Assembly (NCBI RefSeq): GCF_030296055.1
Contig: NZ_AP027370.1
Span: forward strand, 248,001-312,000
DNA from: Hydrogenimonas cancrithermarum
GTDB lineage: Bacteria; Campylobacterota; Campylobacteria; Campylobacterales; Hydrogenimonadaceae
Direction: 5' to 3'
Length of the DNA: 64,000 nucleotides
The notes beneath the pieces are model-generated. The model saw nothing but the letters and a program-made list of their open reading frames with translations. It was not told the DNA's origin and made no database searches. The position numbers and the translations under genes were made by a program. Positions 1-64,000 of the stretch are shown piece by piece. The first letter of the stretch is position 1; each line of letters begins with the position of its first letter.

Positions 1-1
1 C

Positions 2-508
2 GGTATCGGCCTCCTGAGCGAACTGCGCCGTAGCGGGAACGATACACCTGCCATTATCATCACATCGCTTCATGGTGTCGATGACGCCACACGCGGTTTC
101 GATGCCGGATGCGACGACTATATCCGAAAACCGTTCGCGCTGAAAGAGCTGCTCGCACGTATCGAAGCGGTGATCAAACGCCGCTACAAAAGCAGCGACA
201 ATTTGATCAAGATCGATGAAAACCGTATATTCGACGCTTTGAATTTCAGACTTACAGTCGATGGAGAGAAGGTGGCTCTTAAACCGAAAGAGGCCAAACT
301 TCTGGCTCTTTTTCTCCAAAACCCTAACAAAACAGTGACGAAAGAGGAGATTTTCGATCACCTTTGGGATTACGGTGAAACACCCAACGAAGGAAGTTTG
401 CGTACTTTCGTCAAAGTCTTGCGTAAACATCTTGGAAAAGATCGTATCGAGACTGTCAAAGAGGTGGGTTATCGATTCAATGACCGAAATATGGGGGAGT
501 TTCTTTGA
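2..508 (+). CDS. OmpR/PhoB-family response regulator, 5' truncated
   Basis: The last 168 residues of a two-component response regulator are present; the start lies left of the window. The first ~55 residues are the end of a receiver domain, with the conserved Lys-Pro turn in DDYIRKPF near residue 44. The rest is a winged-helix DNA-binding domain of the Trans_reg_C type, with the typical KEEIFDHLWDYGE helix and a final YRF hairpin. The phosphorylated Asp is outside the window. The stop codon overlaps the TTG start of the downstream histidine kinase, so the two are translationally coupled and presumably a cognate pair. The family assignment is firm; the signal and targets cannot be read from sequence. 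Confidence 0.93.
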   Translation, partial: GIGLLSELRRSGNDTPAIIITSLHGVDDATRGFDAGCDDYIRKPFALKELLARIEAVIKRRYKSSDNLIKIDENRIFDALNFRLTVDGEKVALKPKEAKLLALFLQNPNKTVTKEEIFDHLWDYGETPNEGSLRTFVKVLRKHLGKDRIETVKEVGYRFNDRNMGEFL

Positions 509-1680
509 GATACCCAATGTTTGAAAGTGAAAAAAAGAGTCTTTCCCGGTTTCTCGTCATTTATATCGTCTCCACGCTGCTTCTCATCGCCGTCGGATCG
601 GTCATCTTTTATCGGTACTCTTTTCACCGTATCATCGACCATCAAAATGAAACCCTTAAAATCAAAACTGCGCTCATCCGATCAAAACTGCATGATCTGC
701 ACACTTCCACGGAAACGAAACTGCTCTATCCTGTCATCGAGGGGATCCATACCGCACTCTACGACGTCGATCGCAACTATCTGATCGGAGATTTCAAACC
801 GGAAAAAATCGAATGGCATAACGATTTTTGGCAGACGGGTGACAAGCTCTACCACCGTTTCGAGATGCATCCTTACTATCTCGGTACGGCGACAGTCGTA
901 TCGGCGGCGCCGATCGATGAAGCACCGATTCATGCACTACAGACCAAAATGGCGATCGCTTTCGTTCTCGCTACGCTTTTTGTAGCACTCATCGCCAGGT
1001 GGCTGGGACGCCTCTTTCTGGCACCTGTCCATCAGTCCATGCAGCTGCTCGATCGTTTCATCAAAGATACCACCCACGAACTCAACACCCCCATCAGCAC
1101 CATTTTGACCAATATCGAACTCTTCAAAAGTCTCCATCCCCAGCTGCAGAAAAGTGAAGAACTTCGGCGGATCGAGATCGCTTCGGGACGTCTGAGTCGA
1201 ATCTACGACGATCTGGCCTATCTGCAACTCAACCACCAACGCCACCGGCGTATCGAACCGATCGACTTCTCCGCTCTTTTAAAAGAGCGTCTTGCCTACT
1301 TCGCACCGATGATGGAACGAAGAGGGCTGCAACTCGAAAGCGAGCTTGTGGATCATCTCGTTCGGCAAATGGATAGGGAGGATGCCGCAAAACTCATCGA
1401 CAACCTTCTCTCCAATGCCGTCAAATATACACAGCCGGGCGGTAGTATTCGTGTAAAACTCGACATAAAAGAGCTGTCGATCGAAGATAGCGGTATCGGA
1501 ATGGACGAGAAGGTCAAATCACGGGTAACCGACCGTTTTTTCAGAGCCGATCGGAGTGAGGGAGGGTTCGGTCTGGGACTCAATATCGTCAAAGAGATCG
1601 TCGATTTCTACGGGTTGCGACTCGACATCGAAAGTAAAAAAGGGGTGGGTACGAAAGTGAGGGTTTCATGGGAAAAGTAG
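505..1680 (+). CDS. Sensor histidine kinase
   Basis: Membrane sensor kinase of 391 residues that should phosphorylate the response regulator encoded just upstream. Two membrane helices (about residues 13-35 and 150-170) flank a ~115-residue periplasmic sensor region with no recognisable domain. The H-box DTTHELNTP places the phospho-accepting His near residue 191. The ATP-binding domain follows, with N-box DNLLSNAVKY (~298), G1 box DSGIGM (~328) and G2 box GFGLGLNIVKEI (~355). The start is TTG at 505, overlapping the regulator's stop; an in-frame ATG at 517 is the alternative. The 3' end overlaps a c-type cytochrome gene, hinting at a redox or respiratory role, which is inference. Confidence 0.95.
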   Translation: MRYPMFESEKKSLSRFLVIYIVSTLLLIAVGSVIFYRYSFHRIIDHQNETLKIKTALIRSKLHDLHTSTETKLLYPVIEGIHTALYDVDRNYLIGDFKPEKIEWHNDFWQTGDKLYHRFEMHPYYLGTATVVSAAPIDEAPIHALQTKMAIAFVLATLFVALIARWLGRLFLAPVHQSMQLLDRFIKDTTHELNTPISTILTNIELFKSLHPQLQKSEELRRIEIASGRLSRIYDDLAYLQLNHQRHRRIEPIDFSALLKERLAYFAPMMERRGLQLESELVDHLVRQMDREDAAKLIDNLLSNAVKYTQPGGSIRVKLDIKELSIEDSGIGMDEKVKSRVTDRFFRADRSEGGFGLGLNIVKEIVDFYGLRLDIESKKGVGTKVRVSWEK

Positions 1681-2018
1681 TTCTGATTTTTCTGTTGGGG
1701 TTTCAATGTATCGCAGCCGAAGGCGATGCCATGAAAACGTGCGCCGGCTGCCACGAAACGACTGCACCACCTTTTTCACTCGTTTACCGCCGATACCTGA
1801 TGCTCTACAGCTCCAAAGCACACATCGAAAAGCGGATGGTCGACTTTTTAACGGCACCCTCGAAGAAGAAAAGCTCGATGCCGGAGGGGATGAAAAACCG
1901 TTTCAATCCCCAAAAACATCCCTCCTACGATCCCACCGAGGCCAAAGAGGCTGTCGGCATGCTCGTTCGACAGGAAGATATCATCCCAAAGATCGTCGTT
2001 CCTAAGTCAGCAGATTGA
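1668..2018 (+). CDS. Small monohaem c-type cytochrome-like protein
   Basis: Exported protein of 116 residues with an N-terminal signal peptide (hydrophobic stretch VVLIFLLGFQCIAA) and one haem-binding CAGCH motif near residue 26. After the motif it resembles the two cytochromes encoded nearby on the other strand (MPEG/MPSQ-type segment, then a helix). It starts inside the last codons of the histidine kinase (13-nt overlap), so it belongs to the same operon. It ends 17 nt inside the convergent TauE gene. A periplasmic electron carrier is the likely role; its partner is unknown. Confidence 0.8.
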   Translation: MGKVVLIFLLGFQCIAAEGDAMKTCAGCHETTAPPFSLVYRRYLMLYSSKAHIEKRMVDFLTAPSKKKSSMPEGMKNRFNPQKHPSYDPTEAKEAVGMLVRQEDIIPKIVVPKSAD

Positions 2019-2736
2019 AGGCCATTCTGGCCGCCAGAATGTAGAGAATGACGGCGATCACTCTTTTGATCTGCTGCTGCGAAAGTTTGAAGTACATCAT
2101 GTAGTTGCCGATGTATCCGCCTGTCACGGCACCCAGTGCGCAAATCCCAAGCAGTGCCCAATCCATCTGAACGAAACTGGCATAACTCAGAAACGATGTG
2201 AAGGCGGAGAAGGGAACGACGAAACTGACGGTCACCGCCACCTTTTTGGGCTCGAACCCCAACAGGATCAGTACCGGCAACAGCATGTTTCCTCCGCCGA
2301 CGCCCAAAAGACCTGCGATCAATCCGACAACCATTCCGAGAAATGCCATAATCCAAGGACTCTGGACATGTGCTTTTGCCTCTTTTTTGAAAAACATCAT
2401 CATGGTTGCGCTGAAAAGCAGAAACATCACGAAGAGCCATTTGACCACTGTTTCGTTCGTGAAGCGTGACAACTGTGCGCCGATGGGTGCGAAAACAAGT
2501 AGCGTGGCAGCCAGTGGAAGTGCAAAGCGGATATCGAGAACTTTGCGCCTGAAGTTCATGACCGTTGAAGTGAAAGTCGTGGTAAAACCGACGAAAAGGC
2601 CCACCGCTTTGGCAAGGTTGAAAGGGATACCGAGCATATGCAGTACAGGAATCAGCGCAATGCCGGAACCCGCACCGCCCATCGCGAAGAGTGTCGAAAG
2701 AAATGCCGTTATGAAAAAGTAGAGTGCATAGTCCAA
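2002..2736 (-). CDS. TauE/SafE-family membrane permease
   Basis: Integral membrane protein of 244 residues with about eight hydrophobic helices. The two inverted halves typical of the TauE/SafE (DUF81) family are visible: an N-terminal GGAGSGIALIPVL motif and a central GLLGVGGGNMLLPVL motif. The family is linked to export of sulfite, sulfonates and related anions; the substrate here cannot be read from sequence. It lies downstream of two cytochrome genes on the same strand, separated by 14 nt, so all three are probably one operon. Its 3' end overlaps the convergent cytochrome gene by 17 nt. Confidence 0.9.
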   Translation of the reverse strand: MDYALYFFITAFLSTLFAMGGAGSGIALIPVLHMLGIPFNLAKAVGLFVGFTTTFTSTVMNFRRKVLDIRFALPLAATLLVFAPIGAQLSRFTNETVVKWLFVMFLLFSATMMMFFKKEAKAHVQSPWIMAFLGMVVGLIAGLLGVGGGNMLLPVLILLGFEPKKVAVTVSFVVPFSAFTSFLSYASFVQMDWALLGICALGAVTGGYIGNYMMYFKLSQQQIKRVIAVILYILAARMAFNLLT

Positions 2737-2750
2737 AACCGTTTTCCCAT

Positions 2751-3173
2751 CTACCTCTGCATGCCGCGGTGCCTGAACCCTTTAGGCGGAAAGTTTCTGT
2801 AGATATAACGGGCAATCGCTTCAAGCTCTTTTTCCGTCACGTTCCCCTGTTGCGAAGGCATCAGACCGAACCGTTCGATCCCCTGCGCTTCGCAAAGCGC
2901 TTTTTCTTTGGAGGGGTGAAGGACGTAGTCGGTGATGAATTTTACAGCTTCATTTTCATCCAGACCGTGATCTTTGATATGGTGCATCACCCCCATAATC
3001 GGTGGAGCGACAAGGCTCTTTTTCATCTCCGGGGTCGGACGCCTCGTGATGTGGCACATTGCACATTTCCGCTCAAAAAGCGTTTTGGCGTCCAACGCGC
3101 TCTTTTGGGCTCCATTCGAAACCGACGCAAGTGTGACAACCCCCAGAAAAGTCATCTTTAGAAGTCGTTTCAT
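2751..3173 (-). CDS. Monohaem c-type cytochrome
   Basis: Periplasmic cytochrome of 140 residues with a signal peptide (MKRLLKMTFLGVVTLASVSNG) and one CAMCH haem motif. The segment FGLMPSQQGNVTEKELEAIA supplies the distal methionine and the C-terminal helix of a class I cytochrome c. The ATG at 3173 overlaps the stop of the upstream diheme gene (ATGA), which decides the start over a longer upstream frame. The protein aligns with the N-terminal half of its neighbour (DYGLMPSQKGKVTPEELEAIA), so the two are tandem paralogues. Confidence 0.85.
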   Translation of the reverse strand: MKRLLKMTFLGVVTLASVSNGAQKSALDAKTLFERKCAMCHITRRPTPEMKKSLVAPPIMGVMHHIKDHGLDENEAVKFITDYVLHPSKEKALCEAQGIERFGLMPSQQGNVTEKELEAIARYIYRNFPPKGFRHRGMQR

Positions 3174-3883
3174 TCTTTTTCTCCCAGTGTCAAGATCCAT
3201 TCGGTGACGGCTTTGATCTCTTCATCACCCAAATCTTTGAAAGGCGGCATCGAGAGCTTGAAGTTTTTCCATTTGCCCCGGCTGCCGTTTTTGATACTCT
3301 CCATGATTTCGCCGCTTCGGTCGCTGCCGTACCGTTCGGCAATGTGTTTGAAAGAGGGGGCGAGTTTCTCTTTGTCGATGCTGTGGCAACTCAGGCAGTT
3401 TTTCTGCTCCATCACCCGTTTGTAAGGGGGAAGGGCGGCGAGCCGGGCCTGTTCCTGCATCAATTTCATGAATTTTTCTGGATCGTAGTGATCGTACATA
3501 TAGGCTGCGATCGCTTCGAGCTCCTCCGGCGTCACTTTCCCTTTTTGTGACGGCATCAGGCCGTAATCTTCCAGGCTCTTCTTGTCGCAGAATGACTTGT
3601 CGGCCGATGGATCGAGCGCATAATCGACAACGAAATCGATAAATCTCTGCCGCTTTTCGGAAGGATTTTCGACTTTCATGAAGTCACGAACATGAAACGT
3701 CACCGCCATCATCGGAGGCGCTTTTTCATCCGGAAATGTTTGTGGCGGCATGTCGAGATTGTGACAGCTCGCACACTTCTGTTCTAGCAGTGCCTGACCG
3801 TCGTAGTGATGTTTCGGTTTGGAATCGCTGCACCCGACGAAGAGCAGTGCCGCACAAATGAGCAGAATAGTTTTGTAGTGCAT
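3170..3883 (-). CDS. Dihaem c-type cytochrome lipoprotein
   Basis: Protein of 237 residues with a lipoprotein signal: hydrophobic ILLICAALLFVGC, where the Cys would be lipidated. Two haem motifs are visible, CASCH (~residue 37) and CLSCH (~165), each followed by a Met-containing segment (GLMPSQKG and LSMPPFKDL) that could supply the distal ligand. The ATG at 3883 has an AAGAGA ribosome-binding site; in-frame ATGs at 3898 and 3901 lack one. It is first in a cytochrome-cytochrome-TauE operon. It is probably an outer- or inner-membrane-anchored electron carrier; donor and acceptor are unknown. Confidence 0.87.
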   Translation of the reverse strand: MHYKTILLICAALLFVGCSDSKPKHHYDGQALLEQKCASCHNLDMPPQTFPDEKAPPMMAVTFHVRDFMKVENPSEKRQRFIDFVVDYALDPSADKSFCDKKSLEDYGLMPSQKGKVTPEELEAIAAYMYDHYDPEKFMKLMQEQARLAALPPYKRVMEQKNCLSCHSIDKEKLAPSFKHIAERYGSDRSGEIMESIKNGSRGKWKNFKLSMPPFKDLGDEEIKAVTEWILTLGEKE

Positions 3884-3970
3884 CGGATCTCTTTTCATCA
3901 ATATTCTAACGTCAGTTAAACGTGATTATACCACCTCCTCCGGGGATTGAAGGAGGCAATCGATTACGGA

Positions 3971-4261
3971 TTACGCTTTAAGATGGCAAAATCCGGCACG
4001 CCGGCCATATCCGTAACCGCGTCCCATGCCGCGTCCACCGACGTTTCGCCCGGAACCGAAACCCTGTCCAGGTTGTACGGCTCGTTCTCTGTTTTCCAAA
4101 TGTTCGTATTCGAGCGCTGCTGTTTCTCCTCTCACTCCTGCACCGAAACCGCGTCCCGTACCTCTGCTGTCCAGTCGGGCGAATCGTCCTCTGCCGCTTC
4201 CTGCGCCTCTGCCAAATCCTCCTTCGCATCCGAAACCGCGTCTTTGTCTAAATCCTCTCAT
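3971..4261 (-). CDS. Gly/Arg-rich small protein downstream of DUF134 regulator
   Basis: A 96-residue protein made largely of Gly and Arg, with runs such as GRGMGRGYGYGRRAGFCH near the C-terminus and an isolated helical stretch (AALEYEHLENRERAV) in the middle. Its ATG overlaps the TGA of the DUF134 gene (ATGA), which is the main reason to believe the frame. Similar low-complexity Gly/Met/Arg-rich proteins (DUF5320-like) commonly sit beside DUF134 and NifX-like genes. No enzymatic motif is visible and no function is assigned. Confidence 0.6.
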   Translation of the reverse strand: MRGFRQRRGFGCEGGFGRGAGSGRGRFARLDSRGTGRGFGAGVRGETAALEYEHLENRERAVQPGQGFGSGRNVGGRGMGRGYGYGRRAGFCHLKA

Positions 4262-4554
4262 TGTTCTATCTCCTTGATCATAATGATTTTGCCGTGCAAA
4301 AGTGCATCGGCAACTTTTTTTCGGGCCTCCGTGATGATACGGGAAAAGGTCGAGCGGGAGATGCCCATTTTCTGCGCCGCATCTTCTTGATAGAGGCCTT
4401 CATAATCCCCCAGGCGCAGCGCTTCCATTTCATCGTGTCCGAGTACCACACGTTCGAGAGAGTAACCACGTTTGCCACAGGGTTTGTAGCAGATGGTCTC
4501 CGGCTCGAAATCGACGCGTCTCGGTCCGCTCCTTCGTCCCCGTTTTTTCATCAT
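4258..4554 (-). CDS. DUF134-family helix-turn-helix protein
   Basis: A 98-residue DNA-binding protein. It begins with a basic RRSGPRRV segment, then a Cys-containing stretch (ICYKPCG) typical of DUF134 that may bind metal. A sigma70-region-4-like helix-turn-helix follows (YEGLYQEDAAQKMGISRSTF). The ATG at 4554 has an AAAGGAG ribosome-binding site and follows a near-perfect sigma70 promoter. It is transcribed away from a NifX-like gene, and palindromes lie at both divergent promoters, so it probably regulates both directions. The family is known; ligand and targets are inference. Confidence 0.85.
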   Translation of the reverse strand: MMKKRGRRSGPRRVDFEPETICYKPCGKRGYSLERVVLGHDEMEALRLGDYEGLYQEDAAQKMGISRSTFSRIITEARKKVADALLHGKIIMIKEIEQ

Positions 4555-4571
4555 CGTTGACTCCTTTATGA

Positions 4572-4587
4572 GAATATGCGCATATTC
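4572..4587. promoter_or_regulatory. Perfect 16-bp palindrome at the DUF134 transcription start
   Basis: GAATATGCGCATATTC reads the same on both strands and lies 7 bp downstream of the DUF134 -10 box, where a repressor would block initiation. A related imperfect dyad with centre ACATATGT lies in the promoter spacer at 4602-4617. It is a candidate operator for DUF134 autoregulation; this is inferred from position and symmetry. Confidence 0.55.
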
Positions 4588-4594
4588 ATTTTGA

Positions 4595-4623
4595 ATTATA
4601 TTGCACATATGTTCAATTGTCAA
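4595..4623 (-). promoter_or_regulatory. Consensus sigma70 promoter for the DUF134 operon
   Basis: On the minus strand a perfect TTGACA (4623-4618) and a perfect TATAAT (4600-4595) are separated by exactly 17 bp. It is the best canonical promoter I found in the window. The transcript would start near 4588, inside the palindrome at 4572-4587. Confidence 0.8.
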
Positions 4624-4626
4624 CCC

Positions 4627-4673
4627 TTGACATCGCTTTGGATAGTGCGCTAATATTCGCCTATGCCATAGGC
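4627..4673 (+). promoter_or_regulatory. Divergent promoter and operator-like dyad for the NifX-like gene
   Basis: TTGACA (4627-4632) and TAATAT (4651-4656) are separated by 18 bp. Immediately downstream, at the expected start point, is the dyad GCCTATG-C-CATAGGC (4659-4673), perfect over 7-bp arms. Its core resembles the palindrome at the DUF134 promoter (TATG...CATA). The two -35 boxes are only 3 bp apart, so one regulator could act on both promoters. Confidence 0.65.
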
Positions 4674-4751
4674 TTCGAAGGCCTAAATAGACGTTTTATA
4701 GAAGAGTTTCTACGCCATCGATTAAATAAATTAAAAGAAACAGGAGTTGCC

Positions 4752-5156
4752 ATGAAAATCGCCGTACCGGTCCATGACGAAGGTTTACAGGTCTATACAC
4801 GTGTCGGACGCGCACCCTTTTTCGCTATCTTCAACGATAGATCGTTCGAGGGTTTACGTGTCAACCTCCATGCCGCATCTGGCACACATGAAGAGGAGGG
4901 CAGTCGCGCCCATCACGGCGGCCACGGTAAAAAAAAGAGGGAACGGACGATGGAGCCCTACTCGAAAGAAGAGGTGGAACATCATCGAAAAGATTTGCAC
5001 AATCTGCAGGATATCGACGTCATGTTAGTGCGTGCCGTCGGTCCCAACATGAAAGAAGCACTCGAACTAAGCGGCATCAAAGTGGTCAAAACCCGCAAAA
5101 AAGATGGGGAAAGGGCCGATGAGTTGGTGAAAAATTTCCTAGATAAAAATATTTGA
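4752..5156 (+). CDS. NifX/NifB-like (dinitrogenase Fe-Mo cofactor) domain protein
   Basis: A 134-residue protein of the dinitrogenase iron-molybdenum cofactor family. It opens with MKIAVPVHDEG and has the RVGRAPFFAIF strand typical of the fold. A His/Lys-rich insert (HHGGHGKKK) sits near residue 55, before the C-terminal VRAVGPNMKEALELSGIKV motif. Such stand-alone proteins bind iron-sulfur or metal clusters and often neighbour DUF134 genes. The ATG at 4752 has a CAGGAG ribosome-binding site 6 nt upstream; the open frame continues upstream without one. No nif genes are in the window, so a role in nitrogenase maturation is not implied. Confidence 0.85.
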   Translation: MKIAVPVHDEGLQVYTRVGRAPFFAIFNDRSFEGLRVNLHAASGTHEEEGSRAHHGGHGKKKRERTMEPYSKEEVEHHRKDLHNLQDIDVMLVRAVGPNMKEALELSGIKVVKTRKKDGERADELVKNFLDKNI

Positions 5157-5168
5157 AAGTAACGCATC

Positions 5169-5942
5169 ATGAATGGAATCGACTTAGGGACCATCTTTCT
5201 GGTCGCTTTTTTGGGAAGTATCGGACACTGTATCGGCATGTGCGGTGGTTTTATCATGGCCTACAGCGCTGCCAAAATCGATCGGGAGTGGAGCAAAACG
5301 CATCAGAGTATCGCCCATCTTCTCTACAATATCGGACGGGTCGCCTCCTACATGATCATCGGAGCGATTTTCGGACTGCTTGGGAAAGTCTTCTCTTTCT
5401 CGATGGCGAGTAAAGGGGTACTTTTCCTTTTTATCGGAATTCTGATGGTTTTGATGGGACTCTCTTTGATGGGCAGACTCAAATTTATCACCTACATCGA
5501 AAGCTCCGGGGCCAACAGCAATATTTTCAGAACGATCTTCAAAATGCTGATCCACTCCAGATCACTGCCCAGTTTCTTTTTTCTCGGGATGCTCAACGGG
5601 TTCATCCCCTGCGGATTCGTCTATTTTTTCGCCGCCTTCGCCGCGGCAACAGCCTCGCCGATTTGGGGCGCGATCGTCATGCTGGTCTTCGGTCTGGCCA
5701 CGGTTCCCGTACTTTTTACCCTGGGATTCTTTTCCGGTCTGATGCAGAAAATGCGCTTTCGGGAATTGGCGGTCAAAGCCGCCGGCATCCTTGTGATTCT
5801 CTATGGAATCTTTACGGGATACAAGGGCTATATACTCATCGCACATCCCGAAACGATCAAGACAAAAATGATGCATATGAAACAGGAACTGGGAGAAGAG
5901 CTCAAAGAGCGTAGAAAAGAAAAAAATCTGATGAAATTTTAA
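5169..5942 (+). CDS. UreH/DsbD-like transmembrane protein (HCxGMCGG family)
   Basis: Inner-membrane protein of 257 residues with six or seven helices. It carries the signature GHCIGMCGG in helix 1 and the related GFIPCGFVY in the middle. These Cys-containing motifs mark the cytochrome-biogenesis/UreH-like TauE/SafE branch, implicated in thiol-redox or heavy-metal (copper, nickel) handling. The C-terminal tail is short, charged and cytoplasmic. It follows the NifX-like gene by 12 nt and is probably co-transcribed with it. Confidence 0.87.
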   Translation: MNGIDLGTIFLVAFLGSIGHCIGMCGGFIMAYSAAKIDREWSKTHQSIAHLLYNIGRVASYMIIGAIFGLLGKVFSFSMASKGVLFLFIGILMVLMGLSLMGRLKFITYIESSGANSNIFRTIFKMLIHSRSLPSFFFLGMLNGFIPCGFVYFFAAFAAATASPIWGAIVMLVFGLATVPVLFTLGFFSGLMQKMRFRELAVKAAGILVILYGIFTGYKGYILIAHPETIKTKMMHMKQELGEELKERRKEKNLMKF

Positions 5943-6420
5943 CGTATCTTCCACCAGCATTCACGGCAGGGACAAGGAAGCCCCCATCCGCATGCCACTT
6001 TTTCTCCGAGTCGGAAATATCAAGGACTTTCACGCCCTCGTAACTGGCGATGTAGGAAATCTTCTCGTCTGGGGTTCTCCCCATCCTAATCGTATGCGAT
6101 CAATGGAAATCATATCAATATTCTTCCTCTTCATTATCGTTGGTTTATTACAATATAAAGAAACCGTAGAATATGGAATAAATTTTTTAAATTTCTATAT
6201 ATGATTGATATTATTTTCTATATTCCATCGAAGAGATTTATCCCGAAAGGCAAAAGTATCTACACAGTTCCTGACAACTCTCGCTACCCTCGGCCATTTC
6301 ACAAAAGGCATTCATTGGGTATAATCATACCGCCTACTATCCGTCTCTCAGTGATCTTCAAAGCTCACTGACGATCGAAAAGGTCGAAAGCGACCCGCAT
6401 CACTACTAAGGAGAGAATTA
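5943..6420. other. Gene-free interval with a possible gene remnant
   Basis: This 478-bp stretch has no convincing gene. Its first ~140 bp, read on the minus strand (6084 to 5902), encode a short peptide with ISYIASYEGVKVLDISD, which resembles one blade of an LVIVD-type beta-propeller; stops close the frame just upstream, so it would be a relic. Bases ~6100-6240 are strongly AT-rich and without structure I can interpret. The end holds the promoter of the next gene. Confidence 0.35.
6297..6325 (+). promoter_or_regulatory. Putative promoter of the small-protein/methyltransferase operon
   Basis: A perfect TATAAT at 6320-6325 is preceded by TTTCAC at 6297-6302 with a 17-bp spacer. It lies about 95 bp before the ATG at 6421. 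The -10 is convincing; the -35 is weak, which is usual in Campylobacterota. Confidence 0.4.
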
Positions 6421-6552
6421 TGGAAGCGATTATCTGGTATGCCGTCTGGCCCGTAGTCATCTATGTTTCATGGAAATTCGTCATGCGCAACATAGACCAT
6501 TCCACAAAAATGGAGCGCCTCGAAGCGCTCGAAAAGCGATATGGCGCTTAAA
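6421..6552 (+). CDS. 43-residue membrane-anchored small protein
   Basis: A short gene supported by a strong AAGGAGAG ribosome-binding site 6-7 nt before its ATG and by overlap with the next gene. The product has one hydrophobic helix (IIWYAVWPVVIYVSWKFVM) followed by a charged tail ending in a short amphipathic helix (MERLEALEKRYGA). Its last 12 nt overlap the start of the methyltransferase gene, so the two are coupled. It is probably a one-helix inner-membrane protein; function unknown. Confidence 0.7.
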
Positions 6553-7071
6553 ACCACACCCTCGGTCGTCGTCCGCATCCTGCTCTGGGCCATTATGCTC
6601 ATAGGCGGGAGTGCAGGCGGTATCTGGCTCGATCTTCATCACTTCAGGGAGCTCTTTTTCAATCCTCTTTTTCACCTGCTCACCCTGATCGTCGGTCTCG
6701 TTTTGATGCGTTTCGCGTTTCGCGCCGCAGCCGCCGGCGGGAAGGAGCTGGCCAGACATGGCAAGTCGGGCAACGACGTGCCGCGCCTCGAAACCGACAG
6801 GCTCGTGACAAGCGGCATCTACGCCCACATGCGCCACCCGATGCTTTTCGGCCTCACCCTCGTGCCGCTGGCCCTGGCGTTTCTCATCGGCTCGCCGTCG
6901 TACATAATGTTCATCGCACCGCTTGAGATGCTCTTCATCGTCATCATGGTGATGACCTTCGAAGAGAGAGAGTGCCGCATGAAATTCGGCAGCGACTACG
7001 AAGCCTACGCCAAGAAGGTGCCTGCCGTCTGCTTCAAGCCCAAGTGTCTAAAAATGCTATTCAGCCGTTGA
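6541..7071 (+). CDS. Isoprenylcysteine carboxyl methyltransferase-family membrane protein
   Basis: Integral membrane protein of 176 residues with four or five helices. The C-terminal half carries the family signature: IYAHMRHPMLFG (~residues 93-104), then EERECRMKFGSDYEAYAKKVP, which together bind S-adenosylmethionine in ICMT/PEMT-type enzymes. The bacterial substrate of this branch is unknown. It is translated from an ATG overlapping the small protein upstream, and its end overlaps the convergent metK by 15 nt. Confidence 0.85.
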   Translation: MALKTTPSVVVRILLWAIMLIGGSAGGIWLDLHHFRELFFNPLFHLLTLIVGLVLMRFAFRAAAAGGKELARHGKSGNDVPRLETDRLVTSGIYAHMRHPMLFGLTLVPLALAFLIGSPSYIMFIAPLEMLFIVIMVMTFEERECRMKFGSDYEAYAKKVPAVCFKPKCLKMLFSR

Positions 7072-8265
7072 GAGAAGGGCTTTGAACCACTCCAGCATTT
7101 CGAGGCGCTCCCACGGATAGTCGTCATATCCCACCTGTCCTTTCGCCGCGATATCCGCATAGAGAAATGTCGAGGGTGAAGGTGTGTCGAGGCCGAATGT
7201 CTCGGTAATCCACTGCGGCGTAAGAGGAAACTTTTCGGCGATTTTCTCCGAAAGAACTTCATCTTTCAATTCCTCTCGGCCGGTACCGAGCGTATCGACC
7301 GTCACGCTGAGCGGTTTGGCATGGCCAATGACATAGGCGATCTCGACAATCGCCTTTCTCGCCAGCCCCGCCGCGACGATATGTTTGGCGATCCAGCGTG
7401 CGGCGTAGAGGCCCGAGCGGTCCACCTTGGTATAGTCTTTGGAGCTCTGTGAGCCTCCGCCGATCGGGGCGTATCCACCGTAGGTGTCGGCCATCGTTTT
7501 GCGTCCGGTGGTTCCGCTGTCGGCCAGAGGGCTGTGGTTGACGTAGCGGCCCGTGCCGTTGATGAAAAATTCGCACGCCTCTTCATCGAAGAGCGGATCC
7601 TCTTTCAACGTTTTCACGATCACGGAGCGCACACGCCGACGCACCGTCTCGATATCCAGATGTGCGGCATGGGGGACCGCTGCGACGATCTTGGCGATTT
7701 TGACAGGCCTGTTGGCGTCGAAATTCTCTTTCGTTTCATAATCGATCGTCACCTGCGTCTTGATATCGACACCGAAATCGTCGGGATGATTCCGTACATA
7801 ATCGTAAAGAGCATCGCGCAACCTTCGGCTGTAATAGAGGGCGGCCGGAAGAAAGCTCTCCGTCTCGTCCGTCGCGAAACCGATCATCATCCCCTGATCT
7901 CCCGCACCGATCTCTCCACTCGCTTTGTCGACGCCGATACTGATATCGGGCGACTGGCGCGAAACGAGCACCTGAATCTCCGCCGTCTCCGGGTAGAGTG
8001 TCTGCGACTCGTCGAAGCCGCTCTCGGGATATCCGATTTCGCTCAGGGCATCAAGCGCGCAGAGACGGTAGAAATCTTCACTGACGGGGGCGTTCGTCTT
8101 CACCTCTCCTCCGATGATGATGTGCTTTCCGCTGATAAAGACCTCCGTCGCAACCCGTGCTTCACGATCGAGCTTGAGCAGCCGGTCGACGATCGTATCC
8201 GCGATGATATCGGCACATTTGTCCGGATGTCCGGCAGAAACCGATTCGGAAGTGTAAAGATACAT
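7057..8265 (-). CDS. metK: S-adenosylmethionine synthetase
   Basis: Makes S-adenosylmethionine from ATP and methionine in the cytoplasm. The 402-residue product has full family length and all three repeats. Visible motifs are GHPDKCAD (ATP binding), GAGDQGMM (the methionine loop) and the KTQVTIDYE strand. The start at 8265 has a GGAG ribosome-binding site (MYLYTSESVSAGHPDK); an in-frame start 42 nt upstream would add a non-conserved extension. It is monocistronic by layout, divergent from the DksA-like gene. Confidence 0.98.
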   Translation of the reverse strand: MYLYTSESVSAGHPDKCADIIADTIVDRLLKLDREARVATEVFISGKHIIIGGEVKTNAPVSEDFYRLCALDALSEIGYPESGFDESQTLYPETAEIQVLVSRQSPDISIGVDKASGEIGAGDQGMMIGFATDETESFLPAALYYSRRLRDALYDYVRNHPDDFGVDIKTQVTIDYETKENFDANRPVKIAKIVAAVPHAAHLDIETVRRRVRSVIVKTLKEDPLFDEEACEFFINGTGRYVNHSPLADSGTTGRKTMADTYGGYAPIGGGSQSSKDYTKVDRSGLYAARWIAKHIVAAGLARKAIVEIAYVIGHAKPLSVTVDTLGTGREELKDEVLSEKIAEKFPLTPQWITETFGLDTPSPSTFLYADIAAKGQVGYDDYPWERLEMLEWFKALLSTAE

Positions 8266-8437
8266 GTGGCGCTCCTTCGAAATTTTCTTTTTCAAAGCGT
8301 ACTCCAATCAAGCTAAAAGTGGTATAATTTTTAACTGATATCGTCACTATACGGCCTCGCAATCCTACGACGTGGGGTTGCGGAGGATAGCGCCGTATAT
8401 GTGTCTGATCGATTATCAAAAAAGAGGAGTGAAATGT

Positions 8438-8758
8438 ATGACTTATCTGAATTTGGAGTTTTTTAAAAAGAGACTGGTGGAAGAAAAAGAGCGTATTTTG
8501 AAAAATATCGGCGAGTTGAGCGACGAGCTCGCGACGATTTCGGCGGAAGACGAAATCGACGATATCGAAGATATGGCGGAACTGAAGATCGAAAACGATC
8601 GCGACAAAGAGATTTTGAAGATTTTGATGCAGGAACTCAAAGATGTCAACGACGCGTTGAAAAAGATCGAAGCCGGAAAATACGGAATCGATGAAAAAAC
8701 AGGTAAACAGATCCCGCTGAACCGCTTGCTGGCAAACCCCGCAGCGAGGACAGCATAA
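8438..8758 (+). CDS. DksA/TraR-like protein lacking zinc-finger cysteines
   Basis: A 106-residue protein with a long coiled-coil (KKRLVEEKERILKNIGELS and onwards) carrying acidic tip residues, followed by a remnant DksA C-terminal fold. Where DksA has its Cys4 zinc finger, this protein reads KYGIDEKTGKQIPLNRLLA, keeping the spacing but with no cysteine. DksA-type proteins bind the RNA polymerase secondary channel and modulate transcription with ppGpp. Cysteine-poor variants are known in several groups, so the protein may still act on polymerase. Start chosen for the GAGGAGT site 10 nt upstream. Confidence 0.8.
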   Translation: MTYLNLEFFKKRLVEEKERILKNIGELSDELATISAEDEIDDIEDMAELKIENDRDKEILKILMQELKDVNDALKKIEAGKYGIDEKTGKQIPLNRLLANPAARTA

Positions 8759-8780
8759 TCACCGAAAAAGAGGGTTCATC

Positions 8781-9233
8781 ATGAAAATCACGAGTCCAGT
8801 ATTCGAACACGGCGGGTTCATTCCCGCCAAATACACATGTGACGGAGCCGATATCTCCGTTCCTCTGACATTCGAGGATGTTCCAGCCGAGGCACGAAGC
8901 CTGGCGCTCATCATGGACGATCCCGATGCTCCCATGGGCATCTTCGTCCACTGGGTCATCTACGATATGCCGGCATCCCTACCGGGATTGCCCGAAGGTG
9001 TACCGAACGAGCCCAATCTGGCCGAGGGGATCCGTCAGGGTATCAACAGCTTCGGCAACATCGGCTACGGCGGTCCTTGCCCGCCAGACGGAGCCCACCG
9101 TTACATGTTCAAACTCTACGCGCTCGACACGCTTTTGAAAGCCGATGCAGGGTTGAGCAAGCACGATCTTTTGGCACGGATGAACGGACATGTCCTCGCC
9201 GGAGCCGAATTGATGGGGATCTACGAACGCTGA
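8781..9233 (+). CDS. YbhB/YbcL-family PEBP-like protein
   Basis: A 150-residue protein of the phosphatidylethanolamine-binding/Raf kinase inhibitor-like family. Conserved elements are the N-terminal IPAKYTCDGADISVPL, the DDPDAPMGIFVHWV ligand-site segment and GGPCPPDGAHRY near residue 95. Bacterial members are cytoplasmic or periplasmic and poorly understood; no signal peptide is present here. It lies 22 nt after the DksA-like gene and ends 13 nt inside the convergent pdxA. Confidence 0.92.
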   Translation: MKITSPVFEHGGFIPAKYTCDGADISVPLTFEDVPAEARSLALIMDDPDAPMGIFVHWVIYDMPASLPGLPEGVPNEPNLAEGIRQGINSFGNIGYGGPCPPDGAHRYMFKLYALDTLLKADAGLSKHDLLARMNGHVLAGAELMGIYER

Positions 9234-10159
9234 TCGCGGCGCCGCTTCATGGCGATCGCGGCTTTGACCGCTTCGATATAGCTCTGCAGGTTCACAGAAC
9301 GGCCCTGAAGATAGGCGATATCGAATGCCGTGCCATGGTCGACGGATGTTCTCACGATCGGAAGGTTCAAACTGACATTGATACTCTCGTCGAAGTAGAG
9401 CGCTTTGAGGGGTGCCAGCCCCTGATCGTGATACATCGCCACATAGTAAGTGAACGATTCGCGCATCTTCGGACTGAAGGCGATATCCGGGACGAGGGGG
9501 CCGTGGAAGAGCGGGAATCGAGAATTCGCCTCGCCGACCGCTTCGGTTATGATCTCTTCTTCATTTCCCAAAACACCGTTGTCTCCGGCGTGGGGATTGA
9601 GGCCGAGTACCCCTATTTTTTCGGCGCCTGTTTCCCGTTGAAAATCGAGCAGAAACCTTACGAGTTTCTCTTTTTCGATGCTTTTTGGCACCTCTTTTAG
9701 AGGGATATGCTCGGTAAAGAGGGCAACGTAGAGCTTTTCGCAGCCGAGCATCATGATCGCCTCTTTTTTGAAAAAGTCGCGCAGCGCATCGGTATGGCCT
9801 TTGTAGTCGATGCCGGCTTTCATCCACGCCTCTTTGTTGATAGGAAGCGTCACAACGGCATCGCATGCGCCATTTTCAACCGCCTCGACCGCTTTTTTGA
9901 ATGAAGAGAAGCTGTAGGCACCCGCTTCGGCTGTCGTCATGCCCGGTCGAATGGAACACGAGGGGGAGGGGGAGGTATGATCGAACGGTTCAGGAATCTG
10001 CAGCTCCAGCTTTTCGGCCGCCTCTTTCAGAAGATCGTATCCGACAAAATAGAGGGGCCGGCATAGATGCCGGATCGTTTCATGCGCACGCAGGGCGATT
10101 TCGAGCCCGATACCGTTGGGGTCGCCAACGCTGACGGCGATACGTGGTTTCTCGTTCAT
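9221..10159 (-). CDS. pdxA: 4-hydroxythreonine-4-phosphate dehydrogenase
   Basis: Oxidises 4-phosphohydroxy-L-threonine in the DXP-dependent pyridoxal phosphate pathway. The 312-residue product begins PRIAVSVGDPNGIGLE, contains the metal-binding GHTDALRDFF and AMYHDQGLAP segments and ends with the conserved VRTSVDHGTAFDIA. The ATG at 10159 overlaps the pdxJ stop (ATGA); the frame continues upstream but only as antisense of pdxJ. PdxJ uses the PdxA product, so the coupled pair is a functional unit. Confidence 0.97.
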   Translation of the reverse strand: MNEKPRIAVSVGDPNGIGLEIALRAHETIRHLCRPLYFVGYDLLKEAAEKLELQIPEPFDHTSPSPSCSIRPGMTTAEAGAYSFSSFKKAVEAVENGACDAVVTLPINKEAWMKAGIDYKGHTDALRDFFKKEAIMMLGCEKLYVALFTEHIPLKEVPKSIEKEKLVRFLLDFQRETGAEKIGVLGLNPHAGDNGVLGNEEEIITEAVGEANSRFPLFHGPLVPDIAFSPKMRESFTYYVAMYHDQGLAPLKALYFDESINVSLNLPIVRTSVDHGTAFDIAYLQGRSVNLQSYIEAVKAAIAMKRRRDQRS

Positions 10160-10938
10160 CCAAGCAGTGCTTTCATCTCTCGAACCGCCGCTTCGAGTCC
10201 CGAAAAGAGGCTTCGCGCAATAATGCTCTGTCCAATGTTGAGCTCTTCGATCGCATCGATTTCGACAATCTCTTTGACGTTTTGGTAGTTGAGGCCGTGG
10301 CCCGCAGCCACTTTGAGTCCCAGGGAGCGGGCATGGTCCGCCGCTCCTTTGAGTCCTTCGAGACTCTCCGCGAGTTTGGTCTGCAGTGTATGTCGCGGAA
10401 GTTCGAGATCCTCGATGCTGTGGTGTGTATGGAGGAGGTTGGAGTGTAGCATTGCATAGATGTTGGCATAGGTTCCCGTATGCAGTTCGATCCACTCCGC
10501 ACCCAACGCGTCGGCACGCGTGATCGTCTCAAGATCGGGATCGATAAAGAGTGAAACTTCTATTTCATGGGCATGGAGTTTCTCGATGGCTGCCGAAACA
10601 CGATCTTCATATGACATAATATCAAGTCCGCCTTCCGTCGTTACCTCTTCACGTCTCTCCGGAACGAGCGTCGCCCGATGAGGCTTCAATCGGCAGATGA
10701 TATCGATAATCTCTTCATCGGTCGAACACTCGAGATTGACGGGAAGAGCGCTCATCTGAACGATACGTTCCGCATCTTCGTCGTGGATATGCCGACGATC
10801 TTCCCGCAGGTGGATCGTAATCTGCTCACCCCCTGCACGCTTGACGATTCCGAGTGCTTCCACCGGATCCGGGTCATTGATTTTCCTTGCTTCCCTCAAT
10901 ACAGCTATATGGTCGATATTGACACCGAGTTTTATCAT
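10156..10938 (-). CDS. pdxJ: Pyridoxine 5'-phosphate synthase
   Basis: Condenses the PdxA product with 1-deoxyxylulose 5-phosphate to form pyridoxine 5'-phosphate. The 260-residue TIM-barrel protein starts MIKLGVNIDHIAVLREAR and shows the active-site segments TIHLREDRRHI, NLECS and the phosphate-binding AAGHGLNYQNV and LNIGQSIIARS. It overlaps pdxA downstream and the SGNH hydrolase upstream by ATGA, giving a three-gene operon. Confidence 0.98.
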   Translation of the reverse strand: MIKLGVNIDHIAVLREARKINDPDPVEALGIVKRAGGEQITIHLREDRRHIHDEDAERIVQMSALPVNLECSTDEEIIDIICRLKPHRATLVPERREEVTTEGGLDIMSYEDRVSAAIEKLHAHEIEVSLFIDPDLETITRADALGAEWIELHTGTYANIYAMLHSNLLHTHHSIEDLELPRHTLQTKLAESLEGLKGAADHARSLGLKVAAGHGLNYQNVKEIVEIDAIEELNIGQSIIARSLFSGLEAAVREMKALLG

Positions 10939-11591
10939 TCCAGTAACTCCCTGATCGCTTGATTCAATTTTTTAGCCACCGCTTTATAGCCTTCGCCGTT
11001 GGGATGGAGATAATCGCTTTTAAGCGTATCTTCCGCCAAAACGTCGGCAAAAAGGTCTTCGACATATGTCACGCCCGTCTGCTGTGCTACCTCTTCGTAG
11101 AAACCGGCATCGTCCATCAACAGCGCATTGATGTCGGGCATGCCTATCAGCAGCACTTTCGCACCGCTGCGCTTGATCGATTCGATCATTTTTCTGAGAT
11201 TTTCCCTGATCGTCGAATACCGTTTCCCACGAAGCATATCGTTGGCGCCTTCCGACAAAATGACGATTGTGGGACGATAACGCTTCAAAACGGAGGGAAG
11301 ACGTTTCAAACCTTCGGACGTCGTCTCTCCCGGGACACCGGCATTGATCACTTCCACACCCAGCATTTTGGACAACCATGCCGGATAGCTCTTCTCTCTC
11401 GAAGCCCCGGATCCGTAGGTCAAACTGTTCCCAAACGCCACGATGACAGGAGGATTTTCTTCATCGAAATAAAGAGGTATCTCCATCATCTCCTCCAACT
11501 GTTCACTCTCCACCATCTGCTGATTGTAAAAATGCAAACCCAAAAAGATCGCGATGACGACAGCGAAAAATTCGAGCTTGCTTATGTGCAT
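10935..11591 (-). CDS. SGNH/GDSL-family hydrolase (TesA-like)
   Basis: A 218-residue esterase-type protein with an N-terminal membrane anchor or signal (LEFFAVVIAIFLGLHFY). The four SGNH blocks are present: block I FGNSLTYGSG (nucleophile Ser), block II Gly in INAGVPGETT, block III GANDMLRG and block V DYLHPNGEGY (catalytic Asp and His). It resembles arylesterase/lysophospholipase TesA and is probably active in the periplasm. It is first in the pdx operon by layout, with no obvious metabolic link to vitamin B6. Confidence 0.9.
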   Translation of the reverse strand: MHISKLEFFAVVIAIFLGLHFYNQQMVESEQLEEMMEIPLYFDEENPPVIVAFGNSLTYGSGASREKSYPAWLSKMLGVEVINAGVPGETTSEGLKRLPSVLKRYRPTIVILSEGANDMLRGKRYSTIRENLRKMIESIKRSGAKVLLIGMPDINALLMDDAGFYEEVAQQTGVTYVEDLFADVLAEDTLKSDYLHPNGEGYKAVAKKLNQAIRELLE

Positions 11592-11634
11592 CGATGAAGG
11601 CCTTGGAGATGAGATAGTGTAAGTTTATCGTAAA

Positions 11635-12753
11635 TCATCCTCTTTTGGCATAGAAATCTCGTTTGAAATCAGCGAACTCTCCTTTGAGGATAGCCCTTCT
11701 CGCCGCTTTCACCAACTGGAGATAGTAGTGAAGATTATGCAGTGAGGCGAGCCTGAAATAGGTGAGCTCCCTGGCACGGTACAGATGGTTCAGGTAGGCA
11801 CGGCTGTAACGCTTGCATGTATAGCAGCTGCATTCGGGATCGACCGGCGTATCGTCGAGCTTGAAACGTGCCGATTTGATGTTTATTTTGCCAAAAGATG
11901 TAAAGAGCGTACCGTTTCTGGCATTGCGCGTCGGCATGACACAGTCGAACATATCGATACCCCGTTCGATATTCTCTACCAGATCTTCAGGTGTTCCGAC
12001 CCCCATGAGATAGCGTGGTTTATCTTTCGGCATGAAAGGTGTCGTGAACTCGACCGTGTCGTACATCGCCTGATTCGCTTCACCGACGCTGAGCCCGCCA
12101 ATGGCGAAACCGTCGAAATCCATCGCGCAGAGCGCTTCTGCGGAGATTTTCCGAAATTCCGGGTCGGTTCCACCCTGAATGATGGCGAAGATGTTCTGAT
12201 CGGTTCCGATCCCCCGTGACTGTTTGAAGCGATGGTAGGTGATCGACTCGTGCGCCCAACGCGTCGTCCGGTCGATCGAAAGCGCCAGGCGCTCTTTGGT
12301 CGCCGGCAGTGCCACCAGATCGTCGAGGATCATCATGATATCGCTGCCGAGATTGTACTGGATGTCGAGGACTTTGGAAGGAGTGAAATAGTGCTTGCTT
12401 CCGTCGATGTGGCTGCGAAAGAGAATCCCCTCGTCGTCGGCTTTGCTGATGTCGCTGAGGCTGAAAGCCTGAAAACCGCCGCTGTCGGTCAAAAAGCTTC
12501 GGTCATATTTCGTGAAACCATGCAGTTTGCCGAGTTTCGCCACTGTCTCGTCTCCCGGACGAAGATAGAGATGGTAAGTGTTGGCCAGTATGATCTGGGT
12601 ATCGAGAATATGACACATATCTTCCGTATCGAGCGCTTTGACGACGGCACTCGTACCGACCGGCATGAAGATAGGAGTCTGAATGGTACTGTGAGCCGTT
12701 TGGATGGTACAGGCACGTGCCGCACCGTCGACGGCATCGACATTGAATTTCAT
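11635..12753 (-). CDS. tgt: tRNA-guanine transglycosylase
   Basis: Exchanges guanine-34 for preQ1 in GUN-anticodon tRNAs on the way to queuosine. The 372-residue TIM barrel is full length. Signature segments are [10 protein letters not shown] (catalytic Asp), the RNA-binding AIGGLSVGE and the nucleophile region [13 protein letters not shown]. The C-terminal zinc site [17 protein letters not shown] is intact. The gene is 43 nt upstream of the pdx operon and divergent from the COG3400 gene. Confidence 0.97.
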
Positions 12754-12831
12754 ATTGATTATCCTATTTCGCTATAATTGCCTACTTTATCGCTGACCTC
12801 ACGTCAGTTTCTCAAAGGTAGTAGTCGGCTC

Positions 12832-14247
12832 ATGAAAAAAATATTGATCCTTGCTGATGGAATTGTAGCAAAACATTTCCTACAGCGTATCAGCGAAACT
12901 TTTATCAGTACCAACGAATATACGATCGTCACGATCGACCGGTCGATTCTCACGGAAAAACAGCCGTCCAACTTCATCGCCTACCAATTCGACCCAACCA
13001 GTTACATCAAACTTTCGAAACTCCTCAAACGGGACTACGACGATATCTTCGTGATAATGAAAAACCGTATCGATGCGGAAGGCGCCTACCAAAACATCCG
13101 GCGCGACCGCCCCTTTGCAAGGATCACCTTTTTCAACCGATGGGATATCGAATTCAAAGATGACAACCTCATCAACATCAACGCCAACGAACTGCTCGCC
13201 AACCGCCTTTACGACTTTCTTCCCAATGTTCCGGTAATCGCTCAGAACGTGGGCCTGGGGCAGGGTGAGATCATGGAGGTGCTGGTTCCGTTCGGCAGTG
13301 CCTACGTCTACCGGCATATCGGAACGATCATTCAAAATCAGTGGCGAATCGTCGGGCTCTACCGCGGCAATCAGCTTATCCTGCCCAAACCGTCGCTGAT
13401 GATCAAACCCAACGATGTCCTGCTCCTAATCGGCAAACCCTCCGTTTTGGAATCGGTCTTCAAAGCGATCAAACAGGAGCTTGGCCAGTTTCCCGCGCCG
13501 TTCGGCGAAAACATCTATCTCTATATCGATATGGAGAAGGAGAGTCCTCGCTGCATCCGCAATTGCATCGAACAGGCGACCTATCTGCATAAACGTATCA
13601 AAGGGCGCAAACTCATCATTCGTGTCAGCGGCCCTACCGATATCCGGCTGCTCGAGACGATCAAGGCTCTCGATAGTCACAATGTGGAGTGTATCGTCGA
13701 CTACAGGGGGATCGACCCCTCCACACTCATCAAAGAAGATGTGGAAACCTACAATATCGGTCTTGTCGTATGCGGACGGGATATATTCGACGACAAAGAT
13801 TATAAAAAGATATTCTATAGTTTGAGAAAACCCGTTTTGCAAATCAGCGATTCCCCACTGATGCATCTGAAAAAGCTGGTCGTCATCCTCTCGGAAGAGA
13901 AGAGTATGGAAGTCATATCCGCAACCGTTTTCGACGTGGCATCCCAGCTGAACCTCAACATAGAGCTTCTCGATTACGAACCGGACGGTGACTTCGAAAA
14001 AAAGAGTTTCATCCTCAACCACTACGAGAACCTCTCAAATATCTTCTCGAAGAATATGAACGTACGTCAGGAAAAACGCAATCCCATCCGAGAACTCGTA
14101 CATGATGAAGCCTTCTTGCAGGTCCTCCCTTTTACTGGCAAAATTCTGCAGAACCGTTTTTTTGCCTACTTCAGTGCCGATGTGGAGAAACTCTACTTCA
14201 AACTCTCCCGAAACCCCCAGCTTTTCGTTCCGGTCGATATCGAATAG
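12832..14247 (+). CDS. COG3400-family protein with TrkA-like nucleotide-binding domains
   Basis: A 471-residue soluble protein characteristic of Campylobacterota. The N-terminus (KKILILADGIVAKHFLQRI) resembles a Rossmann TrkA-N domain. Residues ~140-215 form a TrkA-C-like unit (GQGEIMEVLVPFGSAY ... IKPNDVLLLIGK). The C-terminal half has a second Rossmann-like region. TrkA proteins gate potassium transporters, but no channel subunit is adjacent, so the partner is unknown. The ATG at 12832 follows AAAGGTAG; a longer frame from 12778 covers the promoter. Confidence 0.82.
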   Translation: MKKILILADGIVAKHFLQRISETFISTNEYTIVTIDRSILTEKQPSNFIAYQFDPTSYIKLSKLLKRDYDDIFVIMKNRIDAEGAYQNIRRDRPFARITFFNRWDIEFKDDNLININANELLANRLYDFLPNVPVIAQNVGLGQGEIMEVLVPFGSAYVYRHIGTIIQNQWRIVGLYRGNQLILPKPSLMIKPNDVLLLIGKPSVLESVFKAIKQELGQFPAPFGENIYLYIDMEKESPRCIRNCIEQATYLHKRIKGRKLIIRVSGPTDIRLLETIKALDSHNVECIVDYRGIDPSTLIKEDVETYNIGLVVCGRDIFDDKDYKKIFYSLRKPVLQISDSPLMHLKKLVVILSEEKSMEVISATVFDVASQLNLNIELLDYEPDGDFEKKSFILNHYENLSNIFSKNMNVRQEKRNPIRELVHDEAFLQVLPFTGKILQNRFFAYFSADVEKLYFKLSRNPQLFVPVDIE

Positions 14248-14275
14248 AGACGGAGAAGGGATTCTTCAAAGCACT

Positions 14276-14297
14276 TTTTAAGTAAATTTTAAGTAAA
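14276..14297. repeat. Two 11-bp direct repeats upstream of aroB
   Basis: TTTTAAGTAAA occurs twice in perfect tandem, 36 bp before the aroB ATG. The 11-bp period puts both copies on one face of the helix, as for tandem regulator sites, but simple AT-rich sequence is an equally good explanation. Confidence 0.4.
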
Positions 14298-14333
14298 ATT
14301 AAAGAAATTCAACAAGAGCAGGTTGCATTGCGT

Positions 14334-15398
14334 ATGAAAGTATCCATTACCCTTCCGACACCGCCAAGCCGTGATTACGAAATCACGATCGATACGCTTC
14401 CGAAGATCACGATCGACGGGAAAGCCGCCATCGTCACCAATCCAAAAGTCGCCGGCCTTCACCTCCATAGGCTTTTGGCCGCGGTCGATGCCAAAGAACT
14501 CTATATCGTCACGATTCCCGACGGCGAAAACTACAAAACGATGGAGATGATCGAATTCATTCTCGACAGACTCTTCGACCACAGGCTCGACCGAAAATCG
14601 ACGCTGATCGCATTCGGCGGCGGCGTCATTGGAGACATGACCGGTTTTGCGGCCAGCATCTTTCAGCGTGGAATCGACTTCATCCAGGTCCCAACCACGC
14701 TACTTTCGCAAGTCGATGCCAGCGTCGGAGGAAAAACCGGTATCAACAACCGCTTCGGAAAAAACCTCGTCGGCGCATTTCATCAACCGCGTGCCGTCTA
14801 TATCGATACCTTCTGGCTGAAGACGCTTCCCGAACGGGAATTTGCAGCAGGCGTGGCCGAAATCGTCAAAATGGCCGTTATGTTCGACGCCGACTTTTTT
14901 CAATGGCTCGAGAGCCACGACCTGCACGAAGAAGAGAACCTGAAAGAGGCGATCCGACGCTCCGTGGAACTCAAAGCGCGGGTTGTCAACGAAGATGAAA
15001 AAGAGAAAGGTATCCGTGCCGTTCTCAACTACGGTCACACTTTTGCCCACGTTATCGAGAACTTCAGCGGTTACGGTACCTACCTGCACGGTGAAGCGGT
15101 CGCAGCGGGCATGGTCATGGCCAACGCACTGGCCATCGAATATGGACTCTTCAGTATGGAGGAGGCCGAACGCGTCAAATCGCTTCTGGAGAAATACGGT
15201 CTTCCCACCGAATATGCCATAGAAGATCCCGAATCCTTCTACGATCAATTTTTCCTCGACAAAAAGAGTCACGACAACAAGATCACCTTTATCGTACCCA
15301 AAGCGATCGGAGTATGGAAAATGCTCGTCAATCCCGAAAAAACGAGAATCATAAAAGTTCTGGAAGCTTTCAAAAAGGAAACGGCTGTTGAAAGCTAA
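14334..15398 (+). CDS. aroB: 3-dehydroquinate synthase
   Basis: Second enzyme of the shikimate pathway, converting DAHP to 3-dehydroquinate with NAD and a metal ion. The 354-residue product has the nucleotide-binding IPDGENYKTMEMIE, GGGVIGDMTGFAASIFQRG and VPTTLLSQVDASVGGKTGIN motifs and the metal ligands in NYGHTFAHVIE and LHGEAVAAGM. The start is uncertain between TTG at 14328 (5 nt after AGAGCAGG) and ATG at 14334. It heads a chain of overlapping genes: MscS channel, mtaB, FtsH-like ATPase, bioV. Confidence 0.97.
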   Translation: MKVSITLPTPPSRDYEITIDTLPKITIDGKAAIVTNPKVAGLHLHRLLAAVDAKELYIVTIPDGENYKTMEMIEFILDRLFDHRLDRKSTLIAFGGGVIGDMTGFAASIFQRGIDFIQVPTTLLSQVDASVGGKTGINNRFGKNLVGAFHQPRAVYIDTFWLKTLPEREFAAGVAEIVKMAVMFDADFFQWLESHDLHEEENLKEAIRRSVELKARVVNEDEKEKGIRAVLNYGHTFAHVIENFSGYGTYLHGEAVAAGMVMANALAIEYGLFSMEEAERVKSLLEKYGLPTEYAIEDPESFYDQFFLDKKSHDNKITFIVPKAIGVWKMLVNPEKTRIIKVLEAFKKETAVES

Positions 15399-17028
15399 AA
15401 TTTTTCTGCTCATCCTTCTTGTCTCGCTTGCGTTTTCGCAGAGCGCAGAAGAGAACGTCAGCCTCCCTTCCAGCACCGACGCCAACAAGACGATGGCCGA
15501 CCATCGCGCCCGGATCGCACGCCTTACCTTCCAGCTTGAAGCAATCGACAAAGAGCTGAATGAAGAGAGTGTCTGGCAAAAGATCTATGCCAACCATCTC
15601 ACCTTTACCGGGATTGCGGCGAAGATTAATGAAATCGAGAAGAAGATAGAGCGTTACAGAAAAAAAGGAACCAGACGCTACAGAACGAAAATCATGGAAC
15701 TCGAATCGAAAAAGGCACAGCTCCAGGAGCAACTCGACCTTCTGAAAGATTACGAACACAATCCGTTCAAGACATTGATCAAGCCAAAAGAGATCAAAAA
15801 GATCCCTACCGTCACGAATCCAATCGCCATCATCAACGCTTTTTCATATATCAAACAACTCAACGAGCATCTGATGCGTTTCGAACACGAAATCGACATG
15901 CTCAAAGCGTTTACCGATATGCTCGAACGCAAAATCGCGATTCTCAGGGAGTTGAGCGAACTCGAGCCCAACGACAAAACCCTTTACCGACAACTCGATC
16001 AGACGACGAGGGAGCTCGAAGATGCACGCGAAGCCCTCGATCTGCATCAAACGGCACTCATCGTCTACAAGAAAAAGGTCGACGAAATCAAACTCCGATT
16101 GACCGATCAGATCAAAGAGCAGGCGAAAAAAGCCGGAAGTATCGGGATATCGATCTTCGTCATCCTCCTTTTCGTCATCCTCTTCAAATGGCTGGTAAAG
16201 AGAACCATCACCGACAACGAACGCTTCTACATGGCGAACAAGATCATCAACTTCTCGTTCGTCTTCATCGTCATCATGATCCTGCTCTTCGCCTATATCG
16301 AAAATGTCTCCTACCTCGTCACGGTACTCGGTTTCGCCTCGGCGGGTATCGCGATCGCGATGAAAGACTGGTTCATGAGTATGCTCGGCTGGCTGGTCAT
16401 CGTACTTGGCGGATCCATTCATGTCGGAGACAGAATCCGTGTCGACAAAGACGGGATGAAATATGTCGGTGACGTGCTCGACATATCGCTTCTTCGAATC
16501 ACCATCCTCGAAGATATCACGCTGACCACCTATCTGCACAACCGAAGGGCAGGGCGCATCATCTTCGTGCCGAACAACTACATTTTTACCGACATGATCG
16601 CCAACTACTCCCATGCGACCCTCAAGACGGTATGGGACGGCATCGATTTCACGATCACCTTCAACTCCAACCACAAAAAAGCGCAGCATATCGCGAAAGA
16701 GACAGCGAAGAAGTATGCCAAAGGGTATACCGACATCACCAGAAAACAGCTCAACAAACTGCGATCGCGCTACAGTCTGAAAAATACCAATGTCGAACCG
16801 AGGGTCTACTCTTTTATCGAAGAAAATGGTATAAGGATAAGTGTCTGGTATCTCACGAACGCCTACGCGACGCTCACGCTGCGAAGTACCATTTCGACCG
16901 AGATACTCGACCTCATCAAAGAAGAGGAGGATATCATCATAGCTTATCCGTCACAACATATCTATATCGATCAGGCAAAAGGAAAACCGACATTGCCGGA
17001 TCTCTCCGAAGGTTCCATCACCATATGA
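15388..17028 (+). CDS. MscS-family mechanosensitive channel with coiled-coil periplasmic domain
   Basis: A 546-residue inner-membrane protein. A signal peptide (MKAKIFLLILLVSLAFS) is followed by ~220 residues of charged coiled coil, then three membrane helices. The pore helix contains GFASAGIAIAMKDWF, the glycine-alanine helix of MscS, followed by the beta domain (GGSIHVGDRIRV). It should open under osmotic downshock. The TTG start at 15388 overlaps aroB; the stop overlaps the mtaB ATG. Confidence 0.93.
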   Translation: MKAKIFLLILLVSLAFSQSAEENVSLPSSTDANKTMADHRARIARLTFQLEAIDKELNEESVWQKIYANHLTFTGIAAKINEIEKKIERYRKKGTRRYRTKIMELESKKAQLQEQLDLLKDYEHNPFKTLIKPKEIKKIPTVTNPIAIINAFSYIKQLNEHLMRFEHEIDMLKAFTDMLERKIAILRELSELEPNDKTLYRQLDQTTRELEDAREALDLHQTALIVYKKKVDEIKLRLTDQIKEQAKKAGSIGISIFVILLFVILFKWLVKRTITDNERFYMANKIINFSFVFIVIMILLFAYIENVSYLVTVLGFASAGIAIAMKDWFMSMLGWLVIVLGGSIHVGDRIRVDKDGMKYVGDVLDISLLRITILEDITLTTYLHNRRAGRIIFVPNNYIFTDMIANYSHATLKTVWDGIDFTITFNSNHKKAQHIAKETAKKYAKGYTDITRKQLNKLRSRYSLKNTNVEPRVYSFIEENGIRISVWYLTNAYATLTLRSTISTEILDLIKEEEDIIIAYPSQHIYIDQAKGKPTLPDLSEGSITI

Positions 17029-18272
17029 AAAAAGTCTATTTCAAAACGTTCGGATGCCGGACCAACCAGTTCGATACCCAGGTGATGATGTCGCGTCTTG
17101 GCGAATACGAACTCGCCAGGAACGAAGAGGAGGCCGATGTCATCGTCGTCAACTCCTGCACCGTCACCAACGGTGCCGACAGCGGTGTACGCGGCTACAT
17201 CAACCAGGTTGGCCGTATCAACGGCGAAGCGAAAGTGCTTCTGACGGGTTGCGGGGCCCATACGAAAGGGGAGTCGCTCTTCGAAAGCGGGAAGGTCCAC
17301 GGTGTCTTCGGCCACAGCGAAAAAGAAAAAATCACGAAATTTCTGGAAAAGAGTGACCGCTTCTACGAAATCGGCGATCTCGAGCATGTCGACACGACCG
17401 TGGTCGAGCAGTTCGTCGGAAAGTCCCGTGCCTTCATAAAGATTCAGGAAGGATGCGACTTTCGCTGCAGCTACTGCATCATTCCCTACGTTCGCGGCGA
17501 TGCGAGAAGCCTCGACGAAACACTGATACTCGAACAGATCAGGCGCCTTGCGGCCAATGGCTTCGGCGAATTTATCCTAACAGGAACCAATGTCGGAAGC
17601 TATGGCAAAGAGCGGGGCAGTTCCATCGCGAAGCTTTTGAAGCGCATGAGCCAGATTCGCGGTGTCAGGCGGATCCGAATCGGTTCGCTCGAGCCGATAC
17701 AGATTACCGATGAGTTCAAAGAACTGCTCGACGAACCGTGGATGGCGAAGCACCTGCATATCGCGTTGCAGCACACTTCCGACGAAATGCTGAAGCTGAT
17801 GAACCGAAGAAACGATTTTATGAGCGACCTGAAACTCTTCGAAGAGCTTGCATCCCACGGCTATGCGCTGGGAACCGATTTTATCGTAGGACATCCCGGT
17901 GAAGGAGAGGACCAATGGCAGGAGGCGATTGAACGTGTCAAAATGCTTCCTCTGACGCATATACACGCTTTCAGCTATTCGAAACGCGACGGAACACCGA
18001 GTGCCGTCATGAAGCCACAGGTCCCCGGCAATATCGCCAAAATCCGCCACAGGGAACTCACACAGATCGTCAAAGCGAAGAATTTCGCGTTCAGACGTTC
18101 GCTGAACGAGCCGCTCGAAATCCTCATCGAAAGTAAAAAAGATGGCCGATATTTTGGCCTCGACCAATATTTCAACAAAATTTCCATAGAAAGCGGCCGC
18201 GATCTCAAAGGCGAATGGTTGTACCTCGAGAAATTCGAAGCGGCAGAGGAGATGAACCGTGGAAGTTTCTAA
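17025..18272 (+). CDS. mtaB: tRNA t6A37 methylthiotransferase MtaB
   Basis: Radical SAM enzyme that adds a methylthio group to N6-threonylcarbamoyl-adenosine 37 in tRNA. The 415-residue product opens with KKVYFKTFGCRTNQFDTQ, whose Cys, with those in VNSCTVTN and LTGCGAH, holds the first iron-sulfur cluster. The radical SAM CxxxCxxC motif is CDFRCSYCIIP near residue 145. The C-terminal TRAM-like tail is short. The ATG at 17025 overlaps the MscS stop, which rules out the longer upstream frame. Confidence 0.95.
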   Translation: MKKVYFKTFGCRTNQFDTQVMMSRLGEYELARNEEEADVIVVNSCTVTNGADSGVRGYINQVGRINGEAKVLLTGCGAHTKGESLFESGKVHGVFGHSEKEKITKFLEKSDRFYEIGDLEHVDTTVVEQFVGKSRAFIKIQEGCDFRCSYCIIPYVRGDARSLDETLILEQIRRLAANGFGEFILTGTNVGSYGKERGSSIAKLLKRMSQIRGVRRIRIGSLEPIQITDEFKELLDEPWMAKHLHIALQHTSDEMLKLMNRRNDFMSDLKLFEELASHGYALGTDFIVGHPGEGEDQWQEAIERVKMLPLTHIHAFSYSKRDGTPSAVMKPQVPGNIAKIRHRELTQIVKAKNFAFRRSLNEPLEILIESKKDGRYFGLDQYFNKISIESGRDLKGEWLYLEKFEAAEEMNRGSF

Positions 18273-19908
18273 AAAAAACCGCATCATCCTCATCGTTTCG
18301 GCACTCCTCGTCGTCGTGATCCTCGCCGTCGCCTATCTGCGCGACCGGTCCAAAACGATCGATGCACAGACAGCCGAGAATCTCATCAGAAACAGCCTCG
18401 TCACCGATGCCGTCATCGATGGCCCTTACCTCTATTTCAAAAGCGGAGGCACGCTTTATAAAGTCCCAAAAGATGCTGTGAATCTCAAAGAGCTCTACAA
18501 CACGACAGCCGTAACGATCAAAGAACCCAACCCCTACATCGTCGACCTCGTTACGATCGGCGTACTGGTACTCCTGGTCCTCTATCTGCTCAGATGGGCC
18601 AGAAAGAACCGGGAGCTCAAAGAGCAGCAGCTCAGCGAACAGATCCAGTTCGCCAACGAGCTGCAAAAACCCGCCGACATCCAGCCGATCATCTCGAATA
18701 TCACCTTCGATGACGTTGCCGGTATCGACGATGTCAAGGAGGAGCTCGAGGAGATCATCGACTTTCTGAAACATCCGCAAAAATATAGGAACTTCGGCAT
18801 TCGAATGCCGCGTGGCGTTCTCCTGGTAGGGCCTCCCGGTGTCGGAAAGACACTCATCGCCAAAGCGGTCGCCGGCGAAGCGGGTGTCCCTTTTTTCTAT
18901 CAAAGCGGAGCCTCGTTTGTCCAGATCTATGTCGGAATGGGTGCCAAGCGGGTGCGGGAGCTCTTCAAACGGGCAAAAGCGATGGCCCCCGCCATTGTCT
19001 TCATCGACGAGATCGACGCCGTGGGAAAAGCCCGCGGCGGCATGCGCAACGACGAACGCGAAGCCACGCTCAACCAGCTGCTGACGGAGATGGACGGCTT
19101 CGAGGATAGCAGTGGTATCATCGTCATTGCCGCGACCAACAAGATCGAGATGCTCGACGACGCACTGCTGCGTCCGGGGCGCTTCGACCGGCGTGTCTTC
19201 GTTTCACTGCCGAACAAAGAGGAACGCAAATCGATTCTGAAGATCTATCTCGCCAACAAGCCCCACTACCTCGATCTCGACGAAATCGCCCAGATGACGG
19301 TCGGTTTCAGCGGTGCGGCACTCTCTTCGCTCGTCAACGAGGCGGCGATCCATGCACTCAAAAACGGAAAGAAGATCATCGAAACGGAAGACTTTCTCGC
19401 CGTCAAAGACAAAGTGCTCCTCGGGAAACGAAAGATTCTCACCTACAGTGACGAGGAGAAGAAGATTCAGGCGGCGTACCAGGCTGCCAAAGCCGTCACG
19501 GCTTACTGGCTCGACGTCGATTTCGACAAGATCGGACTGTTGAGCGACCATTTTCAAAACTCCGAAAAGGAGATCGTCTCGAAAACCGAAATTCTCAACC
19601 GCATCAAAGTCTACCTTTCCGGCGACACGATGATGCACCTGCATTTCCATGAGCATTTCACCAACGCTGCCAACGACCTCAAAGAGGCACGGCTCCTCGC
19701 ACAGGACATGGTGGAACTGTATGGGATGGGAGAGCGGTTCAATGCCGACATCACCGATATCGAAAAAATCCTCGAAGATGCGAGGCTGGATGTCGACGGT
19801 TTTGTGGCGAGAATGGAGGAAGGGATCTTACGGCTGGCCGACGAAATACTGAGACGGGAAATGGTCACGAAAGAGGATGTAAAAGAGATTCTGCATGATC
19901 TTTTTTAG
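18259..19908 (+). CDS. FtsH-like AAA+ ATPase without the protease metal site
   Basis: Membrane AAA+ protein of 549 residues with FtsH topology: helix at residues 8-27, a small periplasmic domain and a second helix at ~95-113. The AAA module has Walker [10 protein letters not shown] (~194), Walker B IVFIDEID (~250) and the second region of homology [21 protein letters not shown]. Where FtsH has HEAGH, this protein reads [12 protein letters not shown], so it cannot bind the catalytic zinc. It is probably an unfoldase or FtsH-related scaffold. The GTG start overlaps the mtaB end by 14 nt. A similar second FtsH-like protein is known in Helicobacter. Confidence 0.9.
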
Positions 19909-20413
19909 CGGATTTTCCCTTCGAAACGAGCAGGAGCTCTTTGTCGAGTATTTGGACAGATATCATGACAACCCCTACGTGATCGCCGGTTTCAGTTACG
20001 GTGCCATCAAAGCGCTCGAATATACACTTCAGACAGGCCGGCGCATCGACAAACTGATACTTCTCTCTCCCGCCTGGTTCAAAAACAAGAGCAGGGCATT
20101 CGTCAAAACCCAGCTGATCCACTACAAAAAAGAGCCCGACAGATACGTTGAAACCTTTTTGAAAAATGCCTCCGACCCATCCCCTCTCGGACTCGAACCA
20201 TACAAAGGCCCATCGAAGATCGAAGAGCTGGAAGAGCTTTTAACGTATCCGTGGCCTGAAGAGAAACTTCAAATCGTTGTAGATAAAAAAATCGATATCG
20301 AGACCTATCTCGGCGGTCGAGACCGCATCATCGATGCAGCCGCAGCACACGACTTTTTCAAAAATTTTTCGACCAGCTATCTCTTCAAACCTTTCGGCCA
20401 TCTTCTGCGATAG
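19895..20413 (+). CDS. bioV: Pimelyl-ACP methyl ester esterase, BioV type
   Basis: A 172-residue alpha/beta hydrolase that should release pimelyl-ACP from its methyl ester, closing the BioC pathway to biotin. The nucleophile elbow is GFSYGA, and the terminal FKPFGHLLR supplies the catalytic His. BioV was described in Helicobacter and its relatives as the replacement for BioH, and the short length fits. It starts inside the FtsH-like gene (14-nt overlap) and ends that operon. No other bio gene is in the window. Confidence 0.85.
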   Translation: MIFFSGFSLRNEQELFVEYLDRYHDNPYVIAGFSYGAIKALEYTLQTGRRIDKLILLSPAWFKNKSRAFVKTQLIHYKKEPDRYVETFLKNASDPSPLGLEPYKGPSKIEELEELLTYPWPEEKLQIVVDKKIDIETYLGGRDRIIDAAAAHDFFKNFSTSYLFKPFGHLLR

Positions 20414-20435
20414 GCCGTTGTTTCCAATTCCCGTT

Positions 20436-20912
20436 TTAGAGTACCACGAAGGTATAACGGTAAGGTGATGCGGATGTTCCAAGGATAATCGTATCCCCAT
20501 CTTCGAGTTCCGCACGCTCCTTTTGGGAATCGTTTCCGATGCGCTCGTCATTGACGGCCGATCCGCATTTGCTCCCCCGGTCTATCAGGTAATATCGGCC
20601 ATCCTCTTCATCGATTCGAAGATGCTCTCTGGAAATTTGAAGTCTCTCACCGAAGTCAATCAGATAGATGTCGTTGCTCCTTTCGCCGATTACGCCGTGC
20701 TTATATCGCTCCTTGACGAGAATATGCCCATCCTCGTCGATCTCGACACGGGATTCGCGCCCGATACGAAATGGGAATTTCCATATGGGGATCATTTCGT
20801 CATGCCTGCTTTTGACCGGTATCGCAGCCGATGCCTCATTGGTCTGTGCCACCAGCACCGCTTTGGGAAGAAACGCCTTTCTAATTTCATCTTTCTCGAT
20901 AGAGACGGTCAT
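20436..20912 (-). CDS. FHA-domain protein
   Basis: A 158-residue cytoplasmic protein with a forkhead-associated phosphothreonine-binding domain over its C-terminal ~110 residues: FRIGRESRVEI, then ISREHLRI (the SxxH loop) and YYLIDRGSKCGSAVN. The N-terminal ~45 residues are not recognisable. The ATG at 20912 has TTGGAG upstream. FHA domains recognise Ser/Thr kinase products; the only eukaryote-like kinase in the window is in the defence island at 48101, and no link can be claimed. Confidence 0.88.
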   Translation of the reverse strand: MTVSIEKDEIRKAFLPKAVLVAQTNEASAAIPVKSRHDEMIPIWKFPFRIGRESRVEIDEDGHILVKERYKHGVIGERSNDIYLIDFGERLQISREHLRIDEEDGRYYLIDRGSKCGSAVNDERIGNDSQKERAELEDGDTIILGTSASPYRYTFVVL

Positions 20913-21010
20913 GATAAACTCCAATTTTTAATCAATTTTACCAAGTTGTTTCTTAGAAATAGGCTACAATGAAATTAGGGTAAAATACGCTTAAAAACGA
21001 AGGACCGAAT

Positions 21011-21544
21011 ATGGATAGGATCAAAGTGGGTGTCGTCACGGCGAGCGACCGTGCAAGCGCAGGAATCTATGAAGATATTTCGGGTGTCGCAATCATGGAT
21101 ACATTGAAGGAGTACCTCCAGAATGAACTGGAGTTTGTCTACCGATGTATCCCCGATGAGCGGAGCGAAATCGAAAAAGCACTCAAAGAGCTGGCTTACG
21201 ACGAAGCATGCGACCTGATCGTCACGACCGGAGGGACCGGGCCCGCCCCGCGCGACGTGACGCCCGAAGCGACCGAAGCGGTCTGTCAGAAGATGATGCC
21301 GGGATTCGGCGAACTGATGCGTCAAGTGAGCCTGCAGTATGTCCCGACGGCGATACTGAGCCGGCAAACGGCTGGCATCTGCCACAAAAGCCTCATCATC
21401 AACCTGCCGGGAAAACCGAAATCGATCCGCGAGTGCCTCGACGCCGTCTTCCCTGCCGTGCCCTATTGCATCGACCTGATCGGTGGGCATTATATGGTGA
21501 CGGACGAGAGTGTCATCAAAGCATTTAGACCGAAAGGAAAATGA
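21011..21544 (+). CDS. mogA: Molybdopterin adenylyltransferase
   Basis: Adenylates molybdopterin before molybdenum insertion. The 177-residue product is of usual length and has the MogA motifs KVGVVTASDRASAG, DLIVTTGGTGPAPRD and the PGKPKSIRECLDAV segment. It has an AAGGA ribosome-binding site. No other molybdenum-cofactor gene is adjacent. Confidence 0.96.
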   Translation: MDRIKVGVVTASDRASAGIYEDISGVAIMDTLKEYLQNELEFVYRCIPDERSEIEKALKELAYDEACDLIVTTGGTGPAPRDVTPEATEAVCQKMMPGFGELMRQVSLQYVPTAILSRQTAGICHKSLIINLPGKPKSIRECLDAVFPAVPYCIDLIGGHYMVTDESVIKAFRPKGK

Positions 21545-21549
21545 GCAGA

Positions 21550-21635
21550 GAAGGTTAGAAGATGAGAAAGATCGTACGTTGCACTCTCTCCCACCTTCTC
21601 GCCTGCAAACCGGCGCGAAGTGCGGCCTAACCTTC
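21550..21635 (+). promoter_or_regulatory. Structured leader before the SUV3-like helicase gene
   Basis: A 9-bp inverted repeat (GAAGGTTAG at 21550-21558, CTAACCTTC at 21627-21635) encloses a second, shorter pairing (GCACT at 21581, AGTGC at 21619). The transcript between mogA and the helicase could therefore fold into a long hairpin ending 16 nt before the helicase ATG. It could be a terminator-like or autoregulatory leader; no known riboswitch class is recognised. Confidence 0.4.
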
Positions 21636-21651
21636 CAACCTCCAAAAGAAC

Positions 21652-24444
21652 ATGGCGAAAAAAAAGAAAAAACTCATAAAATACAACCAGACGATTCGTA
21701 AAATCTTCGGAGGCGAAGGGTTCGACGAGGGGATCACCCGTGTCCCGCTCGATAATTTGATCGAGATGGCAATGATCCTCTCGCTCAAAGAGCAGCATTT
21801 GACCAAAGCCGATCTCGTACGCGCATTCAGGCGTTTGTGGTCCAACGGTGATACGGCCGACCGGGCACTCATCACCGAGTACCTCAAGTCTCTCGATACC
21901 ACCTTCAAAGCGGACAAGACGGTTACAAGCAACGAAGCGAGGCTCGAAAAGATTGACGAGATTCTTGCCCAAATCGAGCATACACCGGGCGAGGAAGTCG
22001 CAATCAAAGAGCAGTTTGAAGAGGTCAAACTCAAAAAGATCACGCCCCAGCGCATTGCGAGGGCACTGATGAGGCTTCGCAACGCCCAAAAACGCGGAAC
22101 GCTCGAAGAGAGGTTCGACGGGGCGTTCGATGATGACGGAAATTTCGTTTTTTTCCACTCCTTTGCCTTTGAAATCTTCGAAGAGCAGTTTCATAAAATT
22201 CTGCAGCTCTCCTGCCGGCCGTTCGAAGATGAAGAGATTCTGAAGCTGAGCGAGGATGCCCTCGGCAGGAAACTCGAGAAATGCAAAGAGGAAGCGATTC
22301 AGAAAAAGCGTGAAGAGATCGGCCATTTTCTGGAAATCGCATCGAAACCCAACCGCTATCTGGACAAAGAGAAGATCATCCATGCACTCAAGCGGATTCC
22401 CGAGCAGTGTGATTTCGCCTTCGTTCCCGTCCCGGAGGAATATCTTCGGGAAATTCTTTTGGAAATGTTCAAAATCTCCGATATCGAATTTCTCTCCGAT
22501 GCATTGAGGCTGTTCGAAAAAAAGGAGAAGATCCTCTTCGGAAATCCGGAGTGGAAGGTCTCCTACCGATTGATGCTCGAAGTGGAAAAACGATGGATAT
22601 ATCAAGCGGTCTGGGAAAACGAACCACTGCCTATCGACGAAGATTTCGAGACCCGGCGTGTTGAAGTCGAAGCACAGTTCGATGCCGAACTGACAGCACT
22701 CAAAGATGCACTTCTGCACGAAGCGGAAGGGCTCGAAATGAGAGCGGAAGAGATCGAAACGATCATCGCCCATGCCGTGATCGACGCAATCGCACAAAAA
22801 GAGATTTTGGAAATCCCCTACAAGACACTCAAAACGATCAACCGCCACTTCGCCCGCCAGATCGAAGGACTCAAACTCAAAAAGCAGCGTGAAGAGCTTC
22901 TGGCGCGCACGATCCGCGACTTCAAAAACCTCTTTCCGCTTGCACGCGAAATGGACCGCAAACTTATCTTCCATCTCGGCCCCACCAACAGCGGAAAGAC
23001 CTATGCCGCAATGCAGAAGCTCAAAGAAGCCGACACGGGCTACTACCTGGCCCCCCTGCGCCTTCTGGCACTCGAGGGGTATGAAACCCTCAAAAACGCG
23101 GGCCTTCAGGCCTCGCTCGTGACGGGTGAAGAGCAGCTCATCGACGAAGAGGCGGCGCATATCAGCTCGACGATCGAAATGGCCAATTTTCAGGTCGATG
23201 TCGACGTCTGCGTCATCGACGAGGTCCAGATGATCGCCGACCCCGACCGAGGGTGGGCATGGGCCAACGCCATTATCGGCATTCCAGCACATACCGTCAT
23301 CATGACCGGAAGCGAAGATGCGCTCGAAGCGGTGCAGGAATTGGCGGATTGGCTGGACGAGGAACTCGAGGTGGTCCGTTTCGAGCGCAAAGCGCCACTC
23401 ATTCTCAACCACCACCCCACATCGCTCAAGAAGCTCGAACCCTCCACCGCCATCGTCGCCTTTTCCAGACGCGACGTCCTTGCACTCAAGGAGCAACTGA
23501 GCGGCCGCTACGACGTTTCGGTCGTCTACGGCAATCTGAGCCCTGAAGTCCGTCGCGAAGAGGCACGCCGCTTCAGGGAAGGGGAGTCGCAGATTCTGGT
23601 CGCCACCGACGCCATCGCGATGGGACTCAACCTTCCGATTCAAACGATCCTCTTCGCACGCGACTCCAAATTCGACGGTCAGAGCCGGCGTCTTCTGACC
23701 CCTTCGGAAATCCGCCAGATCGCAGGAAGGGCAGGGCGCTACGGCTTGCACGAGGAGGGGTATGTCGGCGCATTGACAGGGCCGGTGCTAAATACGGTCA
23801 CGGAGCTGATCGACGAACCCTCACCCCCCATACACGGTCCCTACCGCGTGATGGCGAACTTCGAGCATATCGACCTGATCGCCAAGATCGTCGAAACCGA
23901 AAGCCTCTCGGAGATCCTGGGCTTTTTCGTCAAACATATGCAGTTCGACGGCCCCTTTGTCGCGGCCAATATCGAAAATATGCTTGAAATCGCCAAGATG
24001 GTCGATCTCTATAATCTCGATCTCAAAACCAAATACCACCTCGCATGCGCGCCGCTCAGCATCGGATCACCCTATCTCGAAAGCGTCTTCCATCGCTACC
24101 TCATCGCACTCGAGCGGCAGGAGCCGATTCCTTTCCAGCTGCCGGATCAATTGCCGCCGGTAGCACAAACCTCCGACATGCTCTTCGAAGCGGAAGAGAT
24201 GGTCAAAGAGGTATCCCTCTATCTCTGGCTCTCCTACCGTTTTCCCGAGAGTTTCGTCGACACCGAAAACGCGCTAAGAGCACGCGAAATCCTCAACGCC
24301 TTCATCGAGCGCTCCCTGCGAAAAGGGGTTTTCGCCCGGGCCTGTAAACGGTGCGGAAAACCGCTGCCGCCCAACTTCCGCTTCGGCATCTGTCAGGAGT
24401 GTTTCAGAGGAGGGCGCCAGATCCGCCGCTATGCGAAAAAGTGA
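21652..24444 (+). CDS. SUV3-like DEVQ-box RNA helicase
   Basis: A 930-residue superfamily 2 helicase related to mitochondrial SUV3. The N-terminal ~430 residues are helical and unassigned. The motor follows: Walker A GPTNSGKTYA (~residue 443), motif Ia YLAPLRLLALE, Walker B as DEVQ (~523), motif V ATDAIAMGLNLP and motif VI QIAGRAGRYG. The C-terminus ends in a zinc knuckle (CKRCGKPLPP ... GICQECF). SUV3 unwinds RNA in the 3'-5' direction with exoribonucleases; bacterial members are uncommon outside Campylobacterota and alphaproteobacteria. A role in RNA decay is inference. Confidence 0.88.
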   Translation: MAKKKKKLIKYNQTIRKIFGGEGFDEGITRVPLDNLIEMAMILSLKEQHLTKADLVRAFRRLWSNGDTADRALITEYLKSLDTTFKADKTVTSNEARLEKIDEILAQIEHTPGEEVAIKEQFEEVKLKKITPQRIARALMRLRNAQKRGTLEERFDGAFDDDGNFVFFHSFAFEIFEEQFHKILQLSCRPFEDEEILKLSEDALGRKLEKCKEEAIQKKREEIGHFLEIASKPNRYLDKEKIIHALKRIPEQCDFAFVPVPEEYLREILLEMFKISDIEFLSDALRLFEKKEKILFGNPEWKVSYRLMLEVEKRWIYQAVWENEPLPIDEDFETRRVEVEAQFDAELTALKDALLHEAEGLEMRAEEIETIIAHAVIDAIAQKEILEIPYKTLKTINRHFARQIEGLKLKKQREELLARTIRDFKNLFPLAREMDRKLIFHLGPTNSGKTYAAMQKLKEADTGYYLAPLRLLALEGYETLKNAGLQASLVTGEEQLIDEEAAHISSTIEMANFQVDVDVCVIDEVQMIADPDRGWAWANAIIGIPAHTVIMTGSEDALEAVQELADWLDEELEVVRFERKAPLILNHHPTSLKKLEPSTAIVAFSRRDVLALKEQLSGRYDVSVVYGNLSPEVRREEARRFREGESQILVATDAIAMGLNLPIQTILFARDSKFDGQSRRLLTPSEIRQIAGRAGRYGLHEEGYVGALTGPVLNTVTELIDEPSPPIHGPYRVMANFEHIDLIAKIVETESLSEILGFFVKHMQFDGPFVAANIENMLEIAKMVDLYNLDLKTKYHLACAPLSIGSPYLESVFHRYLIALERQEPIPFQLPDQLPPVAQTSDMLFEAEEMVKEVSLYLWLSYRFPESFVDTENALRAREILNAFIERSLRKGVFARACKRCGKPLPPNFRFGICQECFRGGRQIRRYAKK

Positions 24445-24862
24445 GTTTCTCTTCGTTTACGCAGCGCCGGTGCGCCCATTTCGAGCCAACTTCTACTTTG
24501 GGAAGCGTGGGGAAAAACAAGAAACCGTATAACCCACATTTTCAGTAATTGATGAGTGTATGATGCAAAAAGTCATCGGAACGTTCACGTCGTAAAGCAA
24601 GCCATTTTGTTCGGTCGACAAACCCACTAATCCAGATCCTTTATCATACTTTCTTTATCGTAATCATAGAGGCACCCGACTTGAACTCCAACGAATACTC
24701 CAGGGAAAATATCAACAGGCTCCTTGTGTAAAAAATTCTGAAGAGGAAATACTTGATCGCCTCCTATCGGAAAATCGAGAAAAAAAATCCATGTAAAGGG
24801 GAACTCGATGAACGGATAAAAAACGGGGCAAAAAAATATCGATGTCTATACTGCAGGCTTCA
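24445..24862. other. Non-coding junction between core genes and the defence island
   Basis: About 420 bp follow the helicase without an intact gene. The only protein-like signal is the startless open frame at 24596-24796, described separately. No terminator hairpin, tRNA or attachment-site-like repeat was seen at this junction. Confidence 0.5.
24596..24796 (+). pseudogene. Possible decayed gene fragment
   Basis: An open frame of 66 codons without a start codon. It reads SYFLYRNHRGTRLELQRILQ and then ILDRLLSENREKKSM before a TAA, with the look of a real C-terminal helix-rich segment. An in-frame TAA lies just upstream at 24593. I do not recognise the parent protein. It may be the tail of a gene lost when the island was acquired, or chance. 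Confidence 0.25.
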
Positions 24863-24895
24863 GTGACACGTTTTGTCTTTTCGGAGCTTTATACT
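24863..24895 (+). promoter_or_regulatory. Island promoter element 1 (upstream of the small basic protein)
   Basis: Half-sites GTGACA (24863) and TTGTCT (24873) are 10 bp apart, and TATACT (24890-24895) begins 17 bp after the second. The ATG of the small gene follows 25 nt after the -10. The same 33-bp layout occurs at five other island promoters. The second half-site and spacing match the RecA-NDp promoter (TTGTC-type box, N8 after a 9-mer, TAnnnT) used by the WYL activator PafBC. Confidence 0.65.
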
Positions 24896-24920
24896 TCCAA
24901 AAAAGAACGAAGGAGCCAAT

Positions 24921-25058
24921 ATGAAAAAAATCCGTATCAAAAAGCGTGTCACCTGGGGTTTCAATCCAGTCTCCCGTATCGTTCCGTCGAAAAAACGGTA
25001 CGACAGGAAGCGAGAGAGGCGGAAGGTGCAAAAAACGGATGAATATGCCGACGCGTAA
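24921..25058 (+). CDS. 45-residue basic small protein
   Basis: A short gene with an AAGGAG ribosome-binding site 6 nt before its ATG and an island-type promoter upstream. The product is very basic: about 18 of 45 residues are Lys or Arg. It has a central VTWGFNPVSRIVPSKKRYD and an Arg/Lys-rich tail. Composition suggests nucleic-acid binding, but no fold is recognised. It stands alone between the helicase and cas6. Confidence 0.6.
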   Translation: MKKIRIKKRVTWGFNPVSRIVPSKKRYDRKRERRKVQKTDEYADA

Positions 25059-25203
25059 AACGCGATATGTATCGAATATGGTATGTATCGAAATGCTGAG
25101 CATGTCACAGACGGCAAATTCATAAATCTTAACCACAATGAAAGGTTGTCAAGTATAAAGTGTATTTCAAAAAACATGATTTGTCGAAAAACGACATACA
25201 TTA

Positions 25204-25243
25204 TTGTCAAAAAATTGTCAAAAAAATGGAAAGAACGTAAAAA
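25204..25243 (+). promoter_or_regulatory. Putative cas6-csm promoter with tandem TTGTCA boxes
   Basis: TTGTCA occurs at 25204 and 25215 (11 bp apart). The second is 17 bp from TAAAAA (25238-25243), giving a weak sigma70 promoter that would start transcription near 25250 and favours the cas6 ATG at 25261. A hairpin TGTCG-A5-CGACA lies just upstream (25182-25196). The spacing differs from the other island promoters, so it is not counted with them. Confidence 0.4.
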
Positions 25244-25260
25244 CCATGAAAAGGGGTGAA

Positions 25261-26100
25261 ATGCAATTAAAATGGCACAAAATCGATGTCGTGGCAGAGA
25301 CGGGGTACAAACCGCCGTTTTTCGCCGGCTCCATGCTTCGGGGTGCTTTGGGTGTGGCGCTCAAGCAGGTGGTCTGCATCAATCCGGCATATCGGTGCGA
25401 AGGCTGTTTCGCAGCAGAAAAATGCGTCTATTACGACTTTTACGAAAAGAAAAACGCGTTTCATTCCTATCGCATCGTCTCGTCCCTGGGGTCGGACCGG
25501 CTGAGGTTCGGTATCTATCTTTTCGAAGAAGCTGCGGACCGTCTTCCCTACGTTCTTTCGGCGATAAAAAAGGCGTTCGAAGAGAGTGGGCTCGGTAGGG
25601 AAAAAGAGCGTGTGAAGATCGCGTCGATCCGCATCGGCAACCGTCTCGTGTACGATGGCGAATCCTTCGCCTCCCTCGCCCACATCGAGCCGAGCGGACT
25701 GGATATCGGCACGCTCTCTTCCAAAGCCCATCTGACATTCAACCTGCCGCTTCGCATGAAATCGGAAAACAGACTGGCCAGGGAGGTTTCGCTGCCGACA
25801 CTCATATCGGGCATACACGCCAGGTACCGCGCCATCAAAGGACTATCTCCCCAAAAACTCGGCTATAAGATACGCGGCGAGATCACGAGCCAACGAATGC
25901 GCCATCTCGATCTCTACCGCTATTCCAACCGCCAGAGAACGCGGATGAAGCTCGGGGGCCTCATCGGCGAGATGACGCTGGAGGGCCTCGACAAACAGAC
26001 GGCGGCGTATCTCAAGATCGGCGAGATCATCGGTGCGGGAAAGCAGACGGTGTTCGGGTTGGGGGATTATAGATTAAACGTTATGGAGGGAAACAGATGA
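25261..26100 (+). CDS. cas6: CRISPR pre-crRNA endoribonuclease Cas6
   Basis: Cleaves the CRISPR transcript within each repeat, leaving an 8-nt 5' handle (here expected ATTGAAAC). The 279-residue RAMP protein has the C-terminal Cas6 ferredoxin fold with RYSNRQRTRMKLGGLIG and the glycine-rich loop GEIIGAGKQTVFGLGDY. An N-terminal PPFFAGSMLRGALG resembles the RAMP G-rich strand. A CEGCFAAEKCVYY segment (~residues 40-52) may bind metal. The start at 25261 has AGGGGTGA upstream; in-frame ATGs at 25246 and 25204 lack one. Its end overlaps cas10. Confidence 0.9.
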   Translation: MQLKWHKIDVVAETGYKPPFFAGSMLRGALGVALKQVVCINPAYRCEGCFAAEKCVYYDFYEKKNAFHSYRIVSSLGSDRLRFGIYLFEEAADRLPYVLSAIKKAFEESGLGREKERVKIASIRIGNRLVYDGESFASLAHIEPSGLDIGTLSSKAHLTFNLPLRMKSENRLAREVSLPTLISGIHARYRAIKGLSPQKLGYKIRGEITSQRMRHLDLYRYSNRQRTRMKLGGLIGEMTLEGLDKQTAAYLKIGEIIGAGKQTVFGLGDYRLNVMEGNR

Positions 26101-28364
26101 GACAAGTCGACGAAATAGCGCTCGCCGGGCTTTTGCACGATATCGGAAAGTTCGGGCAGAGGGCGGAGAGTTACGCTTTGCGGGAAGATGCTTACAGAAA
26201 AAACGATTACAAATATACGCATGCCGCATATACGGCCCAGATTCTCCATGAGCTCGCATTCAACCTCGGGGAGGAGATGAGCGATACAGCGGCGATGCAT
26301 CACAACCCGAACAACGATCTGCAATGGATCATCGCCGCCGCGGACAGAATGGCAAGCGGATTCGAGCGGGAAGCTTTCGACGAGTACAACGAGAACACGC
26401 CGAACGAAGATTTTCGTTCGCAGCGCCTTTGGTATCTGTTCGACGACTCGAAACGTTATAGGATAGACACTCTCAATGTCGACAATATCTTTCCCCAGGA
26501 AGGCGAGGCCCAAAAAGGCGAATACGACGCGTTATGGGGAAAGTTCGTCGACGATATGAGGGAGATCAGGGAAAAAGGGAGCGCTTCGAGCGACGCTTTT
26601 ACCATAGACTACCTGCTCAAGCTCCATACGAGTTTCATTCCTTCCTCCACGACCTTCAAAACGGCGGGTTACACGCCGGTCAAGGCCAACATTCCTCTCT
26701 ACGACCACAGCAGGGCCACCGCCATTTTCTCCGCCGCGCTGTACAAACTGTTGAACGACGAGAACGATCGGAATATTCTCGACTACTACCAAAACCGTCC
26801 CGCTGACATCGAACGACAGGATCTACTCTATATCAGCGGAGACTTTTTTGGTATTCAAAACTTCATATTTTCCGATCTGCCTACGGCCAAAGCCGCGAAA
26901 CTGCTGCGCGCCAAATCGGCCTATATCCAGCTGTTGACCGTCGTCGTCGCGCTGAATATCGTCGAGCGTCTGGGTCTGAGCTATCAAAGTATCGTCTCGA
27001 CTCATGCGGGCAAATTCGAGATATTGGGCATCCATACCCCGAAAACCATCGAAACACTCTCCGAAATCCAGAAAGAGCTGGACGACTTTTTCATAGAAAA
27101 CTATTTCGGTACGACCGGTATCGGCATCAGCCATGTGCCGTGTGCTTTGGCGGACTTCATCGAAAAAGGGCGCTATCGGAACGATTTGAGAAAACGAATC
27201 GCCTCGGCGGTGGAAGAGCGAAAGTACAGAAAATTCGATCTTGCCGAAAGAGACCCCCTTCTTTCGATCGACAAAGACCTGAACAATGCGAATCTGTGCC
27301 AGCTCTGCGGCAAAAAACGGGGCGAAAAACGTACGGGAGACTATATCGCGTGCGAACAGTGCGAAGTCTTCGTGCGTATCGGCCGGGAGTTGACGACGAA
27401 AGATTATTTGACGATTTCGAAAGGCTCGGGTCAGATACCGATCTTCGGAGCCTACCATCTCAACTTTTCCGATGAACCGAAACGTTTCGACAACGCCGTG
27501 GCGATCTACGACATCTCCAACGATGAAGAGTTCCGGGGATTCGCCAAATGGGAGCTTCGATCGTATGTGAAGTTTTCCGAATATGAACAGCGCATCGAAG
27601 AATTGGGAGAGTTGGCGATGGAGAGCTGCGGCGGTGGAGATGTAGGTGTCGAAGCCCTGATGGCCCTCAAGGGTGACGTGGACAGCATGGGAAAATATAT
27701 CCGAGAATCCGACGTGACGCTCTCTTTCGCACGCTACAACTTCTTCGCGCGGATGACGGACTATTTTTTCAGCCTCTATGCCTCGCATCTGATGGAGACG
27801 AAGTATCCCGACCTCTATACGGTTTTCGCGGGAGGGGACGATATTTTCGTCCTGGGTGCGTGGGACGAAACCATAGCTTTCGCGAAGAGGCTGAGAGAGG
27901 ATTTCATGCGATTCGCCGATGGCAGCCCATTGACCTTTTCGGTGGGCATGGTGATGACCAAATCGAACAAGCCGGTCAATTTCATCGCCCGGTACGCCGA
28001 GCACGAATTGGAAAAAGCGAAGGAGTGTGATGGCAAAAACGCCATATCGCTTTTCGACGAAACGGTCAAATGGGAAGACTACCTCGACGATATGGGACTG
28101 CATGAAGAACTCGACAAAATCGAAGAGATCAATACGGCCTTTTTGTATCGCCTGATGGAGTTCGTGGCGATGAGCAGACTTGTGAAAGAGAAAAATTCGA
28201 TCGAGGATACGATCTGGAAATCGAAATTTGCCTACACCGTGCGGCGCAATATGGAAAACATGCCACAAGAGTTGTTCGTTGCACTCGATCGGATGATCGA
28301 ACAGTATCCCAAGGAGAGTAAAATGATTTTGAGCGAATACATCTACAAAAGGAGAAAACGATGA
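26097..28364 (+). CDS. csm1: Type III-A Cas10/Csm1, HD nuclease and cyclase
   Basis: Largest subunit of the Csm complex, 755 residues. The N-terminal HD nuclease domain is intact (LLHDIGKFGQR at ~residues 10-20, then HHNPNNDLQ). A zinc-binding CQLCGKKRG ... CEQCEVF separates the two Palm domains near residue 400. The second Palm carries the cyclase signature FAGGDDIFVLG (~575-585), so it should make cyclic oligoadenylates from ATP and cut ssDNA when target RNA is bound. ATGA overlaps join it to cas6 and csm2. Confidence 0.97.
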   Translation: MRQVDEIALAGLLHDIGKFGQRAESYALREDAYRKNDYKYTHAAYTAQILHELAFNLGEEMSDTAAMHHNPNNDLQWIIAAADRMASGFEREAFDEYNENTPNEDFRSQRLWYLFDDSKRYRIDTLNVDNIFPQEGEAQKGEYDALWGKFVDDMREIREKGSASSDAFTIDYLLKLHTSFIPSSTTFKTAGYTPVKANIPLYDHSRATAIFSAALYKLLNDENDRNILDYYQNRPADIERQDLLYISGDFFGIQNFIFSDLPTAKAAKLLRAKSAYIQLLTVVVALNIVERLGLSYQSIVSTHAGKFEILGIHTPKTIETLSEIQKELDDFFIENYFGTTGIGISHVPCALADFIEKGRYRNDLRKRIASAVEERKYRKFDLAERDPLLSIDKDLNNANLCQLCGKKRGEKRTGDYIACEQCEVFVRIGRELTTKDYLTISKGSGQIPIFGAYHLNFSDEPKRFDNAVAIYDISNDEEFRGFAKWELRSYVKFSEYEQRIEELGELAMESCGGGDVGVEALMALKGDVDSMGKYIRESDVTLSFARYNFFARMTDYFFSLYASHLMETKYPDLYTVFAGGDDIFVLGAWDETIAFAKRLREDFMRFADGSPLTFSVGMVMTKSNKPVNFIARYAEHELEKAKECDGKNAISLFDETVKWEDYLDDMGLHEELDKIEEINTAFLYRLMEFVAMSRLVKEKNSIEDTIWKSKFAYTVRRNMENMPQELFVALDRMIEQYPKESKMILSEYIYKRRKR

Positions 28365-28744
28365 AACAGATTATTCTCGATTACAAGAAGGACCCGGAAC
28401 TCTTCAACGAAACAGCAAGAGAATGGGCAACCAAAATATGCGGTCGAAACGATAAGTGTGAAGTCAAATCGACACAGCTTAGAAACTTCTACGATAAAGT
28501 TTTGGAGCTATACGATCGAAGTGAAATAAAAAAAGAGCCTTTCGAAGAAGTGCTGCCTTTCGTCAAGATGCTCAATTCCAAGGTAGAGTATGCATCGCAT
28601 CGTAAAAGCGAGGGGAAACCACTCATCAACAAAGCTTTTGCGGAGATGATGGGACAATGTATTTCTCAGGTGGATTCACCCGAAAAACTGAGAGTTTTCA
28701 AACTCTTTTTCGAAGCGGTTATCGGTTTTTACAAAGGCAAGTGA
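28361..28744 (+). CDS. csm2: Csm complex small subunit Csm2
   Basis: A 127-residue helical protein, the small (Cas11-type) subunit that lines the crRNA-target duplex. Csm2 features are the ATKICGRNDKCEVKSTQLRNF segment, where the KSTQLR helix contacts the backbone, and a C-terminal LRVFKLFFEAVIGFYKG. Its ATG overlaps the csm1 stop. Length and order between csm1 and csm3 support the call. Confidence 0.92.
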   Translation: MKQIILDYKKDPELFNETAREWATKICGRNDKCEVKSTQLRNFYDKVLELYDRSEIKKEPFEEVLPFVKMLNSKVEYASHRKSEGKPLINKAFAEMMGQCISQVDSPEKLRVFKLFFEAVIGFYKGK

Positions 28745-28772
28745 AAAAATAATTTATGGAAAGGAAATCATC

Positions 28773-29408
28773 ATGAACATCGTATCTTACAAGGGACAAA
28801 TCGAAGTATTAAGCGGTCTTCACATCGGTGGCGGAGACGATACAATGAAAATCGGGGGTATCGACAACAGTGTAATCAAAAATGTCAACACCGACGAGCC
28901 ATACATTCCTGGAAGCAGTTTGAAGGGCAAAATGCGCTCACTTTTGGAATGGGATCTAAAACTGGTAGGTAATGGCGACGGGGGACCGTTCAGCTCGAAA
29001 TTTCTCGACAACATCCTCAATTCCGATGATAAAGAGATGGCAAAAAATCTTCTGAAACTTTTTGGCGATCCTGAACCGGAAAGTCCTTACGGCATTACTC
29101 GTATCAGCGTCGGAGACTGCCCATTGAACGAAAAATCCAAAGTTATCAAATACAGTGAGGCCAAATTCGAAAATTCGATCGACCGTAAAAAAGGCACGGC
29201 AAAAAACCCTCGCCAAACAGAACGTGTGCCTGCTGGCGTGAAATTCGACTTCGATATTCGTGTAAAAATACTCGAGGAAGATGACGAAGGGGCATTGCTG
29301 GCACTTCTTGAAAGAGGTATGCAGCTTGTAGAGCAAGACTATCTTGGCGGAAGCGGAAGCCGGGGTTATGGCCGAATAGCTTTCGTAGATGTACAAAAAG
29401 AGGCTTAA
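28773..29408 (+). CDS. csm3: Csm3, backbone RAMP and target-RNA nuclease
   Basis: Repeated backbone subunit (211 residues) that cuts target RNA every six nucleotides. The catalytic aspartate expected near residue 33 is D31 in IGGIDNSVIKN. The RAMP signatures PYIPGSSLKGKMRS and the C-terminal LGGSGSRGYGRI are intact. A Lys-rich insert after SIDRKKGTAKNP is typical. It is spaced 28 nt from csm2 with a GGAAAGG ribosome-binding site. Confidence 0.96.
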   Translation: MNIVSYKGQIEVLSGLHIGGGDDTMKIGGIDNSVIKNVNTDEPYIPGSSLKGKMRSLLEWDLKLVGNGDGGPFSSKFLDNILNSDDKEMAKNLLKLFGDPEPESPYGITRISVGDCPLNEKSKVIKYSEAKFENSIDRKKGTAKNPRQTERVPAGVKFDFDIRVKILEEDDEGALLALLERGMQLVEQDYLGGSGSRGYGRIAFVDVQKEA

Positions 29409-29411
29409 ATC

Positions 29412-30296
29412 ATGCAACTTTACAAAGCCAAAATCGATCCCGTATCGACCCTGGCTACATCACTGAGGGGAGATACCCTCTTTGGACAGATATGTTGGGC
29501 AATCCATCAGCTTTTCGGAAAAGAGAGACTCGAAAAGCTACTGGAGGATTACGACGAAAATCCATTTATGGTGGTAAGTGATGCGATGGCGGTCGGGCAT
29601 TTGCCAAAACCCCATATGCCATCCTCTTTTTTGGGCGAAGATCCCGAGGAGAAAAAGTCCAACCGCAAAAAAAGATGGCTTACGCGCGAAGATCTTCTAA
29701 AGGGCAATTATAGCGCTGCTAAAAACGATGAAGAAGCCGGTTTTTTGCAATATGATATTTCGACGATGCACAACTCCCTCAACTACAAAACGTTTCGAAC
29801 GGGAAAAGAAAGATTCGCTCCATTTGGCGTGATCGAAACGGTTGTGGGAGAAAGAGAAGTTTATCTTCTTTTAGACGAGAACAGAATAGGGGAAGAGGAA
29901 GCCCTACAGACTCTTGTATGGGTAGGCCATTATGGTTTCGGCAAAGATGCGTCGACGGGAAAAGGACGCTTTGAGGTGAGTGGTTTTTCATCAGTGAATT
30001 TCGATAGTAAATCGAAAATCTATATGACGCTCGCTCCCATAGTCCTGGAGGGAATCGAGAGCCACAAAATCTATTACGAGCCTTTTACCCGTTTTGGAAA
30101 GCACGGTTTTACAAGATCCAAAGGTAATGTTTTCAAAAAACCTGTTCTTATGGCCGATACAGGGTGCGTTCTTTTTTTCGATACAGACGAACCCAAAAGC
30201 TATACTGGTCGCGGGATACGAGGTGTTTCTACCCGATATACCGATACGGTTCATCAAGGATACGCTATCGTCGTTCCGATCAAGGAGGTACTATGA
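29412..30296 (+). CDS. csm4: Csm4, 5'-handle-binding RAMP
   Basis: A 294-residue RAMP subunit that binds the crRNA 5' handle and contacts Cas10. Visible features are the N-terminal RGDTLFGQICWAIHQLFG, the PHMPSSFLGE stretch, the HNSLNYKTFRTG loop and the GFGKDASTGKGRFEV glycine-rich strand. It starts 3 nt after csm3, and its stop overlaps the csm5 ATG. Confidence 0.94.
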   Translation: MQLYKAKIDPVSTLATSLRGDTLFGQICWAIHQLFGKERLEKLLEDYDENPFMVVSDAMAVGHLPKPHMPSSFLGEDPEEKKSNRKKRWLTREDLLKGNYSAAKNDEEAGFLQYDISTMHNSLNYKTFRTGKERFAPFGVIETVVGEREVYLLLDENRIGEEEALQTLVWVGHYGFGKDASTGKGRFEVSGFSSVNFDSKSKIYMTLAPIVLEGIESHKIYYEPFTRFGKHGFTRSKGNVFKKPVLMADTGCVLFFDTDEPKSYTGRGIRGVSTRYTDTVHQGYAIVVPIKEVL

Positions 30297-31594
30297 AACC
30301 GACGAAAAATCGCTATGCCATCAGATTGAGAACATTGAGCCCATTGCATATCGGTTCGGGAACGGATTTTATGCCCGGCAGTTACATCATTGATGGAAAA
30401 ATGCTGTACGAGTTCGACACGGTAGACTTTTACCATGAGCTTAGCCCACAATTGCAACGAGCATTTTCAATGAAAGCCACGACCGCGTATACTTTAAAAA
30501 ATTTTTTGGACGAGCACAAAGAGACGGTGAAAAAAGTTTCGATGCGCTCTTTGCATGTGACGAGTGAGATTGCCCGGACATATGAAAAACAGTACAACAA
30601 AGATGGCACTCCCAACAAAAACCGACTTCAAATTGCAAAAACGGCAACAACGGAGTCTATCAAAATTCCCTATGTGCCAGGAAGTTCTTTCAAGGGTGTT
30701 ATCGATACTGCACTCGAAATCTTTACACCAAAAGCTGGCAATGAGGTACGGCAAAACCTCCTGGTGTCCGACCTGGTATCCATCGACGCAAAAAGTTTTT
30801 GTGGCATTGCATATCGTCGGCATAAAACTGGTGAGCGAGAAGGCAAGGGTATACCATTGATGGTGGAGGCATTGGAACCGGAAAGCGTTTTTGCTGGCGT
30901 GATAGAAAGTGATCGCCGTGGTGAAAGCGAGAAAATTTTCTCATGGAAAGAGATCGCTCAGTCACTTGAAAATTTTGCACGACAAGCCGATGAAAAAAGT
31001 TTTTTGTCTTATAAGAAGATAGCGCCAAAAGGGAGTATCGTATTTCGCATGGGACGATTTAGCGGACAGGAATTCACTGCTATCGGACTTACAAAAAAAC
31101 CGGTAACTCATTCCCTGATGAAAATGAATAACGGCACATTGCTTCCTTTCGGCTGGGTTGCGCTCGAGTATATCGAGGGAAAAGAACTCGAAACTCTTAT
31201 GGAAACTTATAAAGAATATGTTGAACAGAAAACGAAAAAGATTGTTGAGCGACGCTCGTCATTGGTCGACGAGCGGAAAAGACGAGAGCAAGAGGAGGAG
31301 GAGCGTAAACGAAAACTTGAAACAGAACGACAGGAAGAAGAAAAGAAAAAAGCGGCCGAAGTGGCCAGACTTGCTTCTCTCTCCCCCGTCGATCGTCTTC
31401 TCGAAGAACACGATATCCCGACACTTATCCGCATGATGCAAAACAGTGAAATCGAAGATTACGAAAAGATCAAAATCGAACTCGCTCAAAAAATCAAGAA
31501 AGAACTCAAGAAAACCCCGAAAACCTGGGAAAAGGCCAAACAAAAAGCGCTCAAGCGAAAAGAGTTTATTCAAAAAATTCTGGGAGAATACTGA
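30293..31594 (+). CDS. csm5: Csm5 with long charged C-terminal extension
   Basis: RAMP subunit at the crRNA 3' end, 433 residues. RAMP motifs are RLRTLSPLHIGSGTDFMPG, YVPGSSFKGVIDTALE and the late SLMKMNNGTLLPFGW. After ~residue 305 comes an unusual ~125-residue tail: a very charged predicted coiled coil (Glu/Arg/Lys runs around 320-355) followed by a compact helical end. Csm5 is often 350-400 residues, so the tail may recruit the 3'-trimming nucleases or another partner (inference). The ATG at 30293 overlaps csm4's stop; TGATG joins the next gene. Confidence 0.93.
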   Translation: MKPTKNRYAIRLRTLSPLHIGSGTDFMPGSYIIDGKMLYEFDTVDFYHELSPQLQRAFSMKATTAYTLKNFLDEHKETVKKVSMRSLHVTSEIARTYEKQYNKDGTPNKNRLQIAKTATTESIKIPYVPGSSFKGVIDTALEIFTPKAGNEVRQNLLVSDLVSIDAKSFCGIAYRRHKTGEREGKGIPLMVEALEPESVFAGVIESDRRGESEKIFSWKEIAQSLENFARQADEKSFLSYKKIAPKGSIVFRMGRFSGQEFTAIGLTKKPVTHSLMKMNNGTLLPFGWVALEYIEGKELETLMETYKEYVEQKTKKIVERRSSLVDERKRREQEEEERKRKLETERQEEEKKKAAEVARLASLSPVDRLLEEHDIPTLIRMMQNSEIEDYEKIKIELAQKIKKELKKTPKTWEKAKQKALKRKEFIQKILGEY

Positions 31595-32829
31595 TGACAA
31601 AAGTTCTTATCAGTCTTCTGGGCACAGGCAAACAGGCGAAAGGGGATTTTTCGAAAAACGAATACCTGACCACCGACTATGTCGTTAAAGGAAAAACGTA
31701 CCCCCAAAAGAAATTCTCTGCCGCCGCGCTGATAGAGCACTTCGGGATCGAGCGCGTCCATTTCGTAGGCACCGCCTCATCCATGTGGGATGCATTGGCG
31801 GAGAGGTTCGGTGACGACGATGAATACACTCTCGAATTGATAGAGAAAAAAGAGAAAGAGGCCATCACACAAAAGGATCTCGGAAATCTCGAAGCGATGA
31901 TAGACGCCACGTTGGAGTCGTCCGGCTCACGCTGTCATATCGTGCAGGAGGGTGAAAACGACGAAGAGCTCTGGACGATCGCCGAGAAATTCATTTCGAT
32001 TATGAAGTCGCTCCATCCCAGCGATGAAGTCTATCTCGATATCACCCACCTGTTCCGCTCCGTCGCCGTAATGAGTGTGGTAATGGCGGAGCTTGGGAAA
32101 GTGCTCCATGATCTGCGATTCGTCGGTATCTATTACGCGATGCTCAAACATGGAGAGCCTTCGACGATCGTTGATTTGACGCTCTTTTTCGAACTGCTCG
32201 ACTGGGCGCGGGCGATTCGATCGCTCAAACACTACGGCAACGCCTACGAAATTCTCGATCTCGTAGAACGAACCGAAGAGTCCAAAGAAATCAAAAACAC
32301 TTTTGCCGATTTCGCCAATGCATTGGGCATGTCGAACATGGCGGCTCTGCAAAGAAGCGTCAAGGTCCTAAAAGGCAAACTGGCACTCTTTGAACAAAGC
32401 AGCCACCGACTGGTACCATTTGTGGCGAAAGAGCTGCGAGATTTCGTCGAATACTTCCACATAGAAGACTTGGCGGTTTTTCAGTTCGAACTGGCACGTT
32501 GGTATGCCGAAAACCGAAACTATGCGATGGCCTATATCACGCTTGCGGAAGCGGCCGTGACGGCACTTTGTGAACGGGAAGGGATCGATCCGGTGGGAAA
32601 GGAAAACCGCGAAAGAGCGAAAGCTTTATTCTACGAAATGGGAGACTGGAAAACAAGCGACAAGTCGAGCCAAAAAATCGCAAAAACTTTTCACATGGTC
32701 AATGCTATTCGCAACGGCATCGCCCATAAACTTCCTCCCGAAGCGATGAAGAAAAACTCCTCTCCCAAAGACAGCGTGGCAAATATCGCAAACTATATTG
32801 ATACTTTGTCGAAACTATTGAAAAAATGA
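31594..32829 (+). CDS. csx1: CARF-HEPN effector (Csx1/Csx2, TIGR02221-like)
   Basis: A 411-residue ancillary ribonuclease of type III systems. The N-terminal CARF domain (KVLISLLGTGK, and LDITHLFRSVAV near residue 148, the DxTH motif) should bind cyclic oligoadenylate. The C-terminal HEPN domain carries the RNase motif RNGIAH (R-x4-H, ~residue 372). On activation it would degrade RNA non-specifically. It is coupled to csm5 by TGATG and is last in the csm operon. A second, diverged CARF-HEPN protein is at 44372. Confidence 0.9.
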   Translation: MTKVLISLLGTGKQAKGDFSKNEYLTTDYVVKGKTYPQKKFSAAALIEHFGIERVHFVGTASSMWDALAERFGDDDEYTLELIEKKEKEAITQKDLGNLEAMIDATLESSGSRCHIVQEGENDEELWTIAEKFISIMKSLHPSDEVYLDITHLFRSVAVMSVVMAELGKVLHDLRFVGIYYAMLKHGEPSTIVDLTLFFELLDWARAIRSLKHYGNAYEILDLVERTEESKEIKNTFADFANALGMSNMAALQRSVKVLKGKLALFEQSSHRLVPFVAKELRDFVEYFHIEDLAVFQFELARWYAENRNYAMAYITLAEAAVTALCEREGIDPVGKENRERAKALFYEMGDWKTSDKSSQKIAKTFHMVNAIRNGIAHKLPPEAMKKNSSPKDSVANIANYIDTLSKLLKK

Positions 32830-32919
32830 ACTCCGTTTCATTCCATAAAAATGTTCGTACCATAGAAAAACATACCGTCTCCGAACGACAAATGGAGGAG
32901 TTCACCACCCAAATCATTT

Positions 32920-33183
32920 TTACATATAATGAAACCGGCACTGCGCGACGATGAGATAATCTCCGTCAATTTTATAAACCAGCCGATGCTCGTCGGTGAT
33001 GCGCCTGGAAAAGTAACCGCTCAGATTGCCTTTTAGCATTAAAGGCTTGCCGAGGCCGTTCACGTCGTCGGGATTGCGGACGATATCTTTGATGAGTGTG
33101 TTGATCCGTTTGAGCACGCGTTTGTAGGTGCACTGCCAGTAGAGATAATCCTCCCATCCGATGGAGGAGAAGGCGACGATCAT
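32920..33183 (-). CDS. yoeB: YoeB-family toxin
   Basis: An 87-residue ribosome-dependent mRNA interferase toxin. The family pattern is complete: FSSIGWEDYLYWQ at the start, IKDIVRNPDDVNGLGKP, SGYFSRRITDEHRLVYKI and the catalytic tail VAQCRFHY. The ATG at 33183 overlaps the antitoxin's TGA. The toxin frame is intact while the antitoxin upstream is frameshifted, which is noteworthy. Confidence 0.93.
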   Translation of the reverse strand: MIVAFSSIGWEDYLYWQCTYKRVLKRINTLIKDIVRNPDDVNGLGKPLMLKGNLSGYFSRRITDEHRLVYKIDGDYLIVAQCRFHYM

Positions 33184-33442
33184 TCTTCTATCAGCTCTTT
33201 GGGGTCGAATCGTCCCGTTTCGATCTCTTCGATCCATTGAAGCAGTCTCTCCCGGTTGGCGGGTGTGGAAAGCAGATAGAGCGTCTCTTTCATCGATCGG
33301 TATTCGTCGACCGATATCAGCATCGCCTTGGCGTCGTTTTTGGTGACGATGAGATACTCTTCAAAGTTTTGGTGTTTTGGTCGACATCTTCGATCAGCGA
33401 TTTGAGATGGTTTCTGGCGTGAGAGTAGTTGACGGCCTGCAT
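33180..33442 (-). pseudogene. yefM: YefM-family antitoxin, frameshifted
   Basis: Antitoxin partner of YoeB. From the ATG at 33442 the product reads MQAVNYSHARNHLKSLIEDV, the normal YefM DNA-binding start, but hits a stop after 42 codons. A second frame continues from about 33370 with EEYLIVTKNDAKAMLISVDE and the toxin-binding MKETLYLLSTPANRERLLQW, ending at 33180. The whole span is 263 nt, one base short of a multiple of three, so a single missing base near 33362-33380 (around AAAACTTTG) explains it. It has an AAGGAGAG ribosome-binding site. It could be a sequencing error, recoding or a real mutation. Confidence 0.85.
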
Positions 33443-33454
33443 CTCTCTCCTTTC

Positions 33455-33476
33455 TGACAAGATATTGTCAACTATA
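33455..33476 (-). promoter_or_regulatory. Promoter/operator of the yefM-yoeB module
   Basis: On the minus strand a TATAGT -10 box (33476-33471) is followed directly by the dyad TGACAA-TATC-TTGTCA (33470-33455), placed over the expected start point and just before the Shine-Dalgarno. This is the usual position of a toxin-antitoxin autoregulatory operator. It shares TGAC/TGTC sequence with the island promoters but not their spacing. Confidence 0.55.
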
Positions 33477-33538
33477 TCGATAGAAAAGCGGCATCATCCT
33501 CTCCTTTTACTCCTGCCTCAAAAAATCGCCAGTGATAT

Positions 33539-33571
33539 ATGACATGTTCTGTCATTTTCGAGTGTTATCAT
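33539..33571 (+). promoter_or_regulatory. Island promoter element 2 (upstream of small ORF/rmuC)
   Basis: Half-sites ATGACA (33539) and CTGTCA (33549) lie 10 bp apart and also form a dyad (ATGACA-TGTTC-TGTCAT). TATCAT (33566-33571) begins 17 bp after the second half-site. The next ATG is 27 nt downstream. It is the same 33-bp layout as elements 1 and 3-6. Confidence 0.65.
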
Positions 33572-33598
33572 GCGACCATTCCAATCCAAAGGACCCGC

Positions 33599-33739
33599 AT
33601 GAGAGACTTCCTCTTTGATATCTCGACCTTCACCATCTCCTGCGAATATCGCCGTCAAAACGGCGAATCCGCCATATCGAAAGATTTCCACGAAAACGGA
33701 AAGTATCAATACACCGAAGGAGCAGAGCGTGTCGCCTGA
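33599..33739 (+). CDS. 46-residue small ORF overlapping the rmuC start
   Basis: Begins at an ATG 9 nt after an AAAGGA site, directly downstream of the island-type promoter. It reads MRDFLFDISTFTISCEYRR and ends in a TGA 11 nt inside rmuC. It has no recognisable domain and no signal peptide. It may be a genuine small protein or a leader peptide whose translation is coupled to rmuC. Confidence 0.4.
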   Translation: MRDFLFDISTFTISCEYRRQNGESAISKDFHENGKYQYTEGAERVA

Positions 33740-35624
33740 AATCATCATCGCTGCGGCGCTGTTTTCGATCGTCGTCATGGGTGCGGCGCTATGGCTGAAA
33801 AAGAGCATCTCATCCGGTACCGACGCCTCTTTGATGGAGGAGCTCAGAGAGAAACGGGAGAAATCCGCGCAGGTGCCTCTGCTGCAGGAGAGCGTACGAA
33901 AACTCGATACCGAAAAAAATGCCCTCTTGGAAAAAATAGAGGAATTGAGCAATTCACTTGCCGCGCGGGATATCGTGATTGCCAGAAAATCGGAGGAGGA
34001 GAAGAACCGTATCGCCGAAATCGGGAAGAGTCGAGAAAAGATCGCGGTACTTCGTGAAAATGTCGAGACGCTGACGAAGCGGACGGAACGCCAAAAAGAG
34101 ATGCTGGCCGAACTCGAAGGTGAGAACAAACAGTGCCGGGATTCCTTGGCCCATCTGGAAAAAGCCCATGCTGCGGAAAAGGGGCTGATCGAAGAACGTC
34201 TCGCCGAATTGCGGGAAAATCTCGAGGATGCGAGTCGGCAGATACACGCGTTGGAAGCCTCGAAAGAGGTGGTTCGACAGGAGAGTCAGGAAAAATCGGA
34301 AGAGATCGCCAGGTACGAAGCCGATCTTTCGGCGATGGAAAAGAATCTCGAAGAGCTGCGCGCTCAGGTGAAAAAGGCGGAAGAAAAGATCGGCACACTG
34401 AACGCGTCGCTCGACAATCTCATCGAAGAGAACACCCGCCTCAAAGAGGAGCGCTCCTCCATGGCGGCACAGCTCGCCGCTCAGCGTGAGAACAACGAAA
34501 AACTGCAAAAAGAGTTCCAAGCCCAGAGCGAACAGCTCGAACTCAAACTCGGCGAAATCATGCAAAAACATCTCGAAGCGAAGATGAAAAGATTCGACGA
34601 AGCTTCCTTGAAATCTATCGATAGCGTTCTCAAGCCTTTCAGGGAAAACCTCGAAACATTCAGAAAACGGGTGGAGGAGTCCCAGGAGGAGAGCACGAAA
34701 AAATTTGCCGCCCTGTCACACGAAATCGAGCGTCTGGCGCAGGCGGGCATGAACATCGGCAAGGAGGCCGAAAACCTCACCAACGCGCTGAAGGGCAAAA
34801 AGCAGACCCAAGGCAGCTGGGGTGAGATGATCTTGGAGAGCGTGCTCGAATACTCCGGTCTCGTGAAAGGGGAGCATTACGATACCCAGCACAGTTACCG
34901 CGACGACGAGGGGGAACTCAAAAGGCCCGATGTCATCGTCCGACTTCCGCAAAACAGGGCGATCGTCATCGATTCGAAAGTCTCCCTCAACGACTACGAT
35001 CGCTATATTCGAGCGGAGACCGACGAAGAGCGAACCGTCGCCGCCAAAAACGTCGTCAGATCCTTTCGCGGCCACATCGACAATCTCGTCTCCAAGGACT
35101 ACGCGCATTATTGCAGCGGGACGCTTCAGTACGTCTTCATGTTCATCCCCATCGAAGGGGCTTTCGCTCTGGCTGTGCGGGAAGATCCGAATCTGTATGA
35201 ATATGCGCTCAAAAAGCACATCGTCATGGTCAACCCCTCCACGCTCATCGTCACGCTGCGCACGATCTATCTCTACTGGCAGAGCGAGCAGTCGAGCGGA
35301 CTAGCGGCGAAGATGTTCGAGGAGGCGGGAAAACTCTACGACAAAATGGCGGGATTCGTCGATACCTTCAACCGCGTCGGAAAACAGATCGACAGCGCCG
35401 CCGCCTCATTCAACAAGGCGAAATCCCAGCTGACGGACGGAAGGGGCAACGTCCTGGGGCGCATCGAACACCTGAAGCGTCTCGGGGCCAAAACCACTAA
35501 AACGATCGCAGCGACGAAAACGGAGTTTCAGTCCTACAATCCCGACGAACCAGAGGTCGAAGTCGTCGAAAAGGAAGCCCTCTGCGCATCGGCGTCGAAC
35601 ATCGCGGAGTCGAAACGAAAATGA
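33729..35624 (+). CDS. rmuC: DNA recombination protein RmuC
   Basis: A 631-residue protein with an N-terminal membrane anchor (IIIAAALFSIVVMGAALWL), ~290 residues of continuous coiled coil, and the RmuC nuclease-like domain from ~residue 340: GSWGEMILESVLEYSGL, then PDVIVRLPQNRAIVIDSKVSL, whose Asp/Lys pattern is PD-(D/E)xK-like. RmuC limits inversions and acts in restart of damaged replication forks. The GTG start at 33729 has GAAGGAG upstream; the open frame extends further back only through the small ORF region. Expression probably comes from the island promoter at 33539. Confidence 0.93.
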   Translation: MSPEIIIAAALFSIVVMGAALWLKKSISSGTDASLMEELREKREKSAQVPLLQESVRKLDTEKNALLEKIEELSNSLAARDIVIARKSEEEKNRIAEIGKSREKIAVLRENVETLTKRTERQKEMLAELEGENKQCRDSLAHLEKAHAAEKGLIEERLAELRENLEDASRQIHALEASKEVVRQESQEKSEEIARYEADLSAMEKNLEELRAQVKKAEEKIGTLNASLDNLIEENTRLKEERSSMAAQLAAQRENNEKLQKEFQAQSEQLELKLGEIMQKHLEAKMKRFDEASLKSIDSVLKPFRENLETFRKRVEESQEESTKKFAALSHEIERLAQAGMNIGKEAENLTNALKGKKQTQGSWGEMILESVLEYSGLVKGEHYDTQHSYRDDEGELKRPDVIVRLPQNRAIVIDSKVSLNDYDRYIRAETDEERTVAAKNVVRSFRGHIDNLVSKDYAHYCSGTLQYVFMFIPIEGAFALAVREDPNLYEYALKKHIVMVNPSTLIVTLRTIYLYWQSEQSSGLAAKMFEEAGKLYDKMAGFVDTFNRVGKQIDSAAASFNKAKSQLTDGRGNVLGRIEHLKRLGAKTTKTIAATKTEFQSYNPDEPEVEVVEKEALCASASNIAESKRK

Positions 35625-35681
35625 CAGGATTCGACACCGCGATCTTCTACAATGAAACAAATCCTAAAACAGGAGGCTCCC

Positions 35682-35951
35682 ATGGCACGGTTTCTCGTAG
35701 CATATGACATCAAAGACGATAAACGGCGTACCAGAACTGCGAAAGTGGTCTACGCCTACGCGATGGGAGGCCAGAAAAGCGCGCTAGAAACGGTACTCGA
35801 ACCCCGTGAACTCTCCCAAATCCTCCGGGAGGTCCGTCGGGAAATCGACGCGGAAGAGGACCGCGTACACCTGATAAAGGTGATGCCCAAAGCCATTCTT
35901 TTCGGCCGTGCCAAACAACTCGATTTCGAGGAGGGGGTCATTGTCATATGA
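35682..35951 (+). CDS. cas2: Cas2 (first copy, upstream of cas1)
   Basis: An 89-residue ferredoxin-fold adaptation protein. It starts MARFLVAYDIKDDKRRTRTA, with the Cas2 Asp at residue 9, after a perfect AGGAGG ribosome-binding site. It is more divergent than the second Cas2 at 37047: its central region (GGQKSALETVLEPRELSQIL) is recognisable but the C-terminus lacks the usual dimer strand pattern. Its stop overlaps the cas1 ATG. Confidence 0.85.
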   Translation: MARFLVAYDIKDDKRRTRTAKVVYAYAMGGQKSALETVLEPRELSQILREVRREIDAEEDRVHLIKVMPKAILFGRAKQLDFEEGVIVI

Positions 35952-36814
35952 AAACCGTCATCGTCGACCGCCGGGAGGTGGCACTGGAGATCAGAAAGAG
36001 CGGTATCGTCGTCGACGGCCAACACATCCCGTTTCGGTTAGTCGATCTTTTGGTGCTCTGCGGCGATATATCCTTGAGCACGAAAACGCTGATCGCCCTT
36101 TCCAGGGAACGAATTCCTCTAATCGCCGTCTCGAAGAATAATCGGGACTTTTCTCTTACACTGCCGATGGAGGCGAAAAACTCGGAACTCAGGATGCGGC
36201 AGTACGACACCGCTTCGCGCCGGCGCATCGAGTATGCCAGGTACTACCTGGAGCGCAAAATAAAGACCCATGTCGAGCATCTGGCGAGCACCGGCACGGC
36301 ACTCGATTTCGCGATATGGAAATCGAAAATAGACAATGCCGAGACCGTCCCGGAGCTGCTTGGGGTGGAGGGGAGCTTTTCCAGACTCTACTTCAATCAC
36401 TTTTTCAAGCTTTTGCCTTCGCATCTGCATAAAGGCAAGCGTTCCAAGCGCCCTCCGCTCGATCCGGTCAACGCCATCCTCTCCTATCTCTACACCTTCG
36501 GCTACCACCTGATCGCCTCCCGGCTCGTCATGTACGGGTTCGACGCATCGATCGGGTATCTGCACGAATCGTTTCGATCCCATTTCGCATTGGCGTCGGA
36601 TATGATGGAGTGTTTCAGGGCGGATACCAACAAAAAGACGGTCGAATTGTTCGATGACGGGCTTCTTACGGCGGACGACTTTAGTAAAAAAGGGGCCGTC
36701 TATTTGCGAAGCGAAAGCAGAAAACGCTTTTGGAAAGAGATCAAACCCTTCATCGACGAACTGACGCACGATGTCGATGACGAGATCGCGCTGTTGAGAA
36801 TGGCCATATCGTGA
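35948..36814 (+). CDS. cas1: Cas1 integrase
   Basis: Spacer integrase of 288 residues. The N-terminal beta domain spans residues 1-75. The helical catalytic domain has the three metal ligands in standard spacing: E141 in GVEGSFSRLYF, H206 in GYLHESFRSHF, and D218/E221 in ASDMMECFR. It is full length and flanked by overlapping genes on both sides (ATGA with cas2, GTGA with the Cas1-N paralogue), so the four-gene cassette is translated as one unit just upstream of the array. Confidence 0.96.
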   Translation: MKTVIVDRREVALEIRKSGIVVDGQHIPFRLVDLLVLCGDISLSTKTLIALSRERIPLIAVSKNNRDFSLTLPMEAKNSELRMRQYDTASRRRIEYARYYLERKIKTHVEHLASTGTALDFAIWKSKIDNAETVPELLGVEGSFSRLYFNHFFKLLPSHLHKGKRSKRPPLDPVNAILSYLYTFGYHLIASRLVMYGFDASIGYLHESFRSHFALASDMMECFRADTNKKTVELFDDGLLTADDFSKKGAVYLRSESRKRFWKEIKPFIDELTHDVDDEIALLRMAIS

Positions 36815-37050
36815 AACGCACGCTTGTCGTCAAAGAGCCCAAAGCGAAACTGATCGTCAAGGAGTCGTCGATCGAGATTTTGACTTTCTACGAGCGCCAA
36901 TATGTCGGTTTCGAACAGATCAGGGCCTTTTATCTGCACCAGGATATCGATGTGGGGATCAAGGATGTTTTGACTCTATCGAAGATGTTTCCTGTCTATT
37001 TCATCGACAAACGGGGCTATATCCTCGCAAAGATCTGTAGAAAACGATGA
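36811..37050 (+). CDS. Standalone Cas1 N-terminal-domain paralogue
   Basis: A 79-residue protein that aligns end to end with the N-terminal beta domain of the adjacent Cas1: FEQIRAFYLHQDIDVGIKDV matches Cas1 FRLVDLLVLCGDISLSTKTL, and FPVYFIDKRGYILA matches IPLIAVSKNNRDFS. It has none of the catalytic helical domain. It is not a disrupted gene: the frame is intact, it starts at a GTG overlapping the Cas1 stop, and its own stop overlaps the ATG of the second cas2. It may modify the Cas1-Cas2 complex, for example as an alternative dimer interface (inference). Confidence 0.75.
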   Translation: MKRTLVVKEPKAKLIVKESSIEILTFYERQYVGFEQIRAFYLHQDIDVGIKDVLTLSKMFPVYFIDKRGYILAKICRKR

Positions 37051-37325
37051 GCACCCATACCGCCGATTACGTCATCAGCTACGACATCTCCGACAGCAAG
37101 CGCCTCGGCAGGTTGGCAAGGCGTCTCGAAAAGCTCGCCATCCGCATCCAATACTCCGTTTTTTACGCCCCGTCAGTGACACAGGATGGACTTTTCGATA
37201 TAATGGAAACCATAAACGACATCATCGAACCCGAAGAGGACGACGTGAGAATCTACACGGTCGTCGATGTGGGAAAGACGCTCGGCCAGGCGATAAAACT
37301 GGACGAAGCGACGCTTTTGACATGA
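37047..37325 (+). CDS. cas2: Cas2 (second copy, next to the leader)
   Basis: A 92-residue canonical Cas2. It has DYVISYDISDSKRLGRLARR, with the conserved Asp at residue 13, the IRIQYSVFYAP strand and the DDVRIYTVVD C-terminal strand. It is translated from an ATG overlapping the Cas1-N gene's stop and ends 144 nt before the first repeat. Two Cas2 paralogues on either side of Cas1 is unusual. Confidence 0.93.
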   Translation: MSTHTADYVISYDISDSKRLGRLARRLEKLAIRIQYSVFYAPSVTQDGLFDIMETINDIIEPEEDDVRIYTVVDVGKTLGQAIKLDEATLLT

Positions 37326-37469
37326 AAGTTTCGTTTAAGGTGATGTCCGACCGAATTTTGGGGGTTTTGAAGGTGTGTAAAGCCCGTTTTGGAACGTCAA
37401 AGAATGAATTAAGTTCACGACATTTTCGCAAAAGCCCTGAAATACGATATTTCACAACCCGATGTTGCT
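37326..37469 (+). promoter_or_regulatory. CRISPR leader
   Basis: The 144 bp between cas2 and the first repeat contain no gene. The repeat at the far end of the array is degenerate, so this side is the leader where new spacers are inserted and transcription starts. No clear promoter hexamers were recognised; the segment ends GATGTTGCT at the first repeat. Confidence 0.75.
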
Positions 37470-39979
37470 ATTACGATCAGACCCGATTTGAAGGGGATTG
37501 AAACTTCAAGCGGTATGTTGTTGCGCCCTGTTTAATTACGATCAGACCCGATTTGAAGGGGATTGAAACAATTACTGGTTTATCATGATGGTAAACCGTG
37601 TAAGATTACGATCAGACCCGATTTGAAGGGGATTGAAACGTAATATGGAGCTTCTCGCCTTTGGCGGGCTCTACAATTACGATCAGACCCGATTTGAAGG
37701 GGATTGAAACTTAGTACAAGATTTCTATTATCGTCTCTCCAAATAGATTACGATCAGACCCGATTTGAAGGGGATTGAAACGTTACCTTTTTCCCCGAAG
37801 GTGTAATAACAACTTCTAATTACGATCAGACCCGATTTGAAGGGGATTGAAACAAAGCCCAAAGACCCTATAGGAGAGCGATAGGATTACGATCAGACCC
37901 GATTTGAAGGGGATTGAAACCGACATCAGCAGTTTTCTCGACAGCCCCAAGAGATTACGATCAGACCCGATTTGAAGGGGATTGAAACTTAGTTTCATAC
38001 GCCCTAACAGCTCGATACGATTACGATCAGACCCGATTTGAAGGGGATTGAAACGTTGATAATCGTACGGCAGCGTGACAGATGAACCGTATTACGATCA
38101 GACCCGATTTGAAGGGGATTGAAACCTACAACGTGGAGTTGGTTTCTATGTCGGTCAAGTATTACGATCAGACCCGATTTGAAGGGGATTGAAACTTATA
38201 TTACCATTATCATCAGCCCACAAATCCCATTACGATCAGACCCGATTTGAAGGGGATTGAAACAAATTACATCCAACTTTTTTTCGCCATATGAATGATT
38301 ACGATCAGACCCGATTTGAAGGGGATTGAAACTCCTTAGAATGGTATATCATCATCGAAGTCACTTATTACGATCAGACCCGATTTGAAGGGGATTGAAA
38401 CACACATACAAAATTCTTTCTTATTGATTTGAAATTACGATCAGACCCGATTTGAAGGGGATTGAAACAGGAAACGGGGTATGACTTTTCGGTAGAAATA
38501 GGATTACGATCAGACCCGATTTGAAGGGGATTGAAACCCATGTAATCGCTTCCATGTTCAAAATGATATTACGATCAGACCCGATTTGAAGGGGATTGAA
38601 ACGTTATAACTACGATTATGAAGTCAATCATTTTTATTACGATCAGACCCGATTTGAAGGGGATTGAAACTTATTTCTATAAGCTTCTTTGAATCGGTTG
38701 AATTACGATCAGACCCGATTTGAAGGGGATTGAAACTGAGAGTCCACCAATGCTATGGTTCGTTTATAGATTACGATCAGACCCGATTTGAAGGGGATTG
38801 AAACTTACAACGATATTATTCGTCTCTTCATGGTAGTATATTACGATCAGACCCGATTTGAAGGGGATTGAAACTTCTTTTCAGCTATGTTTTTTATCTC
38901 ATATGCTTTATTACGATCAGACCCGATTTGAAGGGGATTGAAACTGCGTGTGACGTGCGGTTGTGTTAGCTGTAACTTCCATTACGATCAGACCCGATTT
39001 GAAGGGGATTGAAACGCTCGTACCTCTGTCTTTTTCATTGTGCTTCCCTATTACGATCAGACCCGATTTGAAGGGGATTGAAACGGTATATCCGCTTCGG
39101 TCTATCATACTCACTTAAATTACGATCAGACCCGATTTGAAGGGGATTGAAACTTTCATCTGAGCCCCTTGAAGTGAAATGTGAATTACGATCAGACCCG
39201 ATTTGAAGGGGATTGAAACAAATTACCCGCTACCATAGCAAGGTTATTGATTACGATCAGACCCGATTTGAAGGGGATTGAAACTTACGTATTACGTTAC
39301 GGCATTTACGTTGAGATTTAAATTACGATCAGACCCGATTTGAAGGGGATTGAAACCCGATAGTTATTTCGGCTATAACTACGATTATGAATTACGATCA
39401 GACCCGATTTGAAGGGGATTGAAACATAGTTAAAGCCTGAATGTATTACGTAGGAAGAGAATTACGATCAGACCCGATTTGAAGGGGATTGAAACCGATA
39501 GACTGAAGCTTGTTAAGTACATCAAGGGCATTACGATCAGACCCGATTTGAAGGGGATTGAAACGAATACATTCTTCCTCGTTTATCGAATTTCCAGACA
39601 AAGATTACGATCAGACCCGATTTGAAGGGGATTGAAACGGTTCTTCATACCCCTGTGGCATGAGATTGTCAATTACGATCAGACCCGATTTGAAGGGGAT
39701 TGAAACCCCGTTGAATTTATGATTACGTATCACGTTACGATTACGATCAGACCCGATTTGAAGGGGATTGAAACCGACATACGTTCGATATCGTCACGCT
39801 CCTCATACATTACGATCAGACCCGATTTGAAGGGGATTGAAACTTTCATCTGAATCCCTTTGAAGTGAAATGTGATTGTTATTACGATCAGACCCGATTT
39901 GAAGGGGATTGAAACCTTTAGGGCTTGTACGCGTAATTAGAACCTCGAATTACGATCAGACCCGATTTGAAGGGGATTG
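37470..39979 (+). CRISPR. Type III-A CRISPR array, 37 repeats and 36 spacers
   Basis: A 35-bp repeat begins ATTACGATCAGACCCG and ends GAAGGGGATTGAAAC; its last eight bases, ATTGAAAC, give the expected 5' handle. By eye all 36 full repeats are identical. Repeat 37 (39949-39979) keeps the first 31 bases and then changes, so it is the old, leader-distal end. Spacers are 30-39 bp and AT-rich. Three pairs are related: spacers 17 (38603) and 28 (39357) overlap by 17 bp, 27 (39285) and 33 (39707) overlap by 17 bp with one mismatch, and 25 (39154) and 35 (39844) are near-identical. Transcription should be on the plus strand from the adaptation genes. Confidence 0.98.
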
Positions 39980-40237
39980 GTAAAGATGTGGCAAGAGAAA
40001 TCCGGGCGTCTCCGATGTTCGCTTCGCTCACATATCCGGATCGCCGTGCGGAGCTACGAAAGCCGAGCAGTTGGCTTTCGCTTCACGCTACTCTTCGAAA
40101 ATCCCGAGCCCAGACTTCCTGCCACATTGATGCCGGATGTGAATGGTTCGATGATAGGAAAGCCGACTGGACGTGCCGATGAAATGCTGCAGAGAATCAA
40201 ATCGCAGAAAAACACACAGATCGTGACGAATCAATAG
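39980..40237 (+). pseudogene. Decayed vWA-gene fragment at the array's distal end
   Basis: Directly after the degenerate last repeat. Bases ~40088-40170 translate to LFENPEPRLPATLMPDVNGS followed by MIGKP, clearly homologous to LFENPDPRLPVALVLDVSGS in the intact vWA gene at 41695. The rest of the vWA domain is missing. Upstream is a perfect 8-bp inverted repeat (CGAAAGCC 40057-40064, GGCTTTCG 40073-40080). The open frame runs in from the last repeat and ends before the ATPase gene; I regard it as a relic, not a gene. Confidence 0.7.
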
Positions 40238-41469
40238 AGAAAACCGAAAAGCCAAAGAGGCAGCCGGTTGCCGAAACCGATCTCGATGTCGTCGGATACA
40301 ACATAACTCTTTTCGATGCCTTTGATCTGATCGAACCCTTTGTTTTTCCCGCCTATTTCGAAAGTGTATCGCTCATCCACGACAAAATCCCCCCGATCGG
40401 CATAGTCGATTCGATGCCTTTTGTAGAGCATGCTGATGAAAAAGGTCTCTTTGAGGGTACCGATACTGCTTTCCAGGCACAACGCGCCAAAGAGGTTGGT
40501 GTTGTTGAGATAGAGTTTGTCGGGCTTTCTCAGGTTTTTGAACCGTTTCGCGATCGAAGTGATGTGATGGAGCAGTTCGGCCCGGCTCAGGTAGTCGATA
40601 TATTTATAGAGGGTCGGTTTTGTGATTCCGACGCTTTTTGCAAGCTTCTCGATCGATATCTCCAGCGGTTCGGCGCTGCAGATGACAAGCAGCAGTTTTT
40701 TCAGCGATGCGATTTTCGCGGCGTCTATGGTCGTGACGTTGACCAGGTCGGTATAGAGGATCGTATCGATATTTTCACTCAGTCGATCGAGATACTTTTT
40801 CTCGTCTTCGAAATAGTAGGGGTAGACGCCGACGGTGAGAAATTTCCTGAAATACTTCAAGACTTTTCTCTGTTCAAGCCGATCGATAATTCGATGAGCG
40901 ACATTCTGATGATTTGACAAAATCTCTTCGATGCCATAGCTATCCAAGCGCACACCAAGTTCGAGCTCCAGAAACTCCCTCAAAGAGAGAATCGGAAGAT
41001 GGTACATCGAATATCGCCGGCTGAAATCGGCGTTGGTGATCTCCACAGCACTGCTGCCGCTGAAGTAGAGTTTGATATCCAGAAAATCGTAGATCAGTTT
41101 GATCTGGGTCTGGAAATCTTTGATTTTATGAATTTCGTCAATAACGATCGCTTTGCCACCATACTTGGCGAACGCCTCCACGAAATCGAAAAGCGGTATT
41201 TCGTAAAACATAGGGTGGTCGCAGGTGATGTAGAGTTTTTCGTCCTCTTCATACTCCAGCATCCGCAACACCTGGAGCAAAAGTGTGGTCTTGCCCACCC
41301 CGCGGCTGCCGTAGAGTCCCGTGATTTTCGCCTTCGACGTGGCAATGTCGTCGTAGAGGAATCTTTTGTATTCAGGAAGATCCTGGCTGAGTTTGAGGCG
41401 ATAGAGTCCGATCGCGGTTTTTAGAGCATTTTCCATTTTACTGCTTTTTGATAATTTAGTTAATTTCAT
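40231..41469 (-). CDS. AAA_14/DUF4143-family ATPase
   Basis: A STAND-like ATPase of about 412 residues. Walker A is GSRGVGKTTLL and Walker B IVIDEIHKI, followed by LYFSGSSAVEI (sensor 1). A winged-helix/DUF4143-type C-terminal half (VGITKPTLYKYIDYLSRAEL) follows. This mobile family is common, often hitchhiking in accessory regions, and its role is unclear. The start is uncertain: ATG at 41469 or 41436, neither with a good ribosome-binding site; a TTG at 41484 overlaps a possible -10. It lies between two copies of the vWA sequence, so it may have been inserted there. Confidence 0.88.
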   Translation of the reverse strand: MKLTKLSKSSKMENALKTAIGLYRLKLSQDLPEYKRFLYDDIATSKAKITGLYGSRGVGKTTLLLQVLRMLEYEEDEKLYITCDHPMFYEIPLFDFVEAFAKYGGKAIVIDEIHKIKDFQTQIKLIYDFLDIKLYFSGSSAVEITNADFSRRYSMYHLPILSLREFLELELGVRLDSYGIEEILSNHQNVAHRIIDRLEQRKVLKYFRKFLTVGVYPYYFEDEKKYLDRLSENIDTILYTDLVNVTTIDAAKIASLKKLLLVICSAEPLEISIEKLAKSVGITKPTLYKYIDYLSRAELLHHITSIAKRFKNLRKPDKLYLNNTNLFGALCLESSIGTLKETFFISMLYKRHRIDYADRGDFVVDERYTFEIGGKNKGFDQIKGIEKSYVVSDDIEIGFGNRLPLWLFGFLY

Positions 41470-41609
41470 TTTACTATAATTCAATAAAAGATGTCTTAAA
41501 TCCCTCTATGCCGCATGGTTGGCCAGCATGTTCGAAAAAGCTCTTCACACGCTGCGCACTTTTCAATACATGGGGGCCCCAAAATCTCATTCTCTGAACA
41601 ATGGGAAAA

Positions 41610-41658
41610 GGGTACGTCAATTCGTCTCACAATTTGACATGAATTGACCCCAGTACCC
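41610..41658. repeat. 49-bp interrupted dyad at the vWA promoter
   Basis: Two nested inverted repeats: GGGTAC (41610) with GTACCC (41653), and inside them GTCAATTC (41616-41623) with GAATTGAC (41641-41648), separated by 17 bp. The right inner arm contains the second half-site of the island promoter element. It could be an extended operator or a transcript hairpin. Confidence 0.5.
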
Positions 41659-41666
41659 TTTACAAT
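41634..41666 (+). promoter_or_regulatory. Island promoter element 3 (vWA gene)
   Basis: Half-sites TTGACA (41634) and TTGACC (41644), then TACAAT (41661-41666) starting 17 bp after the second; the ATG follows 28 nt later. Aligned without gaps, it shares most positions with the PP2C promoter at 47229 (ACAyGAAyTGACC core and TACAATG), linking the two genes' expression. Confidence 0.65.
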
Positions 41667-41694
41667 GTGATCATCTTTCCCGAAAGGAGCCCAC

Positions 41695-42384
41695 ATGTCC
41701 ACACGATACGACCAGAGCCTCGACGACTTCGTCCTCTCGCAGGAGGAGCTTTTCGAGAACCCCGATCCTAGGCTGCCCGTAGCGCTGGTGCTGGATGTAA
41801 GCGGGTCGATGATGGGCGCGCCGATCGCCGAGCTGCAAAAAGGGGTGGAGACTTTCTTCGAAGCGATACTCTGCGACGAGGTGGCACGGAGCAGTGCCGA
41901 AATCGCCATTGTCACATTCGGAGGCACGGTTTCCGCACCGCTCGATTTCCGCTCGATCGAGAACCAGAAGATTCCCCTTCTCAAGGCGGGCGGCATGACG
42001 CCGATGGGCCAGGCGGTCGAGACGGCACTCGATCTGCTGGAGGCGCGCAAAGAGGAGTACCGTAACGCCGGGGTGGACTACTACCAGCCATGGATGGTGC
42101 TGATGACCGATGGTGTGCCGACCGACGACATATCCGGTGCCGAAAACCGTATAGTCGAACTGGTCGAAGGGCGGCATCTGACGGTTTTTCCCATCGCAAT
42201 CGGCGATGCCGATACGGAAGAGCTGTCGAGACTGGGAGGCGGGCGCAGGCCACTGCGGCTGCAGGGGCTGAAGTTCGGCGAGTTTTTCGCATGGTTGAGC
42301 CGATCGGTGGCGAAAGTGTCGCAGTCCATTCCGGGCGAGCGCGTGCAGCTTCCCGAAGGGCTGGAGACATGGGCGCAACTGTGA
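41695..42384 (+). CDS. vWA-domain protein, TerY-like
   Basis: A 229-residue cytoplasmic von Willebrand A protein. The MIDAS metal site is complete: VLDVSGSM (~residues 33-40), the Thr in GGMTPMG and the Asp in MTDGVPTDD. The closest described type is TerY, which in tellurite-resistance/stress islands works with a PP2C phosphatase and a protein kinase (the TerY-P triad). Both partners are in this window at 47290 and 48101, under a very similar promoter. It has an AAAGGAG ribosome-binding site. The assignment to that triad is inference. Confidence 0.88.
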   Translation: MSTRYDQSLDDFVLSQEELFENPDPRLPVALVLDVSGSMMGAPIAELQKGVETFFEAILCDEVARSSAEIAIVTFGGTVSAPLDFRSIENQKIPLLKAGGMTPMGQAVETALDLLEARKEEYRNAGVDYYQPWMVLMTDGVPTDDISGAENRIVELVEGRHLTVFPIAIGDADTEELSRLGGGRRPLRLQGLKFGEFFAWLSRSVAKVSQSIPGERVQLPEGLETWAQL

Positions 42385-42512
42385 CTATGATCTTGATCGA
42401 GAGGAGGCGGGGCGGTCCGTATATGCAATGCCCGCTTTCTCGAGAGACGCTCCGATACGAAAACGACTGCATTCACGGGATTCGCCGAACCGAAGATTCG
42501 CGGAGTTGAGCC

Positions 42513-42866
42513 ATGAACACCGACAGACCGGGCTGGGCCGAAGAGATTTTAAGAAAAATCGAATCCATTGAACGGCGGATGGAAGAGCGAAAGTGTTCAC
42601 CATGGGATTTTTACGACTTCATCAACGCATTTCGAAAAAAGATGTATCCCGATCCCGACAACGATCGCTATCCGGAAATCATCGTCAAAAAGCGGCGTAT
42701 CGGCGTGACTTTTCAGGGCTTGCTCTACAACAAGGAGACGAGCGACATTTTAAGCAGAGCGGACGCTTTCGAGACTTACAAAGAGCTTTACAGACGCTTC
42801 AAAAAGTACGAAGCGATGCGAAAACCTTCTCGCGAAAAACCGGACGCCTCTCCCCGAAACGAGTAA
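42513..42866 (+). CDS. Uncharacterised protein in the defence island
   Basis: A 117-residue protein of unknown family, rich in charged residues. An N-terminal helix (GWAEEILRKIESIERRM) is followed by a compact part with SPWDFYDFINAFRKKMYPD, the strand pair EIIVKKRRIGVTFQGLLYN and a C-terminal amphipathic helix. It has no signal peptide or membrane segment. It lies 128 nt after the vWA gene on the same strand and converges on the WYL regulator, 9 nt away. The frame is plausible from composition, but no function can be proposed. Confidence 0.6.
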   Translation: MNTDRPGWAEEILRKIESIERRMEERKCSPWDFYDFINAFRKKMYPDPDNDRYPEIIVKKRRIGVTFQGLLYNKETSDILSRADAFETYKELYRRFKKYEAMRKPSREKPDASPRNE

Positions 42867-42875
42867 ATACGCCCC

Positions 42876-43895
42876 TCACGCAAGACGCTTCAGCCCTTCT
42901 TCCAAATCTTTTTTCAGGGCCTCGCGCAGACTTTCAGGTTCACGTATCGTCAGATCGGGCATCCACCGTTTGACGAAAGGGAGTATCTCCATCGGCTGGG
43001 TGTACTCGAGGGTGAACTCCACGCTCCCGTCGGGAAGCTTTCCGACGAACCTCTGCGTCGGAAAGAAAGGTTTCATCCCCTCGTCGAAATAGAAGGCGAC
43101 CCTGGGCGACGCGACGATCACGGCCCGCTCGAACGGACCGAAAAGCGTCATGGGATTTTGGACTTTCTTGAAAAAGTCCTCGTACTTTTCCAATACCTGC
43201 CGACGGTATCCGACCTTTTTTTTGTTCGCATATTGTATGTCCTCGATGAAAGCCAGGCGCAGAAAACGGAACGACCCGTCGTTCATTTCGCAGGCAAGGT
43301 ACCAGTTGTCGCTCATGTGGAAGAGCTTGAGGCACTTGATATCTTCGAGTGTTTCGGAACGGCCGCCCTTTTTGTAGACGACGGTTCGATACTCCCGGTT
43401 TTTCACCGCATTTTTGAGCCTGGAAAAGATATCTTTCAGGTGCACGTCGTCCAGATTCTCGAAAGGGGAGCCGACGAAACGGAACACCCTTTCCTGGTCT
43501 TTGAGAATCGACTCCATGTGCCGTCTGCTCTCTTTGGCGTACCCTTTGAGCAGGGATGGGTCGTTTTCGTGCACCAGCTGCAAAAGCCAGGAAAGATCGT
43601 CGGAGGATTCGATGAAGAAACGGAAGATTTCGGAAACATCTCTCTCCCTGTCGGCGACGCGATAGACGGTAACCCGGCGTCCGCCACGGTCGACTTTTTT
43701 CTTTTCGGTCACGACGATATGGGAATATTTGGGATATATCTCTTCCTCCAAATAGCGCCGGAGCGTTCTCTCGTCCACTCCCAGCTCTTCCTGAATTCTG
43801 ACGTTTTGCGGATAAAGCTCTTCTCCCCGTGCCAGTTTGTCCATCAAAGCATAGAGATTTTCGACCTTTTTTTGGACGGCGTTGCTCTTTCCCAC
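42876..43895 (-). CDS. WYL-domain transcriptional regulator
   Basis: A 339-residue regulator. The N-terminal winged helix-turn-helix includes NVRIQEELGVDERTLRRYLE. Residues ~190-255 form the WYL domain with DNWYLACEM and FRFLRLAFIEDIQY, and the C-terminal ~80 residues resemble the WCX extension. The organisation matches PafB/PafC and the phage-defence regulators CapW and BrxR, whose WYL domains sense nucleic acid or nucleotide ligands. The GTG start at 43895 has AAGGAG upstream; the longer frame is antisense to intergenic sequence. It is 13 nt downstream of csx20, so both come from the island promoter at 44326-44358, which suggests autoregulation. Confidence 0.9.
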   Translation of the reverse strand: MGKSNAVQKKVENLYALMDKLARGEELYPQNVRIQEELGVDERTLRRYLEEEIYPKYSHIVVTEKKKVDRGGRRVTVYRVADRERDVSEIFRFFIESSDDLSWLLQLVHENDPSLLKGYAKESRRHMESILKDQERVFRFVGSPFENLDDVHLKDIFSRLKNAVKNREYRTVVYKKGGRSETLEDIKCLKLFHMSDNWYLACEMNDGSFRFLRLAFIEDIQYANKKKVGYRRQVLEKYEDFFKKVQNPMTLFGPFERAVIVASPRVAFYFDEGMKPFFPTQRFVGKLPDGSVEFTLEYTQPMEILPFVKRWMPDLTIREPESLREALKKDLEEGLKRLA

Positions 43896-43908
43896 GATCT
43901 GCTCCTTT

Positions 43909-44319
43909 TTATTCGATGGTTTCGTACACTCTGAAGCGAACATGTTCGAAAACGCGCGTCGTCGTGACGCGGTCGCCCTCGACCTTTTCGATCGCGCGCC
44001 TTTTCGTCGTCGCGTAGACGGGAACGAGCCCCCGGGAAGAGGCCCATCGCGCCATCGCGCAGGTGGCACCGAAGTCGCCCTGAACGAACAGAATGTCGCC
44101 GGGCATCCCCTCTTCAAGGATACGGGTGCGCAAAGGCATGAGAAGATTTCGTATCGATTCCGTTTCCGGCGGGATCCGCGACCATGTCTCGTCGACGATA
44201 TTTACGAATCGCGTTACGCCCCATCGCTTTCTGGCTTCGGTCTTCTGTATTTCCGTAATCGGGTGGGAAATGAGGATGAACATGGTTCTTGTCGAGTTGT
44301 CGTCATTCAGCTGTTTCAT
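43909..44319 (-). CDS. csx20: CRISPR-associated protein Csx20
   Basis: A small type III-associated protein, 136 residues from the ATG at 44319 or 124 from the ATG at 44283 (MFILISHPITEIQ). Family features are the N-terminal LISHPIT strand, the central ILFVQGDFGATCAMARW and the LVPVYATTKRRAIE motif. Csx20 has been reported as a ring nuclease that destroys cyclic tetra-adenylate, turning off CARF effectors. It is divergent from a CARF-HEPN gene, which fits. The start at 44283 leaves a 42-nt leader; that at 44319 would be nearly leaderless. Confidence 0.82.
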   Translation of the reverse strand: MKQLNDDNSTRTMFILISHPITEIQKTEARKRWGVTRFVNIVDETWSRIPPETESIRNLLMPLRTRILEEGMPGDILFVQGDFGATCAMARWASSRGLVPVYATTKRRAIEKVEGDRVTTTRVFEHVRFRVYETIE

Positions 44320-44325
44320 GGCACA

Positions 44326-44358
44326 ATAGTATAGTACAACTTTGACAAATCCTGACAA
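44326..44358 (-). promoter_or_regulatory. Island promoter element 4 (csx20-wyl operon)
   Basis: Read on the minus strand, two TTGTCA half-sites start at 44358 and 44348, and TACTAT starts at 44331, 17 bp after the second. The element lies in a 52-bp divergent gap; on the plus strand TATAGT (44330-44335) could serve the CARF-HEPN gene, so the half-sites would then lie just downstream of that start point. One regulator could switch the two directions oppositely. Confidence 0.6.
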
Positions 44359-44371
44359 AAAGGCTTCAACA

Positions 44372-45727
44372 ATGACTATCGTGACGTTTTTGGGAATGAT
44401 CGGGGTCAAACAAAACGGGGAAGGGGAGATGGCCATACCGGAAACGTTCAAGGCGGCTTCCTACCGCTTTTCACCGGCATTGACCCATGCGCTTGGTGCA
44501 TCCGGGGAGCCGATGTCGTATGCCAATATGCTACCTCTTTTGTTGGAGCGTTTCCCCAAGGCGCGGGTGATCGCAGTGGGGACCGAAACTTCCCATGCCG
44601 CGCAGGCGCATCTTTTGGTGAAAAAATATCCGCATCTGGCCGAGAGGCGCTACGACAAAGTGGTACTCGAAGACGCTCACGACTATCATGCCATTTTCAG
44701 AAAAATGGGAGATGTGTTGGAGGAGGACGAAGCGCTCGTCGTCGACATAAGCCACAGTTTTCGCCATCTTCCCTCATTGATGATGGTCGACATGGTCATC
44801 GAAAATGTGAAAAACCCCGGACGCATCCGTCACATTCTCTTCGCCAAGGAGCTCGAACCAGGCAAACGTTACGTCATCGTCGACTTACGCGAATACCTGA
44901 CGCTGGCCAATGTCTCCTACGCCTTGGCGAGTTTCACGAAAAACTATACGGTCGCCATCTCCGTGCGGACGGTCGAAGAGGTGTATCAGGCGCTTCTGAA
45001 CGAACTCTCCGTTTTTAGCGAGCATATGCTTGCCAACTCGTTCGAAGCCCTTTTGCGTGACGGTGAAAAATATTCGGTAACTCGTAGAATACTCGAAACA
45101 CTCGAACTCGTAAAGCGGCACGAACGGACCAAGGACCTGATCCACCCGCTCGTACCCTATCTCGAGAAAATTTCGGCACACATGAAGGAGATCCTCTCCC
45201 ATGCCAGCGACCCCGCCGACGAGAGATTGTATTTTTTCGCCAATCTGATGTTCGACAAAGGCTACCTGCTTAACGCCCTGACGCTGCTCGACGAGGCGGC
45301 TGCCGCCTACTGTGTCGAAGGATTTCGAAAAAAACCCGCCGTAAAAGAGAGTCTCGAAACCTTCGAGCGGGCCATAGAAAACAGAGACAACGAAAAGATC
45401 TACAACCGCTATGAGCTGACCAGCATGGCCAAGAACATCGTCAAGCTGGGGAGAAATTTCAAAAAGTACTACAATGGAAAACTCGCATCCGACGCGAAGA
45501 TTGCCGAAACTTTCATCGATCGTGCACGATCGTATGTCAACGAACACTATTGGCGCATGAAATCCCTCAGAGATTTCCTCTACGACTGCGACACGACCCG
45601 CAACAACCTCGCCCACGCCAACAGCGACAAACGCCTGGACGAAGTGAAAAAGGATATTCGAGATCTCCTCACCCGTTATGAAAAGGTGTGCCAGGTCGAA
45701 GATCCGCTGGGGCGATATTCGACCTGA
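44372..45727 (+). CDS. Second CARF-HEPN effector (Csx1/Csx2-like)
   Basis: A 451-residue cyclic-oligoadenylate-activated ribonuclease candidate. The CARF domain begins MTIVTFLGMIG and carries the DxSH variant VDISHSFRHLPS (~residue 125). The C-terminal HEPN has R-x4-H as TRNNLAH (~410). It is diverged from the copy at 31594 and lies outside the csm operon, paired with csx20. The start at 44372 gives a CARF domain without extra residues; the frame is open 30 nt further upstream. Two such effectors may respond to different ring sizes (inference). Confidence 0.88.
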   Translation: MTIVTFLGMIGVKQNGEGEMAIPETFKAASYRFSPALTHALGASGEPMSYANMLPLLLERFPKARVIAVGTETSHAAQAHLLVKKYPHLAERRYDKVVLEDAHDYHAIFRKMGDVLEEDEALVVDISHSFRHLPSLMMVDMVIENVKNPGRIRHILFAKELEPGKRYVIVDLREYLTLANVSYALASFTKNYTVAISVRTVEEVYQALLNELSVFSEHMLANSFEALLRDGEKYSVTRRILETLELVKRHERTKDLIHPLVPYLEKISAHMKEILSHASDPADERLYFFANLMFDKGYLLNALTLLDEAAAAYCVEGFRKKPAVKESLETFERAIENRDNEKIYNRYELTSMAKNIVKLGRNFKKYYNGKLASDAKIAETFIDRARSYVNEHYWRMKSLRDFLYDCDTTRNNLAHANSDKRLDEVKKDIRDLLTRYEKVCQVEDPLGRYST

Positions 45728-45848
45728 TCCATTTTGGAGATGGGGATATTTTCAAACCCCAAACCTTTCCCCTCAACTCTCACAATGCGGCAACAACGAG
45801 CGTATCGGTGTCGAAACACCCGGTAAGCCACCAAAAACCCATTCCTGA

Positions 45849-45881
45849 TTGACATGTTTTGACATTATCATGATTTAAACT
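45849..45881 (+). promoter_or_regulatory. Island promoter element 5 (darT1-NADAR operon)
   Basis: Two perfect TTGACA half-sites at 45849 and 45859 (10 bp apart), with TAAACT (45876-45881) 17 bp after the second and the darT ATG 24 nt further on. Neither TTGACA is at canonical -35 spacing from the -10, which argues for an activator or repressor site rather than a plain sigma70 promoter. Confidence 0.62.
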
Positions 45882-45905
45882 TGCACCATCTCAACCAAAG
45901 GAGCG

Positions 45906-46490
45906 ATGGTGCGAAGAACAACCAACAGAAGCATGATGCATGCGGGCCGTATTTCGCCGTGCAAACCTTCCGACTTGCTCCGTCGCTACGACATCGACCG
46001 CCTCTACCATTTTACGCATGTCGGCAACCTCCCTTCCATTCTACGGTCCGGAGGCCTGCTTTCGCATGCGAAACTCGAAAACCGATCGGTCGATGTACGA
46101 TACGCGTCGGACACCCTTTCGCGCAATCTGGACAGGGCAAAAAACCTGGACGATTACGTGAGGCTCAGTTTCGTCACGAACCTGCCCATGTATTGGAAAT
46201 CGGTCTATCGGCACGGAGAGGGGACTTTCGTTTGGCTCGAAATCGATGCGAACGTCATCGACCGGCCGCAAACACTCGTTTCTACCCTCAACGCCACGGA
46301 CAATTTTGCGCTGATCGGCGAAGCGTGCGATATCGTTTCCAAGATTCCCTTGGGGCTGCTGGCCAAAGACATAGGGCTGGCCGATCTGAACGACCATCAA
46401 AAAAGGGTCGTTCAGGCGGAAGTGCTCGTCAAAGAGTTCGTACCATTGGAGATGATCATGAATTTCGATGCCGTTACAGGAGGAAAATGA
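45906..46490 (+). CDS. darT: DarT-type DNA ADP-ribosyltransferase toxin
   Basis: A 194-residue DUF4433-family toxin that attaches ADP-ribose from NAD to single-stranded DNA. Its NAD-binding start LYHFTHVGNLPSILRSGGLL (~residues 32-51) and the catalytic-Glu segment QAEVLVKEFVPLEM (~170-183) are conserved; between them is the substrate-binding loop (LPMYWKSVYRH). The partner is a NADAR protein, which places it in the DarT1 branch, where guanine is modified. It starts at an ATG behind AAAGGAG and overlaps the antitoxin gene (TGATG). DarT modules block phage DNA replication. Confidence 0.88.
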   Translation: MVRRTTNRSMMHAGRISPCKPSDLLRRYDIDRLYHFTHVGNLPSILRSGGLLSHAKLENRSVDVRYASDTLSRNLDRAKNLDDYVRLSFVTNLPMYWKSVYRHGEGTFVWLEIDANVIDRPQTLVSTLNATDNFALIGEACDIVSKIPLGLLAKDIGLADLNDHQKRVVQAEVLVKEFVPLEMIMNFDAVTGGK

Positions 46491-47173
46491 TGGCCAGACG
46501 CCCCCTATTTATCGCGACGAAAGATCCCGACATGCCGGTGAAAGTCGTGGATGTCGAGTTTGAATGGTTCGCTGGGATGAACGTGAAGCGAAAGCGCCTC
46601 TGTATCGCATCGCTTCACGAGGCAGCGGCGCAGCTGTACGGAGTTCCGAACGGGCGGATTCTGGAGATTTCCAGCAAATCGGAAAATCATCTGGGCGCGG
46701 CGATGAGCGCTTTCAACCTCTCCGTCGATGCCGGAAACGGCGCAAGCGTCAGCGTGGAGTCGATTTTTCAGGGCAGTAAAGTTTTCGAACGCGGCGGTCC
46801 CTATACCGAGATATACGGCATGAGCGCCAGGCAGGCGAAAAAATATGAAAAGCTCTACGACTCCGGAAACCTTCTATATTTTCTTCGAAAAGGAGAACGG
46901 TGGGATCTCGAGCCCAGAACAGCCTTTTACGACTGGGTCTATCTGAACGCCCTGGTACGAAATCCAAAGCTCGCCGAGGCAGTAATGGCGTACGAAGCGT
47001 TCACCGATATCGAATTCAACCCGAAAAAATCGATCAACTGCCAGGCCGCATCTGCGGCGCTGTTCGTTTCACTTGTGAGTCTCGGGGTGATCGTAGAGGC
47101 GCTGTCGGGAAAGGAATCCTTTCTCGAAATGACGAGGGGGCACGCTCCGAGAGAGAAGGGGCGGTTGCTTTGA
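46490..47173 (+). CDS. DarT1-associated NADAR antitoxin
   Basis: A 227-residue antitoxin that should remove ADP-ribose from DNA. Recognisable NADAR-family segments are SKSENHLGAAMSAFN, VESIFQGSKVFERGGPYTE, RTAFYDWVYLNAL and YEAFTDIEFNPKKSINCQA. The ATG at 46490 overlaps the toxin's stop (a second ATG three bases upstream is possible), so toxin and antitoxin are co-translated. It differs from the macrodomain DarG antitoxins of DarT2. Confidence 0.85.
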   Translation: MARRPLFIATKDPDMPVKVVDVEFEWFAGMNVKRKRLCIASLHEAAAQLYGVPNGRILEISSKSENHLGAAMSAFNLSVDAGNGASVSVESIFQGSKVFERGGPYTEIYGMSARQAKKYEKLYDSGNLLYFLRKGERWDLEPRTAFYDWVYLNALVRNPKLAEAVMAYEAFTDIEFNPKKSINCQAASAALFVSLVSLGVIVEALSGKESFLEMTRGHAPREKGRLL

Positions 47174-47228
47174 TGCTTGTGTCGAGGGACACATCCTTTT
47201 GTCACAGTGACAGGCGAACGGAACGAAA

Positions 47229-47261
47229 ATGACACGAACTGACCGTTAAATCCTCTACAAT
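47229..47261 (+). promoter_or_regulatory. Island promoter element 6 (PP2C-kinase operon)
   Basis: Half-sites ATGACA (47229) and CTGACC (47239), then TACAAT (47256-47261) 17 bp after the second, and the PP2C ATG 28 nt later. A perfect dyad TGTCAC-A-GTGACA (47200-47212) lies just upstream. Spacing and sequence closely match the vWA promoter at 41634. Confidence 0.65.
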
Positions 47262-47289
47262 GAAAGAAATCCAACCGCAAGGAGCCGCC

Positions 47290-48099
47290 ATGAGCAAGCG
47301 CCGCGACCAGAATACCTCCGAGCGCATAATCGCAAAAAAATGCGAGGATACGGGCGAGGCCGCAACCATGATCAGTGCCGCCAGAGTGCGGGGACGGAGC
47401 CATACGAAATGCGACGACCGATTTTTCTGGCGCAGATCCGGAGGATGGCATGTCGTCGCGTTGGCCGATGGCGCAGGTTCGTGCATGCTCTCTTCAGAGG
47501 GTGCGAAAATCGTCACCGAAAAGGCGTGCCGTATCCTTCCTTCGATGCTGGGAAATCCCGGAAATCTTGACGGTTTACAGGTTTCGCAAAGTCTGTCGGC
47601 CCTACCTGTGAGATTGCGTCTTGCCGTGGCGATGCGCTATCTGCCAGCCCTTGATATCGTCGATATAGGCGATTTCGCTTCGACGCTGTTGGTGTGTGCC
47701 CATCATGTCGCTTCCGGGTATTGGGTGATCGCGCATATCGGCGACGGCGTGATCGCCGCGACCGACGGGACGGGAAAGGTGCGAACGCTGACACATCCGG
47801 ACAATGGGGAGTTCGCCAACACTACCCGCTTCTATACCGACGCCGATGCGCACAGTACCATGCGTGTCCTCGTGAAAAAAGATATCCACGGTGTGATATT
47901 AATGAGCGATGGGGTATCCCATTCGCTCTATCGCAAAAGCGACGGTGCGGTCTCTTCTTCGGTCGCCGGTTTTTTCGCATGCCAAAGGATATTTGGCGAA
48001 AAGGCGTGTTCGACGGTGTTGCGCCGCAGTATCGAGCGGGCGATCGCCATGAAGAGCGACGACGACTGCTCGATCGTGATTTTCCAACGAAAGGATTGA
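47290..48099 (+). CDS. PP2C-type Ser/Thr phosphatase
   Basis: A 269-residue metal-dependent phosphatase. PP2C motifs are SHTKCDDRF, VVALADGAGS, WVIAHIGDGVIAA, GVILMSDGVSHS and the terminal SDDDCSIVIF; the Asp residues form the two-metal centre. It is followed 1 nt later by a protein kinase gene, so phosphatase and kinase act as a pair. With the vWA protein at 41695 they match the TerY-P triad proposed for stress and defence signalling. The ATG at 47290 has AGGAG upstream; an in-frame ATG at 47260 overlaps the -10 box. Confidence 0.9.
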   Translation: MSKRRDQNTSERIIAKKCEDTGEAATMISAARVRGRSHTKCDDRFFWRRSGGWHVVALADGAGSCMLSSEGAKIVTEKACRILPSMLGNPGNLDGLQVSQSLSALPVRLRLAVAMRYLPALDIVDIGDFASTLLVCAHHVASGYWVIAHIGDGVIAATDGTGKVRTLTHPDNGEFANTTRFYTDADAHSTMRVLVKKDIHGVILMSDGVSHSLYRKSDGAVSSSVAGFFACQRIFGEKACSTVLRRSIERAIAMKSDDDCSIVIFQRKD

Positions 48100-48100
48100 C

Positions 48101-49357
48101 ATGGGATTTTTCGCGAGCCTGTTCGAAGAGAGCGTATCCGACTTGCGGGCCGGTGCGGAATGCGACGCAAGTGTGGCGCCTGAAAAACTCGTCTCGGCGT
48201 CTGTTCGGTATTACACCCAAAGGTCAAAAACGCCCGTCGAGCTGGAAAAGAAGCTTGGCGAAGGCGGAGAGGGCAGCGTCTATGCGGTCGAAGACCACCC
48301 AAAAGTCGTCGCGAAAATCTACGCTCCCAGCCAGCGGACCGATGCCCGTTTGAAAAAGCTCGAGAGAATCCTGTCGAAGAGAATTACGATCGAGGAGATC
48401 AAACAGTGCCATATCGCCATGCCGCTCGAGATTCTCGTGGACAAAGAGGGTGGGTTCGTCGGGTACCTGATGCCCAAAGTCGATGGGATCGCCCTGAAAA
48501 ACGCCTATTTCTCGAGGCAGCGTATCGAACGCCGTTTTCCGGATGCAAATCGGTTGACGCTGGTGATCTTCTGCATCCACTTCCTCCGCCAGGCAGAGTT
48601 TCTTCATAGTAGAGGGATGCTGATAGGCGATGTCAATCCGCTCAACATCATGGTCGACCCGGCCCGTCCGAAAAAAGGATGGCTCGTGGACACCGACTCG
48701 TTCCAGGTCGACGAACTCCCCTGTCCGGTCGGTACCGATATCTTTACGCCTCCTTCACTGCAAAACCGTGATTTCAAAACGACACTGCGCTCAAGAGAGG
48801 ACGAATATTTTTCCATCGCCATCATGATCTTCATGATTTTGATGCTTGGAAAGCATCCTTATTCGCGCAAGGGAGGAGGGAATCCATCGGATAATATAAA
48901 AAAGCACCTCTTTCCCTACCGTTCCATGGGAAGGCTAGACGATGTACCGGCCGGTATTTGGGGATTTGTCTGGAGCCATTTTCCAAGAAGGCTGAAAGAG
49001 ACGTTCGAACGGGTGTTCAGGGACGAGGAACGAATCGATCTGCAGGAGTGGCGCTCCATATTGATCCAATACGCCAGTTTTATCGAGATGGGTTATTTTA
49101 CACAAGAGATCGTACCCCTTTCGTTTCGTTCCAGGGATGCCGAGCCGGTACGATGCAGGGATTGCGGACGAAGCTTTCTGATCGACAGAGGATTTCTAAA
49201 AAAATTGACTATCCAAGGGAAAGCACCTGTATGCTCTTTATGCCGACAGAAAATACAGGCGACGATAATGACCCGAAAAAACGGCAAAAAAGTTTCGGAT
49301 GCTGTCAAACAGGCACGATTCAATGCGAAATCGACACACTACAAGGAAATACGCTAA
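48101..49357 (+). CDS. Ser/Thr protein kinase with C-terminal zinc ribbon
   Basis: A 418-residue kinase. The Gly-rich loop is GEGGEGSVYAV (~residue 53), with the ATP-binding Lys in VVAKIY, the catalytic loop GDVNPLNIMV (~175, Asp and Asn kept) and the metal-binding DTDSFQ instead of DFG (~197). Near residue 350 a zinc ribbon follows (CRDCGRSF ... CSLCRQKI), then a basic tail. The protein has no membrane helix. This type is the kinase of TerY-P phosphatase/kinase pairs. It has an AAAGGA ribosome-binding site. Confidence 0.88.
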   Translation: MGFFASLFEESVSDLRAGAECDASVAPEKLVSASVRYYTQRSKTPVELEKKLGEGGEGSVYAVEDHPKVVAKIYAPSQRTDARLKKLERILSKRITIEEIKQCHIAMPLEILVDKEGGFVGYLMPKVDGIALKNAYFSRQRIERRFPDANRLTLVIFCIHFLRQAEFLHSRGMLIGDVNPLNIMVDPARPKKGWLVDTDSFQVDELPCPVGTDIFTPPSLQNRDFKTTLRSREDEYFSIAIMIFMILMLGKHPYSRKGGGNPSDNIKKHLFPYRSMGRLDDVPAGIWGFVWSHFPRRLKETFERVFRDEERIDLQEWRSILIQYASFIEMGYFTQEIVPLSFRSRDAEPVRCRDCGRSFLIDRGFLKKLTIQGKAPVCSLCRQKIQATIMTRKNGKKVSDAVKQARFNAKSTHYKEIR

Positions 49358-49398
49358 AAGCCTTAAAATAAGGGATATTTAATAACCAAAAAATACTA

Positions 49399-49433
49399 AT
49401 TACGACAAAATCCGATTTCAAAAGGATTAAATT
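49399..49433 (+). repeat. Solitary degenerate CRISPR repeat
   Basis: A 35-bp segment that aligns without gaps to the array repeat with 25 of 35 identical bases: it starts ATTACGA and keeps CCGATTT in the same place, then GGATT near the end. It is 9.4 kb from the array, in the same orientation, with no second good repeat beside it. It could be a relic of an older array, a stand-alone crRNA-like unit, or a regulatory pseudo-repeat as in CreTA-type elements. Confidence 0.6.
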
Positions 49434-49497
49434 CGCAAATTTCAATTTGCTCTACAATAGCCATCAAAAAAACCGCATAATATAATTACGTTTTAAT

Positions 49498-49733
49498 ATG
49501 AAGAATTTCGAAGTGAACAGAATATACGATAGTCAGGTAATTGCCACCATCCCACGTAAAGTCTCAGGGGACGGAAGGTGGTCTGCCCTTATGGAAGAGA
49601 AGAATTCGACTTCATTAAAATCGAAGCTTCGGTTGAGGAGATCGCGTGCCACTTTCACAGACCGAGAGGTATGTCCCTGGCCGTCAAAGTGACGGTCTTG
49701 TTACGGCAAAACGGGGGAGACTCTCACACTTGA
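49498..49733 (+). pseudogene. Frameshifted remnant of an unknown small gene
   Basis: Starts with ATG and reads MKNFEVNRIYDSQVIATIPR for about 40 codons, then loses sense. The next frame continues with EEFDFIKIEASVEEIACHFH and AVKVTVLLRQNGG to a TGA at 49733. The two halves look like one protein broken by a single frameshift near 49590-49600. The parent family is not recognised, and there is no clear ribosome-binding site. Confidence 0.35.
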
Positions 49734-49761
49734 ATCCCAAATCTTTGTCCGCTACGATCGG

Positions 49762-50409
49762 TTAGAGGAGTTTGAAAAACCTAAGCGCCTCTTCTTCGTC
49801 CTCTTCGAGATCTTCGAGATCGATCTCGCCGCTTTCGATCCGTTGTTTCAGCGTCTCTTTGATGAAATCGAACGCTTTGGCTCTCGCATCTTCGAGACTA
49901 TCGACATAGGTGCAGCCGTTGAAGTGGTAGGGGTTTTCGTTTTCGATGCAGACGACCGTACCGTCGACGCTCTTTTCCAAAAACTCCGCCACTTCACGGT
50001 AGTTGATACCGAACTCACAGCTGTACCAGATAAGATCGTCGAGTTTGTCGTCGGTAAACTCGGTGATGCCGTCGCTCGTGGTATCCTGGTAGAGGTAGAA
50101 GGGTTCGTTCGCCATCAGCACCTCCTGCCAGGCACGTCCGGCATAGATGGATATTTTGTCACCTTCATCCTTCACTTCGTAGTTGTCACCTAGGATCTTG
50201 GCCAGCGGCGTCGGCTTCGTCAACCCCGAACCCACAAGCGACTTCGGCTTTCCGACAAAGATGTAAGGCTGTATCGGCAGACTCTCCTTTTCACCTTCGA
50301 CAATTTTTCCGTCAAGGGTGATAGCCATCGGCTTTTGGGCGTTGATCGCATTCAAAAAAGTGGGTTTCTCGGTCTCGATTTTGTAGTTTAAAAGGTTGTA
50401 GAATTTCAT
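49762..50409 (-). CDS. Uncharacterised acidic protein
   Basis: A 215-residue cytoplasmic protein with no motif I recognise. It starts MKFYNLLNYKIETEKPTFLN, has a middle part with WYSCEFGINYREVAEFLEKS and ends in an acidic stretch (ESGEIDLEDLEEDEEEA). There is no signal peptide or membrane helix. It lies 84 nt upstream of ppk2 on the other side of a short gap and reads in the same direction, so its own promoter is uncertain. Composition matches the core genes. Confidence 0.75.
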   Translation of the reverse strand: MKFYNLLNYKIETEKPTFLNAINAQKPMAITLDGKIVEGEKESLPIQPYIFVGKPKSLVGSGLTKPTPLAKILGDNYEVKDEGDKISIYAGRAWQEVLMANEPFYLYQDTTSDGITEFTDDKLDDLIWYSCEFGINYREVAEFLEKSVDGTVVCIENENPYHFNGCTYVDSLEDARAKAFDFIKETLKQRIESGEIDLEDLEEDEEEALRFFKLL

Positions 50410-50493
50410 ACATTGACTCCGTTTTTTCGCATCATCATATCAACCCTTTCGACCATCTTGCCTAACGTTTCATCTTTAGTTTTTCGTTTTAAC

Positions 50494-51387
50494 TTAACCG
50501 ATGAATTTACCGCTTCGCAAACGCTGCGCTTCCATCAGTTCGATCTCTCTGGCCCCGGAAACGACGATATTGCTGTCGGGAACGTAGTCGAGCATCTCGT
50601 CACGCCCTTCGTAGTGGATGGAGTTGAGGATGACACGCATCACGTTGAGGCGGGCGAGGTGTTTGTTGTCGGAACGGATGATGGTCCAGGGTGCGATGGT
50701 CGTATGGGTATGCTTGAGCATCTCATACTTCATATTGGTAAAGTCGTCCCAACGCTCCTGCGCCTGCAGGTCGACTTCACTCAGTTTCCACTGGCGAAGA
50801 GGATCGGTTTTGCGGCGCTCGAAGCGGCGGCGCTGCTCCTCTTTGGTAACGCTGAAGTAGAGTTTGATGAGAATGATGCCGTTTCGAACGAGCGCTTTTT
50901 CAAAGCTCGGTGTATCTTCGATGAAGGTGTGGTACTCTTCGGGCGTGCAGAAACCGAAAACCGGCTCGACCATGGCGCGGTTGTACCAGCTGCGGTCGAA
51001 GAGAACGATCTCGCCGCCGCGGGGAAACTGTTCGACATAGCGCTGAAAGTACCACTGGGTGCGCTGCTCTTCGGTCGGCTTACCGAGCGCCACGACGCGA
51101 TAGTGCTTTTCGTTCATGTAGCGTGTGACACGGCGGATCGTTCCCCCTTTTCCTGCAGCATCGCGTCCTTCGAAGAGGATGATCATCTTCAGCTTGTTGA
51201 TCTCGAGATGTTTTTGCAGTTTGATCAGCTCCGCCTGATAGGGTTTGAGCTCTTCGGCTTCCAGAAATTTCCGAATCGCTTTCTTCTTTTTCAGCAAGAC
51301 CGGCAGGGGATCGGAATTGCTGCAGACTTCGATATCTCCAAGCGTTTTCAACTCTACGAGGCTCTTCTCTTCTTTGCCCAAGATCAC
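50494..51387 (-). CDS. ppk2: Polyphosphate kinase 2
   Basis: A 297-residue PPK2-family enzyme using polyphosphate to phosphorylate nucleotides, usually GDP or ADP. It has one PPK2 domain with Walker A FEGRDAAGKGGTIRR (~residue 73), Walker B VLFDRSWYNRAMVEPVFGF and the lid RRRFERRKTDPLRQWKLS. The Asp and Arg residues for nucleotide transfer are kept. Single-domain class I members generally favour GTP or ATP production; direction cannot be decided here. Confidence 0.96.
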   Translation of the reverse strand: MILGKEEKSLVELKTLGDIEVCSNSDPLPVLLKKKKAIRKFLEAEELKPYQAELIKLQKHLEINKLKMIILFEGRDAAGKGGTIRRVTRYMNEKHYRVVALGKPTEEQRTQWYFQRYVEQFPRGGEIVLFDRSWYNRAMVEPVFGFCTPEEYHTFIEDTPSFEKALVRNGIILIKLYFSVTKEEQRRRFERRKTDPLRQWKLSEVDLQAQERWDDFTNMKYEMLKHTHTTIAPWTIIRSDNKHLARLNVMRVILNSIHYEGRDEMLDYVPDSNIVVSGAREIELMEAQRLRSGKFIG

Positions 51388-51469
51388 ATCCTTCTTCTTT
51401 TTTTTATTGTATCATTTTACCACTCAATGAGAGGTGAGATGATGGATACAATAAAAAGAGGGGAAAAAA

Positions 51470-51685
51470 GTGAATATTAAAGCGTGTCTGAACGATTATA
51501 TAAAAGAGCTGGAAGCTGAAGCCATGAAGATCATCGGCAATCCAAGTACCGATAAACGGACCAAAAACCTGGCGATGAAACCGCTCACAAGCAAGAAACA
51601 GATCATTCGAAACACGATCGATGCGCTCGATCTGGTCGACCGGGTACATCAAGAGGAGATGGATAAAGCGAAAACCGGAAAGTGA
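51470..51685 (+). CDS. Small conserved-looking helical protein
   Basis: A 71-residue protein from a GTG at 51470 preceded by AGAGGGG. It is almost entirely predicted helix (CLNDYIKELEAEAMKIIG, then KKQIIRNTIDALDLVDRVH) with a basic C-terminus. No domain is recognised. It is divergent from ppk2 and convergent with valS. Confidence 0.55.
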   Translation: MNIKACLNDYIKELEAEAMKIIGNPSTDKRTKNLAMKPLTSKKQIIRNTIDALDLVDRVHQEEMDKAKTGK

Positions 51686-51709
51686 GAAGTAGGGGAGTGA
51701 GAAGTTTCC

Positions 51710-51729
51710 GGATGGGCTTGCACCCATCC
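51710..51729. terminator. Hairpin between convergent genes
   Basis: GGATGGG and CCCATCC form a 7-bp GC-rich stem around CTTGCA, between the small helical protein (plus strand) and valS (minus strand). The position suggests a bidirectional terminator, although no clear U-tract follows on either strand. Confidence 0.5.
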
Positions 51730-51739
51730 TCTATCCATT

Positions 51740-54370
51740 CTAAATCTGTGTAAGCTGAAGCAATTCGGCCTCGACTTTTTTAAGTTTTCCCTGTGCCTCT
51801 TCGAGCGCCTTTTTGTTCTCTTCGACGACGTGCGCCGGTGCATTTGCAACGAACTTCTCGTTATTGAGCATGCTCGAGAGTTTGACCACCTCTTTTGTCA
51901 GCTTCGCCTGCTGCTTTTCGAGGCGTTCGAGAATCGGCTTCAGATCGATGCCCGTCAGCGGCAGGTAGACCTCCATATGGTCGCTTACATCGGTGATGGC
52001 GTTTTCCACTTTGTTTTCGACAAATTCCACATTTTCCGTTTTTGCCAACAGTTTGATGAAAGGAGATGCCAGTTCGGCATCCATCGGGGTGTCGGGCTTG
52101 ATGTAAGCGATCTCGATCTTTTTGCCCGGCATATCGACCGTCGCTTTGGCACGGCGGATCGAGACAATCGCTTCGGTAATGAGCGAAAATTCGTTCTCGA
52201 TCGACTCGTCGCGCGGCAGGCCGGCGGGATAGGGCTGCACCATGATGGAACCGTCGTTTTCGATGGTAGTCCCCGAAAGCTGATGCCACAGATATTCGGT
52301 GATGAACGGCATAAAGGGGTGCAGCAGTTTCATCGCCTCTTTGAAGATGGCACCAAGCTCGGCGACACTCTCCTTGCTCGCTTTGCTCAGCTCGATGCCC
52401 CAGTCGCAGAACTCACCCCAGAGGAAGCGGTATAGCGTCGTCGCCGCATCGTTGAAGCGGTACTGGTCGATGAAGCTGCGCGTCTCTTCAGCGGCCAGCG
52501 CGAAGCGTGAGAGCATGTAGCGGCCCAGCGGCGTTTTGACCTCGATATTTTCGAGGTTGTCGAAGGTTTCGACATTCATCTGCAGGTACTTCGCCGCATT
52601 GTAGAGCTTGTTGGTGAAGTTGCGGCTCAGCTCCAGTTTGTCGTTGCTGAGTTTGATATCGCGCCCCTGCACGGCCAGTACCGCAAGCGTGAAGCGCAGC
52701 GCGTCGGCGCTATACTGCTCGATCGTGTCGAGCGGGTCGATGACGTTGCCGCGCGATTTGGACATTTTGTTGCCGTGCTCGTCGCGCACGAGGGCATGGA
52801 GGTAGATGTCTCTAAACGGAAGTTCGCCCATGAAGTGTTCACCCATCATGATCATACGTGCGACCCAGAAGAAGAGGATGTCGAATCCCGTAATCAGCAG
52901 GTCGTTGGGGTAGAAACTTTTCAGGTCGCCTTCGAACCATTTGACGTTCTTGAGAGCTTCGCCGTTGCCCCATCCGAGCGTCGAGAAAGGCCAGAGTGCC
53001 GAGCTGAACCAGGTATCGAGGACATCCGGATCCTGCTTGATGTGGGTACTGCCGCATTTTGGGCACTTATCGGGGTTCTCTTCGTGGGTCGCCCATTCGT
53101 GGCCGCAGTCGTCGCAATAGAAAACAGGGATGCGGTGGCCCCACCAGAGCTGGCGGCTGATACACCAGTCGCGCAGATCGTTCATCCAAGCGTTGTAGCT
53201 GTTGATCCAGTGCGATGGGAAGAATTTCGCTTCGCCGGCATTGACTTTCTCGATGGCACGCGTGGCGATCTCTTTTTTGACAAACCACTGCTTGGAGATG
53301 TAGGGTTCGACGACATTGTGGCAGCGGTAGCAGTGGCCGACCTGGTGGGTGTGCTCTTCAATCTTCTCGATAAATCCCTCTTCGTCCAGACGTGCAACGA
53401 TCTTCTCGCGTGCATCGAGACGCTCGTGTCCTTCGAATTCGCCGGCGAATTTGTTCAAAATCCCCTTTTCGTCGAAGACTGTGATGAAGTCGAGGTTGTG
53501 GCGCTTGCCCACTTCGTAGTCGTTGGGGTCGTGGGCCGGGGTGACCTTGACCACACCGGTACCGAACTCCATATCGACATGCTCGTCGGCGATGACGGAA
53601 ATCTCACGGTCGATCAGCGGCAGGCGCACTTTCTTGCCGATGAGATGCTTGTAGCGTTCGTCATCGGGGTGGACCATGACGGCGGTATCGCCGAAATAGG
53701 TCTCCGGACGCGTCGTCGCAACGACGACGTACCCCTCTTCATCCGCGAGCGGATAGCGGATGTGGTAGAGCTTGCCGTTGTGCTCTTCATACTCCACTTC
53801 GATGTCGCTGAGTGCACCGTCATGGGTACACCAGTTGACCATGTAGTTGCCCTTGACGATAAGGCCTTCATCGTAGAGCTGCACGAAAGCTTTCTTGACG
53901 GCGTTTTTAAGCCCCTCGTCCATCGTGAAGCGTTCGCGGCTCCAGGCCGGGGAGACGCCGAGTTTTCGCATCTGGTGGACGATCATTCCGCCGCTGTGCT
54001 CTTTCCACTTCCAGACACGCTCCAGAAACGCTTCGCGCCCCAGCTCCTCTTTGGTCTTGCCTTCTGCAAGCAGCTGCTTTTCGACGACATTCTGCGTCGC
54101 GATGCCGGCATGGTCGGTCCCCGGTTGCCAGAGGGTTTTGAAACCGTCCATCCGCTTGTAGCGAACCATGATGTCCTGTAGCGTAAAAGTCAACGCATGG
54201 CCGATATGCAGGCTTCCGGTGACGTTCGGCGGGGGCATCATGATGCAAAAGTTTTTGCCCTCCTTTTGAATGGCTTCGTTGCCGTCCGGTTCGAAATAGC
54301 CGCGTTCTTCCCAGATTTTGTAAAATTTCTCTTCGAATTCGTGGGGGTTGTACCCTTTTTTCTCGCTCAT
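51740..54370 (-). CDS. valS: Valyl-tRNA synthetase
   Basis: Charges tRNA-Val. At 876 residues it is a complete class I enzyme: HIGH motif as PPNVTGSLHIGHAL, the CP1 editing domain with TTRPETYFGDTAV, a zinc-binding CDDCGHEW ... CPKCGSTH, and the KMSKS loop as NKMSKSRGNVIDP. The C-terminus has the anticodon-binding domain and the usual final coiled coil (LTKEVVKLSSML and onwards). A large open frame on the opposite strand is only its shadow. Confidence 0.98.
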   Translation of the reverse strand: MSEKKGYNPHEFEEKFYKIWEERGYFEPDGNEAIQKEGKNFCIMMPPPNVTGSLHIGHALTFTLQDIMVRYKRMDGFKTLWQPGTDHAGIATQNVVEKQLLAEGKTKEELGREAFLERVWKWKEHSGGMIVHQMRKLGVSPAWSRERFTMDEGLKNAVKKAFVQLYDEGLIVKGNYMVNWCTHDGALSDIEVEYEEHNGKLYHIRYPLADEEGYVVVATTRPETYFGDTAVMVHPDDERYKHLIGKKVRLPLIDREISVIADEHVDMEFGTGVVKVTPAHDPNDYEVGKRHNLDFITVFDEKGILNKFAGEFEGHERLDAREKIVARLDEEGFIEKIEEHTHQVGHCYRCHNVVEPYISKQWFVKKEIATRAIEKVNAGEAKFFPSHWINSYNAWMNDLRDWCISRQLWWGHRIPVFYCDDCGHEWATHEENPDKCPKCGSTHIKQDPDVLDTWFSSALWPFSTLGWGNGEALKNVKWFEGDLKSFYPNDLLITGFDILFFWVARMIMMGEHFMGELPFRDIYLHALVRDEHGNKMSKSRGNVIDPLDTIEQYSADALRFTLAVLAVQGRDIKLSNDKLELSRNFTNKLYNAAKYLQMNVETFDNLENIEVKTPLGRYMLSRFALAAEETRSFIDQYRFNDAATTLYRFLWGEFCDWGIELSKASKESVAELGAIFKEAMKLLHPFMPFITEYLWHQLSGTTIENDGSIMVQPYPAGLPRDESIENEFSLITEAIVSIRRAKATVDMPGKKIEIAYIKPDTPMDAELASPFIKLLAKTENVEFVENKVENAITDVSDHMEVYLPLTGIDLKPILERLEKQQAKLTKEVVKLSSMLNNEKFVANAPAHVVEENKKALEEAQGKLKKVEAELLQLTQI

Positions 54371-54508
54371 CGATTGACCTCAAGTTTTCAAAATTAATCG
54401 CGATTATATCGAAGAAGGGGTAAGATTCTGGTTAAAATCGAGAGATATGGAATCCGTATGAAAATGAAGCGACTTTACTACACGATATTCAACATAGACG
54501 TCAATTTA

Positions 54509-54538
54509 TTCAAAGTTCAAAATTCAAAATTCAAAATT
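54509..54538. repeat. Heptanucleotide tandem repeat before the helicase gene
   Basis: Four copies of a 7-bp unit (TTCAAAG once, then TTCAAAA three times) end 8 bp before the helicase ATG, occupying the ribosome-binding region; no Shine-Dalgarno is seen. Copy-number slippage here would change spacing to the start codon. Confidence 0.55.
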
Positions 54539-54546
54539 ATCCTGTA

Positions 54547-56604
54547 ATGCCGTTATCGCGTCTCAATCCCGAACAGCTTCAGGCGGCCAAAGCGCCGTTT
54601 GGCCACAACCTCATCATCGCTTCCGCCGGTACCGGTAAAACGTCAACGATCGTCGGACGTATCGGCTACCTGCTCTCACAAGGCGTAAACCCGGAAGAGA
54701 TTTTGCTGCTGACATTCACCAACAAAGCGGCGGCGGAAATGGTTGAGCGGGTGGCCGGGTACTTCAGCCGAGACGTTGCCAAACGAATCGAAGCGGGGAC
54801 ATTTCATGCGGTCAGCTATCGCTGGCTCAAGAAATTGAAGCGTCCCATCATCCTCAAGCAGCCGGGTGAGCTGAAGACCCTTTTTCGCAGCATCTACGAA
54901 AAACGTCAGTTTCACCATATCGGTGCCGAGGCACAGCCGCTTTCGGCCAACTTTCTGCACGATGTATACTCACTCTATCAAAACGCGACGCTGGAAGATT
55001 TTTCTGAGTGGCTTCCAAAGCGGCACGAAGGGCAGGAGCCTTTCATCGACATCTATCTCGACATCGTCCGGGAGTTCGAAGAGACCAAAAAGGAGTTTGG
55101 ATTCGTCAACTTCAACGACTTGCTGATTTTGATGCGCGATGAGGCGAAACGGACGAAACTTCCTTTCAAAGAGGTGTTGATCGACGAGTATCAGGATACC
55201 AACGAGCTGCAGGGCTCGTTGATCGACGCGATGGATCCCCCTTCGCTCTTTTGCGTGGGCGACTACGACCAAAGTATCTACGCTTTCAACGGCGCCAACA
55301 TCCATATCATCGGAAGTTTTACCAAAAAATTCCTCGACGCGCGGGTTTTTACACTGACCAAAAACTACCGTTCCACCGCCCCTATCCTCTCGCTTGCCAA
55401 CCGGGTCATCGAGTACAATGAACGCATCTACCCCAAACAGCTCGAAGTCGTACGGCAGGGAAGCAGACAGATGCCAAAACTCCTTATTTTCGACAACCTG
55501 CTGCAGCAGTACGAGACGATCGCACAGATGATCCGCCGAAGCACAACGCCGCACCCTCAGATCGCCGTTATCTTCCGCAACAACGCCTCGGCCGACGGGA
55601 TCGAAGCAATGCTCAGAGAACAGAATATCCCTTGCAAGCGAAAAGGAGGACGCAGCTTCTTCGACGCCAAAGAGGTCAAAGCCGCACTCGATATCGCGAC
55701 GCTGATGGCGAACCCCAAAGATATGATGGCTTTCATCCACATCTTCGAGTATGCCAAGGGAATCGGCAGCGCTACGGCGAAAGAGCTCTTCGAGGGTCTG
55801 GTGGCACTGGGGGAGGGGAGTATGCTTCAAGGGATCTTCCGCCCAAAAGCGATGACCAACCCTTTCAAGGCGCGTACCACCAACTATCAATTGGGGCTTT
55901 TCGACCATCCGACGCAGATCGGTTCGGTTTCGCGTTTTGCACATCTTGGGTTCGACGAGCAGTTCATAGCGCATCCCATTTTGAAGCATCCGGCACTGAA
56001 TTCCGACGGCGTCCGTTTCATTCACGACTTCTTCAAACTGGCCGCATCACTGAAACAGAAGAAGCAGCCGCAGGCGATCGTCCGCTCGATCCTATCGTCC
56101 ACTACCTACGGTTATATCATCGAGCAGCTGGCGATCAAGCGTGCTACACTTAAAAACGGCGAGGTCGACGAATTGAAAAAAGAGGAGGCGATGGAGAGGA
56201 TCAAGCGCAAAGGGGTGCTTCTAATACAGCTTGCCAGCGCTTACAACACGCTCGAAAAGTTCATCAACGCAATGGTGCTGGGTGGCGGGGAGCTGAGCGA
56301 AGGGGAGGGAGTCAACCTACTGACGGTGCATGCGAGCAAGGGGCTGGAGTTCGACGAGGTCTATGTCATCGACCTGATGGACGGCCGCTTTCCAAATCGG
56401 AAGCTCGCCAGCCAGGCAGGCCTCATAGAGGAGGAGAGACGCCTCTTTTACGTGGCCGTCACTCGGGCGAAAAATCTTCTCTATCTTTCCTATGCGAAGT
56501 ATGACAGTTTTAAAGATATCACCTTCTTTCCATCACAGTTTCTCTATGAAGCCGCTCTTTTGAAAAAAGACCAGACTTACGAAAAACTCAAAACGCTCTG
56601 CTAA
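54547..56604 (+). CDS. UvrD/Rep-family ATP-dependent DNA helicase
   Basis: A 685-residue superfamily 1A helicase moving 3'-5' on DNA. Motifs in order: Walker A ASAGTGKTSTIVGRI (~residue 26), Ia LLLTFTNKAAAEM, motif II VLIDEYQDTN (~210), motif III GDYDQSIYAFNGA, motif IV NYRSTAPIL, motif V NLLTVHASKGLEFDEVY and motif VI EERRLFYVAVTRAK. It resembles Rep/PcrA/UvrD and acts in repair or replication restart; which of these it is cannot be settled by eye. Expression may be affected by the tandem repeat just upstream. Confidence 0.95.
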   Translation: MPLSRLNPEQLQAAKAPFGHNLIIASAGTGKTSTIVGRIGYLLSQGVNPEEILLLTFTNKAAAEMVERVAGYFSRDVAKRIEAGTFHAVSYRWLKKLKRPIILKQPGELKTLFRSIYEKRQFHHIGAEAQPLSANFLHDVYSLYQNATLEDFSEWLPKRHEGQEPFIDIYLDIVREFEETKKEFGFVNFNDLLILMRDEAKRTKLPFKEVLIDEYQDTNELQGSLIDAMDPPSLFCVGDYDQSIYAFNGANIHIIGSFTKKFLDARVFTLTKNYRSTAPILSLANRVIEYNERIYPKQLEVVRQGSRQMPKLLIFDNLLQQYETIAQMIRRSTTPHPQIAVIFRNNASADGIEAMLREQNIPCKRKGGRSFFDAKEVKAALDIATLMANPKDMMAFIHIFEYAKGIGSATAKELFEGLVALGEGSMLQGIFRPKAMTNPFKARTTNYQLGLFDHPTQIGSVSRFAHLGFDEQFIAHPILKHPALNSDGVRFIHDFFKLAASLKQKKQPQAIVRSILSSTTYGYIIEQLAIKRATLKNGEVDELKKEEAMERIKRKGVLLIQLASAYNTLEKFINAMVLGGGELSEGEGVNLLTVHASKGLEFDEVYVIDLMDGRFPNRKLASQAGLIEEERRLFYVAVTRAKNLLYLSYAKYDSFKDITFFPSQFLYEAALLKKDQTYEKLKTLC

Positions 56605-56609
56605 CCGGC

Positions 56610-57854
56610 TTAATGCGCCTTGACGGCACGTGCCATATCCCACATCGGCAGGAAGATTCCAAGTGCAAGCAGCAGAACCAGTCCGGCGATAATCGCCAGC
56701 ATAATCGGTTCGATATAAGAGGACATATTGTCCAGAATGTAGTTGAAGCGCATGCGGTAATAGTCGGTGACTTTGCGCATCATACTGTCGAGCTGTCCGC
56801 TGCTCTCGCCGGCAGAGATCATCTGGATGATCATATTTTCGAAAACTCCCGTATCTTTGAAAGCTTCGGTTAGACTGACACCCCTTGATACTGAGACCTT
56901 AACCGCTTCAAGCTTCTCTTTCAACACGGCGTTATCGATCATACTCGTAGCGGTATCGAGCGCGTCGGCGATCGGGATTCCCGCATGTACCAGTTCGGTA
57001 AAGACGATCGAAAAACGGTTGAGTGTCGCGAAAAAGATAATATCTTTGATCAAATAGGTCTTCAGCATGAGCTTGTCGGCTTTGTACTTGAAGTTTTCGT
57101 TGTTCCTATACAGATATAGAATGAGCATGATGAAAAAGACCAGTCCGACCAAGACAATCAGACCGTAATTGCTCATGACATGTTCGATGCCCAGCAGGAT
57201 CTTGGTCGGAAGCGGAAGTTCTGCATGAAATTTTTCAAAAATCGCTTTGAACTTGGGGACGACCACCATGATGAGGATGGTAAATGCGATCGCCATCGCG
57301 CCCATCGTAATCATCGGATAGCGCATCGCTTTTTTGAATTTCTGGACATTTTCCTGAATCTCTTCGAGAATGTCGGCCAGGCTTGCAAGAGCGTCGGCCA
57401 TGTTACCGGTCTGCTCACCCAGTTCGATCATGGCGAGTGTAATTCCTCCGACATCGTATCTGTATCGTTTGAATGTCTCCGAAAGGCTCAGTCCGGAGTT
57501 GATGTTTTCAGATGCCTGCGTCAGAATCTCTTTGAGCTTCGCGTCGTTTGTCGCACCGGCAATTTCATTGAGCGCATCGTGGACGGAAATGCCGGCATTG
57601 GTCATGACAGCCAGCTGGCGAATCGCGGCGATGAGATTTTTCGGCTGTACCTTTTTGTTGGCGACGGTCGTCCTGAATTGCGAGAAGAACTCTTTGATGG
57701 TCGCGTCGATCGGAGCGGAGATCTCTTTGATGCGGATAAGCGTTCCCTGATAATCTTTCTTTGCCTTGCTGATCGCATCGGCCCTGTCGTTGGCCTTGAG
57801 AATGATATTTCGCCGGTTCCCCCGCACCAATAGTGTAACTTGATAATATTTCAT
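56610..57854 (-). CDS. mshG: GspF/MshG-family inner-membrane platform protein
   Basis: A 414-residue platform protein of a type IV pilus or type II secretion-like machine. Two copies of the T2SF domain are visible (the first from LAVMTNAGISVHDALNEIAG, the second from FTELVHAGIPIADALDTATS), each followed by a membrane helix, with a third helix at the C-terminus. The FENMIIQMISAGESSGQLD segment is typical. It overlaps the ATPase gene by ATGA and is last in the MSHA-like operon. Confidence 0.93.
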   Translation of the reverse strand: MKYYQVTLLVRGNRRNIILKANDRADAISKAKKDYQGTLIRIKEISAPIDATIKEFFSQFRTTVANKKVQPKNLIAAIRQLAVMTNAGISVHDALNEIAGATNDAKLKEILTQASENINSGLSLSETFKRYRYDVGGITLAMIELGEQTGNMADALASLADILEEIQENVQKFKKAMRYPMITMGAMAIAFTILIMVVVPKFKAIFEKFHAELPLPTKILLGIEHVMSNYGLIVLVGLVFFIMLILYLYRNNENFKYKADKLMLKTYLIKDIIFFATLNRFSIVFTELVHAGIPIADALDTATSMIDNAVLKEKLEAVKVSVSRGVSLTEAFKDTGVFENMIIQMISAGESSGQLDSMMRKVTDYYRMRFNYILDNMSSYIEPIMLAIIAGLVLLLALGIFLPMWDMARAVKAH

Positions 57855-59593
57855 GATAACCTCGCAACTCTGAGTACTTCTTCGATTGTCGTCTTGCCTT
57901 CAATCGCCTTGTTGACACCATCCTGGATCATCGTGACAAAACCCTGCTTGAACGCTTCCTGGGTCAGCTCGGCTTTGGATGCTTCCCTTGCGATCATGCT
58001 CGTAAGCGTTTCGTTGACACGAAGTACCTCGCTGATCATTTCACGGCCTCTGTAACCGGTACCCTGACACTCCTTGCAGCCCGTTCCTTTGTAAAACTGG
58101 TATGTCTCGGGAATATATTCATGCAATTCGTTAATGATATGATCGGGAATTTCAACCGCTTTTTTACAGTAGGGGCAGATTTTTCTTACCAGACGCTGCG
58201 CTTCGATCGCGATCAACGAACCGCTGATAAGATAGGGCTCGATCCCCATATCGGCCATACGGGTTATCGCACTGATCGCATCGTTTGTATGCAGTGTCGA
58301 AAGGACGAGGTGCCCTGTCAGCGCTGCCTGGACCGCGATGCGAAGTGTCTCCTGGTCACGAATCTCACCGATCATGATGATATCCGGATCCTGACGCAAA
58401 ATCGATCGCAACGCACTGGCGAATGTGAGCCCGACTTTGGCGTTGACCTGTACCTGTTGTACCAGGTTCATCTGGTATTCGACCGGATCCTCGACGGTGA
58501 TCAGTTTTTTGTCGACACTTTTGAGGTTGTTGAGTGCACCATAGAGTGTCGTGGTTTTACCGCTTCCCGTCGGTCCCGTAACGAGCACGATACCGTAAGG
58601 AACCTTCAAGGCATCGTTGAATATATTGAAATTATGTGAACTCATACCCGCATCTTCGAGCCGGATCATCACTTTCGATTTGTCCAAAATACGCATGACG
58701 ATCGATTCACCGTTCATGATCGGAAGCGTCGAAACACGAAAATCGAACTCCCTGCTCATAATGGTTGCCGAAAAACGGCCGTCTTGAGGCTTCCGCCTCT
58801 CCGCTATATCGAGGTTGGAGAGAAGTTTGAGACGTGAAGAGAGTGGTGGATAGATATCTTTATCGAAACGGAAACTTTCGGTGAGCATCCCGTCGATACG
58901 GCTTCGTACAATACAACTGTTTTCGGTCGGTTCGATATGAATGTCGCTCGCACGGGCGATGATCGCGGATTTGAGAATCACTTCGATAAGCTTCAAAATC
59001 GCAGAGGACTCGCTCGCTTCCGTGGCAGATGCGCTTTCGGAAATCTCTTCTCTGATCTCGTTGATAAGACCTTTGATACTCTCCGACATCTCGAGACGAT
59101 TGAGATGATAGTCGATCTGGCTCGGCCGTGCAATCGCTGCGACAACCGGTTTCTTCGGAAAAACCCGCTGAATCGTCTCCTGGGCGCTGAAGTCGAAAGG
59201 ATCTTTGAAAACGACGATGACATTCAGATCGGACTCTTTAATCGGAAGGGCGCCGATCTTTTCGAGTTTCTGCATCGGAAGCTTCGAAATGAGACGCAGG
59301 TCGATATCGACTTCGTCGAGGTTCACATACTCCATCTTCATCAATTCGGCAAGATGCTTGAGAACCATATCGATATTGATGGCGCTGCCTTCTTGTTCAA
59401 GCATCTCGAGCGTAAGGTTGCCTTTTCTCACTTCATCCGCAATCAGCCGATATGCCTGGTTGGGTTGAACGATTTTATGGTCGATCAGAGCTTTGAGTGT
59501 GATCTTTTTCTCTTTTTTGCTTCGCAGCAGATCCGCGATCTGCTCTTTCGTCACCAGACCCGACGCGATCAATAATTCGATTATCTTGCCCAT
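57851..59593 (-). CDS. mshE: GspE/MshE-family assembly ATPase
   Basis: A 580-residue pilus-assembly ATPase. The N-terminal MshEN-type domain (residues ~1-150) is followed by Walker A GPTGSGKTTTLYGAL (~residue 342), the Asp box, Walker B ILRQDPDIIMIGEIRD, the His box TGHLVLSTLHTNDA and a tetracysteine zinc site (ICPYCKKA ... GCKECQGTGY). It drives pilin assembly with MshG. MshE-type N-domains in this family can bind cyclic-di-GMP; whether this one does is unknown. Confidence 0.95.
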   Translation of the reverse strand: MGKIIELLIASGLVTKEQIADLLRSKKEKKITLKALIDHKIVQPNQAYRLIADEVRKGNLTLEMLEQEGSAINIDMVLKHLAELMKMEYVNLDEVDIDLRLISKLPMQKLEKIGALPIKESDLNVIVVFKDPFDFSAQETIQRVFPKKPVVAAIARPSQIDYHLNRLEMSESIKGLINEIREEISESASATEASESSAILKLIEVILKSAIIARASDIHIEPTENSCIVRSRIDGMLTESFRFDKDIYPPLSSRLKLLSNLDIAERRKPQDGRFSATIMSREFDFRVSTLPIMNGESIVMRILDKSKVMIRLEDAGMSSHNFNIFNDALKVPYGIVLVTGPTGSGKTTTLYGALNNLKSVDKKLITVEDPVEYQMNLVQQVQVNAKVGLTFASALRSILRQDPDIIMIGEIRDQETLRIAVQAALTGHLVLSTLHTNDAISAITRMADMGIEPYLISGSLIAIEAQRLVRKICPYCKKAVEIPDHIINELHEYIPETYQFYKGTGCKECQGTGYRGREMISEVLRVNETLTSMIAREASKAELTQEAFKQGFVTMIQDGVNKAIEGKTTIEEVLRVARLS

Positions 59594-59596
59594 ACG

Positions 59597-60145
59597 TCAC
59601 CAATACCTGTGAATTTTGATAATATTGCCGTCCAGCCTCTCTTCTACAACCATTTTATGTACTTTGCCGTTCGATTCCACATAGAGAACGTACAGCATTC
59701 CCGACTCCTGTTCGGGTGTCAGATAATATTTGTCGTCGATTTTTCTGTATGCTTTTTTCACATAAAGATCGAAAACTTTCGAAAGGATATAATCGGTTTT
59801 CGGAAGCTTCAGATCGGATATATCGACATGGTCGAGCAGTGCATGATAAAGGAGTTTCTTCTGAAGAAGAATCGTCGCGAAATAACTCGCGTTCGCACGC
59901 TCCGTTTTCGTCGCACGCAAACCGGTCAGCGGTACGGCGAGCCTGTCGATATAGTCCGCCTTGAGACAGGAAAAACCATAAAGCATCAAAAACTTCGAAT
60001 TCTTTTTATGCTTTCCGAACATTCGAAGACCCAGTTGACACGCTTTTTTGTACTGTTTCTGGGCATAGAAGCCGTAAAGTCTTTCAAGATCGGCTCCCTG
60101 GAGCGAAACGATTGCAAAAATGGAAAGAATCAGCAATTTTTTCAT
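59597..60145 (-). CDS. Exported TPR-like protein of the MSHA-like operon
   Basis: A 182-residue protein with a signal peptide (MKKLLILSIFAIVSLQGA) and helical repeats (LYGFYAQKQYKKACQLGLRM) suggesting two or three TPR-like units. The C-terminal 50 residues hold a beta-rich LYVLYVESNGKVHKMVVEER. The ATG at 60145 overlaps the stop of the upstream gene, and 3 nt separate it from mshE. It probably acts in the periplasm in pilus assembly; no named homologue is recognised. Confidence 0.8.
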   Translation of the reverse strand: MKKLLILSIFAIVSLQGADLERLYGFYAQKQYKKACQLGLRMFGKHKKNSKFLMLYGFSCLKADYIDRLAVPLTGLRATKTERANASYFATILLQKKLLYHALLDHVDISDLKLPKTDYILSKVFDLYVKKAYRKIDDKYYLTPEQESGMLYVLYVESNGKVHKMVVEERLDGNIIKIHRYW

Positions 60146-60993
60146 AAGCTGTGCTCCAGTGAATGCAGGTAGGACTTCACTTTCCGGGAAGAGTATTGAT
60201 TCAGGTAGATACGAAGTGCATTGATCGCATCCTCTTTTTTGCCCAACTTCACTTTCGCCCTCGCATACAACAGCCAGCTCTCTTCGTTCGAAGGCTCCAG
60301 CGAGTTGGCCATGATACTCCATTTGACCGCTTCATTGTAATTTTTCTTCTTGTAGAAGCTTTGTGCGATATAGGTGGCCAGTTTTGGATCTCTTTTTACA
60401 TTGAAACGCTTGATCAGATAGTCCAGTGTATTGTTGGAGGTCTTCGTCTGAATAGAGAGTGACGATTTGGCTATGGAAGTTCCCGATATCGGTGCCGTGT
60501 TCTGCAGCTTTACAACCGTTTTCGGCTCCCGTTTTTCGAGATTGGAGGAGGGGTGGATCGTCTCTTCTTTCACAGGCCTTGCGTAACGGCGCTTTTTTGG
60601 TTCATCCCAATCCGCATCACGTGAGAAGGAAGACAAAAATGCCGTATCCGGATTGAGCAGAACAGCTCTTTTCTCTTTTCGTTCTTCTCTTTGAGCGCTT
60701 GCAGTGGAGCGCTCAGCCACGGAAGGAAGTTGTGTTGTTACAGGAAGCGTTGAAGCGGGAGGCTTCCGGAGAACCTCTTTTTTGTCGACAAGCGGCCGTT
60801 CCAACGACTTTCCGCCCCTCGTATCACGAGAGGCCGTCGAACTCTTTTTCATGCCTTCCATGCCTGAAACCGCAGGCCATGCCAAAAACAGGCCGTACGA
60901 TATCGCGGCTGCCAACCCGAGAATCGCCCAGGGCCTCAAGCGTTTGATTTTGTAGACGCGCCACTCTTTTTCGAGCTTTTCGATCTCAAGCAT
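60142..60993 (-). CDS. MshN-like membrane-anchored TPR protein
   Basis: A 283-residue bitopic protein. A short cytoplasmic start with a basic patch is followed by one membrane helix (AILGLAAAISYGLFLAW, ~residues 23-40), a long Ser/Pro/Lys-rich periplasmic linker and C-terminal TPR helices (KLATYIAQSFYKKKNYNEAV, and SLEPSNEESWLLYARAKV). Position between the MshM-like ATPase and MshE, and architecture, match MshN of the MSHA pilus system. Confidence 0.8.
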   Translation of the reverse strand: MLEIEKLEKEWRVYKIKRLRPWAILGLAAAISYGLFLAWPAVSGMEGMKKSSTASRDTRGGKSLERPLVDKKEVLRKPPASTLPVTTQLPSVAERSTASAQREERKEKRAVLLNPDTAFLSSFSRDADWDEPKKRRYARPVKEETIHPSSNLEKREPKTVVKLQNTAPISGTSIAKSSLSIQTKTSNNTLDYLIKRFNVKRDPKLATYIAQSFYKKKNYNEAVKWSIMANSLEPSNEESWLLYARAKVKLGKKEDAINALRIYLNQYSSRKVKSYLHSLEHSL

Positions 60994-61792
60994 GAATATA
61001 CCCCAACTTCAATGCACCCATCTCGATGAATTTTTTCTTGATATGCCTACCTGAGATTTTGGAAGGCTTGTTGCTCTCGTAATAATCATAGATCTCGAAG
61101 AGAGTGAACATCAGTTTGTTGATCTCCCTATAGTTACCGCCGGTGAAACGGTGAATCAATTTTACATTGCTTTTATTGAACATATTCGCTATTTCAAAAT
61201 AGTTCTGCTGAACCAATTTTTTCTGAATATACATACCGGTATCGTGAATCGTACCGTTTTTAAGTTCGATCGTCTCCCAGATACGTGATTGAAAATGCTC
61301 TTTGGCGATGAGATCTTCTTTTTCCGTTTTGTGGAGCGAAACGACGAATTTGATCGTTCTGGTGTCGGAGATGAGCCGGATTTTTTCCAGCATGGAAGGG
61401 GAATAGAGCTGCGCTTCGTCCAAAAGAACCGTGATATGCCGCTGATCTCTCATCGCATTGCATATATCGATAAATCGGTTGTAGGTGAGATTTTCCGGAA
61501 CCGTCTGGTTGGGAACCAGGAAACTGTAGAGGGTACGGATGAATTCATCCTCGTTCTGGATCGGCGTTGCGATAAGATGGACGTTCTGATCCGATTTCGC
61601 ATCATGGTATATCTTGTTGATCAAAACACTCTTGCCGGTGCCCGGTTTGCCATAAAGGAGGATCATTTTAAGAGGCTTGGCGATACTTTCCTGAAGCTTG
61701 TTGTAAAAGAGTATCGACGTGTCGAGGCCGATGTATTGACTCACCTCGATCCTGTCGATGAAAATCTTCTGGAGTTCTCTGTATTTGCTCAT
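60986..61792 (-). CDS. mshM: MshM/ExeA-like AAA ATPase
   Basis: A 268-residue AAA+ ATPase. Walker A is LLYGKPGTGKSVLI, Walker B VLLDEAQLYSP, and sensor-like residues are in FVVSLHKTEKED. The C-terminal lid has RFTGGNYREINKLMFTL. ExeA/MshM proteins help place the secretin in the envelope; this form has no peptidoglycan-binding extension. ATGA with the secretin gene and an 8-nt overlap with the MshN-like gene show tight coupling. Confidence 0.88.
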   Translation of the reverse strand: MSKYRELQKIFIDRIEVSQYIGLDTSILFYNKLQESIAKPLKMILLYGKPGTGKSVLINKIYHDAKSDQNVHLIATPIQNEDEFIRTLYSFLVPNQTVPENLTYNRFIDICNAMRDQRHITVLLDEAQLYSPSMLEKIRLISDTRTIKFVVSLHKTEKEDLIAKEHFQSRIWETIELKNGTIHDTGMYIQKKLVQQNYFEIANMFNKSNVKLIHRFTGGNYREINKLMFTLFEIYDYYESNKPSKISGRHIKKKFIEMGALKLGYIHA

Positions 61793-63345
61793 CGCATACG
61801 GGTCATGTTGCTATCTGAAAGACGGTCGTACCCGAGGTCTTTTAACGTCATGGAGTTTTTCGCTTTTACCAGATGCGGAGTGACGATGATAACCAGTTCG
61901 ATCTTCTCGTCCGTCAACTCGTCATACTTGAATGCGTATCCAAGAATCGGTATATCCCCAAGCAGCGGGACTTTATGTGTCGAATTGTTGACGCGATCGG
62001 TAATCAAACCGCCCAGAATGACATGGGAGCCGTCTTTGACGGTAACGACAGAAGCCATTTGACGGCGCTCGAGGTCAGGCGGCATCGTTCGGTTTTCGTT
62101 CTCGTTGGTGACAGGATTGATCGTATCGCTTACGGAAGGGTTGATCTTCAACGTTATCGTACCGTCCGCAGCGATTTCGGGCGTGATATCGAGAAGAATA
62201 CCGGCAAAAACGGAATCGATGATTTCGTTTTGAGCGACGGTACTGCCTCCTGTATTGCTCGTTGTCGTACTGTTCTTGATTTTGTAGAAATACTGTTTTC
62301 CAACAGTGATCATCGCTGCCTGGTTGTTGAGTGTCAGGACTTTCGGATTGGAAACGGAGTGCACATCACCCTGTGATTGCAGAAATTTAATGATGGTACC
62401 GATCTGTGCATTCATGACGATATCGGTGAAAGTAGCGATTTTACCAGGTACGAATTTACTGATATAGGGGGTGTCGCCCGCTCCCGGAAACGTTATTTCT
62501 CCAACGTTTTCATTGGCTTGAAGGCGTTCACCGCTTATCGTGAAATTCTGAAGATTGTAAAGTTGTCGCCAGTCGATACCGGTCTCTTTGCCCTTACTCA
62601 GTACGACGGCATACATCTTCACATCGATGAGGACCTGTTTGTGAAGCCGTTCTATAAGGTTGTCGAGATATCCTTCGACACGGTCGAGCTGCTTTTTGGT
62701 TCCCGTGATCGTCACGAGCCCGGACTCTTTGTCGATGACCGGGTCTCCCGCTTTGTATTCATCTTCAGGGCGGTTGAGAATATCGCGGATCTGCTCTTGC
62801 AATTTTGCCCAAAAGACAAATTTGTCGTTGGAGGTGACATCGATTCCGCTTTCCGACTCCCCCGAACTCATGTTGCTTGTTGAAACCGTACCGCTTCCGC
62901 TCGTTGTCGTCTGCTGCTGATTGGCGACACCGCTGGCGAGCATGACACGGGTTTTGCTGCTGCTTTCGCGATCGGTGCTGATATAGTCGACATGGTAGGT
63001 TTTCGTCAGCAAATAGGAGATTTTGAGGATATTCCCATCGAGTGAATAGTTGAGATTGTGTTCATTCAGAGCGACCTGTAACACTTCCGGCAGTGTGACA
63101 TCTTTGAGCGAGAAGCGGTTTAAGCGTGTGCGTAGCCGTTTTGCCGCCTCTTTGTCTTTGACGATAAGCGTCAGATCGCACTGCTCCGCGAGTTGGTCGA
63201 TAAGTTCGGATATGCGGGTTCCCTGATTCGCTTTGATATTGAAAAGGTTGTCTTCACACGCTGCCTGCAGGCTGGATGTCAGGCCAAACGAAGCAGTGAC
63301 AACCGCTGCAAGAAGTGATAGTTTTATTTTTTTCATACATTTCAT
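61789..63345 (-). CDS. mshL: MshL/PilQ-family outer-membrane secretin
   Basis: A 518-residue secretin. The signal peptide is followed by a short N-terminal STN-like domain, N-type domains (GLVTITGTKKQLDRVEGYLD) and the secretin core from ~residue 250. The core includes the conserved LTLNNQAAMITVGKQYFY and VTVKDGSHVILGGLITD with the final beta-strand VIIVTPHLV. It forms the outer-membrane pore for the pilus. The ATG at 63345 has AAGGA upstream; an ATG three codons on is the alternative. Confidence 0.95.
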   Translation of the reverse strand: MKCMKKIKLSLLAAVVTASFGLTSSLQAACEDNLFNIKANQGTRISELIDQLAEQCDLTLIVKDKEAAKRLRTRLNRFSLKDVTLPEVLQVALNEHNLNYSLDGNILKISYLLTKTYHVDYISTDRESSSKTRVMLASGVANQQQTTTSGSGTVSTSNMSSGESESGIDVTSNDKFVFWAKLQEQIRDILNRPEDEYKAGDPVIDKESGLVTITGTKKQLDRVEGYLDNLIERLHKQVLIDVKMYAVVLSKGKETGIDWRQLYNLQNFTISGERLQANENVGEITFPGAGDTPYISKFVPGKIATFTDIVMNAQIGTIIKFLQSQGDVHSVSNPKVLTLNNQAAMITVGKQYFYKIKNSTTTSNTGGSTVAQNEIIDSVFAGILLDITPEIAADGTITLKINPSVSDTINPVTNENENRTMPPDLERRQMASVVTVKDGSHVILGGLITDRVNNSTHKVPLLGDIPILGYAFKYDELTDEKIELVIIVTPHLVKAKNSMTLKDLGYDRLSDSNMTRMR

Positions 63346-63354
63346 TCCCGATCC

Positions 63355-63759
63355 TTACTTCACTAATAATTTTATTTTTTTGCTTTTCTGCCGCTTCAGA
63401 AAGACACGCGTACGCTCGCCGTTTCGAGTAAGCAGTACATAATTTTTCCCTACCTTGCTGACGGTAAAACCATTGACTTTGGAATTCAAAGAGTACCATC
63501 TTCGATTGATCTTCACATGGTTGTTTACGATTGCCGTCAAGACAAATCTGTAACGTCTTTTCTTCGAACGGTTTCCATGCAGTGCTTTCGCGTATTTTCC
63601 ATTCGGATAGATGAACGGGTCTTTCGCATTCACAATCTCTTTATCGGTGAGTCCGACACGTTCTTGCTTGATATCGTTGACAAGCTTGTCGATATCGTTG
63701 ATCGTTATTTCAGCATGAAGTATTGTCGCTGCGAAGAGGGCGATACCCACACTTTTCAT
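63355..63759 (-). CDS. PilP/MshK-like pilus assembly protein
   Basis: A 134-residue exported protein with a signal sequence (MKSVGIALFAATILHA). A basic region (NRSKKRRYRFVLTAIVNNHV) leads to a small beta domain (NGFTVSKVGKNYVLLTRNG) typical of PilP/MshK-type subunits linking the inner-membrane PilN-PilO complex to the secretin. The start at 63759 overlaps the upstream stop as TGATG-like coupling and fits the signal peptide; ATG at 63777 is possible. Confidence 0.75.
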   Translation of the reverse strand: MKSVGIALFAATILHAEITINDIDKLVNDIKQERVGLTDKEIVNAKDPFIYPNGKYAKALHGNRSKKRRYRFVLTAIVNNHVKINRRWYSLNSKVNGFTVSKVGKNYVLLTRNGERTRVFLKRQKSKKIKLLVK

Positions 63760-64000
63760 CAATAGTTGATTCCCCATACCGATACCTTAAAGTTTGCTTT
63801 TATATTTTCGTCACTTTCCAGTTGTATATTGTAAATATCGACAACCAGCTCACTTTCTTCAATCTCGTTCATAAACCTGATCATGTTTCTATAGTTGCCT
63901 TCACAATCGACACCGATTTCGAGCACATGTCCGAAACTGTCTTCGTTGTTCACGAATTTATTGGAGATAAGCGAGATATCGATATTGTTTTTCTTGGCTT
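63759..64000 (-). CDS. PilO/MshJ-like protein, truncated by window end
   Basis: The last ~79 residues of an inner-membrane pilus alignment protein; the start lies beyond base 64000. The visible ferredoxin-like fold (EIGVDCEGNYRNMIRFMNEI, then VVDIYNIQLES and ANFKVSVWGI) is that of PilO/MshJ. Gene order with the following PilP/MshK- and MshL-like genes supports an MSHA-type locus. Confidence 0.8.
   Translation of the reverse strand, partial: AKKNNIDISLISNKFVNNEDSFGHVLEIGVDCEGNYRNMIRFMNEIEESELVVDIYNIQLESDENIKANFKVSVWGINY

Follow-up and report, generated by a model that had tools for sequence, protein, structure and literature searches.

A conserved CRISPR adaptation cassette with two Cas2 paralogues and a predicted stand-alone Cas1 N-terminal domain in Hydrogenimonas cancrithermarum and related bacteria

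We analyzed a 64,000-nt stretch of the Hydrogenimonas cancrithermarum genome (assembly GCF_030296055.1, contig NZ_AP027370.1, positions 248,001 to 312,000; hereafter the window). At 35682-37325 of its forward strand, the window carries four intact ORFs in the order cas2a, cas1, mini and cas2b (Table 1), of which mini is predicted to encode a complete Cas1 N-terminal domain and not a Cas1 integrase. The parts of this cassette are of known kinds and their arrangement is new; no description of the gene or of the cassette was found in the open-licence literature searched.

Genomic context of the cassette

The four genes are joined by three 4-nt start/stop overlaps (ATGA, GTGA and ATGA, in order), so that the gene order and coupling given in a preliminary description of this DNA were confirmed. 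An AGGAGG site is located just 5′ of the cas2a start, and another possible in-frame ATG for this gene is found at 35652. The cas1 product has both Cas1 domains and keeps the catalytic residues Glu141, His206 and Asp218/Glu221, which are invariant in 15 relatives. Both cas2 products scored above the curated cut-off of the Cas2 profile and carry the aspartate of the N-terminal YDI motif. The spacers of the array downstream are 30-39 nt long (mean 33.9, SD 2.1). Upstream of the cassette, NCBIfam matches identified csm1 to csm5, as in type III-A systems, together with a gene for a CARF protein and a Cas6-like gene, the latter matching below its curated cut-off. Therefore, the four-gene cassette serves a type III-A system as its adaptation module; csm genes also adjoin related cassettes. 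No cas4 was seen in the window's cassette. An rmuC gene (33615-35624) lies between the csm operon and the cassette, and rmuC was also found near a Nautiliaceae cassette (L082). A second, conventional CRISPR locus in the same genome (L008; G000:C1:1038000-1053000) has apparent cas4, cas2 and cas1 genes and no mini.

Table 1 Features of the window discussed in the text.
Feature	Position	Strand	Evidence
Type III-A effector operon: Cas6-like, csm1-csm5, TM1812-family CARF protein	25204..32829	+	NCBIfam
cas2a, first Cas2 paralogue, GQKSALE type, 89 aa	35682..35951	+	Pfam CRISPR_Cas2, E 4.1e-12; own clade, SH-aLRT 99
cas1, full length, 288 aa	35948..36814	+	Pfam Cas_Cas1, E 1e-50
mini (mini-Cas1), predicted stand-alone Cas1 N-terminal beta domain, 79 aa, GTG start	36811..37050	+	AlphaFold2, Foldseek, VIA-align, conservation
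cas2b, second Cas2 paralogue, 92 aa, canonical R.Q.S motif	37047..37325	+	Pfam CRISPR_Cas2, E 7.4e-16; own clade, SH-aLRT 97
Leader region, cas2b to first repeat, about 145 nt	37326..37469	+	Inferred by position; sequence, repeat map
CRISPR array, 37 repeats of 35 nt	37470..39983	+	Repeat map
Gene of unknown family (fifth gene), 117 aa	42513..42866	+	Profile from relatives including the window member; alignment

Identity of the mini protein

Pfam and NCBIfam, which recognize both Cas2s and Cas1, gave no match for mini, and a direct BLASTP comparison of mini with the neighbouring Cas1 detected no similarity. Profile methods nevertheless uncovered a real relationship. PADLOC Cas1 profiles matched five of 16 members of the mini family (best E 8.4e-5), a mini profile matched one partner Cas1 at its N-terminus (E 2.3e-4), and a profile-profile alignment placed residues 2-70 of mini on residues 1-65 of Cas1 (E 8e-4, with an hhalign probability of just 24%). 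The AlphaFold2 model of mini, built from a 16-sequence input, had a pLDDT of 95. When this model was searched with Foldseek, the best 50 matches were all Cas1 or complexes containing Cas1. Superposition on Cas1 N-terminal domains using VIA-align gave a best Z score of 11.4 (rmsd 2.2) over 79 of 79 residues, and the end-to-end alignment claimed in the preliminary description thus holds for the predicted fold. In an alignment to a read-through Cas1-linker-mini sequence from locus L015, designed as a stand-in for a complex, minis were placed on the Cas1 N-terminal domain. The modelled protein has the N-terminal beta-sandwich of Cas1 and ends with this domain, lacking the helical catalytic domain with its Glu, His and Asp residues. 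Together, the family profiles and the predicted fold identify mini as a complete Cas1 N-terminal domain.

A glycine in the final hairpin of the Cas1 N-terminal domain is present in 36 of 37 outside Cas1s and in 2 of 47 partner Cas1s, a contrast that may reflect sampling since the outside set is rich in Clostridia. The same glycine occurs in 35 of 37 minis (count read off the alignment). Such a reciprocal pattern would be expected if part of the role of the ancestral domain had moved to mini.

In several loci (L010, L013, L014, L017, L018, L020, L041, L044 and L046), the first plausible mini start is located about 80-90 nt further 5′ than usual, within the 3′ end of cas1. It often follows an AAGGA-like site and would lengthen the N-terminus by a charged segment of about 25-28 residues.

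Distribution, history and selection

A search of 399 genomes at the level of the order gave mini matches in 27. The match in one genome (G084, E 7.5e-4) was rejected as not being a real gene, its frame containing four stops. The remaining 26 minis were intact and every one of them is adjoined by cas2a, cas1 and cas2b. Therefore, the association of mini with Cas1 and Cas2 is not due to chance. At least two of these 26 loci have a broken cas1 gene: in L010 (G036), it is cut short beside an IS21-like transposase gene, and in L043 (G354), it is split into several frames. In both loci, mini and cas2b are intact.

A scan of genome contigs with mini alone as query found nothing. A contig scan with a Cas1 alignment, covering 84,980 species, yielded 80 loci. 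The Cas1 clade of the window was cut at locus 43, where the E value of 2e-35 is followed by a sharp drop to 1e-28. The 43 cassettes of this clade are essentially restricted to Campylobacterota, with two from genomes titled Gracilibacteria. One of these two (L057) likely represents mis-binning, since its Cas1 is 99% identical to one from the window's own order. The four-gene order was found in 33 of the 43 cassettes, and the other ten lack mini alone. cas2a is present in all 43 and cas2b in 42, the missing one falling past a contig end. No mini was found in any of the 37 other Cas1 loci of the scan. Two further searches, run without a positive control, found none in 299 genomes belonging to a different phylum or in 12 genomes that carry other Cas1s. 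Nothing closely related to the window's Cas1 was found in plasmid, phage and viral collections.

A minimum of six changes in mini presence was required on the Cas1 tree, and mini occurs in every deep branch. The simplest account of this pattern would be an ancestral presence of mini in the clade, followed by about six clean losses. In several of the losses, cas1 runs directly into cas2b. These independent losses argue that mini is accessory rather than obligatory. As the Cas2 pair was kept and arrays are present in such loci (27 repeats in L087), mini is not essential for integration.

Where mini is present, it is maintained by selection. In pairs with unsaturated synonymous sites, the dN/dS of mini was 0.01 (L015/L080), 0.10 (L076/L077), 0.18 (L021/L057) and 0.21 (L044/L046), within the range of cas1 and cas2. 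These ratios show purifying selection on mini. At larger distances, sequence change is usually faster in mini than in Cas1 and Cas2 (e.g. 44% versus 74% identity in L021/L064). This faster divergence, seen in most pairs, together with the absence of mini from ten of 43 cassettes, could suggest a decaying and functionless remnant of a cas1 duplication. However, the frame is intact and its position fixed in 33 cassettes, the fold is confidently predicted, and dN/dS is far below one. We rejected the remnant on the last ground and regard it as extremely improbable. The preliminary description had taken the small gene to be selected rather than decaying, and had named beforehand a lack of conservation, a dN/dS near one and the lack of a Cas1-like fold as results that would speak against it; none of the three was observed.

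Cas2a and Cas2b form two separate, well-supported clades (Table 1). The conserved motifs of Cas2a are GQKSAlE and DkiNII, while Cas2b has the canonical R.Q.S.F and DD.RIY. Because the two paralogues group separately, the Cas2 duplication predates the spread of the cassette. Both were found in all 42 cassettes that are complete at that end. Such constant retention of two unlike Cas2s would be best explained by a Cas2 heterodimer or by two complexes with separate tasks. A second dual-Cas2 arrangement was observed in type III loci of Nitrosomonas and Methylobacter (L097, L108 and L115), where RT-Cas1 is followed by two unlike cas2 genes. Like the cassette described here, these loci have two cas2 genes beside one cas1. 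In contrast, their Cas1 carries a fused reverse transcriptase, both cas2 genes lie downstream of cas1, and a search for mini in them found none.

Possible roles of mini in spacer integration

The canonical Cas1-Cas2 integrase consists of four Cas1 and two Cas2 subunits. The cassettes described here differ in encoding two Cas2 paralogues each, as well as a separate Cas1 N-terminal domain. Structures of type II-A complexes show that Cas2 extends a sheet of the Cas1 N-terminal domain with its C-terminal strand, that Cas1 forms asymmetric dimers, and that Csn2 binds to a surface formed by Cas1 N-terminal domains (PMC6620040). The contact between the Cas1 N-terminal domain and Cas2 that the preliminary description mentioned therefore has a published basis. 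Given these contacts, three roles are conceivable for an isolated N-terminal domain, namely pairing with Cas1, capturing the tail of a Cas2 and docking a partner. The type II-A system resembles the one proposed here: a small extra protein joins Cas1-Cas2, and both Cas2 and Csn2 contact the Cas1 N-terminal domain (PMC6620040). However, Csn2 is unrelated to Cas1, whereas the extra protein here is predicted to be a Cas1 domain.

We give most weight, tentatively, to an asymmetric Cas1-Cas2 integrase built on a Cas2 heterodimer, in which mini would serve as an accessory Cas1-like subunit without catalytic activity; this reading falls a little short of an even chance. A Cas2a-Cas2b heterodimer would lie at the centre of the integrase. 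The beta domain of mini would stand in for that of a non-catalytic Cas1 protomer and would pair with the Cas1 N-terminal domain, accept the C-terminal strand of one Cas2, or do both. An integrase with two unlike ends could then fix which prespacer end integrates on the leader side. A more specific version, which we consider doubtful, places a full Cas1 dimer on one side of the Cas2a-Cas2b heterodimer and a heterodimer of Cas1 and mini on the opposite side, so that integration would have a built-in direction in a type III system that lacks Cas4. Since Cas1 retains its own N-terminal domain, an ordinary Cas1 homodimer is also possible in this cassette. For the type I-C Cas4-Cas1-Cas2 complex, asymmetry was likewise proposed as the source of spacer orientation (PMC6519985). 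There, however, the asymmetry comes from Cas4, a nuclease with no counterpart seen in the window's cassette, and an asymmetric integrase in the present system is a proposal.

Two serious rivals assign mini a different role. In the first, mini is a brake: as a decoy of the Cas1 N-terminal domain, it would cap Cas1 or the tail of Cas2, restrict the number of integrases that assemble and guard against self-acquisition. A bare interaction domain would be a typical shape for a decoy, and the missing catalytic domain, the dispensability of mini and its usually faster evolution than its neighbours are consistent with such a role. However, the translational coupling of mini between cas1 and cas2b suggests similar amounts of these proteins rather than separate regulation, and loci without mini do not differ obviously from the others in array size or spacer length. 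We regard a brake as unlikely.

The second rival, also improbable in our estimate, is that mini is an adaptor on Cas1 or Cas2b that docks a further factor, which could be a nuclease, the product of a fifth gene or the type III effector. The binding of Csn2 to the surface of Cas1 N-terminal domains in type II-A (PMC6620040) provides a precedent, and another conserved gene is indeed found near many of these cassettes. Relatives of this fifth gene stand directly after cas2b in many cassettes (L011, L012, L016, L036, L037, L040, L064, L087 and others), and the window copy is displaced beyond the array. The gene encodes about 120 aa with the motif YPEIxYxGRxxGVxxxGxLYDK. It had no Pfam or NCBIfam match above cut-off, and its model (pLDDT 77) resembled no PDB structure convincingly (best Z 2.8). 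However, it occurs with or without mini, adjoining the mini-less cassettes L051, L060, L072, L079 and L087, so the two genes are not a tied pair, and a docking partner for mini is not known. Among other neighbours, DarT/macrodomain (DarG-like) toxin-antitoxin genes adjoin cassettes L036, L040/L048 and L043.

The preliminary description had also suggested that mini, through heterodimers or a second Cas2-containing complex, could alter spacer size, spacer orientation or the choice between RNA and DNA. Spacers beside mini-less cassettes have means of 34.3-35.4 nt (SD 0.75-1.1), and those of most mini-positive arrays are 33-36 nt (SD 1-2.7), with close relatives matching the mini-less arrays. The mini-less arrays thus fall within the range of the mini-positive ones, and control of spacer length by mini was rejected as no effect was visible in the comparison. 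RVT_1 was absent from the whole genome, while three control genomes were positive, and the adaptation module accordingly lacks the reverse transcriptase domain of RT-Cas1 systems. The use of RNA is therefore unlikely. Taken as a single reading, a mini that sets spacer length or permits RNA use is very improbable.

The cassette bears on an open question, namely how the spacer end that enters first is chosen by integrases that lack PAM or Cas4 guidance. The question matters most in type III systems, in which the function of a spacer depends on its orientation. With its two Cas2 paralogues and a predicted bare Cas1 dimerization domain that has been lost naturally in some lineages, this conserved cassette offers a direct test of end choice. 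For annotators, mini is a family that is missing from present collections. The four-gene set is old and has been kept by natural selection in sea-vent and related bacteria.
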